From the NCBI RefSeq assembly GCF_000001735.4, contig NC_003071.7, positions 19,381,443 through 19,445,442 on the forward strand: a stretch of DNA of 64,000 bases. The letters run 5' to 3'. Shown one piece after another: positions 1-64,000 of the stretch. The notes beneath the pieces are model-generated. The model was not told where the DNA came from. It saw nothing but the letters and a program-made list of their open reading frames with translations, and ran no database searches. The DNA is from Arabidopsis thaliana (lineage: Eukaryota; Streptophyta; Magnoliopsida; Brassicales; Brassicaceae). Position numbers and translations under genes: made by a program. Position 1 is the first letter of the stretch. Each line of letters begins with the position of its first letter.

Positions 1-63
1 TTGTAGCCACTCTTAAGATTTACTAAATGGATTTTTTGAGTATATAGAGTTTTCTGTTTACAG

Positions 64-762
64 GTTAATTTAAAGCCAAAGGTTCCTACCAAAACTGTAT
101 GCGATGAGCATCTTGAGCTAAGAAAAGAAATATTAACACTACTGAATCTTCAGAAGCAGGTAAACCATACAATACAAGTCTTATCTCACATAGATTCACA
201 AATATACAGCTATTTGTTTATTTAACTTGTTGCCAAAACATGGTGGGGTCGTAACTTCAGCTGCAATATAAGGAATCAGAAGGTTCATCACATCGTGAAG
301 GGTCGTATGCCGCAATGCCAGACACTCCAAAGGTGAGCAACAAACTTTGTTTATTGGTTCTCGCTACAGTTTCATCTTCCTGTTGATCTCTTTAATTTCT
401 ATATATATTTGATCAGGATCGTGTTTTCGCACCGGACCCATTCAGTTTTGGAGGTACATTATTTCCTTATCTTGTTGGTTTCAGCATTGTATGCACTACT
501 TAACCATCTCTAAGTTCATTTTGTGTGTTTATTTCAGCTGAAAGACCAATCAAGAAGGAACAAAAACGCAAGGTGGTGCACATCAGAGTTTGCTCTTCTT
601 TATTTTTCGTACCAATTCCTCCGAAAATCCTTTGCATCTACATGTAAAACTTGAATCTTAATTAAAATATGTTTGGGAATCCTGCAGGGTCCTGGAAGAC
701 AAGCAGATACTCCTTCACCAGCTCATAAGCGTCCGAGAAAGTTGAAAGCCTCTGATCTCTAA
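64..762 (+). CDS. SWC4: SWC4 / DMAP1-like chromatin protein, 3' end only
   Basis: Five terminal exons are visible at 64-159, 261-332, 417-453, 538-572 and 688-762, giving 104 codons in one frame up to TAA; the start lies left of the window. The visible protein begins [10 protein letters not shown], has a leucine-rich helical stretch ([16 protein letters not shown]), then a Lys/Arg-rich tail ([20 protein letters not shown]). This matches my memory of the C terminus of Arabidopsis SWC4, the DMAP1-like SANT protein shared by the SWR1 (H2A.Z loading) and NuA4 (histone acetylation) complexes. The SANT domain itself is not in the window. Identification rests on locus order and tail sequence, so the gene is likely but not proven; the exon structure is firm. 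A 24-bp copy of the stop-codon region lies 108 bp downstream. Confidence 0.8.
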
Positions 763-882
763 AATCTCTCTACTCGGTGCATACTGACTCGCAATTTCAT
801 GTGTATGTATTTGCCTTTTTCCGGTGATTTCCGCAATGTTTTCAGTTCTTAAATTATTTCTGATCTCTAAAATCTCTCTACT
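751..882. repeat. 24-bp direct repeat including the SWC4 stop codon
   Basis: The 24 bases at 751-774, which contain the last codons and TAA of SWC4, recur exactly at 859-882. The copies start 108 bp apart. The second copy would lie in the 3' UTR. Confidence 0.85.
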
Positions 883-2399
883 TGTACTCAGACACCGCAC
901 TATCTTGTCAAGCCAATTAGAGAAATTGAGAAAATGTTGCACATTATATTTATGACTAGTAAGAATTATTACATCTAAAGACATTTTCGAAAATGTTAAA
1001 TTACAAATGGTTGATTGGTATGATAAAGAAAAGAATAAAAATTAATTAGATAGAAGAGAGAGTAAACTATCGAAATAAGAAACACAATATCAGGAGGTGG
1101 AAGGCGAGGAGACACATTCATAAGAATGTAGATAACAGGGAGCTTGAGGTGGGTAGAGACAGAGAAGAAGACAGTTGACAACAATTGTTGAGTCTTGAAG
1201 GAGTCTCGCTACATACATGTAAAGAAAAACAAGGATTACTACTTTATTTCTTCAAACTTATAGATTCTTCTATTGATAGGCAAAAATCTTAGCTTCAATG
1301 TGTTTATATGTATGCCAAAACTCCAACCAAAGAAAGAATGTCCATACTTTTTCTCTCAACTTAGCAATAAGTCCCATTATACAGTGGGATTTAAGATTAC
1401 TGAAATTTTCAACACTTAGAAATCTTGAGTTTTTAGTATACTACCAATTAGACCAAAAAATAACTAAATTTGTTCCACATGTGACAGAGGTATACTAGTT
1501 ATTATAATCAATATCATTATCAATATTAAGCACAACTACATTCGAATGACTAACAGAGATTCCTACGAAAAAACAATAATCTGAAGCAATAGAAGTAAGA
1601 GAAGCAACTATACATTTGGAATCGAATAGCCGATATGGGAATCCGCCACAGATTCTGGAGAAGAATTTGCAGTTTGTCGGAGAGAGCTTTTGATTGAAGA
1701 AATCAGACAAAAGTTTTGGAGGAGAGATCTCGAACCGGAACAAAAAGTTTACATTAGTATTGAAATTAGAACTAATTTGCGGTTCGGTTTACACTGGGCT
1801 AAAGAGGAAAAAAAAAAATTCACGCGATGGTGATTTTGAAGACAACTGCGTTGATAAAAAAAGGCATGATTTCAAAAGGTGAACCCCTACAGAATTGCTC
1901 TCACGCTCTCAACGCGCACTTTGTGCGAGTAGATCTGAAATACAGCCTTGTGATTGGCTAAAAAACTCTAAAAAAATAGAAATAGTAGACATGTTGCTAG
2001 CTTATGTTATTATTTAGCTTTTCTACAAAACGCCGTCGTTTTTTATTTCGATCGTTTCAGCTTTTGGCATTGATCCGAACCAATCGGTTCAACTGGCTAA
2101 GTCTATCCACAGGTTTGTATAAAAAATCTCATTTGGTCATGAAATTAAGCACTAAATTTATATTAATTAATCATTTAATGCTTATAGACAAATTCTATTT
2201 CATATTTCTAACGAATCAGACCTAATTGTACGAAATAAATTATTGGTTCTGAAAATATCAATTGGGAAATTAAAACCCGGTTCAATTTGAAACCGGAAAC
2301 AAGACTAGCTACGCCTGGAAACTCTCACACAGAGTCACAGGAGAAGCTCCCGCGTCTGCAAGGAACGGATAAAGTCTCTCTCTTTCTCACTCTCTCTCA
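763..2399. other. Intergenic region, SWC4 to chimeric locus
   Basis: About 1.6 kb of AT-rich DNA without a recognisable gene. Short open frames here have no family features. The left part should hold the SWC4 3' UTR. The part from about 2280 to 2399 is richer in GC and ends in a CT-rich leader (CTCTCTCTTTCTCACTCTCTC) directly before the ATG at 2400, as in many Arabidopsis 5' UTRs. A palindrome-like AAAACGCCGTCGTTTT lies at 2027-2042. Confidence 0.6.
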
Positions 2400-3454
2400 A
2401 TGAAGAAGAAGATGCTGACGAGTCCCAGTAACGCACTTCACAGTAGTACTCCACAGTTCTGGCCAGTTCGCCGGAGCAGACTTTGCCGTTCCCGGAATTT
2501 CCCTCGTTTTCACTCCGGCGAACGCAGCAGCGGCGGAGGAGGAAAATTGTGCTCGCTCTCTCTTCTCTCCGGAAGTGGCGCCAGTAAATTCAGTGTCAGA
2601 GCTCTAGTTAGGCCTGATGATACCGATGACGCTGACTCCGTCGGCGATGGGTCTCTGGCTTGTTCCTAACCACGTATCTGTCAAAATTCCATTCGGAAAT
2701 AGAGAGGTAATTTCTTCATAAAGCTGTACCCTTTTGATTTCATTGGTTGTTTCATCTGGTCAAATTTGAATTCGGAGATGATTGGTAGGATTTGAGACCT
2801 TTCGCTCTATAGTAGAGAAGCAAAGCTCGCTGCTTTAGATGTATGTGTTGAACTTGTTTTAGCTTCTTCTTAAGTTTTTCATCTTTTTCTTTCTTTTTGT
2901 CTACTGTGTAGATTTTAGTTGAGACTGGTCTCATGGGGAGACAAGCAAGTTCTGCAGTCACGGTGACAGATGGAGAAACTGTAAGTGTGCTGTTTCATTC
3001 AATTTCCAAAACTTTCAACTTTTTTTCTTAGTTCCTCGAGTTTGTATTCTTCAGTTTAGCTTCTGTTACATGCTTATCTCTTAATCGGCTTTGTTTCATT
3101 ATCTAATCTGTCTACTTGTCATTGTAGATTGTCTTCACATCCGTTTGTCTAGCTGATGTTCCGAGTGAGCCATCAGATTTTCTTCCCCTTTATGTTCACT
3201 ATCAGGAGCGATTCTCAGCTGTAGGTCGAACTAGGTAAGCGTTTTTCAATTTTGGAGTCTCTTGCTGTAAGAAGACCATGTCATTGCCTAAATGATGATC
3301 TAAATGGACCTTCTTGTGGTACAGTGGTGGATTTTTTAAGCGAGAAGGGAGAACCAAAGATCACGAGGTATGTACTAATGCTGTTTTTGGTTTCGTCTAT
3401 TTCGCCATCCTTCTTAACATGTTGATTTTTATGCAGGTTCTGATTTGTAGGTTA
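2400..3454 (+). pseudogene. Plastid PNPase 5' fragment (exons 1-5), forming the front of a chimeric gene
   Basis: Exons at 2400-2706, 2912-2980, 3128-3234, 3325-3367 and 3437 to about 3454 encode a plastid transit-like N terminus ([13 protein letters not shown], basic and Ser-rich) followed by the first RNase PH core of polynucleotide phosphorylase: [50 protein letters not shown]. These are hallmark PNPase blocks, and I recall nearly the same text from the Arabidopsis chloroplast enzyme RIF10 (At3g03710). Introns and phases are kept, so this was a DNA-level copy, not a retrocopy. Homology stops just after VLICRL, before the usual IDRPLRP. In exon 1 one extra base near 2661-2664 shifts the frame and brings a stop at 2667; the later exons are open. 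An internal ATG at 2934 could start translation but reaches a stop at 3503. Without a second core, KH and S1 domains it cannot be an active PNPase. Confidence 0.85.
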
Positions 3455-3624
3455 CTTTTCTTTGCCTTCCTGCAGCCTCCTACATCACCGGACAGGAAGA
3501 GCTAAAAGCATGCTTAAATGATTGGAAATCCAATGGTTTAGTGGTGTCTGGTTTGGTTAGAGATCAGAGGGAGAAGTTGATTCAGGAAGTGTCTTCCACG
3601 TTCAGTGGCAAGCTCAACATTCTT
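3455..3624 (+). pseudogene. Tropinone-reductase-like SDR fragment inside the chimeric locus
   Basis: A pyrimidine-rich intron end (TTGCCTTCCTGCAG) is followed at 3476-3624 by an exon reading, in its own frame, YITGQEELKACLNDWKSNG, then RDQREKLIQEVSS and FSGKLNILV, ending at GTAAGT. This is the region between the second beta-strand and the NNAG loop of plant tropinone-reductase-like short-chain dehydrogenases, where EL.ECL..W, RDQREKLM and GKLNILVNN are typical. A few residues usual after SGSVCDV are missing. The Rossmann glycine motif and catalytic Tyr-x3-Lys are absent, so it has no enzyme function. The preceding PNPase piece enters in another frame. The join lies at about 3455-3475. Confidence 0.75.
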
Positions 3625-3929
3625 GTAAGTTCCCTTCTCCTGCAAAATGCTTGTTAAAACTGACTCTAGTTTTTTCTCAGCATTGTGATCAGAATCGTCA
3701 TTGATCTTGAAATAGTTTATTGCATTAGCTCTGCATCCTTATAAGTTTATTCAGAGAGACGGGAGTCGCCATTAGCTCAAGGATCAGGGAATAATATGGG
3801 TGGTTCTGTGATGAATGGTAATACTCCTCCATCACTAGACTGTCTTTTATCTCCAAAATCCAAATGGATCCTCTTAATTAATGATGAGTTTCTACATCAT
3901 GAAAATTGATCATGTCATGGTGTTTCCAG

Positions 3930-5030
3930 CTAATGAATCTGTTTCACCTGTAACCTCTTCCCCGGTTATAACTTCAACACCGTTGGAACATACAGAGGCT
4001 GGAACTAAAGGAAAGACGGTCCCCAAGAAGACACTTCAGCCAATGGAAATGAATCAACTCGAGAGAAGGTATCACTTTAACATAATTGTCATTATTTTTA
4101 TTTAACTCTGAGATGGTTCTTCTTTGTGTTTAACACTAATATGCACAGATGCGTGAGAAGCATTATAGTGAAGATAACAGTCGTAAGAGGAAAAGAGGAG
4201 AACTGGAGCATAATTCGGACCTCAACGAGACTGGTATGTCTTAACTCTCATTCGACCTTCTGAAATTCATGATCAGCTTGCAATGTTACAAAGGCTGAGT
4301 TCCATTATACGAGTAATAAATATTACTATACTAAAGCAATTTCATTAATTATCTTGTTAATTTGTGCATGCGTTGATCTCCAGTGCTACCCTCTGATTGG
4401 ACTCCCGATCCTGTGAAGAATTTTGCTGCTGATGATGATGATGAGGAAACCAAAGCAAAGGATGCAACAATGGTTCTGCCTTTTGTGAAGAAGTCACCGG
4501 TTTGGAAGATATATGAATCAATGGAGGTCTTCAAAAGAGTACCACAAAGTCCTCATTTCAGCCCATTGTTTGAAGCAAAAGAAGATTTCCGTGAAGGTTT
4601 TGCTTTGGGTATGATGGTGACTTTTTCTGGGGTATTAGAAAAAGTAGAAGATCTGAAAACCGACGTTCCCATACGCCAACTAAATAGCCTTAAAGACTCA
4701 TTTACCGAGCTAGAGAAGCATGGATTCACGGTCACAGCGCCTTTATCTCGGATCGCCAAGCTGTTAGCTCTCAAAGATAGACAACTAAAAATATTGGAGG
4801 AACTAAAAGTTTTCGACAAAGAGATGAAAGATGAATCTAGCAAAAAGCATAAAGCTGAGCAAGAGTTTGGTGAGATGGAACGCAAGATTCTTGAAGTGAA
4901 AAACAAGGTTCTGGAGCTGCAGAAGCAAGAAGCGGCTCTGGAAAAACAGAAGGATGCAACCTATGAAAAGATATGTAAAATGGAGTCACGTGCAAGAGAT
5001 CTTGGTGTAGAGCTTGAAGATGTGGAGTGA
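3930..5030 (+). CDS. DUF5: DUF724 domain protein 5 (3' part of chimeric locus)
   Basis: Exons at 3930-4068, 4149-4233 and 4384-5030 are closely related to the 3' half of the next gene. The last exon holds the DUF724 domain: [39 protein letters not shown] and ELEKHGFTV, then a long coiled coil rich in Glu, Lys and Leu, ending ELEDVE-TGA. DUF724 proteins of plants are poorly understood; some interact with one another. The Agenet domains found at the N terminus of the paralogue are absent. Phases do not agree: the exon at 3930 enters the 4149 exon in the wrong frame in the simplest splice, while 4149-4233 joins 4384 correctly. A further decayed DUF6-like exon is visible near 3760-3830. The locus is At2g47220 by order. 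cDNA is needed to know where translation starts; the DUF724 exon itself is intact. Confidence 0.75.
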
Positions 5031-5268
5031 GTTGGAGACAATTCTGTCAGCTCCCTGGTAAGTTAAGAAAAAAAACAAAACTATAATGATCTATTCTGAC
5101 TCAAAAGATTTATCTGAGTTCGTTGTTCGTTATAGGTTATGATGTTTAGCTTTTAATCTTGAAGCCATTAGCTTAACTTCATTTTCCTTTTTGTGGATTT
5201 CAGGTGAAAAAACAAAACAAAGAAGGAACAAAAGCGTAAAGGGTTTATAGGATCAAGATCAGAGTCAA

Positions 5269-5335
5269 GGAGAGAAGCTGACGTGGCAAAGACTTGTGAG
5301 TGATTAAGTCAAAGAGAGAAGCTGACGTGGCAAAG
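5269..5335. repeat. 22-bp direct repeat with a GACGTGGC core
   Basis: The sequence GAGAGAAGCTGACGTGGCAA occurs twice, ending in AAG near 5291 and near 5335, 44 bp apart. Each copy carries TGACGTGGC, which resembles bZIP (ABRE/G-box-like) sites. The pair lies in the 653-bp interval between DUF5 and DUF6, about 350-400 bp before the DUF6 ATG. Confidence 0.8.
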
Positions 5336-5401
5336 AAAAATGAAGACTGAATAATTAATTAATTAATATCAGTGAGAGCAGATAAAAACAATTAATTAAG
5401 A

Positions 5402-5584
5402 TGGGCTCGTTAATTTAGGCCCAATAGATTTCTTTGTAACTTTCATCGCGCCAAAAAAATGAAGAATTATTCATTAATATAAAGTAATTAATTAAGGAGT
5501 ATGATATGACGACTTCTCAGATTCCTATGTAAAGCTAATCCATTTTCAGAAACAGAGTTTGGGTTTCTCTCCGCTTTAGGGTTT
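5402..5584 (+). promoter_or_regulatory. DUF6 proximal promoter: site II pair and telo-box
   Basis: TGGGCT at 5402-5407 and GGCCCA at 5418-5423 form a site II pair (TCP-protein targets in many Arabidopsis growth genes). TTTAGGGTTT at 5575-5584 is a telo-box, typically placed near the transcription start. A CT-rich and T-rich leader follows up to the ATG at 5684. Function is inferred from motif and position only. Confidence 0.5.
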
Positions 5585-5683
5585 TCTGTGGAAGAAGAAA
5601 AAGGCGGGGGTTTTCTCTCTCTTTGTTCTGAGGTTTTTTTTTTTTTAATGTAATCAGAGTAACGACATTGGTAGTATCTGGGG

Positions 5684-8569
5684 ATGGAGGAAACGATTAG
5701 GAAAGGTTCTGAAGTGGAAGTGTCTTCTACAGAAGAAGGTTTTGCAGATGCATGGTTCAGAGGTATCCTCCAAGAAAATCCTACCAAATCAGGTCGCAAA
5801 AAGCTCCGTGTTCGTTACTTGACTCTGTTAAACGACGACGCTTTGTCTCCTCTTATCGAGAACATTGAACCGAGGTTTATTCGACCGGTTCCGCCGGAGA
5901 ATGAATACAACGGTATCGTTTTGGAGGAAGGAACGGTGGTTGATGCTGACCACAAAGACGGATGGTGGACCGGTGTCATTATTAAGAAATTGGAGAATGG
6001 CAAGTTTTGGGTTTATTATGATTCTCCACCTGACATTATTGAGTTCGAGAGAAACCAATTGAGACCTCATTTGCGCTGGTCCGGTTGGAAATGGCTCCGA
6101 CCAGATATTCAGGTACGAGGTTGATGTAATCCAAGTTGGGTTTTTTTTTTCCTTAATTTTGTTGCTTTGTTACTAAAGATTGAAACTTTTATCTGTTGCA
6201 TGTTGTGATCCATTATTAAATCCGTTTTTTTTTCATGCTTGGAGCTGTCTCTGTTTTGTTGCATGCTATGTTTTGATTGAAATGGTTAAAGGCTTGATCT
6301 TTGACTTTGATTCTTAGTGTAGACTTTGATGTTTCTGATTGTTTTCCTTGAAGGAATTGGATAAGTCCATGTTTAGCTCCGGGACAATGGCGGAAGTGAG
6401 TACTATTGTAGATAAAGCTGAAGTTGCGTGGTTCCCTGCTATGATAATTAAAGAGATTGAAGTGGATGGTGAGAAGAAATTCATCGTGAAGGACTGTAAT
6501 AAACACTTGAGCTTTAGTGGTGATGAGGCGAGAACCAACAGTACCATTGATTCGTCCCGTGTTAGACCCACACCGCCTCCTTTTCCAGTTGAAAAGTACG
6601 AATTGATGGATCGTGTGGAGGTGTTTCGTGGTTCGGTATGGCGTCAAGGTTTGGTAAGAGGAGTTCTCGATCACAACTGTTACATGGTTTGTTTAGTGGT
6701 TACAAAGGAGGAACCAGTGGTTAAACACTCAGATCTTAGGCCTTGTAAAGTGTGGGAAGATGGGGTTTGGCAGGACGGACCAAAGGTATCATATTCAATA
6801 ATTTCAATCAATTTTCTTTCGGTTTTTGATTTGTTGGTATGATGAATTGAAGCTGTTGTGTGTTTTGTCCTTTTTTCAGCAAACCCCTGTGATAGAAACT
6901 CCTTCCAACGTCATGAAAACGAAGCCAATGCGCTCTTGTTCTGGTGCTAAGTCAATGACTCCTAAAAGGACCACAAAACATGCCAGAAGATCACTGAATC
7001 TTGAGAAAAGTGCAGAGACACTCACAAAAGCTGAAAGTAGAGCTGTGAGTTAGGCATTCACTAATTTCGTTTGCTTTTCTCATGTCTTTGAATTAACAAA
7101 TTTTGTTTCCTGCAAATAGGCCACTGGAGAATTGAGAAGTAAGAGGGCTAATGATGTTATTAATGATAATACTCCTCTGGTCATAACCCCACAAGTGAAA
7201 CCAATAGGTAATTGTGATCTTGTTCAGCTCTTTGAGTTTAGTTTCTGCATCATGAAACTGATCTTTAAAGTCAATGTTTTCAGCCTCTGTTGAACCTGTA
7301 ACCCCTTCCCGAGTCAGAACTGCAACACCGTTGAAACAAACAAAGGCTGATACTCAAGGAAAGTCTTCCCCCAAGAAGACACTTGAGCCAATGAGAGATG
7401 AAAATGGCTTAGAAAATTCAACTCGACAGAAGGTAAAGTTAGTTCTTCGTTTGAAAATCTCTCTTTCACTAGATGGTGGTGTTCATGATTGGTATTTATC
7501 AAAATGATGCTTTATTATCTGTATATAGGTACTTGAGGAGAAGAATAGCGAAAAGAAGGGTAGGAAAAGAAAAAGACAAGAAGAACACAACTCAGACCTT
7601 AAGGAGACTGGTATGTCTTAGCCAGCATCTATCTAGACTGATATCTTTGTTTGGTACCCAAATTTTAATCATATAATTGGTTATAATTTGTAGATGAGAG
7701 TTGCAATGGTCAAATGGCCGAGATCAATGATACAAGCAGTATCTGCAACGATGTTGATGATCAGCCTCTCGCTGCTTGGATAAATTTGCCTACTGGTTCG
7801 AAATCTTTTCAGTATACTTAAGCTAAGATTTATCTCTTTGAAACATTTCAGATAGTATATGCTAGACAATTTTTTTTTTTTTTTTTTTTTTATCGTGTTG
7901 ATCTATCCAGAGACATCCATTGATCATAGCCCGATTGTGGTGAATAATGCTGCTATTGCCACCGATGTTGAGGAAAGACAAGCAAATGATACACTAATGA
8001 TTTTACCTTTTGCAAAGAAGTCACCGTTTTGGAAGATGTATGAGACACAGGAGGTATGCAAAATAGCACCACAGAGTCCACATTTCAGCCCGCTGTTCGA
8101 GGCTAAAGAAGAACTCCGCGAATGGACAGCCGTTGGTATGATGGTGAGTTTCTATGGTTTATTAGAGGAAGTAAAAAACCTGCAACTCGATGTTTCCCCA
8201 AGCACTCTAGGTAGCCTCAGTTGTTCTTTTGCCGAGCTAGAGAAGCACGGTTTTGACGTTGCAGCCCCTCAGTCACGAATCAACAAAATGCTGTCTCTCC
8301 AAGATGAGCGAGCAAAGAAAGCAGAGGAAAGAAAAGGTCTTGAGAAGAAGATTGAAGCAGGAGAGATAGAAGGGCACACGTATGAAGAAGAAATGGCTGA
8401 GTTAGAACTCAAAATTCTGGAGCTGAAGAGACAACAAGTGGTTGCGAAAGAGATGAAGGAAGCTACAGACAAAGTGACAAGTGGAATGAAATCATATGCA
8501 GAAATGATTAATCAAGAGATAGAAGATTTGAGGCTTGAGTTTCAGTCAACTGCTTCTGCTCCATGGTAA
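5684..8569 (+). CDS. DUF6: DUF724 domain protein 6, Agenet plus DUF724
   Basis: Eight exons (5684-6112, 6354-6785, 6880-7044, 7120-7207, 7284-7432, 7529-7610, 7694-7795, 7911-8569) join in one frame of 702 codons, 701 aa. Exons 1 and 2 carry Tudor-like Agenet repeats (FADAWFRGIL, GWWTGVIIKK, ELMDRVEVFRGSVWRQGLVR), folds that in plants bind chromatin or RNA-associated partners. The middle is basic and low in complexity (SMTPKRTTKHARRS, GRKRKRQEEH), a likely nuclear signal. The last exon is the DUF724 domain ([39 protein letters not shown]) followed by a coiled coil to about residue 690. The last intron contains a run of about 28 T. It is the intact tandem paralogue of the preceding locus, At2g47230 by order. 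Molecular role not established; nuclear scaffold or transport roles have been suggested for the family. Confidence 0.92.
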
Positions 8570-11219
8570 TAAAAGTAAGAAGACAAAACTATGAATAACC
8601 TCTCTAAGCTCTAGATTCTGGTAAATGAAAACTTAGATGTAAGTAAAAAAGACTCATCTAAGATCTAATCCCCTTTTGCTTATTGTTGATGATGATGTTA
8701 AGTTTAACTAATCTTTTGTAGACCTTATTTATGATGAGAAGAATCTGTCTAATATTTTGTGACTTCCTTCTAAAGTATTGAAGACACGTCAAGATCGGTC
8801 CAAACTCAATTTAGTAATTTACGCACAGTACAATCATCACATGTAGTTGAAAACTAAGCTAAAGAATTGCTATTAAACTAAAGAAATTATTAAAATTGTA
8901 CACCTTGATTCGAAGATGAATAGATTGATGGAGTTTTGTGATAGCAGATAAGGACAAAAAGCCTAAAGACTCGGAATGCTTTAGAAGGTTCGCTCCTAGC
9001 TGGCTATTTTATTTTAGTTTTTTTTTGTAAAGAAAATTTTCCCACTTCTCTCTTATTGGTTACTTACTGCATGACGAGTTAAATTGTCCTTGAAAGTTAA
9101 AAATATTTATCTCCATAATATCTTTTTTTTTATAAAGAGATAATATCTTATGTTAATACAGATTTTTTGTAATTTTTCTCAAATATATATATTGCAAATT
9201 GTACAAGAGATACAATTTGTTGAAACTAGTTATTGTTTCAACCCTACAACTGTTTAAGTCTGTGACACATATTAATGCAAACGGTCTCGTTGTCCATCAG
9301 TCCCATGCATTACATTTTTTTTTTCTTTTTTCAAATATTCTGCGTAATTTAATTTCAACATTGTATAATCGACCCTTGTATGTCCGTATTGAAGGTTGGA
9401 AAAATTTAATGATACATTGTACGTTTTCTAGGTTTTGTTCTAAATGCTCATAAACCTACTTGGATTTGGAAATAAATGAGAGCTTACATATATAGAACAA
9501 TACTCTATTTCCACAAAAATTATTTGCTACTCATATACAAATGTAGGTTTAGAAAAAATCCACTTTAGCAAAAAGAGATGGGAAATTAATGAAAATTCAC
9601 TTGACTTTCTTTGTTTTGTGAGCAATTTTCGATTTCAAAGTAATGGTCGGACTTAGACTTTTTCCTGTTCTTTTTTGCTGACTTAATAATAAGCTGAAAC
9701 TTAACAGTTAGAAGTTGGAACAAGATATAAATAAAAAAGCTAAGTTGTCAAACATAAAGTTGAAAATGATTTGGTGATGTCAATTAAATAAAAAGTTGAA
9801 AACTAATCATTTGTATTTGACCGGCGGTTACTTGGAATAAGACTAAGAATTATTGTACTTTCTATTTAATGGGTTTGCTAAGTTTTTTATCAGATCATTT
9901 TAAGCAAAATATCGATAACTTTTCGAAGAGATTAGTTGAAAATACTAAGCATTATATATATTTAAATATGATGGATCAGTATATATAGTTTTGAAAATCA
10001 CACTGCAGGATCCGTTGGAATTGGTGGCTGAGAACTTTTATGATCTTCTTAAAATTTTAATCCGTAAATAAATTATACGAGTTGGATTGGTTCGCGTCTT
10101 CTAATGCGTATTGACATCTATAATAAAAGCTATCAGAAAAGTTGCTGATCTTTTTCTGTATCTTATTAAATATGTAGACCCGAGCAGAGAAATGTGGATC
10201 AATTAATAAATATCATGTACGGATGAACAAGAGAGAAGAAAAAAGTATAATAATACTATAGAGCGAAAAGTATTGCATGATGGAGAAACTCTCAACAATT
10301 TCAAACATGAACGACTTCTTACAAAACAATGTATCTTTAGTTGTCACAATCTTTGAAATTCTACAAATAGAGAAGACGGAAAAAGATGAAAATGAAATTA
10401 GTGTTTTTCTTTGGCAAGGTCCTTGGATCTCTTAAAAGTGATTAGATCAACGGTAATGTTTTAGATATCCTACATGTGCATTGATTCGATAAAAGCATTT
10501 AAATAGTGAATATTACAAACAAAAATAGATACTTACATCATGAAATAGAAACAAAATCAAACTGGGTTGCTACTTACCAGTAATCACGTGACGGTAACTG
10601 GCTAACTGCAATAGTATATCCAAAACAACTTTAAGAAATGGATACGAAATGTTTTAGTTTTGGGAAAATGTCAAATAAAGATTTCGTCACAAATCCATCA
10701 ATCCAGTATAGAACACTTTTATCAAAATGATTTTGCAAATTGATTCTTAGAGTACGATACAAGTTGCAAACTGGAAAAATAATTTTGCAGTTGCAACAAA
10801 TAATAATAAATGATTGTGCAAATTGATTCTCAAATTAAGTAGGAAACAAGTTGTAGTAGATATAGACTGTTTTTACATGATGTTAATTCCAAAAGGATTC
10901 ATTGCCATACAAATGGTTTTCTCATAGAGGACGTAATATCAATTAATGGAAAATAGTAGTTGAAGATTTATAGAAGAAAAAAAAAACTTTCCGCAAACAA
11001 CACTATATATATATATATTGGATCAAAAATAAAAAGAGTTAAATGAAAGAAATACACAGACCTGGCCTGTATCAACCAACTCATATATTATTATATAAAC
11101 CAACATCCATTTCTCAGCTCCTCATCAAATTATCTTCTTTCTCTTTCTCTCTGATCATTTCCAAATTATTTCTAAGCTAAGAAAATCTTTAAAAATAACA
11201 AAGCTTCTAAAATAATAAT
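8570..11219. other. Gene-free AT-rich region after DUF6
   Basis: The first 150-200 bp should be the DUF6 3' UTR (poly(A)-like AATAAA variants near 8700-8760). Beyond that, to 11.2 kb, I see no conserved coding region, only short frames in AT-rich DNA with simple TA runs (for example 11005-11020). TATATTATTATATAAAC near 11085-11101 with a CT-rich stretch after it (11110-11155) looks like a plus-strand core promoter, possibly the distal start of the LACS1 transcript. Confidence 0.5.
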
Positions 11220-11298
11220 CCGACCTACCGGATTCAAACCATTGATCTGAAGATCATCTATAAACCAGTCCTTGATCTATAAACTAAAATAAGGTCGG
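11220..11298 (-). pseudogene. tRNA-Tyr relic
   Basis: On the minus strand the acceptor halves CCGACCT (11298-11292) and AGGTCGG (11226-11220) pair perfectly and are followed by discriminator A. The T arm GGTTTGAATCCGGT matches plant tRNA-Tyr apart from a C-to-T in the B box. The D arm reads TTTTAGTTTATAGATC where plant tRNA-Tyr has about GCTCAGTTGGTAGAGC, so its conserved GG is lost and most differences are G/C to A/T transitions. AGGACTG marks the start of the anticodon arm, but no intact GTA loop or 3' stem is present. Length is 79 nt, close to an intron-bearing plant tRNA-Tyr. Family call from remembered consensus; clearly degenerate, so probably untranscribed. Confidence 0.7.
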
Positions 11299-12392
11299 TT
11301 GCTTAATCTTTGTTACCCTTTTATTTTTGTGGTTATAATTATATTATCTTCATTTTGTTTCCTTTTATGATTAATCGATCATATCAGGATAGATATTTCG
11401 TTAAGTTTATAGTTTAAATCCAGAATTTTATGTTTAGAAAAGAGAATGGGAAGAGTTGAAGTGTTTAACGTCTATGAATATTCCTCACGTCAAGAAAAAA
11501 GAAAAAAAACTATGAATGGTCCTCTCTCGATGTCCTTACATTGGTTAGAGAGCGTTGCAACTACAATACATACATCACTTTCATCATATTTATTGTCTTT
11601 TTCAGAGGTTTTCATATTTCGACTGAATTCTTCAATTTGCAATATTATGAATAATAGAGAAGATGATGAAAAAAGGATAAAGAGAGTGAAGCCAGGGTTA
11701 TGCATGCTCTCACGTTTAGGGCGTGACTCTAAACTAGCGATTTAGTTTACGGTATTATTAAAAATAATATTAGTCACATAATATTTGTAATTTTAGTCGA
11801 AATTAATGACAGAAAAATACTAGACGCTAGGATTTGTACTTCCTTGAATCCTTGGAAAATATACGTATGTAATTAATATTATTCATTATCAAACCACAAA
11901 TACGGAAACCAAGTTTGTGTCAAATCCAAATGGAGTAGTTTGGTATCTTAGGTTGTTGTTTATCATAAATGAGAAACTTTGGGGTTGCACTCGATCGGTA
12001 TGGTTAGGTGGACCGGACTGGTGACAATTAATGCCATTGATCTATAACTGTTAGATTATAATCTAAAGGTTCCATTGCAGAACAATTCATCAAACTTTAA
12101 TATCTATGTATTTATGTATGTTCCCAACTCACAGAATTTCACGGAATTGCAAAACTATGATAAATTCTGCTACCTTAATGAATACACTATGAACTTGACT
12201 AAAAAAACAAGAATAAAGTATGATAAATTCCCTCATTTTATATTTCTCTTATCTATTTCACATTTTTGCTTGAAAATTTGTACCATTAATCTCTCTATTC
12301 GGCAGTGTTAAATTTTATTATTTAACTCCGTCGGTTGGATTCATTTTAAATTTCTCTTCAGGGAAGAAAAAAACAAGAGAGAGAAATAGAGA
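11299..12392. other. LACS1 upstream region
   Basis: About 1.1 kb, AT-rich, no gene recognised. A 99-codon frame at 11446-11745 has no family features and mixed low-complexity composition. Immediately before the LACS1 ATG, TTTAAATTTCTCTTCAG (12344-12360) looks like a genuine 3' splice site followed by a purine-rich leader, suggesting that the LACS1 5' UTR may begin in an upstream exon. Confidence 0.45.
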
Positions 12393-15300
12393 ATGAAGTC
12401 TTTTGCGGCTAAGGTAGAAGAGGGAGTTAAAGGAATAGACGGAAAGCCGTCGGTAGGTCCGGTGTACCGGAATCTTCTGTCGGAAAAAGGTTTTCCTCCG
12501 ATTGATTCTGAGATCACCACTGCTTGGGACATTTTCAGGTATATCTCTAAGACTCTAAATATATTTATAAATAGTTTTCTTGTTAGATGTTGAATATATA
12601 AAAAGAAAAAAAAACAAATTATAGTTAGACATATATCACCTTTTGTGTATAATTATTGCAATTAATAAACACTCTTTTGGGGTTTTATTTTTAGTAAATC
12701 AGTGGAGAAATTCCCTGACAATAATATGCTTGGATGGCGTCGAATTGTTGATGAGAAGGTGAGTTTCTTGAATTTTTCTTATTGTTACTTAACAAAAAGA
12801 AGAGAAAATATTTATGGGTTAATACGTATATTTGTACGGATCGGTTTAGGTTGGACCATATATGTGGAAAACGTACAAGGAAGTATACGAAGAAGTTTTG
12901 CAGATTGGCTCTGCACTACGAGCCGCCGGAGCTGAACCTGTAAATATTTCTTTGTACCTTCTTTCAAGATTAACTTGTGTTTTTGAAGATTTGTTATTCA
13001 CATCGTAATAAAATGTTATATGTAGGGGAGTCGAGTGGGGATCTACGGTGTTAATTGTCCTCAGTGGATCATAGCAATGGAGGTCCATCTCATTATTTTC
13101 TTAATGAAATACTTTTCTGATTGATATTTCCCAAATTTCTTAATTATGTTTAACAATATATTGATGTGAACATATTTAGGCTTGTGCAGCTCACACTCTA
13201 ATCTGTGTACCTCTATATGATACATTGGGTAAGTCTTTTTTTTTTCCTTTCGCCATATACATTTTCTTGACTCAAACTCAAGAACGCGACTCAAAATTGT
13301 GTGTATATGATGTTCTTTAGGTTCAGGAGCAGTCGATTACATTGTAGAGCATGCGGAAATCGACTTTGTGTTTGTCCAAGACACCAAAATTAAAGGAGTT
13401 AAGATCTTTTAAATTTATTTCACTAATTAATTGTTATCATTAAACTAATTAAAACATTTTTCAAAAGTATTCATCAAGTGAATAATAAACTTTTTGTTTT
13501 CTTTTGTTCATGCTATTGAAATTTAGCTTCTTGAGCCAGATTGCAAATGTGCTAAACGGCTAAAAGCTATAGTTTCCTTCACTAACGTGAGCGACGAGCT
13601 TAGCCACAAGGCTTCAGAAATTGGAGTCAAAACATACTCCTGGATCGATTTTCTCCATATGGTTCGTCTCACTTTTTATTTACTAAATTGTAGTAATCCT
13701 TGAGTTTTTTTTTTCTTTTTTTTTTTTTCCTATAATGTATCCTTGAGTTTTATAATTTATTTTTATATTCGGACCATTCTCTGAGGTATATAAAATGACA
13801 GGCAACCCAACTTGACGGCATTAGGTACTAGAGTGTATGTGAGAATTAAATGAATTAGGTGCACACACAAAGCGACGTTGATATTACCATAAATATCTTT
13901 TTGTTGACTATTTGATCGTTGACCAGGGACGTGAGAAACCGGAAGACACGAACCCGCCTAAGGCGTTTAACATATGCACCATAATGTACACCAGCGGCAC
14001 AAGCGGTGATCCTAAAGGTGTGGTTTTGACTCACCAAGCGGTCGCGACTTTTGTTGTTGGGATGGATCTCTATATGGACCAGTTTGAAGATAAGGTAACC
14101 CATAATTACTTCAAAGGAACAGTAGACACTTTTTAACCAAAATTCAAATAAATTCTGAGACATAGAAAAATTTAGATATTTTGACATTTATAATGATAAC
14201 TACTAATAAAATCGTAGAGAACAAATATTATCTGATTACTATTGATTAATCCTCTGTTTACTTATGACTAATCCTCTGTTTTCTTTGGGCGGATTAGATG
14301 ACACATGATGATGTGTATCTCTCCTTCTTGCCCTTGGCTCATATTCTTGACCGTATGAACGAGGAATACTTCTTTCGCAAAGGCGCTTCCGTCGGCTATT
14401 ACCATGGAGTATGTTAATCTCTCTTCTTCTTTTTTTTGATGGAGTATGGATAAAGAATCTAAGAGAATTGATGTATTGATTTATGTAGAATTTGAACGTG
14501 TTACGTGACGATATTCAAGAACTGAAACCGACTTATCTAGCTGGAGTACCAAGAGTGTTTGAGAGAATCCATGAGGGGATTCAAAAGGCTCTTCAAGAAC
14601 TTAACCCAAGAAGGAGATTCATCTTCAATGCTCTCTACAAACAGTAAGTAACTTTTCATCGTTTTTGCTCTGTTTTCTTCTAACTTTTCTGTTTTCTAAT
14701 AGCTTAACCTTGCAAAACAAAATGATGATGTAGCAAGCTTGCGTGGTTGAATCGTGGGTACTCTCATAGTAAAGCTTCACCCATGGCTGATTTCATTGCT
14801 TTCAGAAAGGTTAATAGCAGTTGATATAATGGTTTTTTCTTTGTATTTTTGGTGCTTTTGTTTAGGTTTATGGTCATCACATAAACCTGACTTTTAGAGG
14901 TTTTGTTTTTCTGTTAAAGATTAGAGACAAATTGGGAGGTCGCATCCGGTTGCTAGTATCTGGAGGAGCACCTTTGAGCCCTGAGATTGAAGAGTTTTTG
15001 AGAGTTACTTGTTGTTGCTTTGTCGTTCAAGGCTACGGTATAATACTTTACATCTCCTCTACATTCTAGGGTTTCTTCTCCCTGTTTCGTATTTGCCAAG
15101 GAAAGTTTGCTTTGATTGTTTGGACTAGGTCTAACGGAGACACTTGGAGGAACGGCTTTGGGTTTCCCGGACGAGATGTGTATGCTAGGGACAGTCGGTA
15201 TTCCAGCGGTTTACAACGAGATACGGCTTGAAGAGGTGTCTGAAATGGGCTATGACCCGCTCGGAGAAAATCCGGCAGGAGAGATCTGTATAAGAGGACA

Positions 15301-16174
15301 ATGTATGTTTTCAGGGTATTACAAGAACCCTGAACTCACTGAAGAAGTCATGAAAGATGGATGGTTCCACACAGGAGATATAGGTGAGATTCTTCCAAAC
15401 GGAGTACTCAAGATCATCGATCGTAAAAAGAATCTGATCAAACTTTCTCAAGGAGAATATGTTGCTCTCGAGCATTTGGAAAACATCTTCGGGCAAAACT
15501 CTGTTGTCCAAGATGTAAGCTTTTCAACTATCAATCATGATTTCCTGCCAAGCAAGCAAACAATCCTTTTTAGGGTTTCTCCTTAATTATCATTTAGTTG
15601 TTGTCTGACTATCCTTAATGCTTGTTTTTCAGATATGGGTTTATGGAGACAGCTTCAAATCTATGCTTGTCGCGGTGGTTGTTCCCAACCCAGAAACCGT
15701 CAACAGGTGGGCTAAAGATCTCGGTTTTACTAAACCATTCGAAGAACTCTGTTCTTTCCCGGAACTAAAAGAACACATCATTTCAGAACTGAAGTCCACG
15801 GCAGAAAAGAACAAGGTTTGTTTGACTTTGTCTGAATCAAAATTCTTCAATTTTATTCTAAAATAAATACTAAAAGAAATATTCATGGATGTGAGAAATA
15901 TAGCTAAGAAAGTTTGAGTACATCAAAGCGGTGACAGTGGAGACAAAACCTTTCGACGTAGAGAGAGACTTAGTGACTGCGACGCTCAAGAATCGGAGGA
16001 ACAATCTTCTCAAATATTATCAGGTTTAATTTTATAGATTAGTGTTTTTATTATTTCCTTTATAGATAGTAAATGTTGAATTTAGATATTTGCAGCCATT
16101 CTATCCGCTAACGTTCCATTATACAGGTGCAAATCGACGAAATGTACCGCAAATTGGCCTCAAAGAAAATCTGA
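12393..16174 (+). CDS. LACS1: Long-chain acyl-CoA synthetase 1
   Basis: Sixteen exons (12393-12538, 12695-12758, 12850-12939, 13026-13082, 13180-13228, 13321-13397, 13527-13661, 13927-14094, 14298-14408, 14489-14643, 14734-14809, 14920-15037, 15129-15514, 15633-15815, 15904-16023, 16127-16174) sum to 661 codons, 660 aa, the length I recall for LACS1/CER8 (At2g47240). It activates long and very long chain fatty acids: fatty acid + ATP + CoA to acyl-CoA + AMP + PPi, for cutin and wax synthesis at the ER. The AMP-binding P-loop YTSGTSGDPKGV is at about residues 226-237, the adenine motif GYGLTET at about 413, and the FACS signature GWFHTGDIGE then DRKKNLIKLSQGEYV at about 492-525. All catalytic motifs are intact. 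One intron (after 13082) has a weak GTCCAT donor. Its first three exons are partly duplicated 0.7 kb downstream. Confidence 0.96.
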
Positions 16175-16850
16175 AAGTGTTGCGATGATGTGTGTGCTGT
16201 TATTGATAGTTATATATGTACGTTATATGTATCAATAATTCATAGATATGAGCTTTATGCTTTATGTAATATTTTATTTTTATGTTGTATGACATCATAA
16301 TTATGGAATTTTTTTTTGTTGATTTTTGCTTTGGTAATGTAACTCTCTATTTGTATCCATAATCTACCAAAATCCACGTAACTACCACTACGATTTAACT
16401 TACTATCCAATAACCCGTTCTATGAATTTGATTCATATAAAGTCTAGAAAAAAACTCAAAAGTGATATTAAATTATGTTGAGAAAAATATGAAAATACAT
16501 TTTGGTTTTCATTGTTGATTTGTTTATTGTTGACTTTTCTTTTCTTTTTTCTTAAATTCTCATTCAAACCCTAGGTTAAGCTAGAAACTACATCAGAGTG
16601 ATGACTAAAACAACATAATGCTCAAGAGGAAATTAAGTCAATTAATGCCATTTCTGTAATGAAATTATAATATAACGTAATTTATGTATAACGAATTTAA
16701 AGTACGGAATACGTAACCGGGGAGCTGTCACTGATCACCTAATGAAACTTCAACATATCTTCATTTCAACGATTTTGTTTAATAATCTAAATATACGATT
16801 ACGTATTTTCACTATTTCGGAAATATGCAATATATATGTTCAATCATCCT
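16175..16850. other. LACS1 3' flank
   Basis: Contains the LACS1 3' UTR (AT-rich to about 16300, with TATGTAATATTTT-like poly(A) signals) and otherwise featureless AT-rich DNA leading to the duplicated LACS1 segment. Confidence 0.5.
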
Positions 16851-16860
16851 TCAAAGGAAA

Positions 16861-17430
16861 ACATAAGAGAGAAAGAGAAAATGAAGTGTTTTTGTCGTCT
16901 GCAGGTCCGGTGTACCGGAATCTTTTGTCGGAGAAAGGTTTTCCTCCTCGAGATTCTGATATCATCACTACTTGGGACATTTTCAGGTATATATTGTTAA
17001 TAATCAGGTTTAATTTTCTTATATGATATCTCTTTGATTGTTAATTAATATCTTTTGGGTTTTGTTAGTAAATCTGTGGAAAAATTTCCTGATAACAAGA
17101 TGCTTGGATGGCGTCAAATTGTGGATGAGAAGGTGAATTTCTTGAATGCTTCATACTAAAAATAGAGAGAACATTCTGGTCAAAATAAATTTGTATACAT
17201 AACTTCGTTTCCAACAATATGCATTCTATCAAATTGGTGACAACAACAACAACTTTAATACAAATCTATATGATGTATGTTCTGGTTACTGATTAAAACT
17301 CTCTGTACATATTGTTTTATTTCTATATTTGTATGGATCGGTTTAGGTTGGACCGTATATGTGGAAAACGTACAAGGAAGTATACGAAGAAGTTCTCTTG
17401 ATCGGCTCAGCGCTACGAGCTGGAGAGTGA
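16861..17430 (+). pseudogene. Truncated LACS1 duplicate (exons 1-3)
   Basis: Three blocks copy the start of LACS1 with introns in place. Block 1 (about 16881-16987) matches LACS1 exon 1: GPVYRNLLSEKGFPPRDSD, TTWDIF. Block 2 (17070-17132) matches exon 2: KSVEKFPDNKMLGWRQIVDE. Block 3 (17347-17427) matches exon 3: VGPYMWKTYKEVYEEVLLIG, then SALRAGE and TGA. The N-terminal codons corresponding to AAKVEEGVKGIDGK are missing, so the ATG at 16881 is out of frame with the conserved part. Even the leader (AAGAGAGAAAGAGAAA-ATGAAG) resembles that of LACS1. No adenylation motif remains. It is a partial tandem duplication in the same direction, less than 0.7 kb from the parent gene's stop, and cannot encode an enzyme. 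Confidence 0.9.
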
Positions 17431-18480
17431 TTCGTATGCGTTTAGTATATTAGGTTACCTCAAGACTTTGTGACAGATTGTATGAAGGATTCTCTGTGAT
17501 ACCAAATGGGAAACTGGTTATGGCCTTTGGCCTGGTGAACTTAATTACTTAGTTGGTTATTAGGAAAATCTGAGATTGTGTGTTTTCAAGCTCATATTGA
17601 AGTTTGAATTTGCTTTGACTACTAGTGTTAGCATTCAGATGGTTGAGAAAATTACTGCAGATCTGTTTTTTTTGGGAACCTTTTTTGTTTGATAAAATAC
17701 AAATGCAAGTCTGTTTACCACAGAATTCACGAGGTAGCATGATGAATTCTATTCTTATTGATGATCTGGCACTAATGAGGGCAGAGGAAGGAGTGAACTT
17801 TGTAGGACAAAGACCTCTTTCAGGTGAAAGCATATGATGTGTAATCCTTGATGATATTTCTCTAGTGGTAACAAAGTTAAAGTTTGTATCAGTTGAGACA
17901 AGAAAAAGATCATCATTCACTCATTATAAAACTTGATGGCGATATGCTTGTTTATATTTCTATTTCCGGAAATTTGAACTAGTTCTATGATAGGTGCATA
18001 AAAATCAACAATTTAATTTAAATTAATTTGATGGTTACCAAACTGCAATGGGTCAATTAAAAACTGACTATATTTGAAGGGGAAAAGCAATTCATGTTGA
18101 TGGCCTGATGGGTGGGTGGGTTTGGGATGGCTGCAGAAAAGGAGGATTATTCATGTATGGTGGATCTCTTTAGGAAGGGCTGGTCAATTAGTGTTATTTA
18201 GTTGAGGAGATTGATCACGAGGACCAGAGCGAAGAGCAAGACGCTATCAGCTGGACTGAAGCTCATACTTGAGATTATCAGAAACATTGTTATATAGAGT
18301 TGCCAAACAGAGGTTTTAAAAGAACACACTTTGAGTAATGCAAGATTCTTTCATTGAACATAAACAAAGCAAAGTATCCATCATAATTTAAGACGAGGGT
18401 AAATCATAGTGGTCTTGTGACTAAGACATTCTTCTCTGAGTGATTTGATCCTCTAGTCGAAGCAAAGAGAGTGATTTTCT
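17431..18480. other. Region between LACS1 fragment and DEAH helicase
   Basis: About 1 kb with somewhat higher GC than neighbouring intergenic DNA. I recognise no gene. A frame at 17625-17837 (containing LIDDLALMRAEEGVNFVG) looks protein-like in composition but has no family I can name and no clear start or splice context; it may be a relic. The right end holds the 3' UTR of the minus-strand helicase (about 18300-18480). Confidence 0.4.
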
Positions 18481-21539
<3,059 letters not shown>

Positions 21540-23602
21540 TACGAACGAACAAAACGAGAGACAGATAGATTTTAGGCTCAACGATAAGCAGCGGCGCGAG
21601 GACTTTTCAGGTTAACCCCTTTTGTCTCTTTTGATATTTGTTTTAGGCACCAAGGCCCGTTAAGTTCCCTTGTGGGCCGACCTATGTATGTAAAGCCCAT
21701 GTTTCTCTGAATATATTTTTCTGACTCTCTCATTCTTTTTTTGTTTGTTAAAAAGTAAAAACACTAGCATTTTGATTATTGATCACAAAGAACCTCTCCA
21801 GCCTCCTCTTACTTTGACAAGGATGGATATGGTACAATAGAAAGAGAAAAAAACACTTACACCACTTAAACAAAATACAACAAAAAAAAAAAAGTGGACT
21901 GACGCAAATAGAATTAAGGGTATCCTTAAGCATTGCATTTGCAATACGAAGTGCATAGAAAGCATTTGAGACTGCGAATTTGATCGTCACTTAATTCGAA
22001 ATTTACTACCCCAAGGTTGAGTTTGACATCAGGGTTTGAATACCTTCATTGACTTCTTCTTCTTTAGTAGCTATTGTCGTTTTGATTCAAAACTGCTAAG
22101 GTAAAATAAGTATTTCTTCAATGATATTGTTACGGCTTGAGAGTCTTTTGGATCTAACAAATGTATATTGAAAGTGGAATAAACTTGGAGACATGATGAG
22201 CAAAATTGTTAGTTGTTTTCTTTGATACAATGGGTCTCTTAAGTTTGTCTTTTAGTCATTTACTTTTAAGCCATCGAGAGTTTTGGTACGTTTGCTTTCG
22301 GTTGCATTCGTGGCTTTGTTTGGGACAATGATTATGTACCTTCTTCGGTTAGGGATTATCACTCACCGTAAAGGTCAATACAAACATACTAAAGCCAATG
22401 GCGTTGCTATGCACTCACTAGACAAAAAGACAAAAAAGTGATATTACCTCATAAGATTGTTTTTCCTTCCTTGTTCTGTTATGTAGAACATTTTCTCACA
22501 CACACATGGCTACAAAAGTAACAAAAAGAAAAAGGAAACAAAAAAAGTTTATTTGCATGGTAACTTGTTTCTCTACTTTATTCTCACAAGGCCACAAGTC
22601 TATGCCCTTTGGGGATGACACAAAGCTATGATTGGTATTTGCTCTGTTTCACAACCATTTTAACCAAACCCTTTTTAAAAGAAGACTAAAATTAGTGAAG
22701 AGAGTGACAAATTTTTCTCCTTTGTTTTGAATTTTTTTTTTTAAATAATTGAAAATAGCTAACAACAATAACACAGTGCATACGTCTTTATTCTTCACCG
22801 CAGTGTAATCATGAAACAGCAACAAGAACAAAAGGGGTAAATAAAGTTTTAAAAATAAATAAGAGAAATCATGAAGGGTCGATAGAAACATAGAGAAGAG
22901 TAGGTAGAAGTAGTTGGGTTTATGCTTCCAGTTTCGCATTAATTTCCTCTTTAGTTATCTCGCTTAATTAATCTTGTTGATTACTATGAAACTAGTTAAT
23001 TTTTCCAGATTCCAAGACATATATCGAAGCGAAACAAACAAAAAACAATTAACTGACTGTGTATTTGACTAGAGAGAGATTGATTAACCTGAAACCCTAG
23101 AAGGCTACTATATTAGAATCATAGATCAAATAAGTTTTCAATTAAAAAAAAAAACACGAACTACAAAGCCTAGCTTTGACATAGTGTTCATGCAAAGCCC
23201 ATAACAAATTTTAAAAGACGACCATTGTTGTAAATCGCCTACGATCAGTAATTTACAAAACGACAAATTATTATTATGCGATTAAGAAGTTTTTGCCAAT
23301 CCTAATATTTACAAAATCATGTTTACTAGTCCACATATTTTTTTTAAGAATCTGGTGCATTTTTGTGTTATAAATTATAAGTTCACACATTTATAATATA
23401 AGTTCACAGTAAATAAAAATTACATTTATAGTGATTCAATGGTGAAAATCACAAGTACTTTCTCGGCTTGGTACAATCATCATTACCTTACGATTTCAGA
23501 ACCATAAGAAAACATCTTCTTCATCAGAACAAAAGATCCGTTTCTTTTAGACAATTATACAAAAAAAAACTAGATTAAAACTATAAGACTATATATATAC
23601 TA
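21540..23602. other. Helicase promoter and WRKY23 downstream region
   Basis: Left end: TGGGCC at 21673-21678 and AGCCCA at 21694-21699 form a site II pair about 140 bp before the helicase ATG (minus strand). The remaining 1.9 kb shows no coding region; short AT-rich frames only. TATATATATAC at 23590-23600 abuts the WRKY23 stop and belongs to its 3' UTR. Confidence 0.5.
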
Positions 23603-25004
23603 CTACTCTTCCTTCAACATATGAGACGGAACAACATCTTGCAGAAGTCCATTATCTTTAACCAAAACTCGACTCTTCTTCACACGATTATCATCACCAT
23701 ACTCATTAGCGTGGCTATTAAGGTACTCGTTGACTCCTCCAAAACAAGACATGAGTTCTTGTTGCTGCTGTTGGTGATGGTATTGGACAAGCTGTTGGAA
23801 CTGAGGAGAGATTAACGTGGAGCCATCAATAGGAAACCCAAAGCAACCATTACCGAGACTCGAAGCAGCTCCTGACGATCCGAAGAAACCTCCAGTGGAA
23901 ATAGGACGAGACGTGAGTGGACTAATGTGAGTGTGTTGACCTTCGTAGGTTGTAACCACAGTGCTTGGATCTCTGAATGATCTCTCCACTCTCTTCTTCA
24001 CGTTACATGAAGCCGTTGTGCAACGGTAGTAACTCCTGCAAACGAAACACCATTTACACAAAATCAACTTTGGTTCACAATTAAGTCTTTCTTTGGACAC
24101 TGTAAACAGTAGTAAATTTAATTAGTAAACACTAACACCCAAACATTAAGAAACAATGGGACAGTGCTAGATCCAACAAATTAACATAGTGCATGTACCC
24201 AAGAGCAAATCAAAAAAGAAGAAACAAAACAACAAGGAAAAAGATTTGATTTTTCTTCTTGTTGTTGTAAAACTATGGTCAAAGGATATGGATATATTTG
24301 CTGATACCTGGGAAAAGGACTGTTTTTGACAGCTTTTTGACCATATTTTCGCCAGCGATAACCATCTTCGAGATGATCAACTTCACTCTTTGTCATGAAT
24401 GCGACTCTTGCCTCTCTCTGTCTCTTCTGATTATTCTTCTTTGCTTTCAACCTGTTCATTAAAAATGCTTTCTTTAGGATACTTCTTTTTTTTTTTGTCT
24501 CTGAGACTTTTTATCGAACAGCTTCTGGACTCAACAAAAAAAAAAGTGAGAAATTTTAAGAACTCACTGTTTCTTAGTATGACTCTTCTCTTGTTGATCT
24601 TCACCTCCTTCTTCTTCATTGTCTTCTGTTTTCGGTTTCTCTTCATTTAGAGCCTCGCTTGAAGCAGACGAAATCGATGACGAGTTAGGAGTCGCCGGTG
24701 GGTTTATCAACAAATGATCCGAACACAAAGACTCCACCTTTGACGTCACTAATTGCTCTGACGGTGGAGCTTGAATGATACTTGAAGACAGCTTCGCCGA
24801 TGGTTGCGTTTGCGTTTGCGGTTGAGACGTTTGGAGAAGGAAGGAATGAGGAGAAACAGTAGCAAAGTCTTGATGCTGCTGAGAACTTAATAACTCCATG
24901 AACCCTAAAGAATGCCTCTCCGCCGCCGCTAAATCTCCGAAATCCCAAACGCTTTGTGACGACGGGTAGTAAAAACTCGTCTTTGAGAAATCTGTAAACT
25001 CCAT
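23603..25004 (-). CDS. WRKY23: WRKY transcription factor 23
   Basis: Three exons (24568-25004, 24308-24451, 23603-24035) give 338 codons, 337 aa. The N half is Ser/Gln/Pro-rich with an acidic stretch ([14 protein letters not shown]). The single WRKY domain has [20 protein letters not shown] and then C-x4-C (CTTASC) and HTH, the C2H2 zinc ligands of a group IIc WRKY. The intron between PFPR and SYYR sits at the usual R-type position in the domain. A glutamine run (HHQQQQQE) lies near the C terminus. WRKY23 binds W-boxes (TTGACY); it is known as an auxin-induced gene acting downstream of ARF7/ARF19 in root patterning and flavonol synthesis and is induced by cyst nematodes. At2g47260. Start at 25004 precedes [11 protein letters not shown]; no in-frame upstream ATG is better. 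Confidence 0.95.
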
Positions 25005-28000
25005 TGTTGTTCTTCTTCTTCTCTCGCTGAGCTTTACCGGAAACAATCTATCAAATGGCTTTAAAAACAGAGAAATCGCATCAAAACAGAGATCGAACAC
25101 AAAGCAAATGTCAAAATCAAAAATACAAAAAGATCAATCCTTGTAAAGAAAGAGTTTTTAGGGTTCAAAGAGGAGAGATAGAGAGAGAAGAAAGATGAAA
25201 TGTATGGCGTAAGAGAGGAAAGAGATAATAATGACTCAAGGATTTGATATTTGTCACCGCACTGTGTTAAATGGTGGTCCTTGATTTTTTTTTATTGACC
25301 GGCAATAGCAGGTTAAATATACAGTACGGATGGTTACAGACTTCCAGTAACCGGTTATATCACACGAAGGTTTTTTCAAAATACTGTAGTCATTGGTCAA
25401 CGCGTAAGTCAGAGAAGACAGTGAACGCTTTCATACGTCCGGTTTTTGACTGGTTTAGTTAAACCGGTTTTTAGAGCTAGTGTGAAAGAAGAACGAAAAT
25501 AAATAGTTGTTGGCTCAAATAAAGAAATTAAAATACAATAAAAAGGCTCTTGGTGTTGGTTCGTGTGCATGGGAATCCTCTTTTTAGTTTTTATTAATGT
25601 GAACACAAAAATTTGTTCATCTTTAAACAAAAAAAGAGACTTGTCCTTATTGTTTCCTAAATTGTTTCAATATATAGACTCAAGCCATGAGTCATGTGTG
25701 GGCGGTGAGACCGTTGTCCGTGAATCGTGATCAAGAATCATTTTTATGTCGAAATTTCGTAGTATTAATGTTTCGTTGTTATTAGACAAAATAATCAGTA
25801 GTAAATTTGTAAAGCGAAAAGAAAAATGTGATCGACACTACTTTTGATCAGGAAAGAAGCACGTATGAATCTAAAATCTTCGACGTTTTTATGAAAATAA
25901 ATAATTTAAAGTGGTGGAGAATTAACATATATTAGTATCATATTTATATCGAAAAGGCCGAATTTAATGGACCGTGTTCACATCTTCTTTTTGTCTTTTG
26001 GAATGTTATTATGCGAAGAAAAATATCTGATAAAAAGCCTGCACCGCAGGTCTAATATTCTTCTTCTTCTTTCTGTTGGTGCTTGTGAACGAAGTAATAC
26101 TTTAGTTTTTAATAATTAAGCGAAAGGAAAATTTGTCCAAAGAACGCAGAAAACTTGTAAAACTCTGGTTACAAAGCTATGACATATACATGTGTGTTGA
26201 TTGTGTATATTTTTGTATTGAAATACGTGGAAACATATAGCAAGGTTATGATAATATTTAGTTCAGTTTGGGGCCACGAACATGTATACGTTGCAGGTTG
26301 CATATCACAAACTGTCTACTGTTAAATTTTATTCAATCAAACAAATCGGTTTCTCACATACTTACTACTAGGTAATACACAATATTCTTTCTACTTTCCT
26401 AATTACGTTAAGATTAGTGTTTTTTATACATTCGTAGCACCAATTATTGATGTAGGCGGATATACTATATAATTTGATAAATAAGATTATAGTACTACTC
26501 CATATGTTTAAAGGTTAGTGGACCCAAAGAAAATCGGAATAGATCAAAGTGAAGGGCCCGGATTAGTATAACTCCTGCATGCCTCATGGATCTTTTTTAT
26601 AAACAGCGGTGATCCCGATGACTAAAGAAGAAAAGCTAAAGGTTAAACAAAGTCAAGATTTGAATTTCTCTTTTTGTTCTTTTTTTACCGATTTTCCTAT
26701 ATATAATTTGCTTTATCCTTTTTGAATTTGTTTACCTCGGCTTTGCGAAAACTAAATTTGTTTTTGATTTTGCGAAACAAAAAATAAGGAAAGAAGAAGC
26801 ATGCACGTGTGGTGTACAAGAGTGAGTGGTGACCCACTCTCGTATAATTTGCTTGCAAACTTAGCTCTCCTTTTGCATGCTTCCATGATTTTGTTTCCCC
26901 CCTTTTTTTAGTAACCTATTTTAATTTAATTTTCTTCGACCGTATTTCATAATAATGTTTCAAGTTTACAGATATTACTAGTTACTACGACCTGACTATT
27001 ATAGGATCAGTCCTAGTCAAAACATTTTTGGTTGTTTTTTTCGCCTAGTTTATTTCTTAATTTTGAAATTGGATAATAAAGAAAAGCGTCTCAATCAAAG
27101 GTCGGCCAAAAGACGCGCGGCTCGGTGTTGGCGTTGGTTTGCGGACGGGCATCAATGGTGGCGTATGTTTCTCTCTACGGACGTCTTTGTGCAAATATAT
27201 TCTACACGTGTCCTCTTTTTGTCGGCTTATGGGTCCCATTAACTAAACTGTCCACGTGGCACTATCTCAAATTCAATGGCCCACGCTTCATCCTTCGTTA
27301 CTCCCTCCTTCCCTTGCTGCCGTTAGATCGCGCGAGCAAGAAAGAAGCAAGTACATTAAAAAAAATAATTAATAATTAATAATTTTCTGTATACCACCAA
27401 TATATTAACTAAATTGTCCCAATTCATCAAACAAACTTCACTATTTTTCTAAAGATGGATGAAAATTAATCAGAGGTCTTTTGAGATTTGATGGTTCAGT
27501 TCAGTCGTGAAATTACATTACTTAAAGAAAACTAGATTCAAAACAAAATAAATAGGTGTTAGAAAAGGTAGATTCGTATCACCGAACGATACAGAAAAAA
27601 AAAATATTATTCCACCAAAAAAAAAGAAAAAAATATATTAAATTTTTGACTACCCTAGGGTTGCTTCTTGGATACGTCTAGGATCTCAATAGCATAGTGG
27701 ATTTTTTTTTTAAAGGAGAAACAAAATTATTTTATTTTTTAAAAAAGCGAGAAATCAGGATAATCAATGGTTAGAATAATAATAATTTCACTCCGGTCAC
27801 GAGTCACAGGGTTCCGAGTCACCAGTCTTCCACTATATCACGTAATCCCGCGACGGTACTCAAAACATTTCAGTATTTTAGAGTATTGGGATATACAATA
27901 ACATATCATATACAGTAAGTCAAATCTTCGAATTTTGAATTATAAAAGCCCATCAACCAACACTTTTTATATGAAAAAAACAATAGAACAAATAGAGACG

Positions 28001-30298
28001 ATGTATAATACTCTAGTCATACCTAAGTCTTACTCATATTCATAGAACATCAGAATGTATTAGACTAAGTGACTATAGATATATAGTTTGAATTGCATGT
28101 GGATTCGTTTAATTGGTTGAGTTAGGTGATTAATTTGGACCATTTAAAAAGATAGAGAGTGTTCCCTAACAAGAGAAAACCTTCTAGAGGAGTTGACAAG
28201 GCATGAATCAAGGGATAATATTCACGTTGCTTCTTTCTTGGATACTTATGTCTCGTGATTAATTCACAAGTAGCAATCAATTCCCTAATTAAATGCCTTT
28301 TTGTTATTTTAATTGGAAAAAAAATCACTCAAACGCCACTCGTATCGCATGTGTTGACCCACTTAAGATTTCTTTCGCAATTCTAAAATGTTGTGTGGAA
28401 GAGTTAAAAACAAAATCGTTAAATAATAACCGTTGCGTTGGTATTTGCACATGGGTAAGTCAAAGTAAACGCATTTTGGGATCTTATTTTATTTATTAAT
28501 CGCCGCATCAAACATAATACCGATTAATATAAATCCCTCCGATGGTAGCTAGTCATTAACTTATAGTCATTAATATCATTTACTAATATCTCTACATATA
28601 AATTTTTGTCTTCTACATATCGGACAACGATCCAGTTTAGTTTGATATTTTTTCTTATATGTAAAAAGGTTCAACGAATTTGAAATGTGTGGTAGCACTT
28701 ATCCTCCTCCTAAATCGATTCCTACCTCTCTAATACGGTTAAAAAAAAAAAAAAGACAATAGCTAACCGAAATTTTGGATCATATTGTACATAGAAGTGA
28801 AACGAAGTCGCAAGGCAAATATTAATAGATATTTTCGGATTTAAATGTCGGTATAATCAAAATTTATAGGAATTACATACGAAAGTAATGAAGGATCACC
28901 GAAAACATTTTCTAAAATAAAATAACCGCAATGTAAACCATGAGTTAGTGTACAGATAACATGTTATAGCTAAACTATATGATAAAAAAAACTATATGCT
29001 TAATTTTATTAAGCAAGTAAACAAAATATCACATAATTATGTTTTGGAAGAATCGGAAACCATATATGTTTGAGTAATCAAATGAGCCCGTTTATAAGCC
29101 CATTTAAAGACTTTACTTGCCATCTCTACACGGTGTTAAAGAATAAATGTGTAGTGCCATGTTAATATTGTTGAACCCCAAATCAACGTCGAGATAATAA
29201 AATGTCGGACCATTTCATCACAACCAATTCGTGTCATCTCAAATAAATTAAAGGGCTAAATGATACGTGGCCATCAAACATTTGTATCTGTTATCTATCA
29301 TTATCACAGAGCGACACTGTAGTCCAACAGCAGGATTTAAAAGCACATAGTGACATAACACAGTTTTACCAATTACTTTGAAAGAATTACAATGAAAAGT
29401 AAATTACATCGTTATAATACGTACTATGAAGCTAGTAGTCTTCTCGATAAATTTTCTGCATATCCACTATTGATGCCTAGAACTATTCGAAAATAATCGG
29501 TATATTCTTTTTTTTGGTCATCGCAATTTTTAATTTATTTGTAACACCCTAAATGGAGAGCGTAGTAACAACACGTCAACAACAAATAATATGGAAAACA
29601 CGAATGAAAAAACAAAATATAGCTAACTCACTGTGTTAAATAGTTTAAGGATTAATTTTGATATTTCAAGACTAAAATTCAAGTTCTTTCACTGTAATTT
29701 CCAAATCATAGTTTGCAATTATGAACTTTCAAATGAATAGAAATATTGAAACTTTCACAAGTTCGAAGGTGAGCCTGAACTTCGAATTTGGATGCTTCCA
29801 CTATATGGACTAAAAATTCGGTATTTGAATTCGTGGCCCACGCACTTTCACAGCCCAACGTTAAACATTCTTTTTCAACAGTGTTTTGTCCCTTTATTGG
29901 TAAAAAATACCTGTTACCTCCCTACATTTGTATTTTCTCCAACCGACTGAACTTAATTTTATTGATATCATGTTTACAACATAGTTCCTTTACAACCTTT
30001 TTAAGAAATGACCCTTTGTTCTTTGCTAATGTAGCACACAAAAACTATTCCCATGGAACAATTATCATGTTTTTTTTGCCGAACCAACAGTCATCTGTTA
30101 TTTAGATAAGCATATAATACATATATATTTTTGATATTTAATTTTCTGCATAGTCTACAGCAGCAAGATAAACCAAATTCCTTTTCTATATAAGCAACAC
30201 AAGACAATCACACGAGATAATAAAAAATAAACACGAACAAATAAAAACTAAAAAGAACGTAAAATCCAACAAGATATACAAAAAATATATGAAGGCTT
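25005..30298. other. Five-kb gene-free region upstream of WRKY23
   Basis: The first few hundred bases hold the WRKY23 5' UTR and core promoter (CT/GA-rich around 25160-25215). Nothing coding is recognised. A more GC-rich island at 27060-27350 has two G-boxes, CACGTGTC at 27205-27212 and CCACGTGGC at 27252-27260. TGTCTC (auxin-response core) occurs at 28249-28254. TATATAA at 30187-30193 on the plus strand sits about 105 bp beyond the UPB1 stop. Long flanks would fit a gene with complex cell-specific control such as WRKY23, but that is inference. Confidence 0.45.
27205..27260. promoter_or_regulatory. Pair of G-boxes in a GC-richer island
   Basis: CACGTGTC (27205-27212) and CCACGTGGC (27252-27260) lie 40 bp apart inside a 300-bp patch clearly richer in GC than the surrounding 5 kb. 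Two closely spaced ACGT cores are typical of bZIP or bHLH response modules. About 2.2 kb from the WRKY23 ATG; target gene unknown. Confidence 0.45.
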
Positions 30299-30607
30299 TT
30301 AAACACAGTTAGTTTCGGTCAAAACCTGAACCATTGTCTGCATAACTTTCACTTTCATTTCCAAAGCCAAGATATAATCTGCCGTTTGTCTAAAGAGTCC
30401 ATCTAAACCTTCTGATGTTTTGGTGTTGGGAACAAGCTCTTTTAGCGTCTTCACTCGTCTGTGTATTGCGCGACAAGGTCTTCTAGAAGCTTCTACACTC
30501 TTCCTTGGTCGGATCATGATCTTCTTCACAAGTGCCCTTCGAGCCCTTTGTCTTCTCATCAAAACCCAAATTGATTCCTTTCTTTGTCCTTCTAATGTTA
30601 CACCCAT
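30299..30607 (-). CDS. UPB1: UPBEAT1, atypical bHLH transcription factor
   Basis: Single-exon frame of 103 codons, 102 aa, from MGVTLEGQRKES to TETNCV. An upstream in-frame ATG at 30643 would add 12 residues (MSTQHSFIYNNN); I prefer 30607 because 102 aa matches the protein I remember. An Arg/Lys-rich region (RRQRARRALVKK, RPRKS, RRPCRAIHRR) is followed by a helix-loop-helix: RVKTLKELVPN, loop NTKTSEGLDG, LFRQTADYILALEMKVKVM. The basic region lacks the canonical H-E-R residues for E-box contact. UPB1 (At2g47270) is known to repress peroxidase genes in the root elongation zone and so set the superoxide/peroxide balance that controls the switch from proliferation to differentiation. Confidence 0.93.
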   Translation of the reverse strand: MGVTLEGQRKESIWVLMRRQRARRALVKKIMIRPRKSVEASRRPCRAIHRRVKTLKELVPNTKTSEGLDGLFRQTADYILALEMKVKVMQTMVQVLTETNCV

Positions 30608-30700
30608 ATTATTATTGTAAATGAAAGAATGTTGTGTAGACAAGTGATAACGTTTGCTTACAAGATTAGATGCAAATATATATGAGAGTATGAGACGCCC

Positions 30701-30750
30701 TTAGTTTATATAGACATACATAGAGGTCAGTGACCTTTATATATAGCTTA
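30701..30750 (-). promoter_or_regulatory. UPB1 core promoter with a perfect palindrome
   Basis: Minus-strand TATA-like sequences (TATATAAA, 30704-30713; TATATATAAAGG, 30734-30745) lie 100-140 bp before the UPB1 ATG. Between them AGGTCAGTGACCT (30724-30736) is a perfect inverted repeat around one base. It contains two opposed TGACC cores, close to W-box half sites. Confidence 0.5.
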
Positions 30751-32474
30751 AAATGGAGATTACAGCTTCTGAGAAGGTTCTCCTTTTATCTCTCAAAAGA
30801 ATTGGATGAGAATTTGACAAGTGTCCACAAGGGTGTTTTAAATGTTGTTTTTGATGGATAATTAGGGTTTAGCTTAAATCAGAGGACATGTCATCAAAAT
30901 ACAACTCGATGCACATGCACTCACATGATTATCATCACTACCCAACTCTCTTACATGCTTAATAACACCAACTTTCTTCCCATTCACATCACCTTAAACA
31001 CCCTGTCTTATTCCTCCTTTGTTGCGCTTTATCCATTTTTTCATTTTATTTTATTTTACTTTCGCAGCCAATTTGTTCTGAGATTAACAAAGTCGGGCGG
31101 ATTGAAGCAAACCAAAAAAAAAAAGTCAGGCATTAACGAAGAATATAATTATCTTTATGCCATTATCTTTCTAGATTAATTCTTAATCTAATTTATAAGC
31201 ATGCAATCAGTGTATTAAGACGCTAGCGATTGAAATAGACAGATATATAGGTTGATAAGATGAAAAAGAAAATATTCATATTATGCCGCGCGCGTTAGCA
31301 AAAGTCAAAACAACTATCGAAAAATTATCTTATTTTATATTTCTCCCAAAATTTTGGTCTGATTCGTAAACTAATTTAGAAACATACAATATATTAGTGT
31401 TTGAGTTTCGCTACAATGTATATAGTTTGAATTGATCACCACTGTCGACGGAGATGATAGATAAAATATGACTATTTGGTTGTCATAATGCTTTTGCTTT
31501 TATCAAGTCGTTATATATCTCATTATTTCCAGCTGATATAACCCGGCGCAACTAATTAAGAAATATGAATAACCTAATGATATAACAAAAGCATTTCTAG
31601 GTGTTTTATTTTTTTGGACAAAGTAGATAACGATGTTGGATAATGGGATAAGGTCTTAATATAAAAAGACACAAGAACATGCAGTGATCTTCTGTGTTCC
31701 TTTGAATTTATGGACTTTCGTATTTAGGATTTTTATTTTAGTGAGTGGATTTGATTGAAGCACCTTAAAAGATTATGTTCTTTCTCGTCATGTGTTTATT
31801 TTTAAGAAAAGAAAAAGAAAAGCAGATTCGTGGAGCGATGTTGATCAAACATCCTCGGAGACTATAGATTCAATGTATATCTCCCATCGCCGTCAACACG
31901 AAACATTGTACTTACAAATTCTCTTAGACATATATGTACGTCTCTGATAATTGAGATATATAAATTGATCATTAAATGAGAATTAGCTTAACATTCGCAT
32001 ATGATTGATCAGTGTATGTCTATATTTTATAGGTTTCAAGGTAACGTGAAAAGTACCTAACTAATTAAGGTAGGTTTATACATATAATAAGTAGCCATAA
32101 TGGAGTGTTTAGTGGTCGAAATTGATCGCTTGTTAGCAGCACGTTGTATGTATATTAGCTTAACGTGCATGCACATGTTCTTATATCCTCCCTATTCGTC
32201 TAGGCCACCCAACACATCTATATCCCAATTCACAATTTTTTATATATATTTTTTATTACCAGAAAATTATTAATGTTTCGGAAATTATGATCGAGTAATT
32301 ATCTTATGTATAATTTTTACGAAATTTCCTTTGTTAATATCATAATAGTTGTTTTAACCAGAAAATGGTATATATATCAGAAAGAAGTAAAACAATAAGA
32401 AGACCATATCAGCAGAATCTATTATATGTTGAATGTTCTGTCTTCCAATAAATGATACAAAAATAAATCTTAAA

Positions 32475-33340
32475 CTAGGATTTAATCCGTGGTACACCAC
32501 GGGACAAATATTTTTTATATATATATATATAATAATATGAATTTTACGGTTTTAGTTTAGTATTAAAGTTATATAATTTTATATTAATATTGTAACTAAA
32601 AAAATTGGTGATGATAAAATAATAAAATAAATATTTAACATGTGTTATATCAATCCAAACCCGTCCTGCTATTCATATCAATCTAAATCCGTCCCGCTAT
32701 ATTTTTTGTCTCATGATTTTTTAATTTTTTATAAGTTTAAATATTAGTTGTTGAATTAGTTATGATTGTGATTTTATACCGAAAAAGTTATGGACTTTTA
32801 ATTTCATGGAATATTCAAACCAAGATAAGGAATGTTTTTAGGTGCACATATAATTGGGTTTGCTCATTTTACGGGATTGTAAATGTATTTTGGTTTGTTT
32901 CACAATGTTTGTTTTAATTGATTGCCGATATTTAATAGAAATAATTTAAATAGTTCAAATTTTGGTTGTTTTAAGATTTAGTGAATATTGTAGGTGAGAT
33001 AAGGAGAAGATAATTTATCGTGTTTTGCGTGACATATGGGATTACCATATATTTCGAATATTTTTGGTTTGTTACACAATTAATTGCCTTAAAAAAATAC
33101 AAACTATTAATTAAAAAAAATTAAATAATTAAAATCCAGTGACAACCATTGTAAATAAATCCCAACTCCATGATTTATTTCACAAAATGGATGCAAAAAT
33201 GTATATATAGATTTAGAAATAAAAAAATGGATCAAATAAAAAACTCAAAATTTTATGATAAAAAAAACTAAAAGATCAACCAATATTAAGAAAATATATT
33301 TAGTAATAATACTATACTATAATATATAGCTATGATAGTT
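32475..33340 (-). mobile_element. Non-autonomous Helitron-like element, 3' end clear, 5' end not located
   Basis: Read on the minus strand the sequence ends CCCGTGGTGTACCACGG, then TTAAATC, then CTAG, followed by host T. The hairpin stem is CCGTGG/CCACGG (32487-32502, loop of 4), about 8 bases before terminal CTAG at 32478-32475: the CTRR-with-upstream-hairpin signature of Helitrons, inserted before T. I recall ATREP family ends of nearly this form. CCCGTCC-like motifs at about 32660 and 32690 are also seen in such elements. The right boundary (the element's TC end) is uncertain; 33340 is only where the extreme AT-rich sequence ends. No RepHel coding sequence. Confidence 0.6.
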
Positions 33341-33381
33341 TAGTTTAATTAACGGCACTGTATTTTAACTATTATTGATTT

Positions 33382-33441
33382 GGCCCATAATTAAAATACT
33401 TATTGGGCTAGAGGCAGGAATTACAGTTGGGGCTAAGCCCA
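33382..33441 (+). promoter_or_regulatory. Site II cluster upstream of MIR403
   Basis: GGCCCA (33382-33387), TGGGCT (33404-33409) and AGCCCA (33436-33441) lie within 60 bp, about 200 bp before the MIR403 hairpin. A CTT microsatellite (33541-33568) between them and the hairpin is probably in the transcribed leader. Confidence 0.45.
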
Positions 33442-33624
33442 TTAATACTAGTGGGTTTAATTTGGCCCTTTAACTTAAATACTGTGATCCATAAACTGAT
33501 ATATGGTTAAACTGTACGACGATACAGATGATTTAGGTCTCTCTTCTTCTTCTTCTTTTTCTTCTTGAGCGCCGGCGAAAAAAGTCTCTGTGAGAAAAAG
33601 ATACGACGATTGTCATTAGAAGAG

Positions 33625-33745
33625 TCGTATTACATGTTTTGTGCTTGAATCTAATTCAACAGGCTTTATGTAAGAGATTCTTTAACAATTCCTATAATCT
33701 TTGTTGTTGGATTAGATTCACGCACAAACTCGTAATCTGTCTTTT
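33625..33745 (+). ncRNA. MIR403: MIR403 precursor hairpin
   Basis: The mature miR403 (begins TTAGATTCACGCAC, ends ACTCG) is present exactly at 33712-33732 on the 3' arm. The 5' arm at 33635-33656 (begins TGTTTTGTGCTTG) is the star strand and pairs with it, offset by 2-nt 3' overhangs as expected of DCL1 cutting. Flanking bases extend the stem (TTCAACA with TGTTG) and the loop is about 45 nt. In dicots miR403 targets AGO2 mRNA, linking AGO1-dependent miRNA activity to antiviral AGO2 level. I recall the locus as At2g47275, which fits its place between UPB1 and the pectinesterase. The exact ends of the primary transcript are not visible. Confidence 0.96.
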
Positions 33746-34834
33746 CGATTTTTACCAGATCTGTCTTCGATTTCGAATCGATCTCTTTTGATTTTGGTGA
33801 TTTTAAGATTTAGATGTTGCTTTAATTTGGGAATCGTAAACAAGATCTACATGTCTACTTTTGGAATCATTCCCTTGCGTTGATGATTTCTATCGTTTTC
33901 TATTTCCAAATTTGGTATTACCTATGTTTGGTATGAATCTCGATTCGAGAGCCCGACAAAAAGTTATCACTCTGTTTATTTATGCATATTAAAGTTTTCA
34001 AGCACTCATTTCCTAATTGTCTTGCTTAATTATGCTTTCTTAAGACTTTCAAAGACTTTACTTGAGTTACTGGATTTGATTGATGCAAACGACTTGTCCT
34101 TAATCCATTTATGTCTGTGTATTAATGTCTGGAATCATATGACAGTTGTTGTTATTGCTTTAGCATTTTCTTACGATCCACTGGTAAAGAGAATCTCTTT
34201 CTCATAGTCCTGTTCTACGTTCTTTGTTGGTTTGTTTGTCCGAGAAAGCAGATCAAAATCTTTTGTAAAAATATTGTGACCAAATTAAACTTAAACATCT
34301 TTAAGTCACTCTGATTGTGGGGTGTGTCTACTATTAACATTTACTAGGTCAAGATATTTACTTGTATAATTCAAAGATTTTATATCTGATTTCAATTAAT
34401 TTTCTTATAACAAATACCAAGGAACTCTTACTTATTCAGCCAGGTGGTTTGGGAATACTCAATGGTAGATCAGAATTTTTTCATGTCTTTATGGATTTAC
34501 TACACTACATGAACAATAATGTTACTAGCGAGAAACGTAAGTTTTTCTTGTAACAAAAGTATAACCAAATATATGAACAAGTAAATAGTTCGTTAATAAT
34601 AGCATTAATAAACATAAATTCATATTTTAGTGTGGCACAATCTGTAGTTAATTAAGAGTCTTAAAATTACCCTGCCAATAAAACGGTCAAATTACAATAG
34701 AATAAAGTGGTAATTAAGAAAAACAAAGTACGTAGCATCGAATCTTCCTCTCTCTGGCTAAACTAATTCAAAGTTTCAACTAGAGAGGAATTAATACGTA
34801 CAAAGTAATGTATTAATTTGGTTTTAAAAAAATA
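33746..34834. other. MIR403 downstream region
   Basis: Likely 3' part of the pri-miR403 transcript on the left (U-rich, moderately GC near 33750-33900), then AT-rich DNA with no coding region that I recognise. Confidence 0.4.
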
Positions 34835-35039
34835 AGAGTGCTGTGTAGCTTTAAAAGATTTTAAAGCCAAAACTAATAGGTGACTTTAAAAAAAAATAAA
34901 AAACAAAGAGTAAAAAAAAAAAGAGTGCTGTGAAAGCTTTAAAAGATTTTAAAGGCAAAAAAATCTTGATTGGCAAAAAAAAACTTTGAAGACTTTTAAA
35001 ATCTTTCTAAAGTCTTAAATGCTTCTGTCAATCACCCCC
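34835..35039. mobile_element. Small inverted-repeat (MITE-like) element with a doubled left end
   Basis: The right end, read in reverse (GGGGGTGATTGACAGAAGCA from 35039, then TTTAAGACTTTAGAAAGATT), aligns with gaps to the left end GAGTGCTGTGAAAGCTTTAA, then AAGATTTTAAAGGC (34923-34957). A second left-end copy lies at 34835-34872. Arabidopsis has many short elements with GATTTTAAA-type inverted ends; I cannot name the family. No transposase. Boundaries and target duplication are uncertain. Confidence 0.45.
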
Positions 35040-35357
35040 GAAATCGTTAAAATATATGTTATTTAGTTTAGGAAGGTAGAATATCAGACCAAATATATTT
35101 TGTTTGGTATTTTTTTATAGTCAAATAAAAAAACTCCAAATGTTTAAACTTATTTTTGTTAAAAAATTACATTTAAATTATATATATGGAAATATTTAAT
35201 GTGAAATATTTAAATATTTATAAGATGATATCATACCACATATGTACATATGGATCAGTGAATGCAAGGTAAACACGCTCGCTCTGTGAACAGTTTAATA
35301 TATAAACACCTAATTACATTTACTTAGATGTGAATTATAAAAAATCAATTCTATACG
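35040..35357. other. Pectinesterase upstream region
   Basis: About 320 bp of AT-rich DNA. TATATAAAC at 35299-35307 lies 50 bp before the ATG and is a plausible TATA box. Confidence 0.45.
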
Positions 35358-36810
35358 ATGAAGAGGGTAGCATCTTACAATTACAAAATTGTGTGTATGG
35401 TCGTAATGACGTTGTTTGTGTACGGATATTCAGCCGCAGCCGAACAAATAGCTTACACCATAACTGTTGATCTTAACGGTGGCGGAAATTTTACGACCGT
35501 CCAAAGTGCAATCGATTCAATCTCTCCTCCCAACCATAATTGGATTCGTGTCTTCACACAAAATGGAATTTACCGGTACTAGCTACTACGATATGATCTT
35601 TTGTAACATATATATATTTCATGTATATATTACTTCACTTGTCACTTTTGAAATTTCGAGTAACATACAGTATAACGAAAAGTTTTATTTAAATATGTAA
35701 ATGATCATTAATGAAAATGTAGGGAGAAAGTAACGATACCAAAAGAAAAAGGATTCATATATTTGCAAGGTAAAGGAATTGAACAAACGGTAATTGAGTA
35801 CGATGATCATCAAGCCACCGATATCAGCGCAACGTTCACTGCTTTTGCTGATGATATCGTCATCTCCGGTATAACTTTCAAGGTATATATATATATCTAT
35901 TTGTATGAAGATATGTGTCTTGATTTTCAAAGAAAAAGTAAATAACTAAAAGATTTGAGTAATGAGTCTTAATTAATAAATTTACATCACTTGGAATGGA
36001 GAGTAGAACACGTACAATATTGTGCCAAATAACAAACGGGAGATTGTACCGGCGGTGGCGGCGAGGATGCTTGGAGATAGATATGTGGTGACCGATTCTA
36101 GTTTCGTCGGACTTCAAGATACTTTATTTGACGGAAAAGGCAGACATTATTACAAGCGATGTATAATTTCTGGCGGGATCGATTTCATATTTGGTTATGG
36201 TCAATCACTATTCAAGGTATATATGTTACGAAATTTATGTTAATTTTCTATCACAAGAATTGACCATTATATAATATTTTATGTGTCATATTGATCAAAG
36301 GAATGTACATTGAATATGACGCTGGGGATATATGCACCGGATAACCCGTATGGAACGATAACTGCGCATCAAAGGCCGTCACCGTCAGATGAGGGAGGAT
36401 TTGTGTTCAGTGACTGTACCGTTACGGGAGTCGGGAAAACGTTGTTGGGACGAGCATGGGGATCAAACGCACGTGTCATCTTCGACCGTTCACGATTATC
36501 CGACGTCGTTCTTCCTATTGGTTGGGATGCTTGGCGTGCAAAAGGCAACGAGTATGCGTGATCGATCATTTACGTACTGCATTAATTATACTTTGAACTA
36601 AACAAGTTCTGTTTAAACCTTGTCGTGTGGTGATGTAGGAGAGACTTAACGTTTGTGGAGGCTGGTTGCACCGGAGCTGGAGCGGACACGTCACAGAGAG
36701 TGCCGTGGCTTAAGAAGCTGAGTCTAAGTGAAGTTGATGGATTCGCCAGCGTTTCCTTCATTGACCAAGATGGTTGGATCTCTAGGTTCCCCATTGAGGG
36801 TGGGCCTTAA
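35358..36810 (+). CDS. Pectinesterase (pectin methylesterase), no pro-domain
   Basis: Five exons (35358-35575, 35723-35882, 36007-36216, 36301-36551, 36639-36810) give 337 codons, 336 aa. A signal peptide ([10 protein letters not shown], then the hydrophobic [13 protein letters not shown], cut near SAAAEQ) sends it to the cell wall, where the family hydrolyses methyl esters of homogalacturonan. Catalytic landmarks: GIYRE, GLQDTLF (Gln and acid-base Asp), GGIDFIFG (nucleophile Asp) and GRAWG (Arg). The residue matching the first oxyanion Gln (QAVAL in many PMEs) is Pro here ([12 protein letters not shown]); I believe this is common in this PRO-less clade. The inhibitor-like pro-region of type I PMEs is absent, as in many about 340-aa enzymes. 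At2g47280 by order. No sign of truncation except a short C terminus. Confidence 0.9.
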
Positions 36811-37290
36811 CAATTCTATTTGACAAAGTTTGATATTGGGCTAGAAGCCCCATTAAGTAAACCTTTTATTATATTGGAGAAGTAAGAAAACCCATTAAGT
36901 AGACCTCTTTATTACATTGGGCTATAAGGCCCATTAATCTCATTAGTTTGAGCAAATACTGTAAATATAGGCCCCTTTTGTTCTTCTCAAAGTACACCAT
37001 AAGTAAAAAAAAAAAAAACATGCGTATATGAATCGAAAAACCTTAATTTTCTGATTTACAAAAATTCCGACCAAATCTCTGTTTCCCTCTCTTTATCTCC
37101 TTTGTTGCGTACTGATTCTCTAAGCCGTGACGGTGTGCCAGTGTCTGTCCTTGTCTTATTATCACTGCCGCAGTTCCTATTCGTGCCCGCCAACTGTTCG
37201 TCAAATTGCCTGAACCAATTCTTCCGACAATCCTAAAAGTTTGGATTTTGGTGATTCTAAAAACTAGGGTTTTATTCAAATTACTCAAGA
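36811..37290 (+). promoter_or_regulatory. POP1 promoter: repeated site II motifs and telo-box
   Basis: The 480-bp interval holds TGGGCT (36837-36842), another TGGGCT (36918-36923), GGCCCA (36928-36933) and the related AAGCCCC, then a telo-box core TAGGGTTTT (37265-37273) ending 17 bases before the ATG. Two near-copies of CCCATTAAGTA-ACCT (36850-36860 and 36892-36904) make a short direct repeat. This is the layout of ribosome-biogenesis and RNA-processing genes in Arabidopsis, fitting an RNase P/MRP subunit. Confidence 0.55.
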
Positions 37291-40200
37291 ATGGCTACTA
37301 CTGCGAATGGAAACTCTAAGAAAAGAGATGGTGGTCTATCGTCGCTTGCCCCTCGCAAAATCAACGTGCAGAAATTCTCAGAGGCTCGAGCACCAGAGCT
37401 CGAATCTCTTCACTCCATTGTGTCTGAGCGTTTGAACAAGGACTTTCGATCAAAGAGGAATAAGAGGAGAAGGACCAATTCTTACAATAATCAACCTGCG
37501 AAGAAGCGTAATATAAAGAGGCAAAAATCACAGTCATTGATTGGTCAAGTATCAGGAGGAGACCATGAAGTAAAGATCACTAGACGAGTTAAGAGAAGAA
37601 TGGAACTTAAAGGGAACCCTGAAACTGGGTTTTGTACTTCTGGTGATGGAACTAAGAGGCTGAGAACACATGTTTGGCACGCTAAACGATTCACTATGAC
37701 TAAGCTTTGGGGTTTTCACCTTCCTCTTGGTTTACACGGAAGGTAAATTTCAAATTTGCAGTGTTTTTGATTCTGATAGGTTACAAAAAAGTTAAGAGTC
37801 TTTTGAAATCTTAAGGTTGTTTTTGTCATGGTTCTAGAGGAAGGGGATCTAGGGATGTCTTGAAGCAGTCTCGGCAAGGTGTTCTTGTTCATGATGCAAG
37901 CTATCACATTGCTGTGCAATTGGAGGGTCCAGAGGCAGGCATTCACACTTATTCTTGATATCCTTCTATAAGTTTTTTTCAACTTGGTTGTGTGTTCATA
38001 TTTTCTTCATGTCTTTTGGCTTTGAATTTCTCAGGGCTCACTCTTATCGATATTAAATATGCTACTAGAGCCTTCTCCGTCATCTCATTCGAAGGAAGTT
38101 TTCGACTCTATTCTCACTGGCGGTAGTTATGAAAACGCCATGGTATAGTGAATTTATGAATTCATTTAATAGGAATCAAGACGATAACTTTAGAATGATG
38201 TAACCGCAAGTTGTTTGTTTTCTTCAGCTTTATCATGTCGAACCACCAGTTTCTCAGGCGATTGCTCCTGTTACTTATATGTGGAGACCTTCTAAGATAC
38301 CAAAGAGAAGAAATGAGGAGAAAGGGGGTGACGGCATAGGAACTGATCTCCCAGTCTCAGATAAAGATCATGAAGACTTTCGTAAACTTTGGGTGTGGAT
38401 CCATGCTTCTTCCTTCAGTGAAGGATATGCTATTCTTAAAGTAGCTTGTCAGAAACAGGTAGCTATTTGTTGTCTTTTGAGGTTATTTTTGTGACGTTTG
38501 TTGTTAGCTATATGCTTTACATATTCTTGTGGAGATAATGACACCTCAAGTTCCTTCATTCAGATGAATGAGACAGGTGTCTCAGTTGATTGCTTTTCAC
38601 TCGAGGGTCAGCTTGCAAAACTTGAGATTTTTGGTTCAAAAGCATCTCATCTTCTCCAGAAGACCTTACATCCTGCTACAAGGTGAGCCATCTGAGTAAA
38701 TATAGAATGATTTTCAAGAACGCAAATGAACAAAGGAAAATTTATCTCAGGTTTTTTTTTTTTTTTTGGTCTTTGCAGTACCTCTGAGAATCCCTCTATT
38801 CTAAGAAAGTGTTCAATGGAAAAAGCTGAGGTTAAAAACGTTGCTGATCTTTACACAGAAGAGAACGTATCATCTGGCGCTATTTTAGCACAGTTTGTCA
38901 TAGATCCGCGGTTGATCCTGACTAGCCCACATGATGATAGGACAGTGTCAGTTGAAACGATCAAAACTGAGCCTACTGAGTCCGTTGAAACAACAACCAA
39001 CACTGAGGCTGAAACTTTTCCTGAAGTTTTCAACTGCTTGTGGGATGCAAATAGTGAGCTGACCCCTCCCGAAGAAGAGAACATGTTGTGTTGGGAAAAG
39101 CATCAAAGTCGTATGGATTCTCTTTGCCTCGATGACCCAGCTGCTGAGGTTCCAAAGGTATCTAGTAGGCCAAGGAGTTCAAGGTCCTGTCCTTTACTGC
39201 TTCTTAAACATAAAAAACTTGGGAATGCGCCTACTGGGTAATATGTACTTTGATTGAATCGTTCTGTGACGTTCTTTAGATTAATGATCCAAAAGTAATC
39301 ATTGTTATTTTCTTTCAGATGGTCTCTTATTCTTCCCCTTAGTTGGATCAAAGTCTTCTGGAATGCCTTCGTCTCAAAAGGAGCTCATGCAATAGGTCAG
39401 AGGGAGAAACGCTGGGTTTCATGTGATGTATATTTTCGCTCTCCTAAACTTTATTCTCTGAATGTTAAGATTCTCTTGCTATGTAAACTTGTTAAATCTT
39501 ATATTTGAAAACTGTCTGAAACTTGTCATTTTCTTTATTTGCAGGATGGTTTACCCTTTTTCCCATCAGATTTTCCCGACTGTAAAGCGTATTCATCTTT
39601 TACACTGAGCGAGGCTGCAGACTTGGAAGAAAAGGCACAACGTCGCCCTCCAGCCATAAGACCTTTCAGAATTCCCATTCCACCTCCATGGAATAGTATC
39701 CATGTCACCCGTTCTATTGGAGAGGGTTCCAATCAAAAGTTTTCAAGCAATGGGAGGAGTGTTGTGGAAATTTCCAGTTATGGTGGTAATCTGTTTGATG
39801 GTATCGTGGCAAGAACATCAGATTCGCTAACTACTTTTCTCCAAACATTCACAAGTGACAACATGCTTTTATTTCCTCACAACACTTCAAAACCAAGCAC
39901 AGACCTTATGATGACGCTTCAAGAAGATGATAAAAAAGTAAGAGCTCAGATCCATCAGAGTAGTAACAAACTGTGCCTCGTCAGAGTTCTTCTACATGCT
40001 TTCAAGGAAGGTTCTTTCGAAGAAGGCGCGGTTGTATGTGCACCAACTCTTGCAGACATATCATTGCTAAAATCCAGGTAACATCTCCAAGAATCCATGT
40101 TCAACAAATTGTGATCCATTGGAACTATTTCATTTTGGTATCACATTCTTATACATTATGTTTTACAGCTGCAGTGAAGGAGAAGATGGGCGTGTCACAA

Positions 40201-40634
40201 TCCCACAATCTTCTGTAAGTTCTTACTTTCAAGAACAACCTTGTGGAACCTGGGAACTAAATGTTCCTGAAGACACTCTTACAGAGCAATCTCATAGATG
40301 GCCAATCGGGTTTGTAACAACAGGATTTGTACGTGGGAGGTAAAAACTAAAAAAAACCACTAAATATTGAGTACAGGTCGCCAGAGGCTGATTTGGTTTC
40401 TGAGCTCTTAAACCTGTCTTTATTGTGTGTAGTAAAAAGCCGGCGGCCGAAGCTTTCTGTGATGCGGTGTTGTTAGGGAGACTAAGAGATGAGCAATGGA
40501 GAGACAAAGATGTAAGACGGAGGAAGAAGCAGATTTATGTTTTAGTTAGAAACCTAAGATCTTCTGCTTTTAGACTCGCACTTGCTACGATTGTCTTGGA
40601 GCAACAAGACTATTGTGATGTCCACTGCTTTTAA
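37291..40634 (+). CDS. POP1: POP1, RNase P/MRP protein subunit
   Basis: Ten exons (37291-37742, 37838-37934, 38035-38142, 38228-38458, 38564-38682, 38779-39237, 39319-39427, 39545-40077, 40169-40339, 40433-40634) give 827 codons, 826 aa. The N terminus has basic clusters (RSKRNKRRR, KKRNIKRQK) and the POP1 core: THVWHAKRFTMTKLWGFHLP and VLKQSRQGVLVHDASY. The POPLD region is WSLILPLSWIKVFWNAFVSK, then GQREKRWVSCDDGLPFFP. The C terminus has DEQWRDKDVRRRKKQIYV. POP1 is the large nuclear protein subunit that organises the RNA of RNase P and RNase MRP for tRNA 5' end and rRNA processing. Intron 2 begins GC (GAG|GCAGGC at 37935) and only this choice keeps the frame and the SLLSILNMLLEPSPSS block. 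At2g47300. A decayed copy of the last exon lies at 45463-45625. Confidence 0.95.
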
Positions 40635-42348
40635 AATGCATTTTTTAAAATTCAAATTGTTTTTTTTTTGTATCAATTATTTATCTATTTTACTTCATAC
40701 AATAAAAAATATAGAAAGTTTAGTGGGAATTTGGAAAATTTATCACCAACTTATCTGTTTTTTTTTTTTGGGACAAAAAAGTCAATGCTTATGGAATGTA
40801 AAAAAAAAAAAAGTGCTAAAAAATTAATTATATTGTGTTTAGAAAAGACTAGAGAATGAAAGATGAGAATGATTTTGTTATGGTATCGAAGTAGAAGAAG
40901 AAGAAGAGAGAATGCATGAGAATGAATTATGATTTCTCAGAAGTCAGAATGAGTGATATGTTGGAGATTCAAGTTTTTATTTATAAGCATTAGGGTTTCT
41001 TCAAAGAAAAGGAAACTAAGCGTTGAAGAAAAAAGGAAACAATCGGGGGTGGACAAAAAATAAAGAAAATCTGACAACGTTCGAGAGATCTGGACCGTTT
41101 ATTTTCATCACGTAGCAACTGTGAGATATCGGACGGTGATAAACTAATCTAAACGGTAAGTTTGTTAGATTATGTGGGACCGGGACGATCTATCTTATTA
41201 TACACCTCTCTGTTACAAACGAAAGAAGAGATGAAGATGATGGTTCTGAATCTGAACCAAACTGTTTCTAAATGGAGATGATGATGTTAAAATGGAACAA
41301 GCAGAGCAGAAGTGATTGATGATCTAACAGACATTGACATCAGGCTACCAATGCCTAGTCTTTCTGTGGGAGATAGAAGCGGCCTGGTTATGAGAATGCT
41401 GGAGCCAATCGATTGCTTTGGTTAGGACCAGAGCAATCATGTCATTCCTCCTCTATCTTGATTCTGACCACTACATAATCTACAACTCCATGGCTCTGAG
41501 GTTTGAACCAAATGATCGTTATGCAAACCACAACACTTTCTTCTTTGATGCATGTTAGTATGAACTAGTCTGTAAGTCTTGTCTCTGCAGGGAAGAGCCA
41601 CTATATTGGTGGGAAGGAAGCTATATATAGGGTGTATTTGGCGGTAATGTCTCCTGTTGCAGAGCCCACCCTTGTTTAGAGCCATTATATTGGTGGGAAG
41701 GAAGCTACTTTTCTTTGAACAAATCTCCAAAAATTTCAGACAAAGATAAAGCCGGAAACAAGAAAGTTGTTGCAGATAAAATCTAACAAAAGAAAGAAAG
41801 AACAATATAGAAACGTAACTCTTCTTCTCCTTGTAATTTGCTCACAACAAAACCTCTTCTTCTTCACAGCCACTTAAAGTGGCTTTCCACTTGTCTTGAT
41901 ATCATTTCTGATTGCTCCTTGAATCATCTTAACGATCAAATTCTGAAAGGACTTTCACTTGTTTACCAAATTCGAACAAGACTATAAATCAAACTGTCTC
42001 TCTTTCTTACCTGATAAGGGGGATGAGTTACCGCAACTTGCAGAATCCTACAAGCCAGTAGAAAAATGAAACTGATTCTTGCTACAATGAACCAAACATA
42101 CATTGGTATTACAATCATTTTCTAATACAAGAAACTTTAATTGGTAAAATAATTAAAATCGCCAATATCTGAGAACGGTGTCGTTTAAATAGTTAACCGA
42201 ACCACATCGAAGTTTATAAATCCGGTACGGGAAACGCCTAGGACTATAACTCTTTCTCTCCCTCTACCGGCGCCGGAGAAATTCCCGATCAACACAATCT
42301 CGAGACAACTGAGACGAGTTCAAATTATCGACTCAAATAGGATTCTAG
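40635..42348. other. POP1 to FCA-like gene interval
   Basis: 1.7 kb. The first 200 bp are POP1 3' UTR. No coding region recognised; an unnamed 122-codon minus frame at 41437-41805 covers a tandem repeat and looks accidental. AACGGTGTCGTTT at 42174-42186 and a leader containing CTCTTTCTCTCCCTC precede the next ATG. Confidence 0.5.
41594..41707. repeat. 30-bp near-perfect direct repeat, 84 bp period
   Basis: Two copies (41594-41623 and 41678-41707) of AGAGCCACTATATTGGTGGG, then AAGGAAGCTA, differ at one base and start 84 bp apart. Sequence before each copy is weakly similar (CTGCAGGGAAGAG against TGCAGAGCCCACC), suggesting an older tandem duplication of an 84-bp unit. Confidence 0.85.
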
Positions 42349-45300
42349 ATGGAGAGACGCGCCCCAAACGCATTCCCTGGTGCTCCACCACCAGTTCCCT
42401 ACTATCATAACAACTACAACAACCCTCCTCATCATCAGATTCATCCGCCGCCGCCGCCGCACCACCATATCGCTGCCGTTGGATTCCACAAATACCCCCA
42501 AAACGACAACAGGGATCAGCGTTTCAATCAACCGCATTACTCCGGCCAACAGCAGAACATGATCGTTGATCAGAGTAATAACGCTCCTCCGCCGTTTCCG
42601 CCGAGTCCTTGCGGTGGCAGCAGCTTAAGGAAGAGACGGTCTCAATCAGCTACAGGTTATCTCCAATTTTGAATTTTTCTGCTACGTATCCACAAAAGGT
42701 GTAGACTTTGTCTTTAACTCCCTTTGGTACTTTCGTTTGTATACATGAAGATAATGCTGATGGTAGTATTGCCAAGTTATATGTTGCGCCCATCTCAAAG
42801 ACAGCTACTGAATATGATGTGAGTTTCTTGGTTCAGTCTTTATGGTTTTTATGACATGTTTCCTTGATGAGTTTCTGTGTGACTTGTGACAATCTGTGTT
42901 ATACATCAGATCCGTCAGGTCTTTGAAAAATATGGTAATGTCACTGAGATCATTCTACCCAAAGATAAGATGACCGGTGAAAGGGCAGGTGATTTTCTCT
43001 TGATATTCTTGCTTCTGGGGTTTAGCAGTTTGCTTATAACATATTAATGTATCTTTGCAGCTTACTGTTTTATTAAGTACAAAAAGGTAGAAGAGGGTAA
43101 TGCGGCTATTGCAGCTTTAACTGAACAGTTTACCTTTCCTGGGGTGGGTTCTTAACTTCCACAATGTTTTTGTTTAAATATTTCCTCTCTGATATTGGAT
43201 TCTTTTATAAAGTTTATTTCGTTATGTTCAGGAAATGCTTCCAGTCAAGGTCCGATTTGCTGAAGCTGAACGAGAACGGATTGGTAAGTGTAGGTGTCTA
43301 TACTTATAGAGACAGAAATTTAGATAGAACCTAAAACTCTGAAGATAACATGGTAGTGTAATAGGGGAACCTTTGAAACAGAATTGTGTCTTACCTTAGT
43401 TAGTATTTGATTTAAATGCCTTGAACTGTTTCTCCTTCTCCCCCTTTTCTAAGCGCATAAGACCAAGTTTCTCATTTGTGTATTCTCTTTTCATCTGGAC
43501 TTTAGGTTTTGCCCCAGTGCAACTTCCTGATAACCCTAAACTATATGTTAGATGCCTCAACAAACAAACTACAAAAATGGAAGTCAATGAGGTATTGGCA
43601 TGACTCCTTTTCGGCTTTAACTTTCAGTTATTCTGAATTTTTTTGTCACTGCCAATTGACAGAACAGTGTGCAGATTGTCTTTTACCTCCATTTATAGTT
43701 AAATTTCTTACTTTATTGTGAATAAATTCTCAAAGTGTGCTCTTCTCAGGTCTTCTCTAGGTACGGAATCATTGAAGATATTTATATGGCACTTGACGAC
43801 ATGAAGATTTGTCGTGGTATGTCCGTTGCCCCTGCATATTGTGGTGTTTGACTCTGAATCATACTTGTTTCAGATATCCTAGTTAGTTTCTCCTCTAGTA
43901 GATTACGGATACTTCATATTGCTTAGTAACTTAATGTAAAACTTCCATATAGACCTAACAAAAGAATGCCTCAACATAGTAAACTGTTATGACAGCCTTA
44001 CATTGCCTAAAAGTGATATTTTTGATAGCATGAAACCTGATTAGAGCTGCTTATATCTAAATTCTTTGCTCTCTGCAGGGTATGCATTTGTTCAGTTTTC
44101 TTGTAAAGAGATGGCACTAGCGGCAATCAAAGCTTTAAATGGACTCTTTACCATACGGGTAGTTGAGATAGTTTTTTGTTGTATCCCAATGGCTCAATGT
44201 ATCTTTGGCGTCCACTATTCCATGACTTACTGTATTTCTGTCTTCCTTACAGGGTTCTGATCAGCCTCTGATTGTTAGATTTGCTGATCCTAAAAAACCC
44301 CGTCTAGGGGAACAAAGGTTTTACAGTTTTCTATTCCTTTATTTGTTTGAGGATTTGCCGAATTTTCTTTTCTATTCAACTCAATTCTCTTAGTTCTTAC
44401 ACTTTAATAATCTTACCCCATCACTTATATCTGGATGGTTTTGTGTCTTTAGGTCTACCTTTAACACTCCACCTGCAATGCAACACTTCGACCCAAATTG
44501 GCATTCACAACCATATCCCCAGTGGGAAAACAAGGAACCTGCACCCCCTAGAGTCGTTCAGCATCATGATTTCTCTTCACAGCCAAATCACTTCCCGCAC
44601 CAAAATACTCAAGCAGTATCCGAGGTTCATAAACCACTGCATCAAGATATTCCACCTGCTAATTTTGAGAAGCATCAGAAATCTGAGACTGCCAGCGTGG
44701 AGGTACTCCTTTTGTAGGATCTGCTAATGGTAGATGGATCTTGAACTACGAACTAAGAGTTTATTTAGACGGTTTAGGTCTCACAAATCTTGTATATACA
44801 TGTGCTTGATCTTATATCTGTAGACTAGAAGTGATGGTCAGAAGATTTCTAGTCATTCAAATGCATTCCATGAAGATCAAAATACAGTGAGCTCAGAGTG
44901 TGACTGGAGTGAACACACTTGTCCCAATGGGAATAAATATTACTTCCATTGCATCACTTGCGAAAGCACGGTAAAAGTTTCCCTCTTTCAATGTGTACTC
45001 CTCTGAAGCAATATCTACTTTTACTGAATTTATGGATGAACACACAGTGGGAGAAACCGGACGAATACTCCATGTATGAAAGATGGTTGAAAGAGCAAAC
45101 AAGGCTACAGGATGAAAAAATTAAATCTCCCCCGTTAAACAATGAGAGCCAAGAAGCAATCGAAAACAGCGAGCAAGTTGAGTCTGATGTATTACAACAG
45201 AATGGTGAACTCCAACAACCATCCTTATCCACAGCGGTTAGAGAAAATTTCAATAATGACACACTTGGAGTTCCATTTTTGTAGATAGTCTCTTACAAGA

Positions 45301-45404
45301 AGAGTAAATTCCAAACTTTTCTGTGATGTGTGTTTCAGGATCAGGAGAACAATGTAGTAGTATATCCAGTAACAACACTAGCTGTTGAAACAACATGTTC
45401 ATAA
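42349..45404 (+). CDS. FCA-like RNA-binding protein, two RRMs and a WW domain
   Basis: Thirteen exons (42349-42655, 42751-42818, 42910-42988, 43061-43143, 43232-43283, 43506-43591, 43750-43816, 44079-44158, 44253-44317, 44453-44702, 44824-44970, 45048-45236, 45339-45404) give 513 codons, 512 aa. The N terminus is Pro/His-rich (PHHQIHPPPPPHHHIAAVG). RRM1 has KLYVAPISKTATEYDIRQVF and AYCFIKY; RRM2 has KLYVRCLNKQTTKMEVNEVF and GYAFVQFSC. A Pro/Gln/His-rich linker leads to a WW domain, CDWSEHTCPNGNKYYFHC, then STWEKPDEY. Domain order and intron-rich RRMs match FCA, the flowering regulator that promotes proximal polyadenylation, but FCA's long glycine-rich ends are missing. At2g47310 by order; function not shown. 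Retention of the last intron gives an alternative end at 45284 (RENFNNDTLGVPFL). Confidence 0.92.
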
Positions 45405-46268
45405 AAGGTTTCTTCAGGTAATGAAGTGTTGATTCTGTTTATTAGAATTCAGTGATTCAGCAGATGCTAATTTGGTTTCTGAGCTCTTAAAAATTGTCTT
45501 AATCTGCAGTAAAAAAATCTACTGAGGAAGCTTTGTGTGATGAGCAATGGAGAGATGAAAGCTGTAAAACGGAGAAAGAAGCAGATTTTACGTTTTGGTT
45601 AGAAACTTTTAGAATTGGAAAGGAAAAAATAATCGAAAAATTATTTTGATAAACGGTAAATAAACCTATTTTCACCTGATCCAAACCAAACACTTCACGG
45701 TATCAAAATTAATCTCTACTATAATCCCATTTCAAATTCAATTTTGTTATTTACATAAATCCAAAATTTTCGGGAAAATTAATTTCCATCAATAATGTTT
45801 AGTGAAAAGTAATTACTGAAAATTATACTCCATTTAAAAAAAAAAACTCGAGTGCCTCTCTGTGAGTGAGAGAGTTACATCGTCAGTCATCTTCTTCCAT
45901 TTAAAGACGAAATAGATTCGCAGAACAAAGAAATCAAATCACTCACTTGCAAGGAAGAAGAAGAAGAAGACCAAAGAGGTTAGTCTTTGCTTGATTTTAG
46001 TTTCCAGAATTCGATTTTGAGTCTTTGTGCTTGAACAACTCTGGATTGATCTATGTTGTGTTTTTCTTTTCGAATCTCGTCAAATCTTACTTTGTTCGTC
46101 CCATGTCTAGATCAGTGAAAGATATATCTCTCGATCTCGAATTCCATATAGATTTGATATTCTGCAGAAGCTAAATGCTTTTGTTTTGCCGAATCTGATG
46201 CTTTTGTGTTTGATTCGTAATTGATTTTGATTGGTCTTCTTAACTGTTCATTGTCTTCAGAGTAAGTA
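45405..46268. other. Interval between FCA-like gene and CYP21-3
   Basis: Holds the POP1 exon relic (45463-45625) and AT-rich DNA. From about 45850 a CT/GAA-rich leader begins; AAAGAGG-GTTAGT near 45972-45984 and ...TTGTCTTCAG ending at 46260 look like the donor and acceptor of a leader intron of about 280 bp for the cyclophilin gene. Confidence 0.5.
45463..45625 (+). pseudogene. Decayed copy of the POP1 last intron/exon
   Basis: ATTTGGTTTCTGAGCTCTTAAA matches the end of the last POP1 intron (from 40390). GTAAAAAA, GAAGCTTTGTGTGATG, GAGATGAAAGC and GAGAAAGAAGCAGATTTTACG then follow the last POP1 exon in order, with a deletion of about 25 bases and many substitutions. It is in the same orientation, 4.8 kb from its source, just past the stop of the FCA-like gene, so that transcript's 3' UTR may include it. 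Not translatable as POP1. Confidence 0.85.
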
Positions 46269-47397
46269 ATGGCGAAGATCAAACCTCAAGCATTGTTGCA
46301 GCAAAGCAAGAAGAAGAAAGGACCGTCTCGGATAAGCATAACCAACATCGTCATTTACACTTTGGCTGTGCTTTTGCTTGTCTTTGTTCTCTTCTCTGCT
46401 TACAGACGTTGGACTCACAGGTTCCTCACTTTCTCTTTATCAAATTGTGATTTTTTCTTTTATCCCAATGTTTAGCATCTGTTAGTTTTTTGGTTGTGAA
46501 TATTTCTTCAGATCTGAGATCCCAACGCACAATGGTAGATCAGTTCTTGAGGTAATGCCTCTCTATGCGCCTTATTACTGCTTTAGCTTCTCAGCTTTGG
46601 TTTGATGGGAATATATATGATTGTCCTGTGTAGGATGCAGCCTTCCCTGGAATGAAGAATGTTGATCTTCCGCGGTTTGCTGTGAGTTTTAATCTCACAT
46701 ATGTTTTTTTTTCAGTTTGGTGTTTTCTTTTCTTTGTTTCCTAGACTTTAGCTTTCTCTCTTGATCGCTAGACCTTAGATACGGGCAAAGGTTCAGTGAC
46801 CATTGAACTCTTCAAGGATACTGCTCCCAATGTGGTTGACCAGTTCATGAAATTCTGGTAAGCAAATCTTTTTCTGGTCCACAACATGTTTGCCTTTTTT
46901 TACTTAATTCTTGCCTAAACTCTGTCTTGTGCAGTCAAGATGGGTATTTCAAAGGTTTCTTATTCAGTCGAGTTGTAAAGCATTTTGTGATTCAAGCCGG
47001 TGACTCTGCGGAGTTCGATGCTGTCAAAGATTGGGCACTCGACAGAAAGAACATTGATACCAGGTTGGTACACACATGAATTGATAGGAAGGAAATGTGT
47101 AAAAAAGAAGCTCGGATTAAGCTGATTATGGAAACTCTTTCTGTATCTGTCTTGATCAGTTTGAAACATGAAGAATTCATGGTGGGAACTCCTAAAGCTA
47201 AAAACGAGCAAGGAGGATTCGAGTTCTTCATTGTGTCTGCTCAGATCAAAGATCTGAACGAGAAATTGACTGTCTTTGGTCGAGTTTCTAAAGGACAAGA
47301 CGTTGTTCAGGAGATCGAAGAGGTTGAGACAGATGATCAGTATCAACCAAAGTCGCCAATAGAGATCATGTCCGTCACTTTGCTTCAAGACATGTAA
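46269..47397 (+). CDS. CYP21-3: Membrane-anchored cyclophilin CYP21-3
   Basis: Six exons (46269-46420, 46512-46551, 46634-46681, 46772-46857, 46935-47063, 47160-47397) give 231 codons, 230 aa. A basic N terminus ([16 protein letters not shown]) is followed by one membrane segment ([19 protein letters not shown], about 24-42), then a divergent cyclophilin domain: [33 protein letters not shown] (the Arg-x4-Phe and Gln of the active site are kept) and GGFEFFIV. Cyclophilins isomerise Xaa-Pro bonds; this short-loop, single-pass type has a paralogue on chromosome 3 (CYP21-4). Location has been reported as endomembrane or mitochondrial; sequence favours a signal anchor with the domain in the lumen. 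At2g47320; name from memory. Confidence 0.9.
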
Positions 47398-47640
47398 AAG
47401 CTTTTTTACTTCTTGTCTCTCTCTCTTGTATGAAACTCAAGTGATTTTTCTTGTGAATTTGAAACCCTTTTTATCATCTATTTTCCATATCATGTCTCAT
47501 ACGAAGAATTAGATCCTAACAAGAAATGGAAAATTTATATATTCAAAGGCTGAAACGGGAAAGGATAAAACAAATTATACAACATTCATTACATTGTTGT
47601 GCAAAACACTTCCACTATCATCATGCAAAACGTGGCTCAC

Positions 47641-50175
47641 TCAATTATCCCAACCAGATCTTCTCTTCCTCTCTCTAGGCCGATTCTCAGAACTGCAACA
47701 GTAAGAGAAACAGGTCAATACTGTTACTATATATGTTACAACTTAAACAAAATAGTGAAGCTAAAAGGAATCAAACCTCTGTGAGTGATTCTGGCTGGAG
47801 TTGTGTGATGAGGCGTTTTGAGTAGGTGCTACTGGGGGAGCTTGACTCTGAGTTCTACCCATGTCTCCACCAATAGTACCACCTGAGACAAAGCCCATTA
47901 GGGATGGTCTCTTGTTTGGATAAGCTTGGTTTTGTGGATTTGATGGCGTTGCAGCGACAAAACTATTCTTGAATTGGGCCATTACTCCAGTTCTCACTGA
48001 ATTGATTGCCCCACTTCTACTTGGTGCAGCTTTAGAAGAAGGTGTCCTACTAGATTCCGAGCTAAATCCAATACCAAGACCAAAATCAACTCCACGTACT
48101 CCTTTGTTTCCACCACCTCCTCCTCGGCCTTTCTTACCTCCTTTTCTCCCGTCACGCTTGGACTTGAATCGTCCATCCTATTGATTTACAAAGGTAAAAT
48201 TTGAGGAGTTAGTAGAATGAACAATCTGGAAGATACAAGAAAGAAGGAGTTGTAATTACCTTCATGGCAAGATCTGTGAGTTCTGGAGGCACATTTTGAC
48301 CAGCAGCAACCAGACTGTTTACCAATTCACCAGCAAATCTAGCCTCTCTCTGCGTAACAAGTGTGTAGGCAACCCCATCTCTGTCACCGGCACGGCCTGT
48401 TCTACCAATACGATGTACATGCATGTCCATATCTTTTGCGATGTCATAGTTAACCACTGTCTTAAGCGATTTGATGTCAAGACCTCGGGCAGCAACATCA
48501 GTGGCAATCAGCACATGGTGAACTCCAGATTTGAACTTCTGCAGAGTTTCCATTCGTGATGCTTGGTCTTTATCACCGTGAAGAGCAGCAACTTTGAAGG
48601 AATTTAGAGTAAGTTGAGCTTCAATCTCATCAACAGTGGCCTTTTTAGATGCAAACACTAATACGTCACCCTCATCAATCATTCCAGGGAGCTTTTCAAG
48701 TAGCCAGGGAAGTTTTTCAGCATCAGAAGGTATGACATTGACAACCTGCGTAATATCTTCATTGGCCATCCCCACTTCACCAACTGTGACTCTAATAGGA
48801 TCTGAAAGGATTTCCCTAGCTAACTTTTCAACTTTCCAAGGCATAGTGGCTGAAAATAGTAAAGTCTGGCGATCAGGACGAATCTGGCCAACAATAGACC
48901 TTACTTGTGGCTCAAAGCCAAGGTCAAACATCCGATCTGCCTCATCAAGAACCAAATAACTGGCTCTCATCATTGTCAAAGCCTTCATCTTCAGCATGTC
49001 TATCAACCTTCCAGGAGTAGCAACAACTATTTCGCATCCTGCCTTGAGTTCCTTAAACTGTTCATGTTTAGACATTCCACCATACACAGCAGAGACTCGT
49101 AAGCCATATGCTTTCGAAAATTTCTTGGCTTCCAAGAAGATTTGATGAGCCAATTCTCTGGTTGGAGCACATATGACACCAATTGGACCTTCATCTCTCT
49201 GAAGTTCAGGCTGATCCATAATATGAACAATCATTGGAAGAACAAACGCTGCAGTCTTACCTGAACCAGTTTTGGCTATGCCAATAACATCTCGACCAGA
49301 CAACACAATAGGTAAAGCCTGACATTGGATTGCTGTAGGTTTTTCATAAGCTTGCTTTTTGATAGCACTCATAATCTGTGAGGAAAATCCACAATCCTCA
49401 AAGGTCTTAACTGGCCTATGAACATCAAAACCCGAGACCCGAATCCCTAATCTCTGACGGTAATCCGTGGTTTCTTGCTCAGTCATTCCTGGATTAAGAA
49501 ATTTAAACACTTTAGATGCAACACCTAACAACTATATATTAAAGCAAGTTAATTTAACGAATAGAGAAACTTGCCTGATATTGATTCTAGCTCCTCGTAA
49601 AAGTCCTTATTAATAGGTTCATAATCGATGGAGCTATGATCCAGAGCTGTAATAGGCTCAATCTTCCTTTTATCCACAACAATCGGATTATCATCGGAAT
49701 CATAATCTAGCATCCCTGCATCGACCGCCTTAGCTGCAGCATACACCTCCTCGTCGGAGTTATAACCGGCGTTAAGTGCATCGGCGGCTAGTGTCAGGCC
49801 CAAATCCTTCTTGGCCTTGAGGTAACTCTCAACAGGATCGTCATCGTCGTCCTTGTACCTCTCTAGTTTCTCCTTTGGCTTAGGAGGTGGAGCAGATTTC
49901 ATCTCCTGGTGAATTCCCTCCATAAAAGCATCTAATGGATCGATCTCATCAACCTCGCCACCGCTAGCCGCAGCAGAACCGCCTTCCTCAATATCTTCCT
50001 CAGCTTCTTCGTTTTCCATGTAATCAATGTTATCAAGATCGGCATCTTCGGAGTTGTCTCCGCCGCGAGACGAGGGAGGGACGTAGAGACGTTGCGGTGC
50101 TTGAGATCGCTCGAAACTGTAGCTAGTTTGCCGATTAATGCCGAATCCTTCCATTCCGAATTTGCGATTAGACAT
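47641..50175 (-). CDS. RH24: DEAD-box RNA helicase RH24
   Basis: Four exons (49575-50175, 48260-49488, 47777-48177, 47641-47692) give 761 codons, 760 aa. An acidic N terminus (NIDYMENEEAEEDIEEGG; YKDDDDDPVESYLKAKKD) precedes the Q motif (F..CGFSSQIMSAIKKQAYEK), I AKTGSGKT, Ia PTRELAHQ, II DEAD, III SAT, IV VLVFASKK, V ATDVAARGLD and VI HRIGRTGRAG. The C terminus is basic and glycine-rich (GRKGGKKGRGGGGGNKG), ending ERKRRSGWDN. It resembles the DDX42/PRP5-like branch linked to U2 snRNP, although RH24 itself is little studied. Intron 1 is GC-AG (CAG|GCAAGT on the minus strand at 49574); the length supports it. At2g47330. Its 3' end converges on CYP21-3 with only 243 bp between stops. Confidence 0.95.
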
Positions 50176-50725
50176 TCTTCACTTCGAATTTCGCTTCTCA
50201 GCTAGAGCTTTTAGCAAAGAGCTTAACTGTTGCCAATTACGACGAAATTTAGGGCTTCGTGTTTTTTCCCGGTGGTATGTAAAATCGGAGAGGAAGGAAA
50301 CAATCTCAAGTAAAATTATTTTCCCGGTTCACCGACTTGTCATCGTCTATACATTTGGGCCTCTAGTGGGCCTTTGTTTAGCATTTTTTTTTTTTTTTTC
50401 TAAGGGTCAATTTTTGTAAAACCACCCAATTAGTGGATTAGTGTTTTTTCTTTGTAACATTTATGGATTATAACATGTAATAATTAGATCAGATAAGATA
50501 ATTTTTATGCATTATTAATGGTTTTACTAGTAAGAATAATTATAGGGTTTAATTTTGGGTTTTGAGCAAAAATGAGCGCACCTTTTTAAAACCTCTCATG
50601 TAATTTAGCTTTTCCAAAATTTTGACACATTTAAAACCAGTCAATATATATAGTTAATAATTGTGTTGTGTACCTTTTAAATTCTTAATCATCACCAGTT
50701 AATTAAAAAAACTTTTGTTAAGAAA
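50176..50725. promoter_or_regulatory. RH24 promoter and PMEI-protein upstream region
   Basis: 550 bp between divergent genes. TGGGCC at 50356-50361 and again at 50367-50372 form a site II pair about 190 bp before the RH24 ATG. A run of T (50382-50399) follows. The right half is AT-rich, with TATATATAG (50645-50653) about 75 bp before the plus-strand ATG as a possible TATA box. Confidence 0.5.
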
Positions 50726-51574
50726 ATGGAGCCATACAAAGCAATTATCCTCATCGGAGTTACTGTTTGTTGTTATACATTCTCCGGCGTATCCAACGTC
50801 CACGCCACCGGCCGTTCAGTAGAAGAGACATCCCAAGTCCCTGCTTCCTCACCTGACCCTTCGCTCATCGAACCACCCGTATCATCAATCTCGGTCGTCC
50901 CAGCCTCCGCACCATCCCCCACCTCTGAAGACATTAACACCGGATCTAATTTAGCTCCCACGGCGGCAGTCTCCGCACCCGGACCATCCCAAGAAGACAT
51001 AGACATCAACTTCGACTCTGTCACAAACATAGCTGATCTAGCTCCTAAATTTGAACATATAAACAAATTCGATTTCTCGTCAATGAAAATCGACACGACG
51101 GCGAAAGATCTCTGCAAAAACACAGACTACAACAACGAATGCATCGCCGCGATTCTCCCGGATCTACAGAAACAAGCAGAAGGAGAAGGAGGAGACGGAG
51201 GAATTGCTCCTAAGGATGTGATGCGAATGGAAGCTGAATCTCTGTTAAAAAAAGCGAACGCGACTTTGGATTACGCGAAACGTGTGGTGGAAGATAGGAA
51301 AACGCCGATGCCGGTGAAAGAGGCGATGAGTGTTTGCGTCGAGAATTACGATTCGTTGATCTCAGGTCTTGAAGATGCGAAGATGGCCATGGAGGAGGGA
51401 GATTACGGGAGATTGGATTCGGTATTGAGTGCAGCCATCTCCGATGTGTCGACTTGTTCTGATAATTTCGTGGATATTCCTGATGTTGATTCGCCGACGG
51501 CGTCTCTTGATGATCTTATGAAGAAGCTTTGTAGCAACGTTTTGGCCATGTCTCAAAAGGTCCAGAACCGTTAG
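50726..51574 (+). CDS. Pectin methylesterase inhibitor domain protein with Pro/Ser-rich linker
   Basis: Single exon, 282 aa. A signal peptide (AIILIGVTVCCYTFSGVSNV, cut near HATG) is followed by about 85 residues rich in Ser, Pro, Ala and Thr (VPASSPDPSLIEPPVSS, SAPGPSQED), an arabinogalactan-like stretch. The PMEI domain (about 118-275) has the four expected cysteines: two in DLCKNTDYNNEC, then SVCVENYDSLISGLEDA, and VSTCSDNF, plus a late KLCSNVLA. Four-helix PMEI domains inhibit pectin methylesterases or invertases in the apoplast; which target this one has cannot be read from sequence. At2g47340 by order. The start is the first ATG after a short AT-rich leader. It has no introns, as usual for the family. 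Confidence 0.9.
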   Translation: MEPYKAIILIGVTVCCYTFSGVSNVHATGRSVEETSQVPASSPDPSLIEPPVSSISVVPASAPSPTSEDINTGSNLAPTAAVSAPGPSQEDIDINFDSVTNIADLAPKFEHINKFDFSSMKIDTTAKDLCKNTDYNNECIAAILPDLQKQAEGEGGDGGIAPKDVMRMEAESLLKKANATLDYAKRVVEDRKTPMPVKEAMSVCVENYDSLISGLEDAKMAMEEGDYGRLDSVLSAAISDVSTCSDNFVDIPDVDSPTASLDDLMKKLCSNVLAMSQKVQNR

Positions 51575-53060
51575 ATCCACTTATCATATGAACTTTTCAA
51601 AAAAATGTTTCGAAGTTTGAAATTTATATTATGTTATGTATATATACATCCATTTTTTTATCAACTTATATACATCAGTCCTTTTGCCACTTTAGCTAAA
51701 GTTAGCCAATTAAGCGGTAAGAAATCACTGATAAATTCTTAACATGAATTAGATACCAAATTTTAACTAATTTGTTGGATTAATCATAAGCTTTCACATA
51801 ATAAACATCATTTGAAAGATTTAAATACAGTTGATTTTGGGAAAAATGTCACAAAAATCTTCAACTTATTGAAAACGTTGATTTAAATCTTCGATGAAAC
51901 AAAATAAATATGAAACTTATATCGATTTTCCAAATAAATACTAAACTTTCGTTGATTATCTAAATAAATACTATAACCTCGCAATATTAGGCATATAGTT
52001 AAGTGGGATAACATATCCTATTATTAAAAAGATTAATTTTTTGTTAATATATTTGTTAATTAAAAATGACAACGTTCACTATAACAATAAAACACCGTCG
52101 TTTTGTCATAACGGCTCAATTAAATTCATTTATAATATTAATAAAAATAGTAAGTTCAATTAATTTTTCTTTGATTTTGTTATGCATCTTCTTAATAACA
52201 TCAGAACTAATCAGAACATCGGCGTCACGTGAGAAGAAAAACCACACGTGTCTTTTTGTGACATGACAGAAAGGGGCATGGGCTAACATACACTGATGTG
52301 CATCTTCTTAACATGCGCTGCATCGGCATGTCTAAACAAAACCAACGCAGCAGAAGAAAAAAAAAGAAACAAACGAGAGAGATAGATGAGAGTAGAGAAG
52401 AGGGATTAGCAAAAACCGATAAAAAAGGAAAGCGAGTTTATGCTCTGAGTCGGCTCACCGATTCTAGCTGTCGAAGAAGAGCGATAAAAAAGGGTTCTTT
52501 GAGCTTCTTTTTTTTTTGGTATATTTTTTTTTGTGTGTGGGTTGTTGGTGTCGAAATAGCAAAAAATGGTGAAGGAGGAGATAATAAGTCTCTCACCTCT
52601 TTACTACTTGTCTTCTTACGCTTTCTTCTTCTTAATTCTTTTTATTCCCAATTCTTCCCCTAACCCTAATTCTTCCTTGCTTCAATTCTCCCTTTTTCCC
52701 AACGATTCTTCTTATCATCATCGTCGTCGTCGTCTTCTCGATTCTCTCAATTCGTCTTTGCTGAGCAATCAAGGTATTCTTCGTGGCTTCTCTCTTGACT
52801 TGGTTTTGGTTATGTCCTGTTGATGATCGTATTGTTTAAAGTTTGTATTTTTCTGTGTTGGTTTAATCTTCGATTCGATCGTTTTAGTGTTGGTTTCAAT
52901 TCGTATAGAGTTGTGGATCCGCTATCTCTAGGAAAGTTTAGTGCTTGTTTGTATGTTCAATTGATTGATCTGAGATTCTGATGATGCACTCGTTGGATTT
53001 CAAATTGACAATCTCTGTTTGCTTAATTGGTGTAATGATTCTACATGTTTTGTTTCTCAG
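51575..53060. other. PMEI-protein 3' flank and HIT-gene leader
   Basis: 51575-52300 is AT-rich with no gene; AAACACCGTCGTTTT lies at 52090-52104. From about 52320 a purine-rich then CT-rich leader begins. A donor AAG|GTATTC (52774) and acceptor TTTCTCAG (ending 53060) mark a probable 287-bp 5' UTR intron of the HIT zinc finger gene. An 85-codon frame opens at 52566 inside that leader. Confidence 0.5.
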
Positions 53061-53145
53061 TATTGGAGATTGGGGAGTTCTCAGTTCATCAGTTAAGTAA
53101 TCTGTTAAGAGCGAAGAGCGTTTCTATGCCTATATATGCTCTACA

Positions 53146-55603
53146 ATGGAAGATAATGGTGTAGCTTATTGTGATGGTATGACGAATACTGTCAGGAAGA
53201 AACGTAGCCTCACTTGTCGTCGTCCTCGCCCTGAGGGATCCAGTGTTTTAACATCTTCAGATCGTTTCAGCAAGATCTCGAGTGATGATATACCTGCTTT
53301 TGATACTAACCCTAGAAGGAAAGAGTTTAGTCTTAGCCATTGTATATCGAGGGCTGAATCTATAGCAGAATCTGAAAGAGGAAACAATGATTTTAGGCGG
53401 AGAGAGATTATCAATAGAAATAAGCGTTCGACTGAAGGTGTTCTTGCACCTGCCAGCTCGAAATACCCTAGCCGGGAAGTTGAAGGTAACGGCATGATCA
53501 ATGGAAAGGGAACTGATTCGGGTGAATTAGAGGGAGAAACAAAGAGAATGAAGCTTAAGATTGGTGGTGTGAGCCGGCTAGTTCATGCTAATGGTTCATC
53601 TAGAAAGTCTTCAAAACCAGTGACTGATACTATTCGCTCCAACCATGATTTACAGGTGAATTGTCTTAATGTGGATATATTGACAATGCTTAAGTTGTTG
53701 AATTGTATCGCATCCGATAAGATTTATAGTACTTTGTATCATCCTATTGCATTGAGTATCTTTTTCGGTAAATGCTACGCTCTTTTCGGGCCTTACGGCC
53801 CATAATCTCCCCGCGGTTGGAGACCAGAGTTAGGTATAATTAGTCTATGATCCAAGGCTTGGGCTCAAATTAGTAAATGTTTACTGTTTATGGACAGGAA
53901 TCTGAAAATGTTTTCTTATGCATTTCGCGTTGGTGCTCCAGTGGAGAGGATTTAATCGTGTCTTAATTTCTGTGATGAAGAGCTTTCTTGACAGTTTAGA
54001 TTCTGTCAACTTTGATATCTTCTTACATTAAATTTTATTTAATTGCAGGAAAGTTCAGAAGATTGTAATTCCCCTCTAGATAAGAAGGCTGATCTTGAAG
54101 GAGTTACTTGGGATGCTGAGATAGACGGATCTATGACAGGGAGGAGAAAACAAGAGGAACCATCTGGCTTGGTTCGCAAGAGCAAACGAGCCCCAAAGAA
54201 ACGAGTTTTCGATAGCGATGACGACAGCGATGATGAGATCCGGTATTTGGAAAAGTTGAAATATAAGAGAGTCTCTGTGTGTAATGAGGATACTGAGTCT
54301 GGAAGGAAGCAGTTGACGCCATCTGGGATTACAAATGGAGAAAATTCCGGCAAGAAGAAAGCTGTGTCCGAACAGGCGTCCGAAGACATGGATTGTGCGG
54401 AGGAAATTGAAACGGCGTCTGATGAAAAAGAGATTGGTAATGATAATAAGAGGGAATCAACCATGACTAGTCGTCAGCGAGCCCTTGCTTCTGGCAGATC
54501 CAGCGCGATTGATTTTTCAGATGGATTACCTCCTACATCTAGAAGTAAGATTTTAATCCTTTGCTACTGCCACATAAATCTTTAGCAATTAGGGGTCATA
54601 ATGTATTGTGGTAACTTGTGTTGACAAATAGGGAAAAAGGAGACTCTTTCAGAAATGGAGCAGCAATTGAAGAAGGCAGAAGCTGCTCAAAGGCGAAAAG
54701 TTCAGATTGAGAAAGCTGCAAGGGAGTCTGAGGTTGGTGTGTTTTTCTTTTTCTTTCTCCATTGTGCTATACGCATTAACAAATTGGCTGATCACGAGAG
54801 GATGATCTTGGTTTTGTTTTCAAAGGAAGGGGCCATTAAAAAAATTCTAGGTCAAGATTCGAGCAGGAAGAAGCGTGGAGACAAAATAAAAAAACGACTT
54901 GATGATTTGGCTCAGGTATTGGGATTTAAGCACACGATAAACCACCTATTGCTAATGTATTCTTTCTTAGTCAAAATGAGATGCTGATAAAAAGTGACAT
55001 GCGTTTGCAGGAGAAGGCTGCACAAGAGGAGAGAGCCTCAACGTGCTGCATCAGAACAATAATGGGTCCTAATGGAACCACTGTTTCATTTCCCATTGAC
55101 AAAGTGCCTAGCCTGTTCGATCCCAAACCATCAGGGTATGCTATACTCTTTTCCTTCTCTCTCAATCTCTGTTTGTGGAATCAGACCAATTCATAATTCA
55201 ATGTCCCTTAATCTCGTAGCTGATTGGGTCTGGTTAATGTGAACAATCCTTAATCCTACACTTGCTATGTTATTGAGCCAGTATAAATAGTAGAGAATGC
55301 TTCAACTGTTTTGGATGTGGTAAAATTTAAGGAATGCTCTAGGATTCAGTTTCTACCCATTATTCTTTTGGTCTGTTGGTGGTGTTCTACATTCAAAAAG
55401 TCTAAAGGAATTTTACGATTTGAAATCTTATGATAACAATGTCAAGTACTATCTTTATCTGCAGTTATCCTCCTCCGCGGGAAAATTGTGTGGGTCCATC
55501 GTGCACCAATCCTTACAAGTATCGTGACTCGAAGACTAAAGTTCCTCTATGCAGTCTCAAATGCTACAAAGCGGTTCAGGGGCAACAGATTGCACCTCCT
55601 TAA
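53146..55603 (+). CDS. PAPA-1-like / HIT zinc finger protein (INO80 IES2-like)
   Basis: Six exons (53146-53655, 54049-54544, 54632-54732, 54826-54915, 55011-55135, 55465-55603) give 487 codons, 486 aa. The N half is charged and disordered with nuclear-type basic runs (VRKKRSLTCRRPRPEG; SKRAPKKRVFDSDDDSDDE). The middle, RQRALASGR, then LSEMEQQLKKAEAAQRRKVQ, is the PAPA-1 region of INO80 subunit B (IES2). The C terminus is a HIT zinc finger: CVGPSCTNPYKY and PLCSLKCYKAVQ. In yeast and animals IES2 binds the INO80 ATPase and stimulates nucleosome sliding, so a chromatin role is a fair inference. At2g47350 by order. The first ATG of the main frame at 53146 was chosen as the start. Confidence 0.9.
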
Positions 55604-56377
55604 GAGATATTGATATGATTTTTTTGATGGAAATGAGAAGAAGAACTTAGCTTCCTTACCTGATTTTATTGATGGTACAGAACTACAGAAAACAATTGTT
55701 TAGTACTTTGCTTTTAGACTTGTCTGATCATTTTGACTAGATATTGTTTTTCTCCCCTTTTCCTTTGTGACGAGATCGTGGCCGTCCATTGGCTTTTTCA
55801 CCAAACCATCACATCATAGCCGTTCTTATATACAAATCTTCAACGGCTATCTCTCCTAGATTTAAATAATAAAAGGGATACATTTGTTTTCTAAGACATG
55901 ATACGAAATGCTCTATTATTGGAAGCAAGCAAGTGCATCATCATGGATTACCACCAGTACGTCGTCGTTTCTGAGCTGTGTGTTTGCGTCTCTCCACTTA
56001 TGATTTCTTAACATTATCGTTCCTTCTCCATAATTGTTTTTGCAGTTGACAATTTGTATTAGGGACAAATGAAACTTAAATTACTTGGAAAGAATAAAGG
56101 CAATGATTTCTCATCACTCTTCTATCTGTTTTAATAATCAAGTAACCTTGTTATGCGTGTGTTGTTTAATACTATAATTTCCTCTAACAAAATGTATTTA
56201 ATTCTGTTTACATGAATGATTCTTTTTCATCAAACCTAACTTGAAACTATAGACATGGCACCCACTCCTTCATCTTTCCTTCAAACATAAACCTTCATTT
56301 TCTCTTATAATAAAACATATAAATAACTTTCTTTTATGTTTCTTAACTTCACAACAATTCCTCCACCTTAGATTAAG
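55604..56377. other. Interval between HIT protein and membrane protein genes
   Basis: 774 bp. The left third is 3' UTR; no coding region seen in the rest. TATAATAAAACATATAAATA (56307-56326) is a plausible TATA region about 55-70 bp before the next ATG. Confidence 0.45.
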
Positions 56378-57289
56378 ATGAGTTTCGCCGGCGGAAAGTG
56401 GCGGAAAGAGGCGGAGCAGCTGGTGGTTAAGCCTTTCCGGCTGGTGACAACAACTCTCCTCAGCCTTCTCCTTCCTCTCTCTTTCCTCCTCCTTAGTCGT
56501 CTCTCTTCAGCTTCTTTCCTCTTCTCCTTAACCAAATCTCAGCCGCAAACAGAGTCATCATTCTTCGTCTTCTCTCTGTTTCTTCGCGCGAATCCGGCGA
56601 TCGTATACGCTGTCGTTTCGTCAATAAGCGTTTACACTCTAGTTCTTGGCTTAACCACAAAGATCACAGCTACAGATCCAAAGCATTCGATTGCCTTTTA
56701 TCCACATGTCAGCATCGCGTGGCTTACACTCTTCCTTGTTCAAATCTCCGTCGGTATAGGCCTCGAAACAACGATCTCCAACGGTTTAATCATCGGAAGC
56801 GAACGCAATTTCTTGAGCAGGCTTGTGTTTTTCTTTGGTCTTCATGAGGTGATGCTTCTGTGGTATCGAGTGATCGTGAGACCGGTGGTGGATAACACGT
56901 TGTTAGGAGGAGAAGACGGTCAACGAAGAGAAGAGACGGTGGTGGAGAGGGTGGCTTTGGCCGTTAGCTGTGGGACCTTGTGGTGGTGGAAGCTTCGAGA
57001 TGAAGTAGAGGCTTTGGTTGGTGTGGCAGAGGCTAAAAGAGCATTGTTGTTGTTATTACCAATTGATGGTAATGTCAACGTTAGTTTTGATGTGGGAACA
57101 GTTGATTTTGTGAATTGGTGGCTATATTATATGGTTGTGACGATTGGTATGGTTAGGATCATTAAAGGGTCTTTGTGGTTTGGGATGATTTTGCTTTTCG
57201 AACAAGGTAGTAGAAGAAGAAATCCACGTGGAATTCCTACTGCTTCTTCTACTCTTCATTTTGATGATCAAGGTGACAATAAAGTGTAA
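56378..57289 (+). CDS. Plant membrane protein of unknown function
   Basis: Single exon, 303 aa. Hydrophobic segments: LVTTTLLSLLLPLSFLLLS (about 22-40), AIVYAVVSSISVYTLVLGL (about 74-92), SIAWLTLFLVQISVGIGLE (about 111-129), FLSRLVFFFGLHEVMLLWYR (about 145-164), WWLYYMVVTIGMVRIIKG (about 247-264) and FGMILLF. That gives five or six membrane passes with a cytosolic charged loop (GGEDGQRREETVVER). It begins MSFAGGKWRKEAEQLV, where plant homologues I recall as uncharacterised 'transmembrane proteins' are also conserved. I know no biochemical function. At2g47360 by order. Codon use and GC (about 50%) are those of an expressed gene. Confidence 0.88.
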   Translation: MSFAGGKWRKEAEQLVVKPFRLVTTTLLSLLLPLSFLLLSRLSSASFLFSLTKSQPQTESSFFVFSLFLRANPAIVYAVVSSISVYTLVLGLTTKITATDPKHSIAFYPHVSIAWLTLFLVQISVGIGLETTISNGLIIGSERNFLSRLVFFFGLHEVMLLWYRVIVRPVVDNTLLGGEDGQRREETVVERVALAVSCGTLWWWKLRDEVEALVGVAEAKRALLLLLPIDGNVNVSFDVGTVDFVNWWLYYMVVTIGMVRIIKGSLWFGMILLFEQGSRRRNPRGIPTASSTLHFDDQGDNKV

Positions 57290-57687
57290 GTAACAGAACA
57301 GTTGTCAAATTCAAATTATTTGAAAGTTTTATGCAAAATTTTGTATCAAACGTATAGTCTATGCGTTAAAAGATCTCTAGCAAAATTGACGATTCCAATT
57401 TATATACAAATTCATAATTTATTTTAGTCTATGACAAATTTGGTTGAAGTTCTTACACCAAAACGAAGTTCAAATTCCAAGGCTTTAAAAATCGTTGTAT
57501 GTCATAATAAATGAAAAATCAGACTATTTGTAATTAGAATGATGTTCAGATCTTATAATGAATGATTATCTAATAGATTAAAAGAGATTTGACAAAGACA
57601 AGCTCTACATCAGATTTGAGTAGAATCATAAAGAATGTATTACTACCAGAACTTAAAAAGAGATTACTACTACTACAAATAAAGAGT
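57290..57687. other. Convergent 3' region
   Basis: About 400 bp between the stops of the plus-strand membrane protein and the minus-strand SMP-30-like gene. AT-rich, no gene; two poly(A) regions expected. Confidence 0.5.
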
Positions 57688-58839
57688 CTAAAACACAGCT
57701 TCCACAAGTATGTGTCTCTTCTTAGACCCAAACCCAACAATGTGATTAAGATAAACTCTTCCTTCTTTAACAGTAGCCGACGAGACTAACCGATGAACCA
57801 TACCGCTGCTGAACCAACCCGTCACAGAAGCCGTCCGCCACCCGTCTGAACTCTCTACCAGTTTCGAAGACGGGCTACCTGAAAACACTCACAAATAGTC
57901 TACAGTCATTGGTAGAACTTTAAAAATCAAAACTGTACTAAAGAATAACTACCATTACCTGCAACAACAATCTTGGTTGGAGACAAGAACTCAAGCCCAT
58001 CACCAAACCTCAAAGACCCACCAGAAACGTCAATAACAGTGACTTTACTACTAACATCCCCATTGGTTACATCGATTTTGTATAAGAAACCGGAGAAAGT
58101 GTGGATGACGATAAGGAACCCCTCCGGGTGATAAACAATGCCGTTAAGAGAGACAAAGTTATTATACCAACCAGGTGTAGTGAAGAGAGGGCTTCTAATG
58201 GTGTACACTAGCTTTCCATTGACATCAACAACCCATATTTTACCTCCTTTTGCATCAGATACATAAGCATTTCCTTGTGTATCAACAGCTACATCGTCTG
58301 CGTATGTTATCTCTTTACCTACATTGCTTAAATCATTTGTTTGCTTAACCAACAAATGATTAGAGAGACATAAGCAGAGAAACTACAGAGAGCTTACTAT
58401 GGCTGCTAAGCACTGTGAGGAAGAGACGACGCCACGTGGACAAATCATAGGCCACTAAAGCACTATAACGATTTCCAAGCAAATCGCCGACAGCGAGGAG
58501 GAGACGGTTTCGGTGGCGGTCGATGACAAATCCGTTGGAAGAGTTACCGGCGAGGTCAACGTCTTTGACCAAAGTGACTTCCTTAAGAACGTCGTCGGAA
58601 TCTTTAGTAGGAACAAGCTCGCCGATACCGCCGCCGCCGTCCATGTAGGAAACGAGGAATCTCCGACCAACGTCGTCCCATTTGGCGCACTCGCGGAGGA
58701 AGCCGGAGCTGTGGTAAGAGATGACGTGCGTGGAAGGAACAGCTTTCTCTGAAGAGATAATATAAGCTATTGGAACGGCGGAGAGAATGAAGAAGAAGAG
58801 AGCGACGGAGTATTTGCCGGAGCAGCAGGACGGCGACAT
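57688..58839 (-). CDS. SMP-30/strictosidine-synthase-like beta-propeller protein
   Basis: Three exons: 58414-58839, then high end 58343 down to about 57959 (or 57953), then 57688-57878, giving about 333-335 aa. An N-terminal signal anchor (YSVALFFFILSAVPIAYIIS) is followed by propeller-blade text: GFLRECAKWDDVGRRFLVSY, EITYADDVAVDTQGNAYVSD, SLNGIVYHPEGFLIVIHT. These fit the calcium-dependent phosphotriesterase superfamily (SMP-30, paraoxonase, strictosidine synthase). The substrate is unknown. Intron 1 is the doubtful point: the obvious GTAAGC donor at 58397 gives a stop, whereas a weaker donor GTGCTT at 58413 keeps the frame (RRLFLT joined to QTNDLSNVGK). The intron 2 donor is ambiguous by six bases. 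At2g47370 by order. Confidence 0.82.
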
Positions 58840-60251
58840 TTTGAAAAAGACAGTTATAGAGAGTAATAAATTGGGTGCGAGGAAGACCACCTTAAGAAAG
58901 TGTGGAATAGATACAGAGAGAGTTTGGTTGGTGAGCGAACATTTGGAAAATATGGGGCCCACTTACTTAGATGCACATACAACCTTGCACTAGTTTTGGC
59001 GGCCCGTTGAATGTATCATTGGGCCCAGAATCTGTGTCCAGAATTCAATACGAATAGTTACATTTTGTATTTTTGATTACTGTTGTTTCATGTTTGTACC
59101 TTTTTACCAATTTAATGCCCTATACTATTTCCGTTGAAGCTTTAAATTCACAAGTTGGTTATATATTAGGTGAGCTGAAAATATCATTTGGGCCATTTAC
59201 TTCATACAGTTGAGAAAATATTCAATTTGACACGTTTTTTTTTAATATAGTTGTATCGTGTTTTCTTATTTATTAGAATTAATTTCTGTCAATATAATAA
59301 TTTGTGGTTTTGCTTTCTTTGGGTCGCATCAAATGTTAGGTGTTTTGAAATTTTGATGATATTATTATTTTTAGACAAAATTGACTGGAGTTGAACAGTA
59401 ATGGGCCGGTCTCAGATGTTAGCCCAATAGGTTGACAGAGAAAATGTATGATCCATGAGAGTGACTAAATTAAATTGATTAATCTCTTGCGCACACCTGA
59501 ATCCTCGTCTTCATTCGTTCCGGTCGTCGTCTACACCTCCACACTCCGACTTGGTAAATCCCCAGACTCATCTCTCTCTCTCCTTTTCTTTTGATTTCTA
59601 GATTTGCTAGTTTGTTTCGATTGTTCTTCTAGATAGAAATTAACGAGTGATTTTTGATTTAACCGATTCGCATCAATGCCCCTTCTTCTTATTGCGTCGA
59701 TCTCATGGATCGGGATCCATCGTTCCTCTATCTGATTTCTCTTGTGGGAAAGAATTTCAAGCTTTATGGTTTTGTAGTAATGAACGTTTATCATTTTCGT
59801 TCGAGGGAAGATTTTTAAACTTTCGTTATGCGGATTCTGGATATTAGGCTGTTTTTTTTTTTTTTTTTTAATCGATTGAAGGATGTCAATTTATAGATTG
59901 GGCTGTAGATTGCTAGTTTATGTCATTGATATTGAATTGTAAGTTTTTCGATCTTCCAGTCATACAAATCACTAATTGCCTCAAGATAGGAAAATCCATT
60001 GGCAGTATATAGATGGAGTTCATATCTTAAGCACAGGTTTATATGGTCATTACATTTCTAGCTTTTGTTTGTTAGGACTGATTCATGTTGGGTTTTTGGG
60101 GTTATTCTTTATAACGGGTCATGCTTGTATATATGTAGTATCAATACATTTCTGATTTGTGGTTATGCTTGATGCAAAAAAGATCCAATCTTTCGAGTTG
60201 GTAGTGAGTTACATTTGTTACTTTTGGTAGGTTGAGAAGAAGAAAGAAGAG
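58840..60251. other. Divergent promoter and COX5C leader intron
   Basis: 58840-59490 is shared promoter DNA. The COX5C 5' UTR exon ends near CTTG|GTAAAT (59553) and the leader intron runs to ...TTTTGGTAG (ends 60230), followed by GTTGAGAAGAAGAAAGAAGAG and the ATG. The intron is U-rich, with a T run at 59850-59869. COX5C genes of Arabidopsis are known for a leader intron that boosts expression. Confidence 0.65.
59402..59426. promoter_or_regulatory. Site II pair upstream of COX5C
   Basis: TGGGCC (59402-59407) and AGCCCA (59421-59426) lie just before the probable COX5C transcription start (about 59500). Further TGGGCC/GGCCCA copies lie near 58953, 59021 and 59191, toward the divergent gene at 58839. 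Site II elements are known to drive Arabidopsis cytochrome oxidase and other respiratory genes. Confidence 0.6.
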
Positions 60252-60446
60252 ATGGCAGGACACAAGGTTGCACATGCGACATTGAAAGGGCCTAGCGTTG
60301 TCAAGGAGTTATTTATCGGTTTGGCACTCGGTTTAGCTGCTGGTGGTCTTTGGAAGATGCACCATTGGAACGAACAGAGGAAAACCAGAACTTTCTATGA
60401 CTTGCTTGAGAGAGGTGAGATCAGTGTTGTAGCTGCTGAAGAGTAA
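60252..60446 (+). CDS. COX5C-1: Cytochrome c oxidase subunit 5C
   Basis: Intron-free coding region of 64 aa: MAGHKVAHATLKGPSVVKEL, one membrane helix (IGLALGLAAGGLWKMHHW, about 22-39), then NEQRKTRTFYDLLERGEIS and an acidic tail. It matches the small plant subunit Vc of complex IV, found in the mitochondrial inner membrane and inserted without a cleaved presequence. Length equals the family norm (63-64). The 5' UTR is interrupted by a long intron. At2g47380. Confidence 0.95.
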   Translation: MAGHKVAHATLKGPSVVKELFIGLALGLAAGGLWKMHHWNEQRKTRTFYDLLERGEISVVAAEE

Positions 60447-60908
60447 TTAAGCCGCTCAATAACTGGTTCCTGAAGATTGTTTGATTTCCATTTCTGTCTT
60501 TTTTTTCTTTTTTTTGTTGGGTTCTTAAGAAATAAACAAATCTGAGAATGGGATTTGTAACAAATTCAGATGTGATGTTCATTCAGACATAATCTCTTTT
60601 GTTTTGTTTCGAGAAATTACAAAAGGTGAATATTTATGAAACTTATTGATCGAAGTTTTGCACTTGAAAGAGTGTTTCCAGCATTTCAAGTAATTCAAAA
60701 ACTTTTTTTCATATTATTATGAATCAATGTTTTGTATGAAAAATAAGTTTGTGTTGCATCTGCCTTTTTTTGTGCTCTCTGTTTCTGCAAGTGCACTCGC
60801 ATGCTGCATGTGGCTAGTGAACCACTTTTGGGAACTCTGAAAAAAGTATAATCAAATGTGAGAATTCTTGTGGTTTTGTTTTCTGTTTGGGAATGGTGGT
60901 GAGAGAGT
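60447..60908. other. COX5C / CGEP convergent 3' region
   Basis: COX5C 3' UTR (to about 60600) and the 3' UTR of the minus-strand peptidase. No other gene seen. A possible extra CGEP exon at about 60730-60840 (minus strand, after TTTTTTCAG) would replace the last residue by SSQKWFTSHMQHASALAETE and more. Confidence 0.5.
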
Positions 60909-63900
60909 TTACCAGAGAAGTGATCTCCTGAGCTTGGAGTGAACTTCATGCTCACCAAACTCCGGATTACCACCACCTGTGCCTGTGGATACTTTGTCTG
61001 CAGAATCTGACCCTTCTTTGGACTGGTCGGGACTTGTATCTGCATCTGATGTGTTTGGAACACAGTATTTTTGAAGCCAACGGTCAGTTTCCCAGAGAAC
61101 GTGCATAATGCTTTCCCGTGCTGAGTACCCGTGGCTCTCGTGAGGAAGAACAACAAGACGGCAAAGAGCGCCGTGGCCTTTTAGTGCATTGAAGAATCGG
61201 TCTGACTGTTATACAAAGTAAGTGAAATGAATACAGTTAGAGAGAACCAATCCAGTGATAACTTGGTGTGAACCAATCCTTTCAAGTGATATCAATGAAG
61301 TAACCTGCATTGTTAGAGTTCCTGGGTTATTGTCTTCTTCACCATGAATAAGTAAGATTGGCTTCTTGATTTTATTAGCAGACATGAATGGGCTCATCTC
61401 TACATAGACGTTAGTGGCTTCCCACAGAGTTCGGTCCTCGTTCTGAAAATTTACAGGCATAGTTAAAGAATAACCAAAAAAGCGAAGTAAATTAACTATC
61501 AAAATGCAGAGAATGAGAGGAGAAAGACAATTGGTCTTGGCACCTGGAAACCAAAGGGCGTGAGTGTTCTGTTGTAAGCCCCAGATCTGGCAATCCCGCA
61601 GGCGAAAAGATGAGGAGCATGAGCAAGAAGATTTGCAGTCATAAAAGCTCCATAGGAGTGTCCCCCAACTGCAATTTTGCTTCGATCAGCCACCTTGAAA
61701 AAAGAACAAACAATAGTAAGTTTCAAAACTGTTGGGTTTCATACAATACCGAGGTGATGGATTTAGGATAAAGCAATGCTTACTCCACGCCTGACGACTT
61801 CCTCTACAGCAGCTTCGGCACTTGCCACCAGTTGCTCTACATACCTGATTTTTTTTTTCAGTTGTTCACATTAGAATCTGTCAAGCTCAAGCACATCTCA
61901 GATCTGAAACTTACATGGTTTGATGTCACAAGTTCCCACTTAATTAGTTTGCTTATGCTTATAGGAAGGAAATCTTTAACCAAGACGATATCACTGGTTT
62001 CTATGTTCTAGCAACAAGCTTTACGAAAGTAAATATCACTTTACCTATCATTAGCCTCTTCATCACCTTCACCAATTATAGGTATAGTAGGTCCAGATAA
62101 TATAGCAAACCTGCACAGTGCAGACAAATCCAGATGGTATAAGCTAACACTCGATCAACAAGCTCAGTGATATAGACCCCGGCACACTGAAACAGCAAAA
62201 AACAGTATCAATGCTAAACCTTCTAGCAAGCCAAAGAAGGGCAGAAGTTGATCCAATGCCTGCAAATTCATTTGGCGAGCCACGGACTTGACCAGCAGCA
62301 TCTTTACTCTTGAATTCACCAGGATAAGACCAAAACAGACAAGGAAGAGGACCGTCTTTTGATGGATCATAGCCTGGTGGTAGGTATAGTGTTGCAGTAA
62401 GTTGAACCCCGTCTTTCCGTTGATACCTGATCATCTCTTTCTGTAACGAAGCCAATTGCGGATACGGATGAGGAAAGTTTGTAATCTGTTGCACTTTCCT
62501 ATCAGGCCAAAGTTGGAGAGAATATTGGGTGTTTTCTGTTTTAGACTCCTTTGATGTCAGAATTTTCAGCTCCTCCATTTTTAAATCCCCTTCTTTTTGG
62601 TCAGACATCAAGGCAACAACTGTCTCGAAATACTTTTCCTTGTCGCTCTCCCAGATTCGTTCTTTGTTGCCTGTATTTCTAGATAAATTTTGTACAGAAC
62701 ATTCAGTTTGTTATCGCTTAATGGCAATAAAAACAAAAAGAGAAGCAAAAGAAAGAGAAATCATTGTCAGGTTGGGCTTACATGTCAAACAAGTCAAGGA
62801 AGGGCACATTCCCTTGTGGTGTAGCCCCACTTCCGTTCAGTAATACATAAGTGCCTTCATCATTTTCCTTCTTTATCTTTGCTATTACATACGTTCCAGC
62901 ATCGGTCCTTCTCAGCATGGTTGAGCCAGGGTCTGAGTACACATCTTCCGATGATCTATCAAACAAGATGCGTGGACTGACATCGTTAGATCCAGGAGAG
63001 ATAACCCACGTCCTTGTTCGTCGTGTTTTATACCATGATTCATAAACCAGAGCTAATGTATCATCACACCAAGAAATCCCTCTGCAGAATTGAAATCGGA
63101 TCAATGTTAGGACATAGAAGGCTTTGATGAAGTTAGTCAGTTTGTTGATAAGATGGCATAAGTAATCTACAATATCTGCTGTGTTTTTAGTTGTTACCCA
63201 TAACGAAGATCGAGCTTGTGTAACACTTCTGGTTCTTCTCCTGCCAATGGTTCAGCAGACTGCATATAAACTATATCACGCGGTGAAACTTCCATTTTGG
63301 CATCACCTCCATCTTGTGTTTCTGCCCTACATATCTCAGAAGAGTTGTAAATTAATTACTTCCAAATCCCATTTTGGCACGTGTACTACATGTGATTCAC
63401 TTTGAATCTCAAATATATACCAGTAGAGGGTTGAAGGCTTGTCTGCTCGCCAGTTTATTGAACGCATTCCTTTCCGCACACTATTGGAGGCAATGGGGAT
63501 ATCTTCAGCCAAGGGCAAGTCACATAGCTGTCTTACAAATCTACCATCAGTTGTCCAGACTTCCACCTTCTTTGGAAATCTACCACAAGGTACAATGAAG
63601 GAATATGGCCTGTGAAGTGATGACACCAACAAGTACTTATGGTCTGTCGAAGGGTCTAACGATGTATACACTGCAGGAACCCCTACTTCCTTCACAGTAC
63701 CATCCAAAGAAGCCAATACTAGTTGTGATGAAGCGTAGTAGTCAAATAAATCAGCATCATACTCATCCTTAAGCAAATCTTGGAATGTTCTAACTTGGAC
63801 AACAGTCTTCGTCTCGTTTGACAGAGTTTTGGGACCAGATGGCACCAAAGGTTTCTTTGGTGGTTCTCCACGAGATGAAGGGATTGTGCTCACCAACAAA

Positions 63901-64000
63901 GTGGAATTATCAATCCAAACAAAACTCTCAAAAATCGCATTCAGAAAAATATCTTGCGAGTTAAACAATGGTCTAGCTACTCCAGTCTCAACATCAGCTA
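60909..64000 (-). CDS. CGEP: Chloroplast glutamyl peptidase, C-terminal part (window-truncated)
   Basis: Nine minus-strand exons are visible: 63421-64000 (continues beyond the window), 63198-63326, 62782-63079, 62220-62678, 62045-62110, 61784-61844, 61544-61694, 61305-61442 and 60909-61205. The first part is beta-propeller (GRFVRQLCDLPLAEDIPIAS; GISWCDDTLALVYESWY). The alpha/beta-hydrolase domain has nucleophile GGHSYGAFM, the Asp in HGEEDNNPG and the His in PHESHGYSARE, so the Ser-Asp-His triad of an S9 prolyl-oligopeptidase-family enzyme is complete. CGEP is a stromal homo-oligomer that cleaves after Glu in peptides and processes its own C terminus. The tail (about 45 residues after LQKYCVPN) is acidic and Ser/Gly-rich, ending LRRSLLW. 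At2g47390. The N terminus and transit peptide lie outside the window. Confidence 0.93.

Follow-up and report, generated by a model that had tools for sequence, protein, structure and literature searches.

Plant double-strand breaks can be repaired with filler or patch DNA, through gap patching and templated insertions. The locus that we describe here is like such products in being built of ectopic genomic pieces, with microhomology at joins, short fillers and no transposon ends, and unlike them in that one locus is present as four related, partial copies in a few chromosome ends. Pack-MULEs and Helitrons also capture intron-bearing gene pieces and can join several genes, but our chimera shows none of the end marks tested; a Helitron starts with TC at its 5' end, finishes with CTRR at its 3' end and inserts between A and T. 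The chimera also touches the DUF724/Agenet family, since its 3' part is a DUF724 domain with the Agenet front swapped for foreign pieces. Transposed Arabidopsis genes are a further comparison; in the parts of Woodhouse et al. 2010 (PMC2869330) used here, they carry flanking genic direct repeats of more than 15 bases. Our locus and its relatives share with those genes intron-bearing copying within the genome and, in the relative at 1.18 Mb of chromosome 3, a genic direct repeat longer than 15 bases, whereas the copy described here is partial, chimeric and without a flanking direct repeat of at least 15 bases. The gene-number stems of interest do not appear in the main text of PMC2869330.

The window is a 64,000-nucleotide stretch of Arabidopsis thaliana DNA (chromosome 2, 19381443-19445442), from a genome of 119.66 Mb in seven contigs. 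Near the start of the window is a chimera in which part of a DUF724 gene is replaced by copied bits of two unrelated genes: a PNPase copy (1130-3453), a piece of a short-chain dehydrogenase/reductase-type (SDR) gene (3450-3747) and a truncated DUF724 gene from 3755. All three sources had been recognized in an initial annotation of the sequence. The features are as follows, all on the plus strand.

1130-3453, plus: genomic copy (2.3 kb) of the PNPase locus, 5' portion, with promoter, exons 1 to 4, the start of exon 5 and introns (89.5% match)
1130-2399, plus: PNPase promoter and 5' region within the insert, about 1.27 kb before the start codon (contiguous chromosome 3 match upstream of the ATG)
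1747-2023, plus: copy of a dispersed non-coding repeat of about 260 bp, in the PNPase promoter
2400-2706, plus: copy of PNPase exon 1 carrying one inserted base; the frame from the first ATG stops after 89 residues
2912-2980, plus: PNPase exon 2 copy, splice sites and frame intact
3128-3234, plus: PNPase exon 3 copy
3325-3367, plus: PNPase exon 4 copy
3437-3453, plus: PNPase exon 5, initial 17 bases (VLICRL), up to the join
3450-3453, plus: GGTT microhomology at the PNPase/SDR join, bases common to both donors
3450-3496, plus: SDR last-exon fragment of about 47 bases (VTFLCLPAASYITGQ)
3493-3624, plus: SDR exon 2 fragment, directly after the last-exon fragment via CAGG (3493-3496)
3625-3747, plus: SDR intron 2 fragment; the match to sequence L012, 4964-5243, stops at 3747
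3744-3754, plus: SDR/DUF724 join; 3748-3754 (seven bases) are unlike either donor
3755-5030, plus: 3' part of a DUF724 gene, starting mid-gene and without an Agenet front; paralogue homology from 3755
5600-8570, plus: neighbouring DUF724 gene with Agenet domains, for comparison (Pfam Agenet E 4.4e-39, three stretches)

The PNPase part of the chimera matched chromosome 3, 918267-920558, without interruption (89.5% across 2370 aligned columns), and the two sequences differed by 125 substitutions in 2232 ungapped sites, or 5.6%. Introns 1 to 4 are retained and the exons stand in normal order within this single DNA-level match to the intact locus, a result that excludes a retrocopy. The initial annotation had called these exons genomic copies ending at VLICRL and had expected an extended nucleotide match that included the introns, and the alignment agrees on each point, with exons 1 to 4 and 17 bases of exon 5 in one DNA match. 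It had placed the start of the insert at about 2300-2400, too far downstream; the match begins at 1130 and takes in the promoter. The left edge is abrupt: AGATAACAGGG is preceded by CATTCATAAGAATGT in the window and by AAGTGCTCACCG in the donor. The chromosome 3 locus has more reading frames past the copied part; pieces of these frames hit polyribonucleotide nucleotidyltransferases of solved structure, the best at E 7e-35, and the first 199 residues of the locus match RNase_PH in Pfam (E 1e-17). We therefore took it as the intact donor gene, which we take to be At3g03710, the name given in the initial annotation, with a presumably plastid product.

The SDR piece follows with no gap. The initial annotation had an SDR exon beginning some 20 bp after the PNPase exons, behind the end of an intron; an SDR piece is present, but it overlaps the PNPase copy by four bases (3450-3453), and the supposed intron end is the last-exon fragment fused to exon 2. 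The piece is thus out of order, running from the last-exon fragment through CAGG into exon 2 (EELKACLNDWK...) and on into intron 2, whereas a complete relative at 1.824-1.826 Mb of chromosome 5 has the normal exon order. The nearest solved structure to the SDR protein was the tropinone-reductase homologue At1g07440. We found the identical scrambled join of last exon and exon 2 at chromosome 3, 792963-793242, with 89% identity across 300 columns. This is a mixed locus, in which tropinone-reductase-like SDR pieces run into a gene resembling one at 0.784 Mb of the same chromosome. Its present-day sequence is ruled out as the template as it stands, because it carries a 20-base exon deletion that the window does not have; the source was therefore an earlier state of this locus or a lost sister. 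The closest DNA donors of the PNPase and SDR pieces both lie on chromosome 3, at 0.918 and 0.793 Mb, some 125 kb from each other, and not on two other chromosomes as had been thought. The At2g29 SDR cluster at 12.5-12.6 Mb of chromosome 2, proposed earlier as the donor, was rejected as the SDR source: over the exon-2 region its protein identity is just 42-58%, against 83% for the window piece, and its last exons are up to 75% identical in protein. The reading frame is not kept across the PNPase/SDR join.

At the other end of the SDR piece, AGTTTATT at 3744, across the SDR/DUF724 join, repeats the 8 bases of AGTTTATT at 3714, 30 bases upstream, and the join creates an AG acceptor (TTTATTCAG). 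DUF724 homology begins after the SDR piece, as the initial annotation had it, and the DUF724 domain is present in 4386-5027 (Pfam E 9.4e-67). The loss of the Agenet front that it described is borne out by the Pfam search, which gave no Agenet match better than E 7 in window positions 1-5600. The likeness that it drew to the neighbouring gene, DUF6, holds for 3887-4053, where DUF6 and a locus at 8.0 Mb of chromosome 5 are closest, but not from about 4044 onward, where the closest sequence is at 3.845 Mb of chromosome 1. Against this nearest paralogue the DUF724 copy had a Ks of 0.44 and a Ka/Ks of 0.34, and its frame is open, but its tail is lost through an early stop. A Ks of 0.44 compared with 5.6% for the insert indicates that the insertion is far younger than this DUF724 copy. 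We found no mention of At2g47220 in the literature, and a DUF724 paper searched for the name DUF5 gave no match.

Partial sister copies of the PNPase donor region were found at 1.18 and 1.40 Mb of chromosome 3 and at 17.65 Mb of chromosome 4. These copies, the promoter half of the insert and the pre-scrambled SDR piece shared with 0.793 Mb of chromosome 3 all lie beyond the initial annotation. The copy at 1.178-1.183 Mb of chromosome 3 covers 4.3 kb of the donor region at 94.6% and extends 2 kb further upstream. It too joins PNPase to SDR, in intron 2, at a different point from the window, and each of its edges carries a perfect 20-21-base stretch of SDR last-exon sequence. It shares an internal deletion with the copy at 1.400 Mb that is absent from the window. 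A single PNPase-SDR fusion as the source of both the window and the 1.18-Mb copy is excluded by the different joins and by this deletion. The chromosome 4 copy (17.6486-17.6496 Mb) holds a promoter part only, and its left edge holds a copied 26-base stretch whose source lies about 50 bases further downstream within the donor. The left ends of the copies in the donor are all different (positions 1784, 3768, 3924 and 5391 of donor sequence L009).

Based on these results, we think it probable that the chimera arose by template-switching repair of DNA damage, as patchwork rather than by transposon work. A chromosome break or collapsed fork would have struck the old DUF724 gene on chromosome 2, and repair would have taken 2.3 kb of the PNPase locus as template, from the promoter into exon 5. 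The copying strand may then have switched template at four shared bases onto an already scrambled tropinone-reductase-like SDR fragment, of which 0.3 kb would have been copied, before closure by microhomology end joining into the middle of DUF724 with loss of the Agenet half. The product would be a patchwork carrying the PNPase promoter. Several lines of evidence argue for this reading: one continuous DNA alignment to a single intact locus, promoter and introns included; the four-base overlaps at the joins (GGTT and CAGG); the short fillers or repeats at the edges of three copies (1.18 Mb of chromosome 3, 17.65 Mb of chromosome 4 and the right join of the window); the differing left ends of the copies, unlike those of a fixed-ended mobile element; the lack of transposon marks at the edges; and a DUF724 copy far older than the insertion. 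With about 7e-9 substitutions per site per year, the 5.6% divergence would make the insertion about 4 million years old, and it would be later than the split from A. lyrata, which predates that time. The evidence from this single genome is compatible both with a break followed by replacement and with insertion into an already truncated DUF724 gene.

The edges of the insert gave mixed results for this repair reading. We found no direct repeats of at least 6 bases between the two edges of the insert and, between its edge stretches, no inverted repeats longer than 7 bases. The insert begins AGATAAC and finishes ATAAGTT, with T on either flank, and so does not match the Helitron rule at either end. 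DUF724 begins 7 bases past the insert, so no element sequence was seen beyond the joins, and a second genomic copy of the left flank (800-1129) was not among the matches listed. A Pack-MULE was rejected, with neither long terminal inverted repeats nor an 8-11 base target-site duplication present, and a Helitron was rejected on its end marks, the lack of shared termini and the differing ends of the copies. Repair patchwork had been offered in the initial annotation alongside these two kinds of element, and of its suggestions this is the one that our results support. Of the marks expected of a repair product, microhomology was seen at GGTT and CAGG, and fillers were 26 bases long at 17.65 Mb of chromosome 4 and 20-21 at 1.18 Mb of chromosome 3, but just 8 bases at the right join of the window, short enough for chance. 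The left edge had neither microhomology nor filler, only scattered 10-11-base matches that we took as chance, and this is a point against repair.

A separate question concerns the product of the chimera. We assembled the exon chain from 2400 to 5030 via conserved splice sites, including the new acceptor, and translated it in three frames. The full chain has no through frame from PNPase to DUF724, being broken by the extra base in exon 1, by a stop in the PNPase frame within the SDR part and by a shift in DUF724 exon D2. The frame ending at the DUF724 stop opens in D2, with 243 residues from its first ATG, and 13 exon-skipping variants that always kept D2 were still broken. We also tried all 248 exon subsets that terminate in D4 and include at least one PNPase or SDR exon; the splice sites covered by the analysis as a whole were the conserved ones and two inner donors in exon 1. 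In eight of these subsets an ATG within one of the PNPase or SDR exons lies in the same frame as the DUF724 stop, and each of the eight leaves out D1 and D2 as well as the SDR exon. The longest is E1-E2-E3-E4-D3-D4, with 346 codons. Its frame starts at an inner exon 1 ATG before the extra base, where it is not the PNPase frame, and reads PNPase residues after it; in the predicted fusion Pfam recognized RNase_PH at E 3e-9 and DUF724 at E 2e-66. A fusion protein of an RNase_PH fragment and DUF724 is therefore possible, provided that splicing bypasses the SDR exon, whose acceptor is kept.

The exons have also changed slowly. Substitutions unique to the window were fewer in the PNPase exons (5/496) than outside them (71/1676; Fisher p 0.0002), where the exon boundaries behind the first count were set by hand and are off by one to three bases, as are those of the by-exon counts. 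Relative to a reference rate of 50/1404, from non-exon sites without the repeat, the exon parts read by the fusion frame had 2 window-unique changes in 252 sites (P 0.006). Exon 1 before the extra base, which the fusion frame does not read as PNPase, had 3 in 239 (P 0.03), and because this part is also slow, slow change extends beyond the fusion frame. A plain dead copy would not predict slow exon change, which is a further point against the repair reading. The cause could be selection that acted on the donor before the copies diverged, conversion by the donor, a lower mutation rate in exons or a functional period.

One possible outcome is a working chimeric gene, in which the copied PNPase promoter would drive the RNase_PH-fragment/DUF724 fusion with exon 4 spliced straight to D3. 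This proposal concerns the product and is compatible with an origin by patching. The open 346-codon chain with both domains, the few changes in the exon parts that it reads and the open DUF724 frame with its Ka/Ks of 0.34 are all in its favor. However, some open frames are expected by chance among 248 chains, every open chain omits D1, D2 and an SDR exon whose acceptor is kept, the full chain is broken in three places, and the part of exon 1 lying outside the PNPase reading of the fusion is slow as well. The DUF724 tail is missing, and the Ka/Ks mainly reflects the time before the insertion. We think a working gene unlikely.

The main alternative to template-switching repair as the origin is a circle, excised between repeats with PNPase and SDR pieces and reinserted at sites that share sequence, a route proposed by Woodhouse, Pedersen and Freeling 2010 (PMC2869330), as set out in the portion of that paper drawn on here. 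Opening of a circle at different points would explain both the permuted SDR order, which the window and the 0.793-Mb locus have in common, and the direct repeat at 1.18 Mb of chromosome 3, and a PNPase-SDR junction does occur at two places with different joins. The perfect 20-21-base SDR repeat that flanks the 1.18-Mb copy is as described for transposed Arabidopsis genes in the same portion of PMC2869330. The two PNPase/SDR joins are not, however, circular permutations of one join. Moreover, the window insert has no flanking direct repeat, and the left repeat of the 1.18-Mb copy is just 20-21 bases long, with no SDR match found to its left. A circle is possible for the 1.18-Mb copy, but as the general explanation we consider it quite improbable. 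Capture of the gene pieces by a Helitron, Pack-MULE or other DNA element would account for several intron-bearing partial copies at dispersed sites and for the dispersed repeat of about 260 bp in most loci, but it is highly improbable given no target-site duplication, no inverted repeat above 7 bases, a start of AG rather than TC, an end of AAGTT rather than CTRR, ends that vary between copies and a repeat that sits inside the native PNPase promoter, away from the insert edges.

The non-coding repeat in the PNPase promoter has further copies beside the SDR pieces at 0.793 Mb and the pieces at 1.40 Mb of chromosome 3. Two pattern scans for it returned 24 and 25 places, of which 23 and 24, respectively, fall in four arm ends: the last 3.5 Mb of chromosome 2, the first 1.5 Mb of chromosome 3, the last 2.6 Mb of chromosome 4 and the first 2.3 Mb of chromosome 5. 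The sole exception is at 3.674 Mb of chromosome 2. The 26 places combined, merged at 100 kb, gave 19 loci, not fully independent of one another, and 18 of the 19 were within four ends of 3.5 Mb each. The highest count in 20,000 random placements was 12, with the zone and its 3.5-Mb size picked post hoc and each random placement allowed its best four of ten ends. For a control element, dispersed and unrelated (window about 32460-33221), 3 of 40 places were in the four ends, with 40 scored of 437 candidates. Rfam gave no match at the gathering score for four repeat loci, and five repeat loci judged one by one for coding sense had a longest listed frame of 137 aa.

The sharing between these ends extends past the repeat. 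Of 27 fetched loci, which were chosen for carrying the repeat or gene pieces and so are not an independent sample, 23 have 120 bp or more of non-repeat sequence in common with another of these loci. Non-repeat parts of two loci used as queries recurred in the same ends, except at 3.83 Mb of chromosome 3 (for one query, 40 scored of 46), and the PNPase and SDR copies that we found also fall in these four ends. Counter to the pattern, a stretch beside the 1.18-Mb copy matches the extreme end of chromosome 1; the DUF724 and SDR families are also located elsewhere, as expected for old families. We tentatively suggest that an ectopic copying network may operate almost only among the far end of chromosome 2, the start of chromosome 3, the far end of chromosome 4 and the start of chromosome 5, with the chimera as one product. 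PNPase pieces, SDR pieces, the repeat and several kb of non-coding neighbours would be the items copied. Among the titles searched in the subtelomere and Hi-C literature none described a four-end pattern, which is weak evidence.

The chimera is an unusually readable case of unrelated genes joined without a visible transposon, with the donors, scrambled intermediates, sister copies and joins all preserved within a single genome, and it corrects a tempting interpretation as a Helitron or Pack-MULE. If the network among the four ends is real, it would point to physical contact of these ends in repair or meiosis as what decides which genes fuse, and if the restriction also holds in other accessions and relatives, it would provide a testable link between nuclear contacts and the sites of gene-fragment copying.

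Pattern scans found a noncoding, dispersed repeat of ~260 bp at 26 places, with the window copy at positions 1747-2023. All of the copies but one lay within four chromosome-arm ends (the end of C2, the start of C3, the end of C4, and the start of C5). The control for this distribution was a ~740-bp dispersed element of ordinary type at about 32460-33221 of the window, which had copies on all five chromosomes. Rfam gave no matches for the ~260-bp repeat at the four loci tested. The surroundings of the repeat form a sequence family, with roughly 0.5 to 2.3 kb in common and at most 97% alike, and its members were again located in the same four arm ends:

L058, L059, L050, L051, L055, L047, L053, and L056, members of the family around the repeat: C4:16.06 and 16.32, C2:18.5-18.7, and C5:1.6-1.9 Mb

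The PNPase exons at window positions 2400-3453 were ~4-fold poorer in window-unique substitutions than the sequence outside them (5/496 versus 71/1676), and in exon 1 such substitutions were rare both before and after the extra base.

A second mixed locus was present at C3:0.7925-0.7947 Mb (L012, 4487-6750). Its tropinone-reductase-like SDR pieces start with exon 2 and intron 2, go on to the last exon and then to exon 2 a second time, and continue into exons that belong to another SDR gene.

The C3:1.18 Mb sister copy (L010, 1513-5733) diverged from the donor PNPase locus (L009) as a mosaic along its length. The upstream part was 98% identical, the first 199 sites of the window-shared part had no differences, the remaining promoter and exon 1 diverged by about 1 to 6%, and the intron-rich part diverged by about 7 to 17%. 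Left of this copy, L010 1315-1490 weakly matched the extreme end of C1 (C1:888-1905; 77%, and 85% over 62 bases). The mosaic divergence looks as if the sister copy had been partially converted by the donor.
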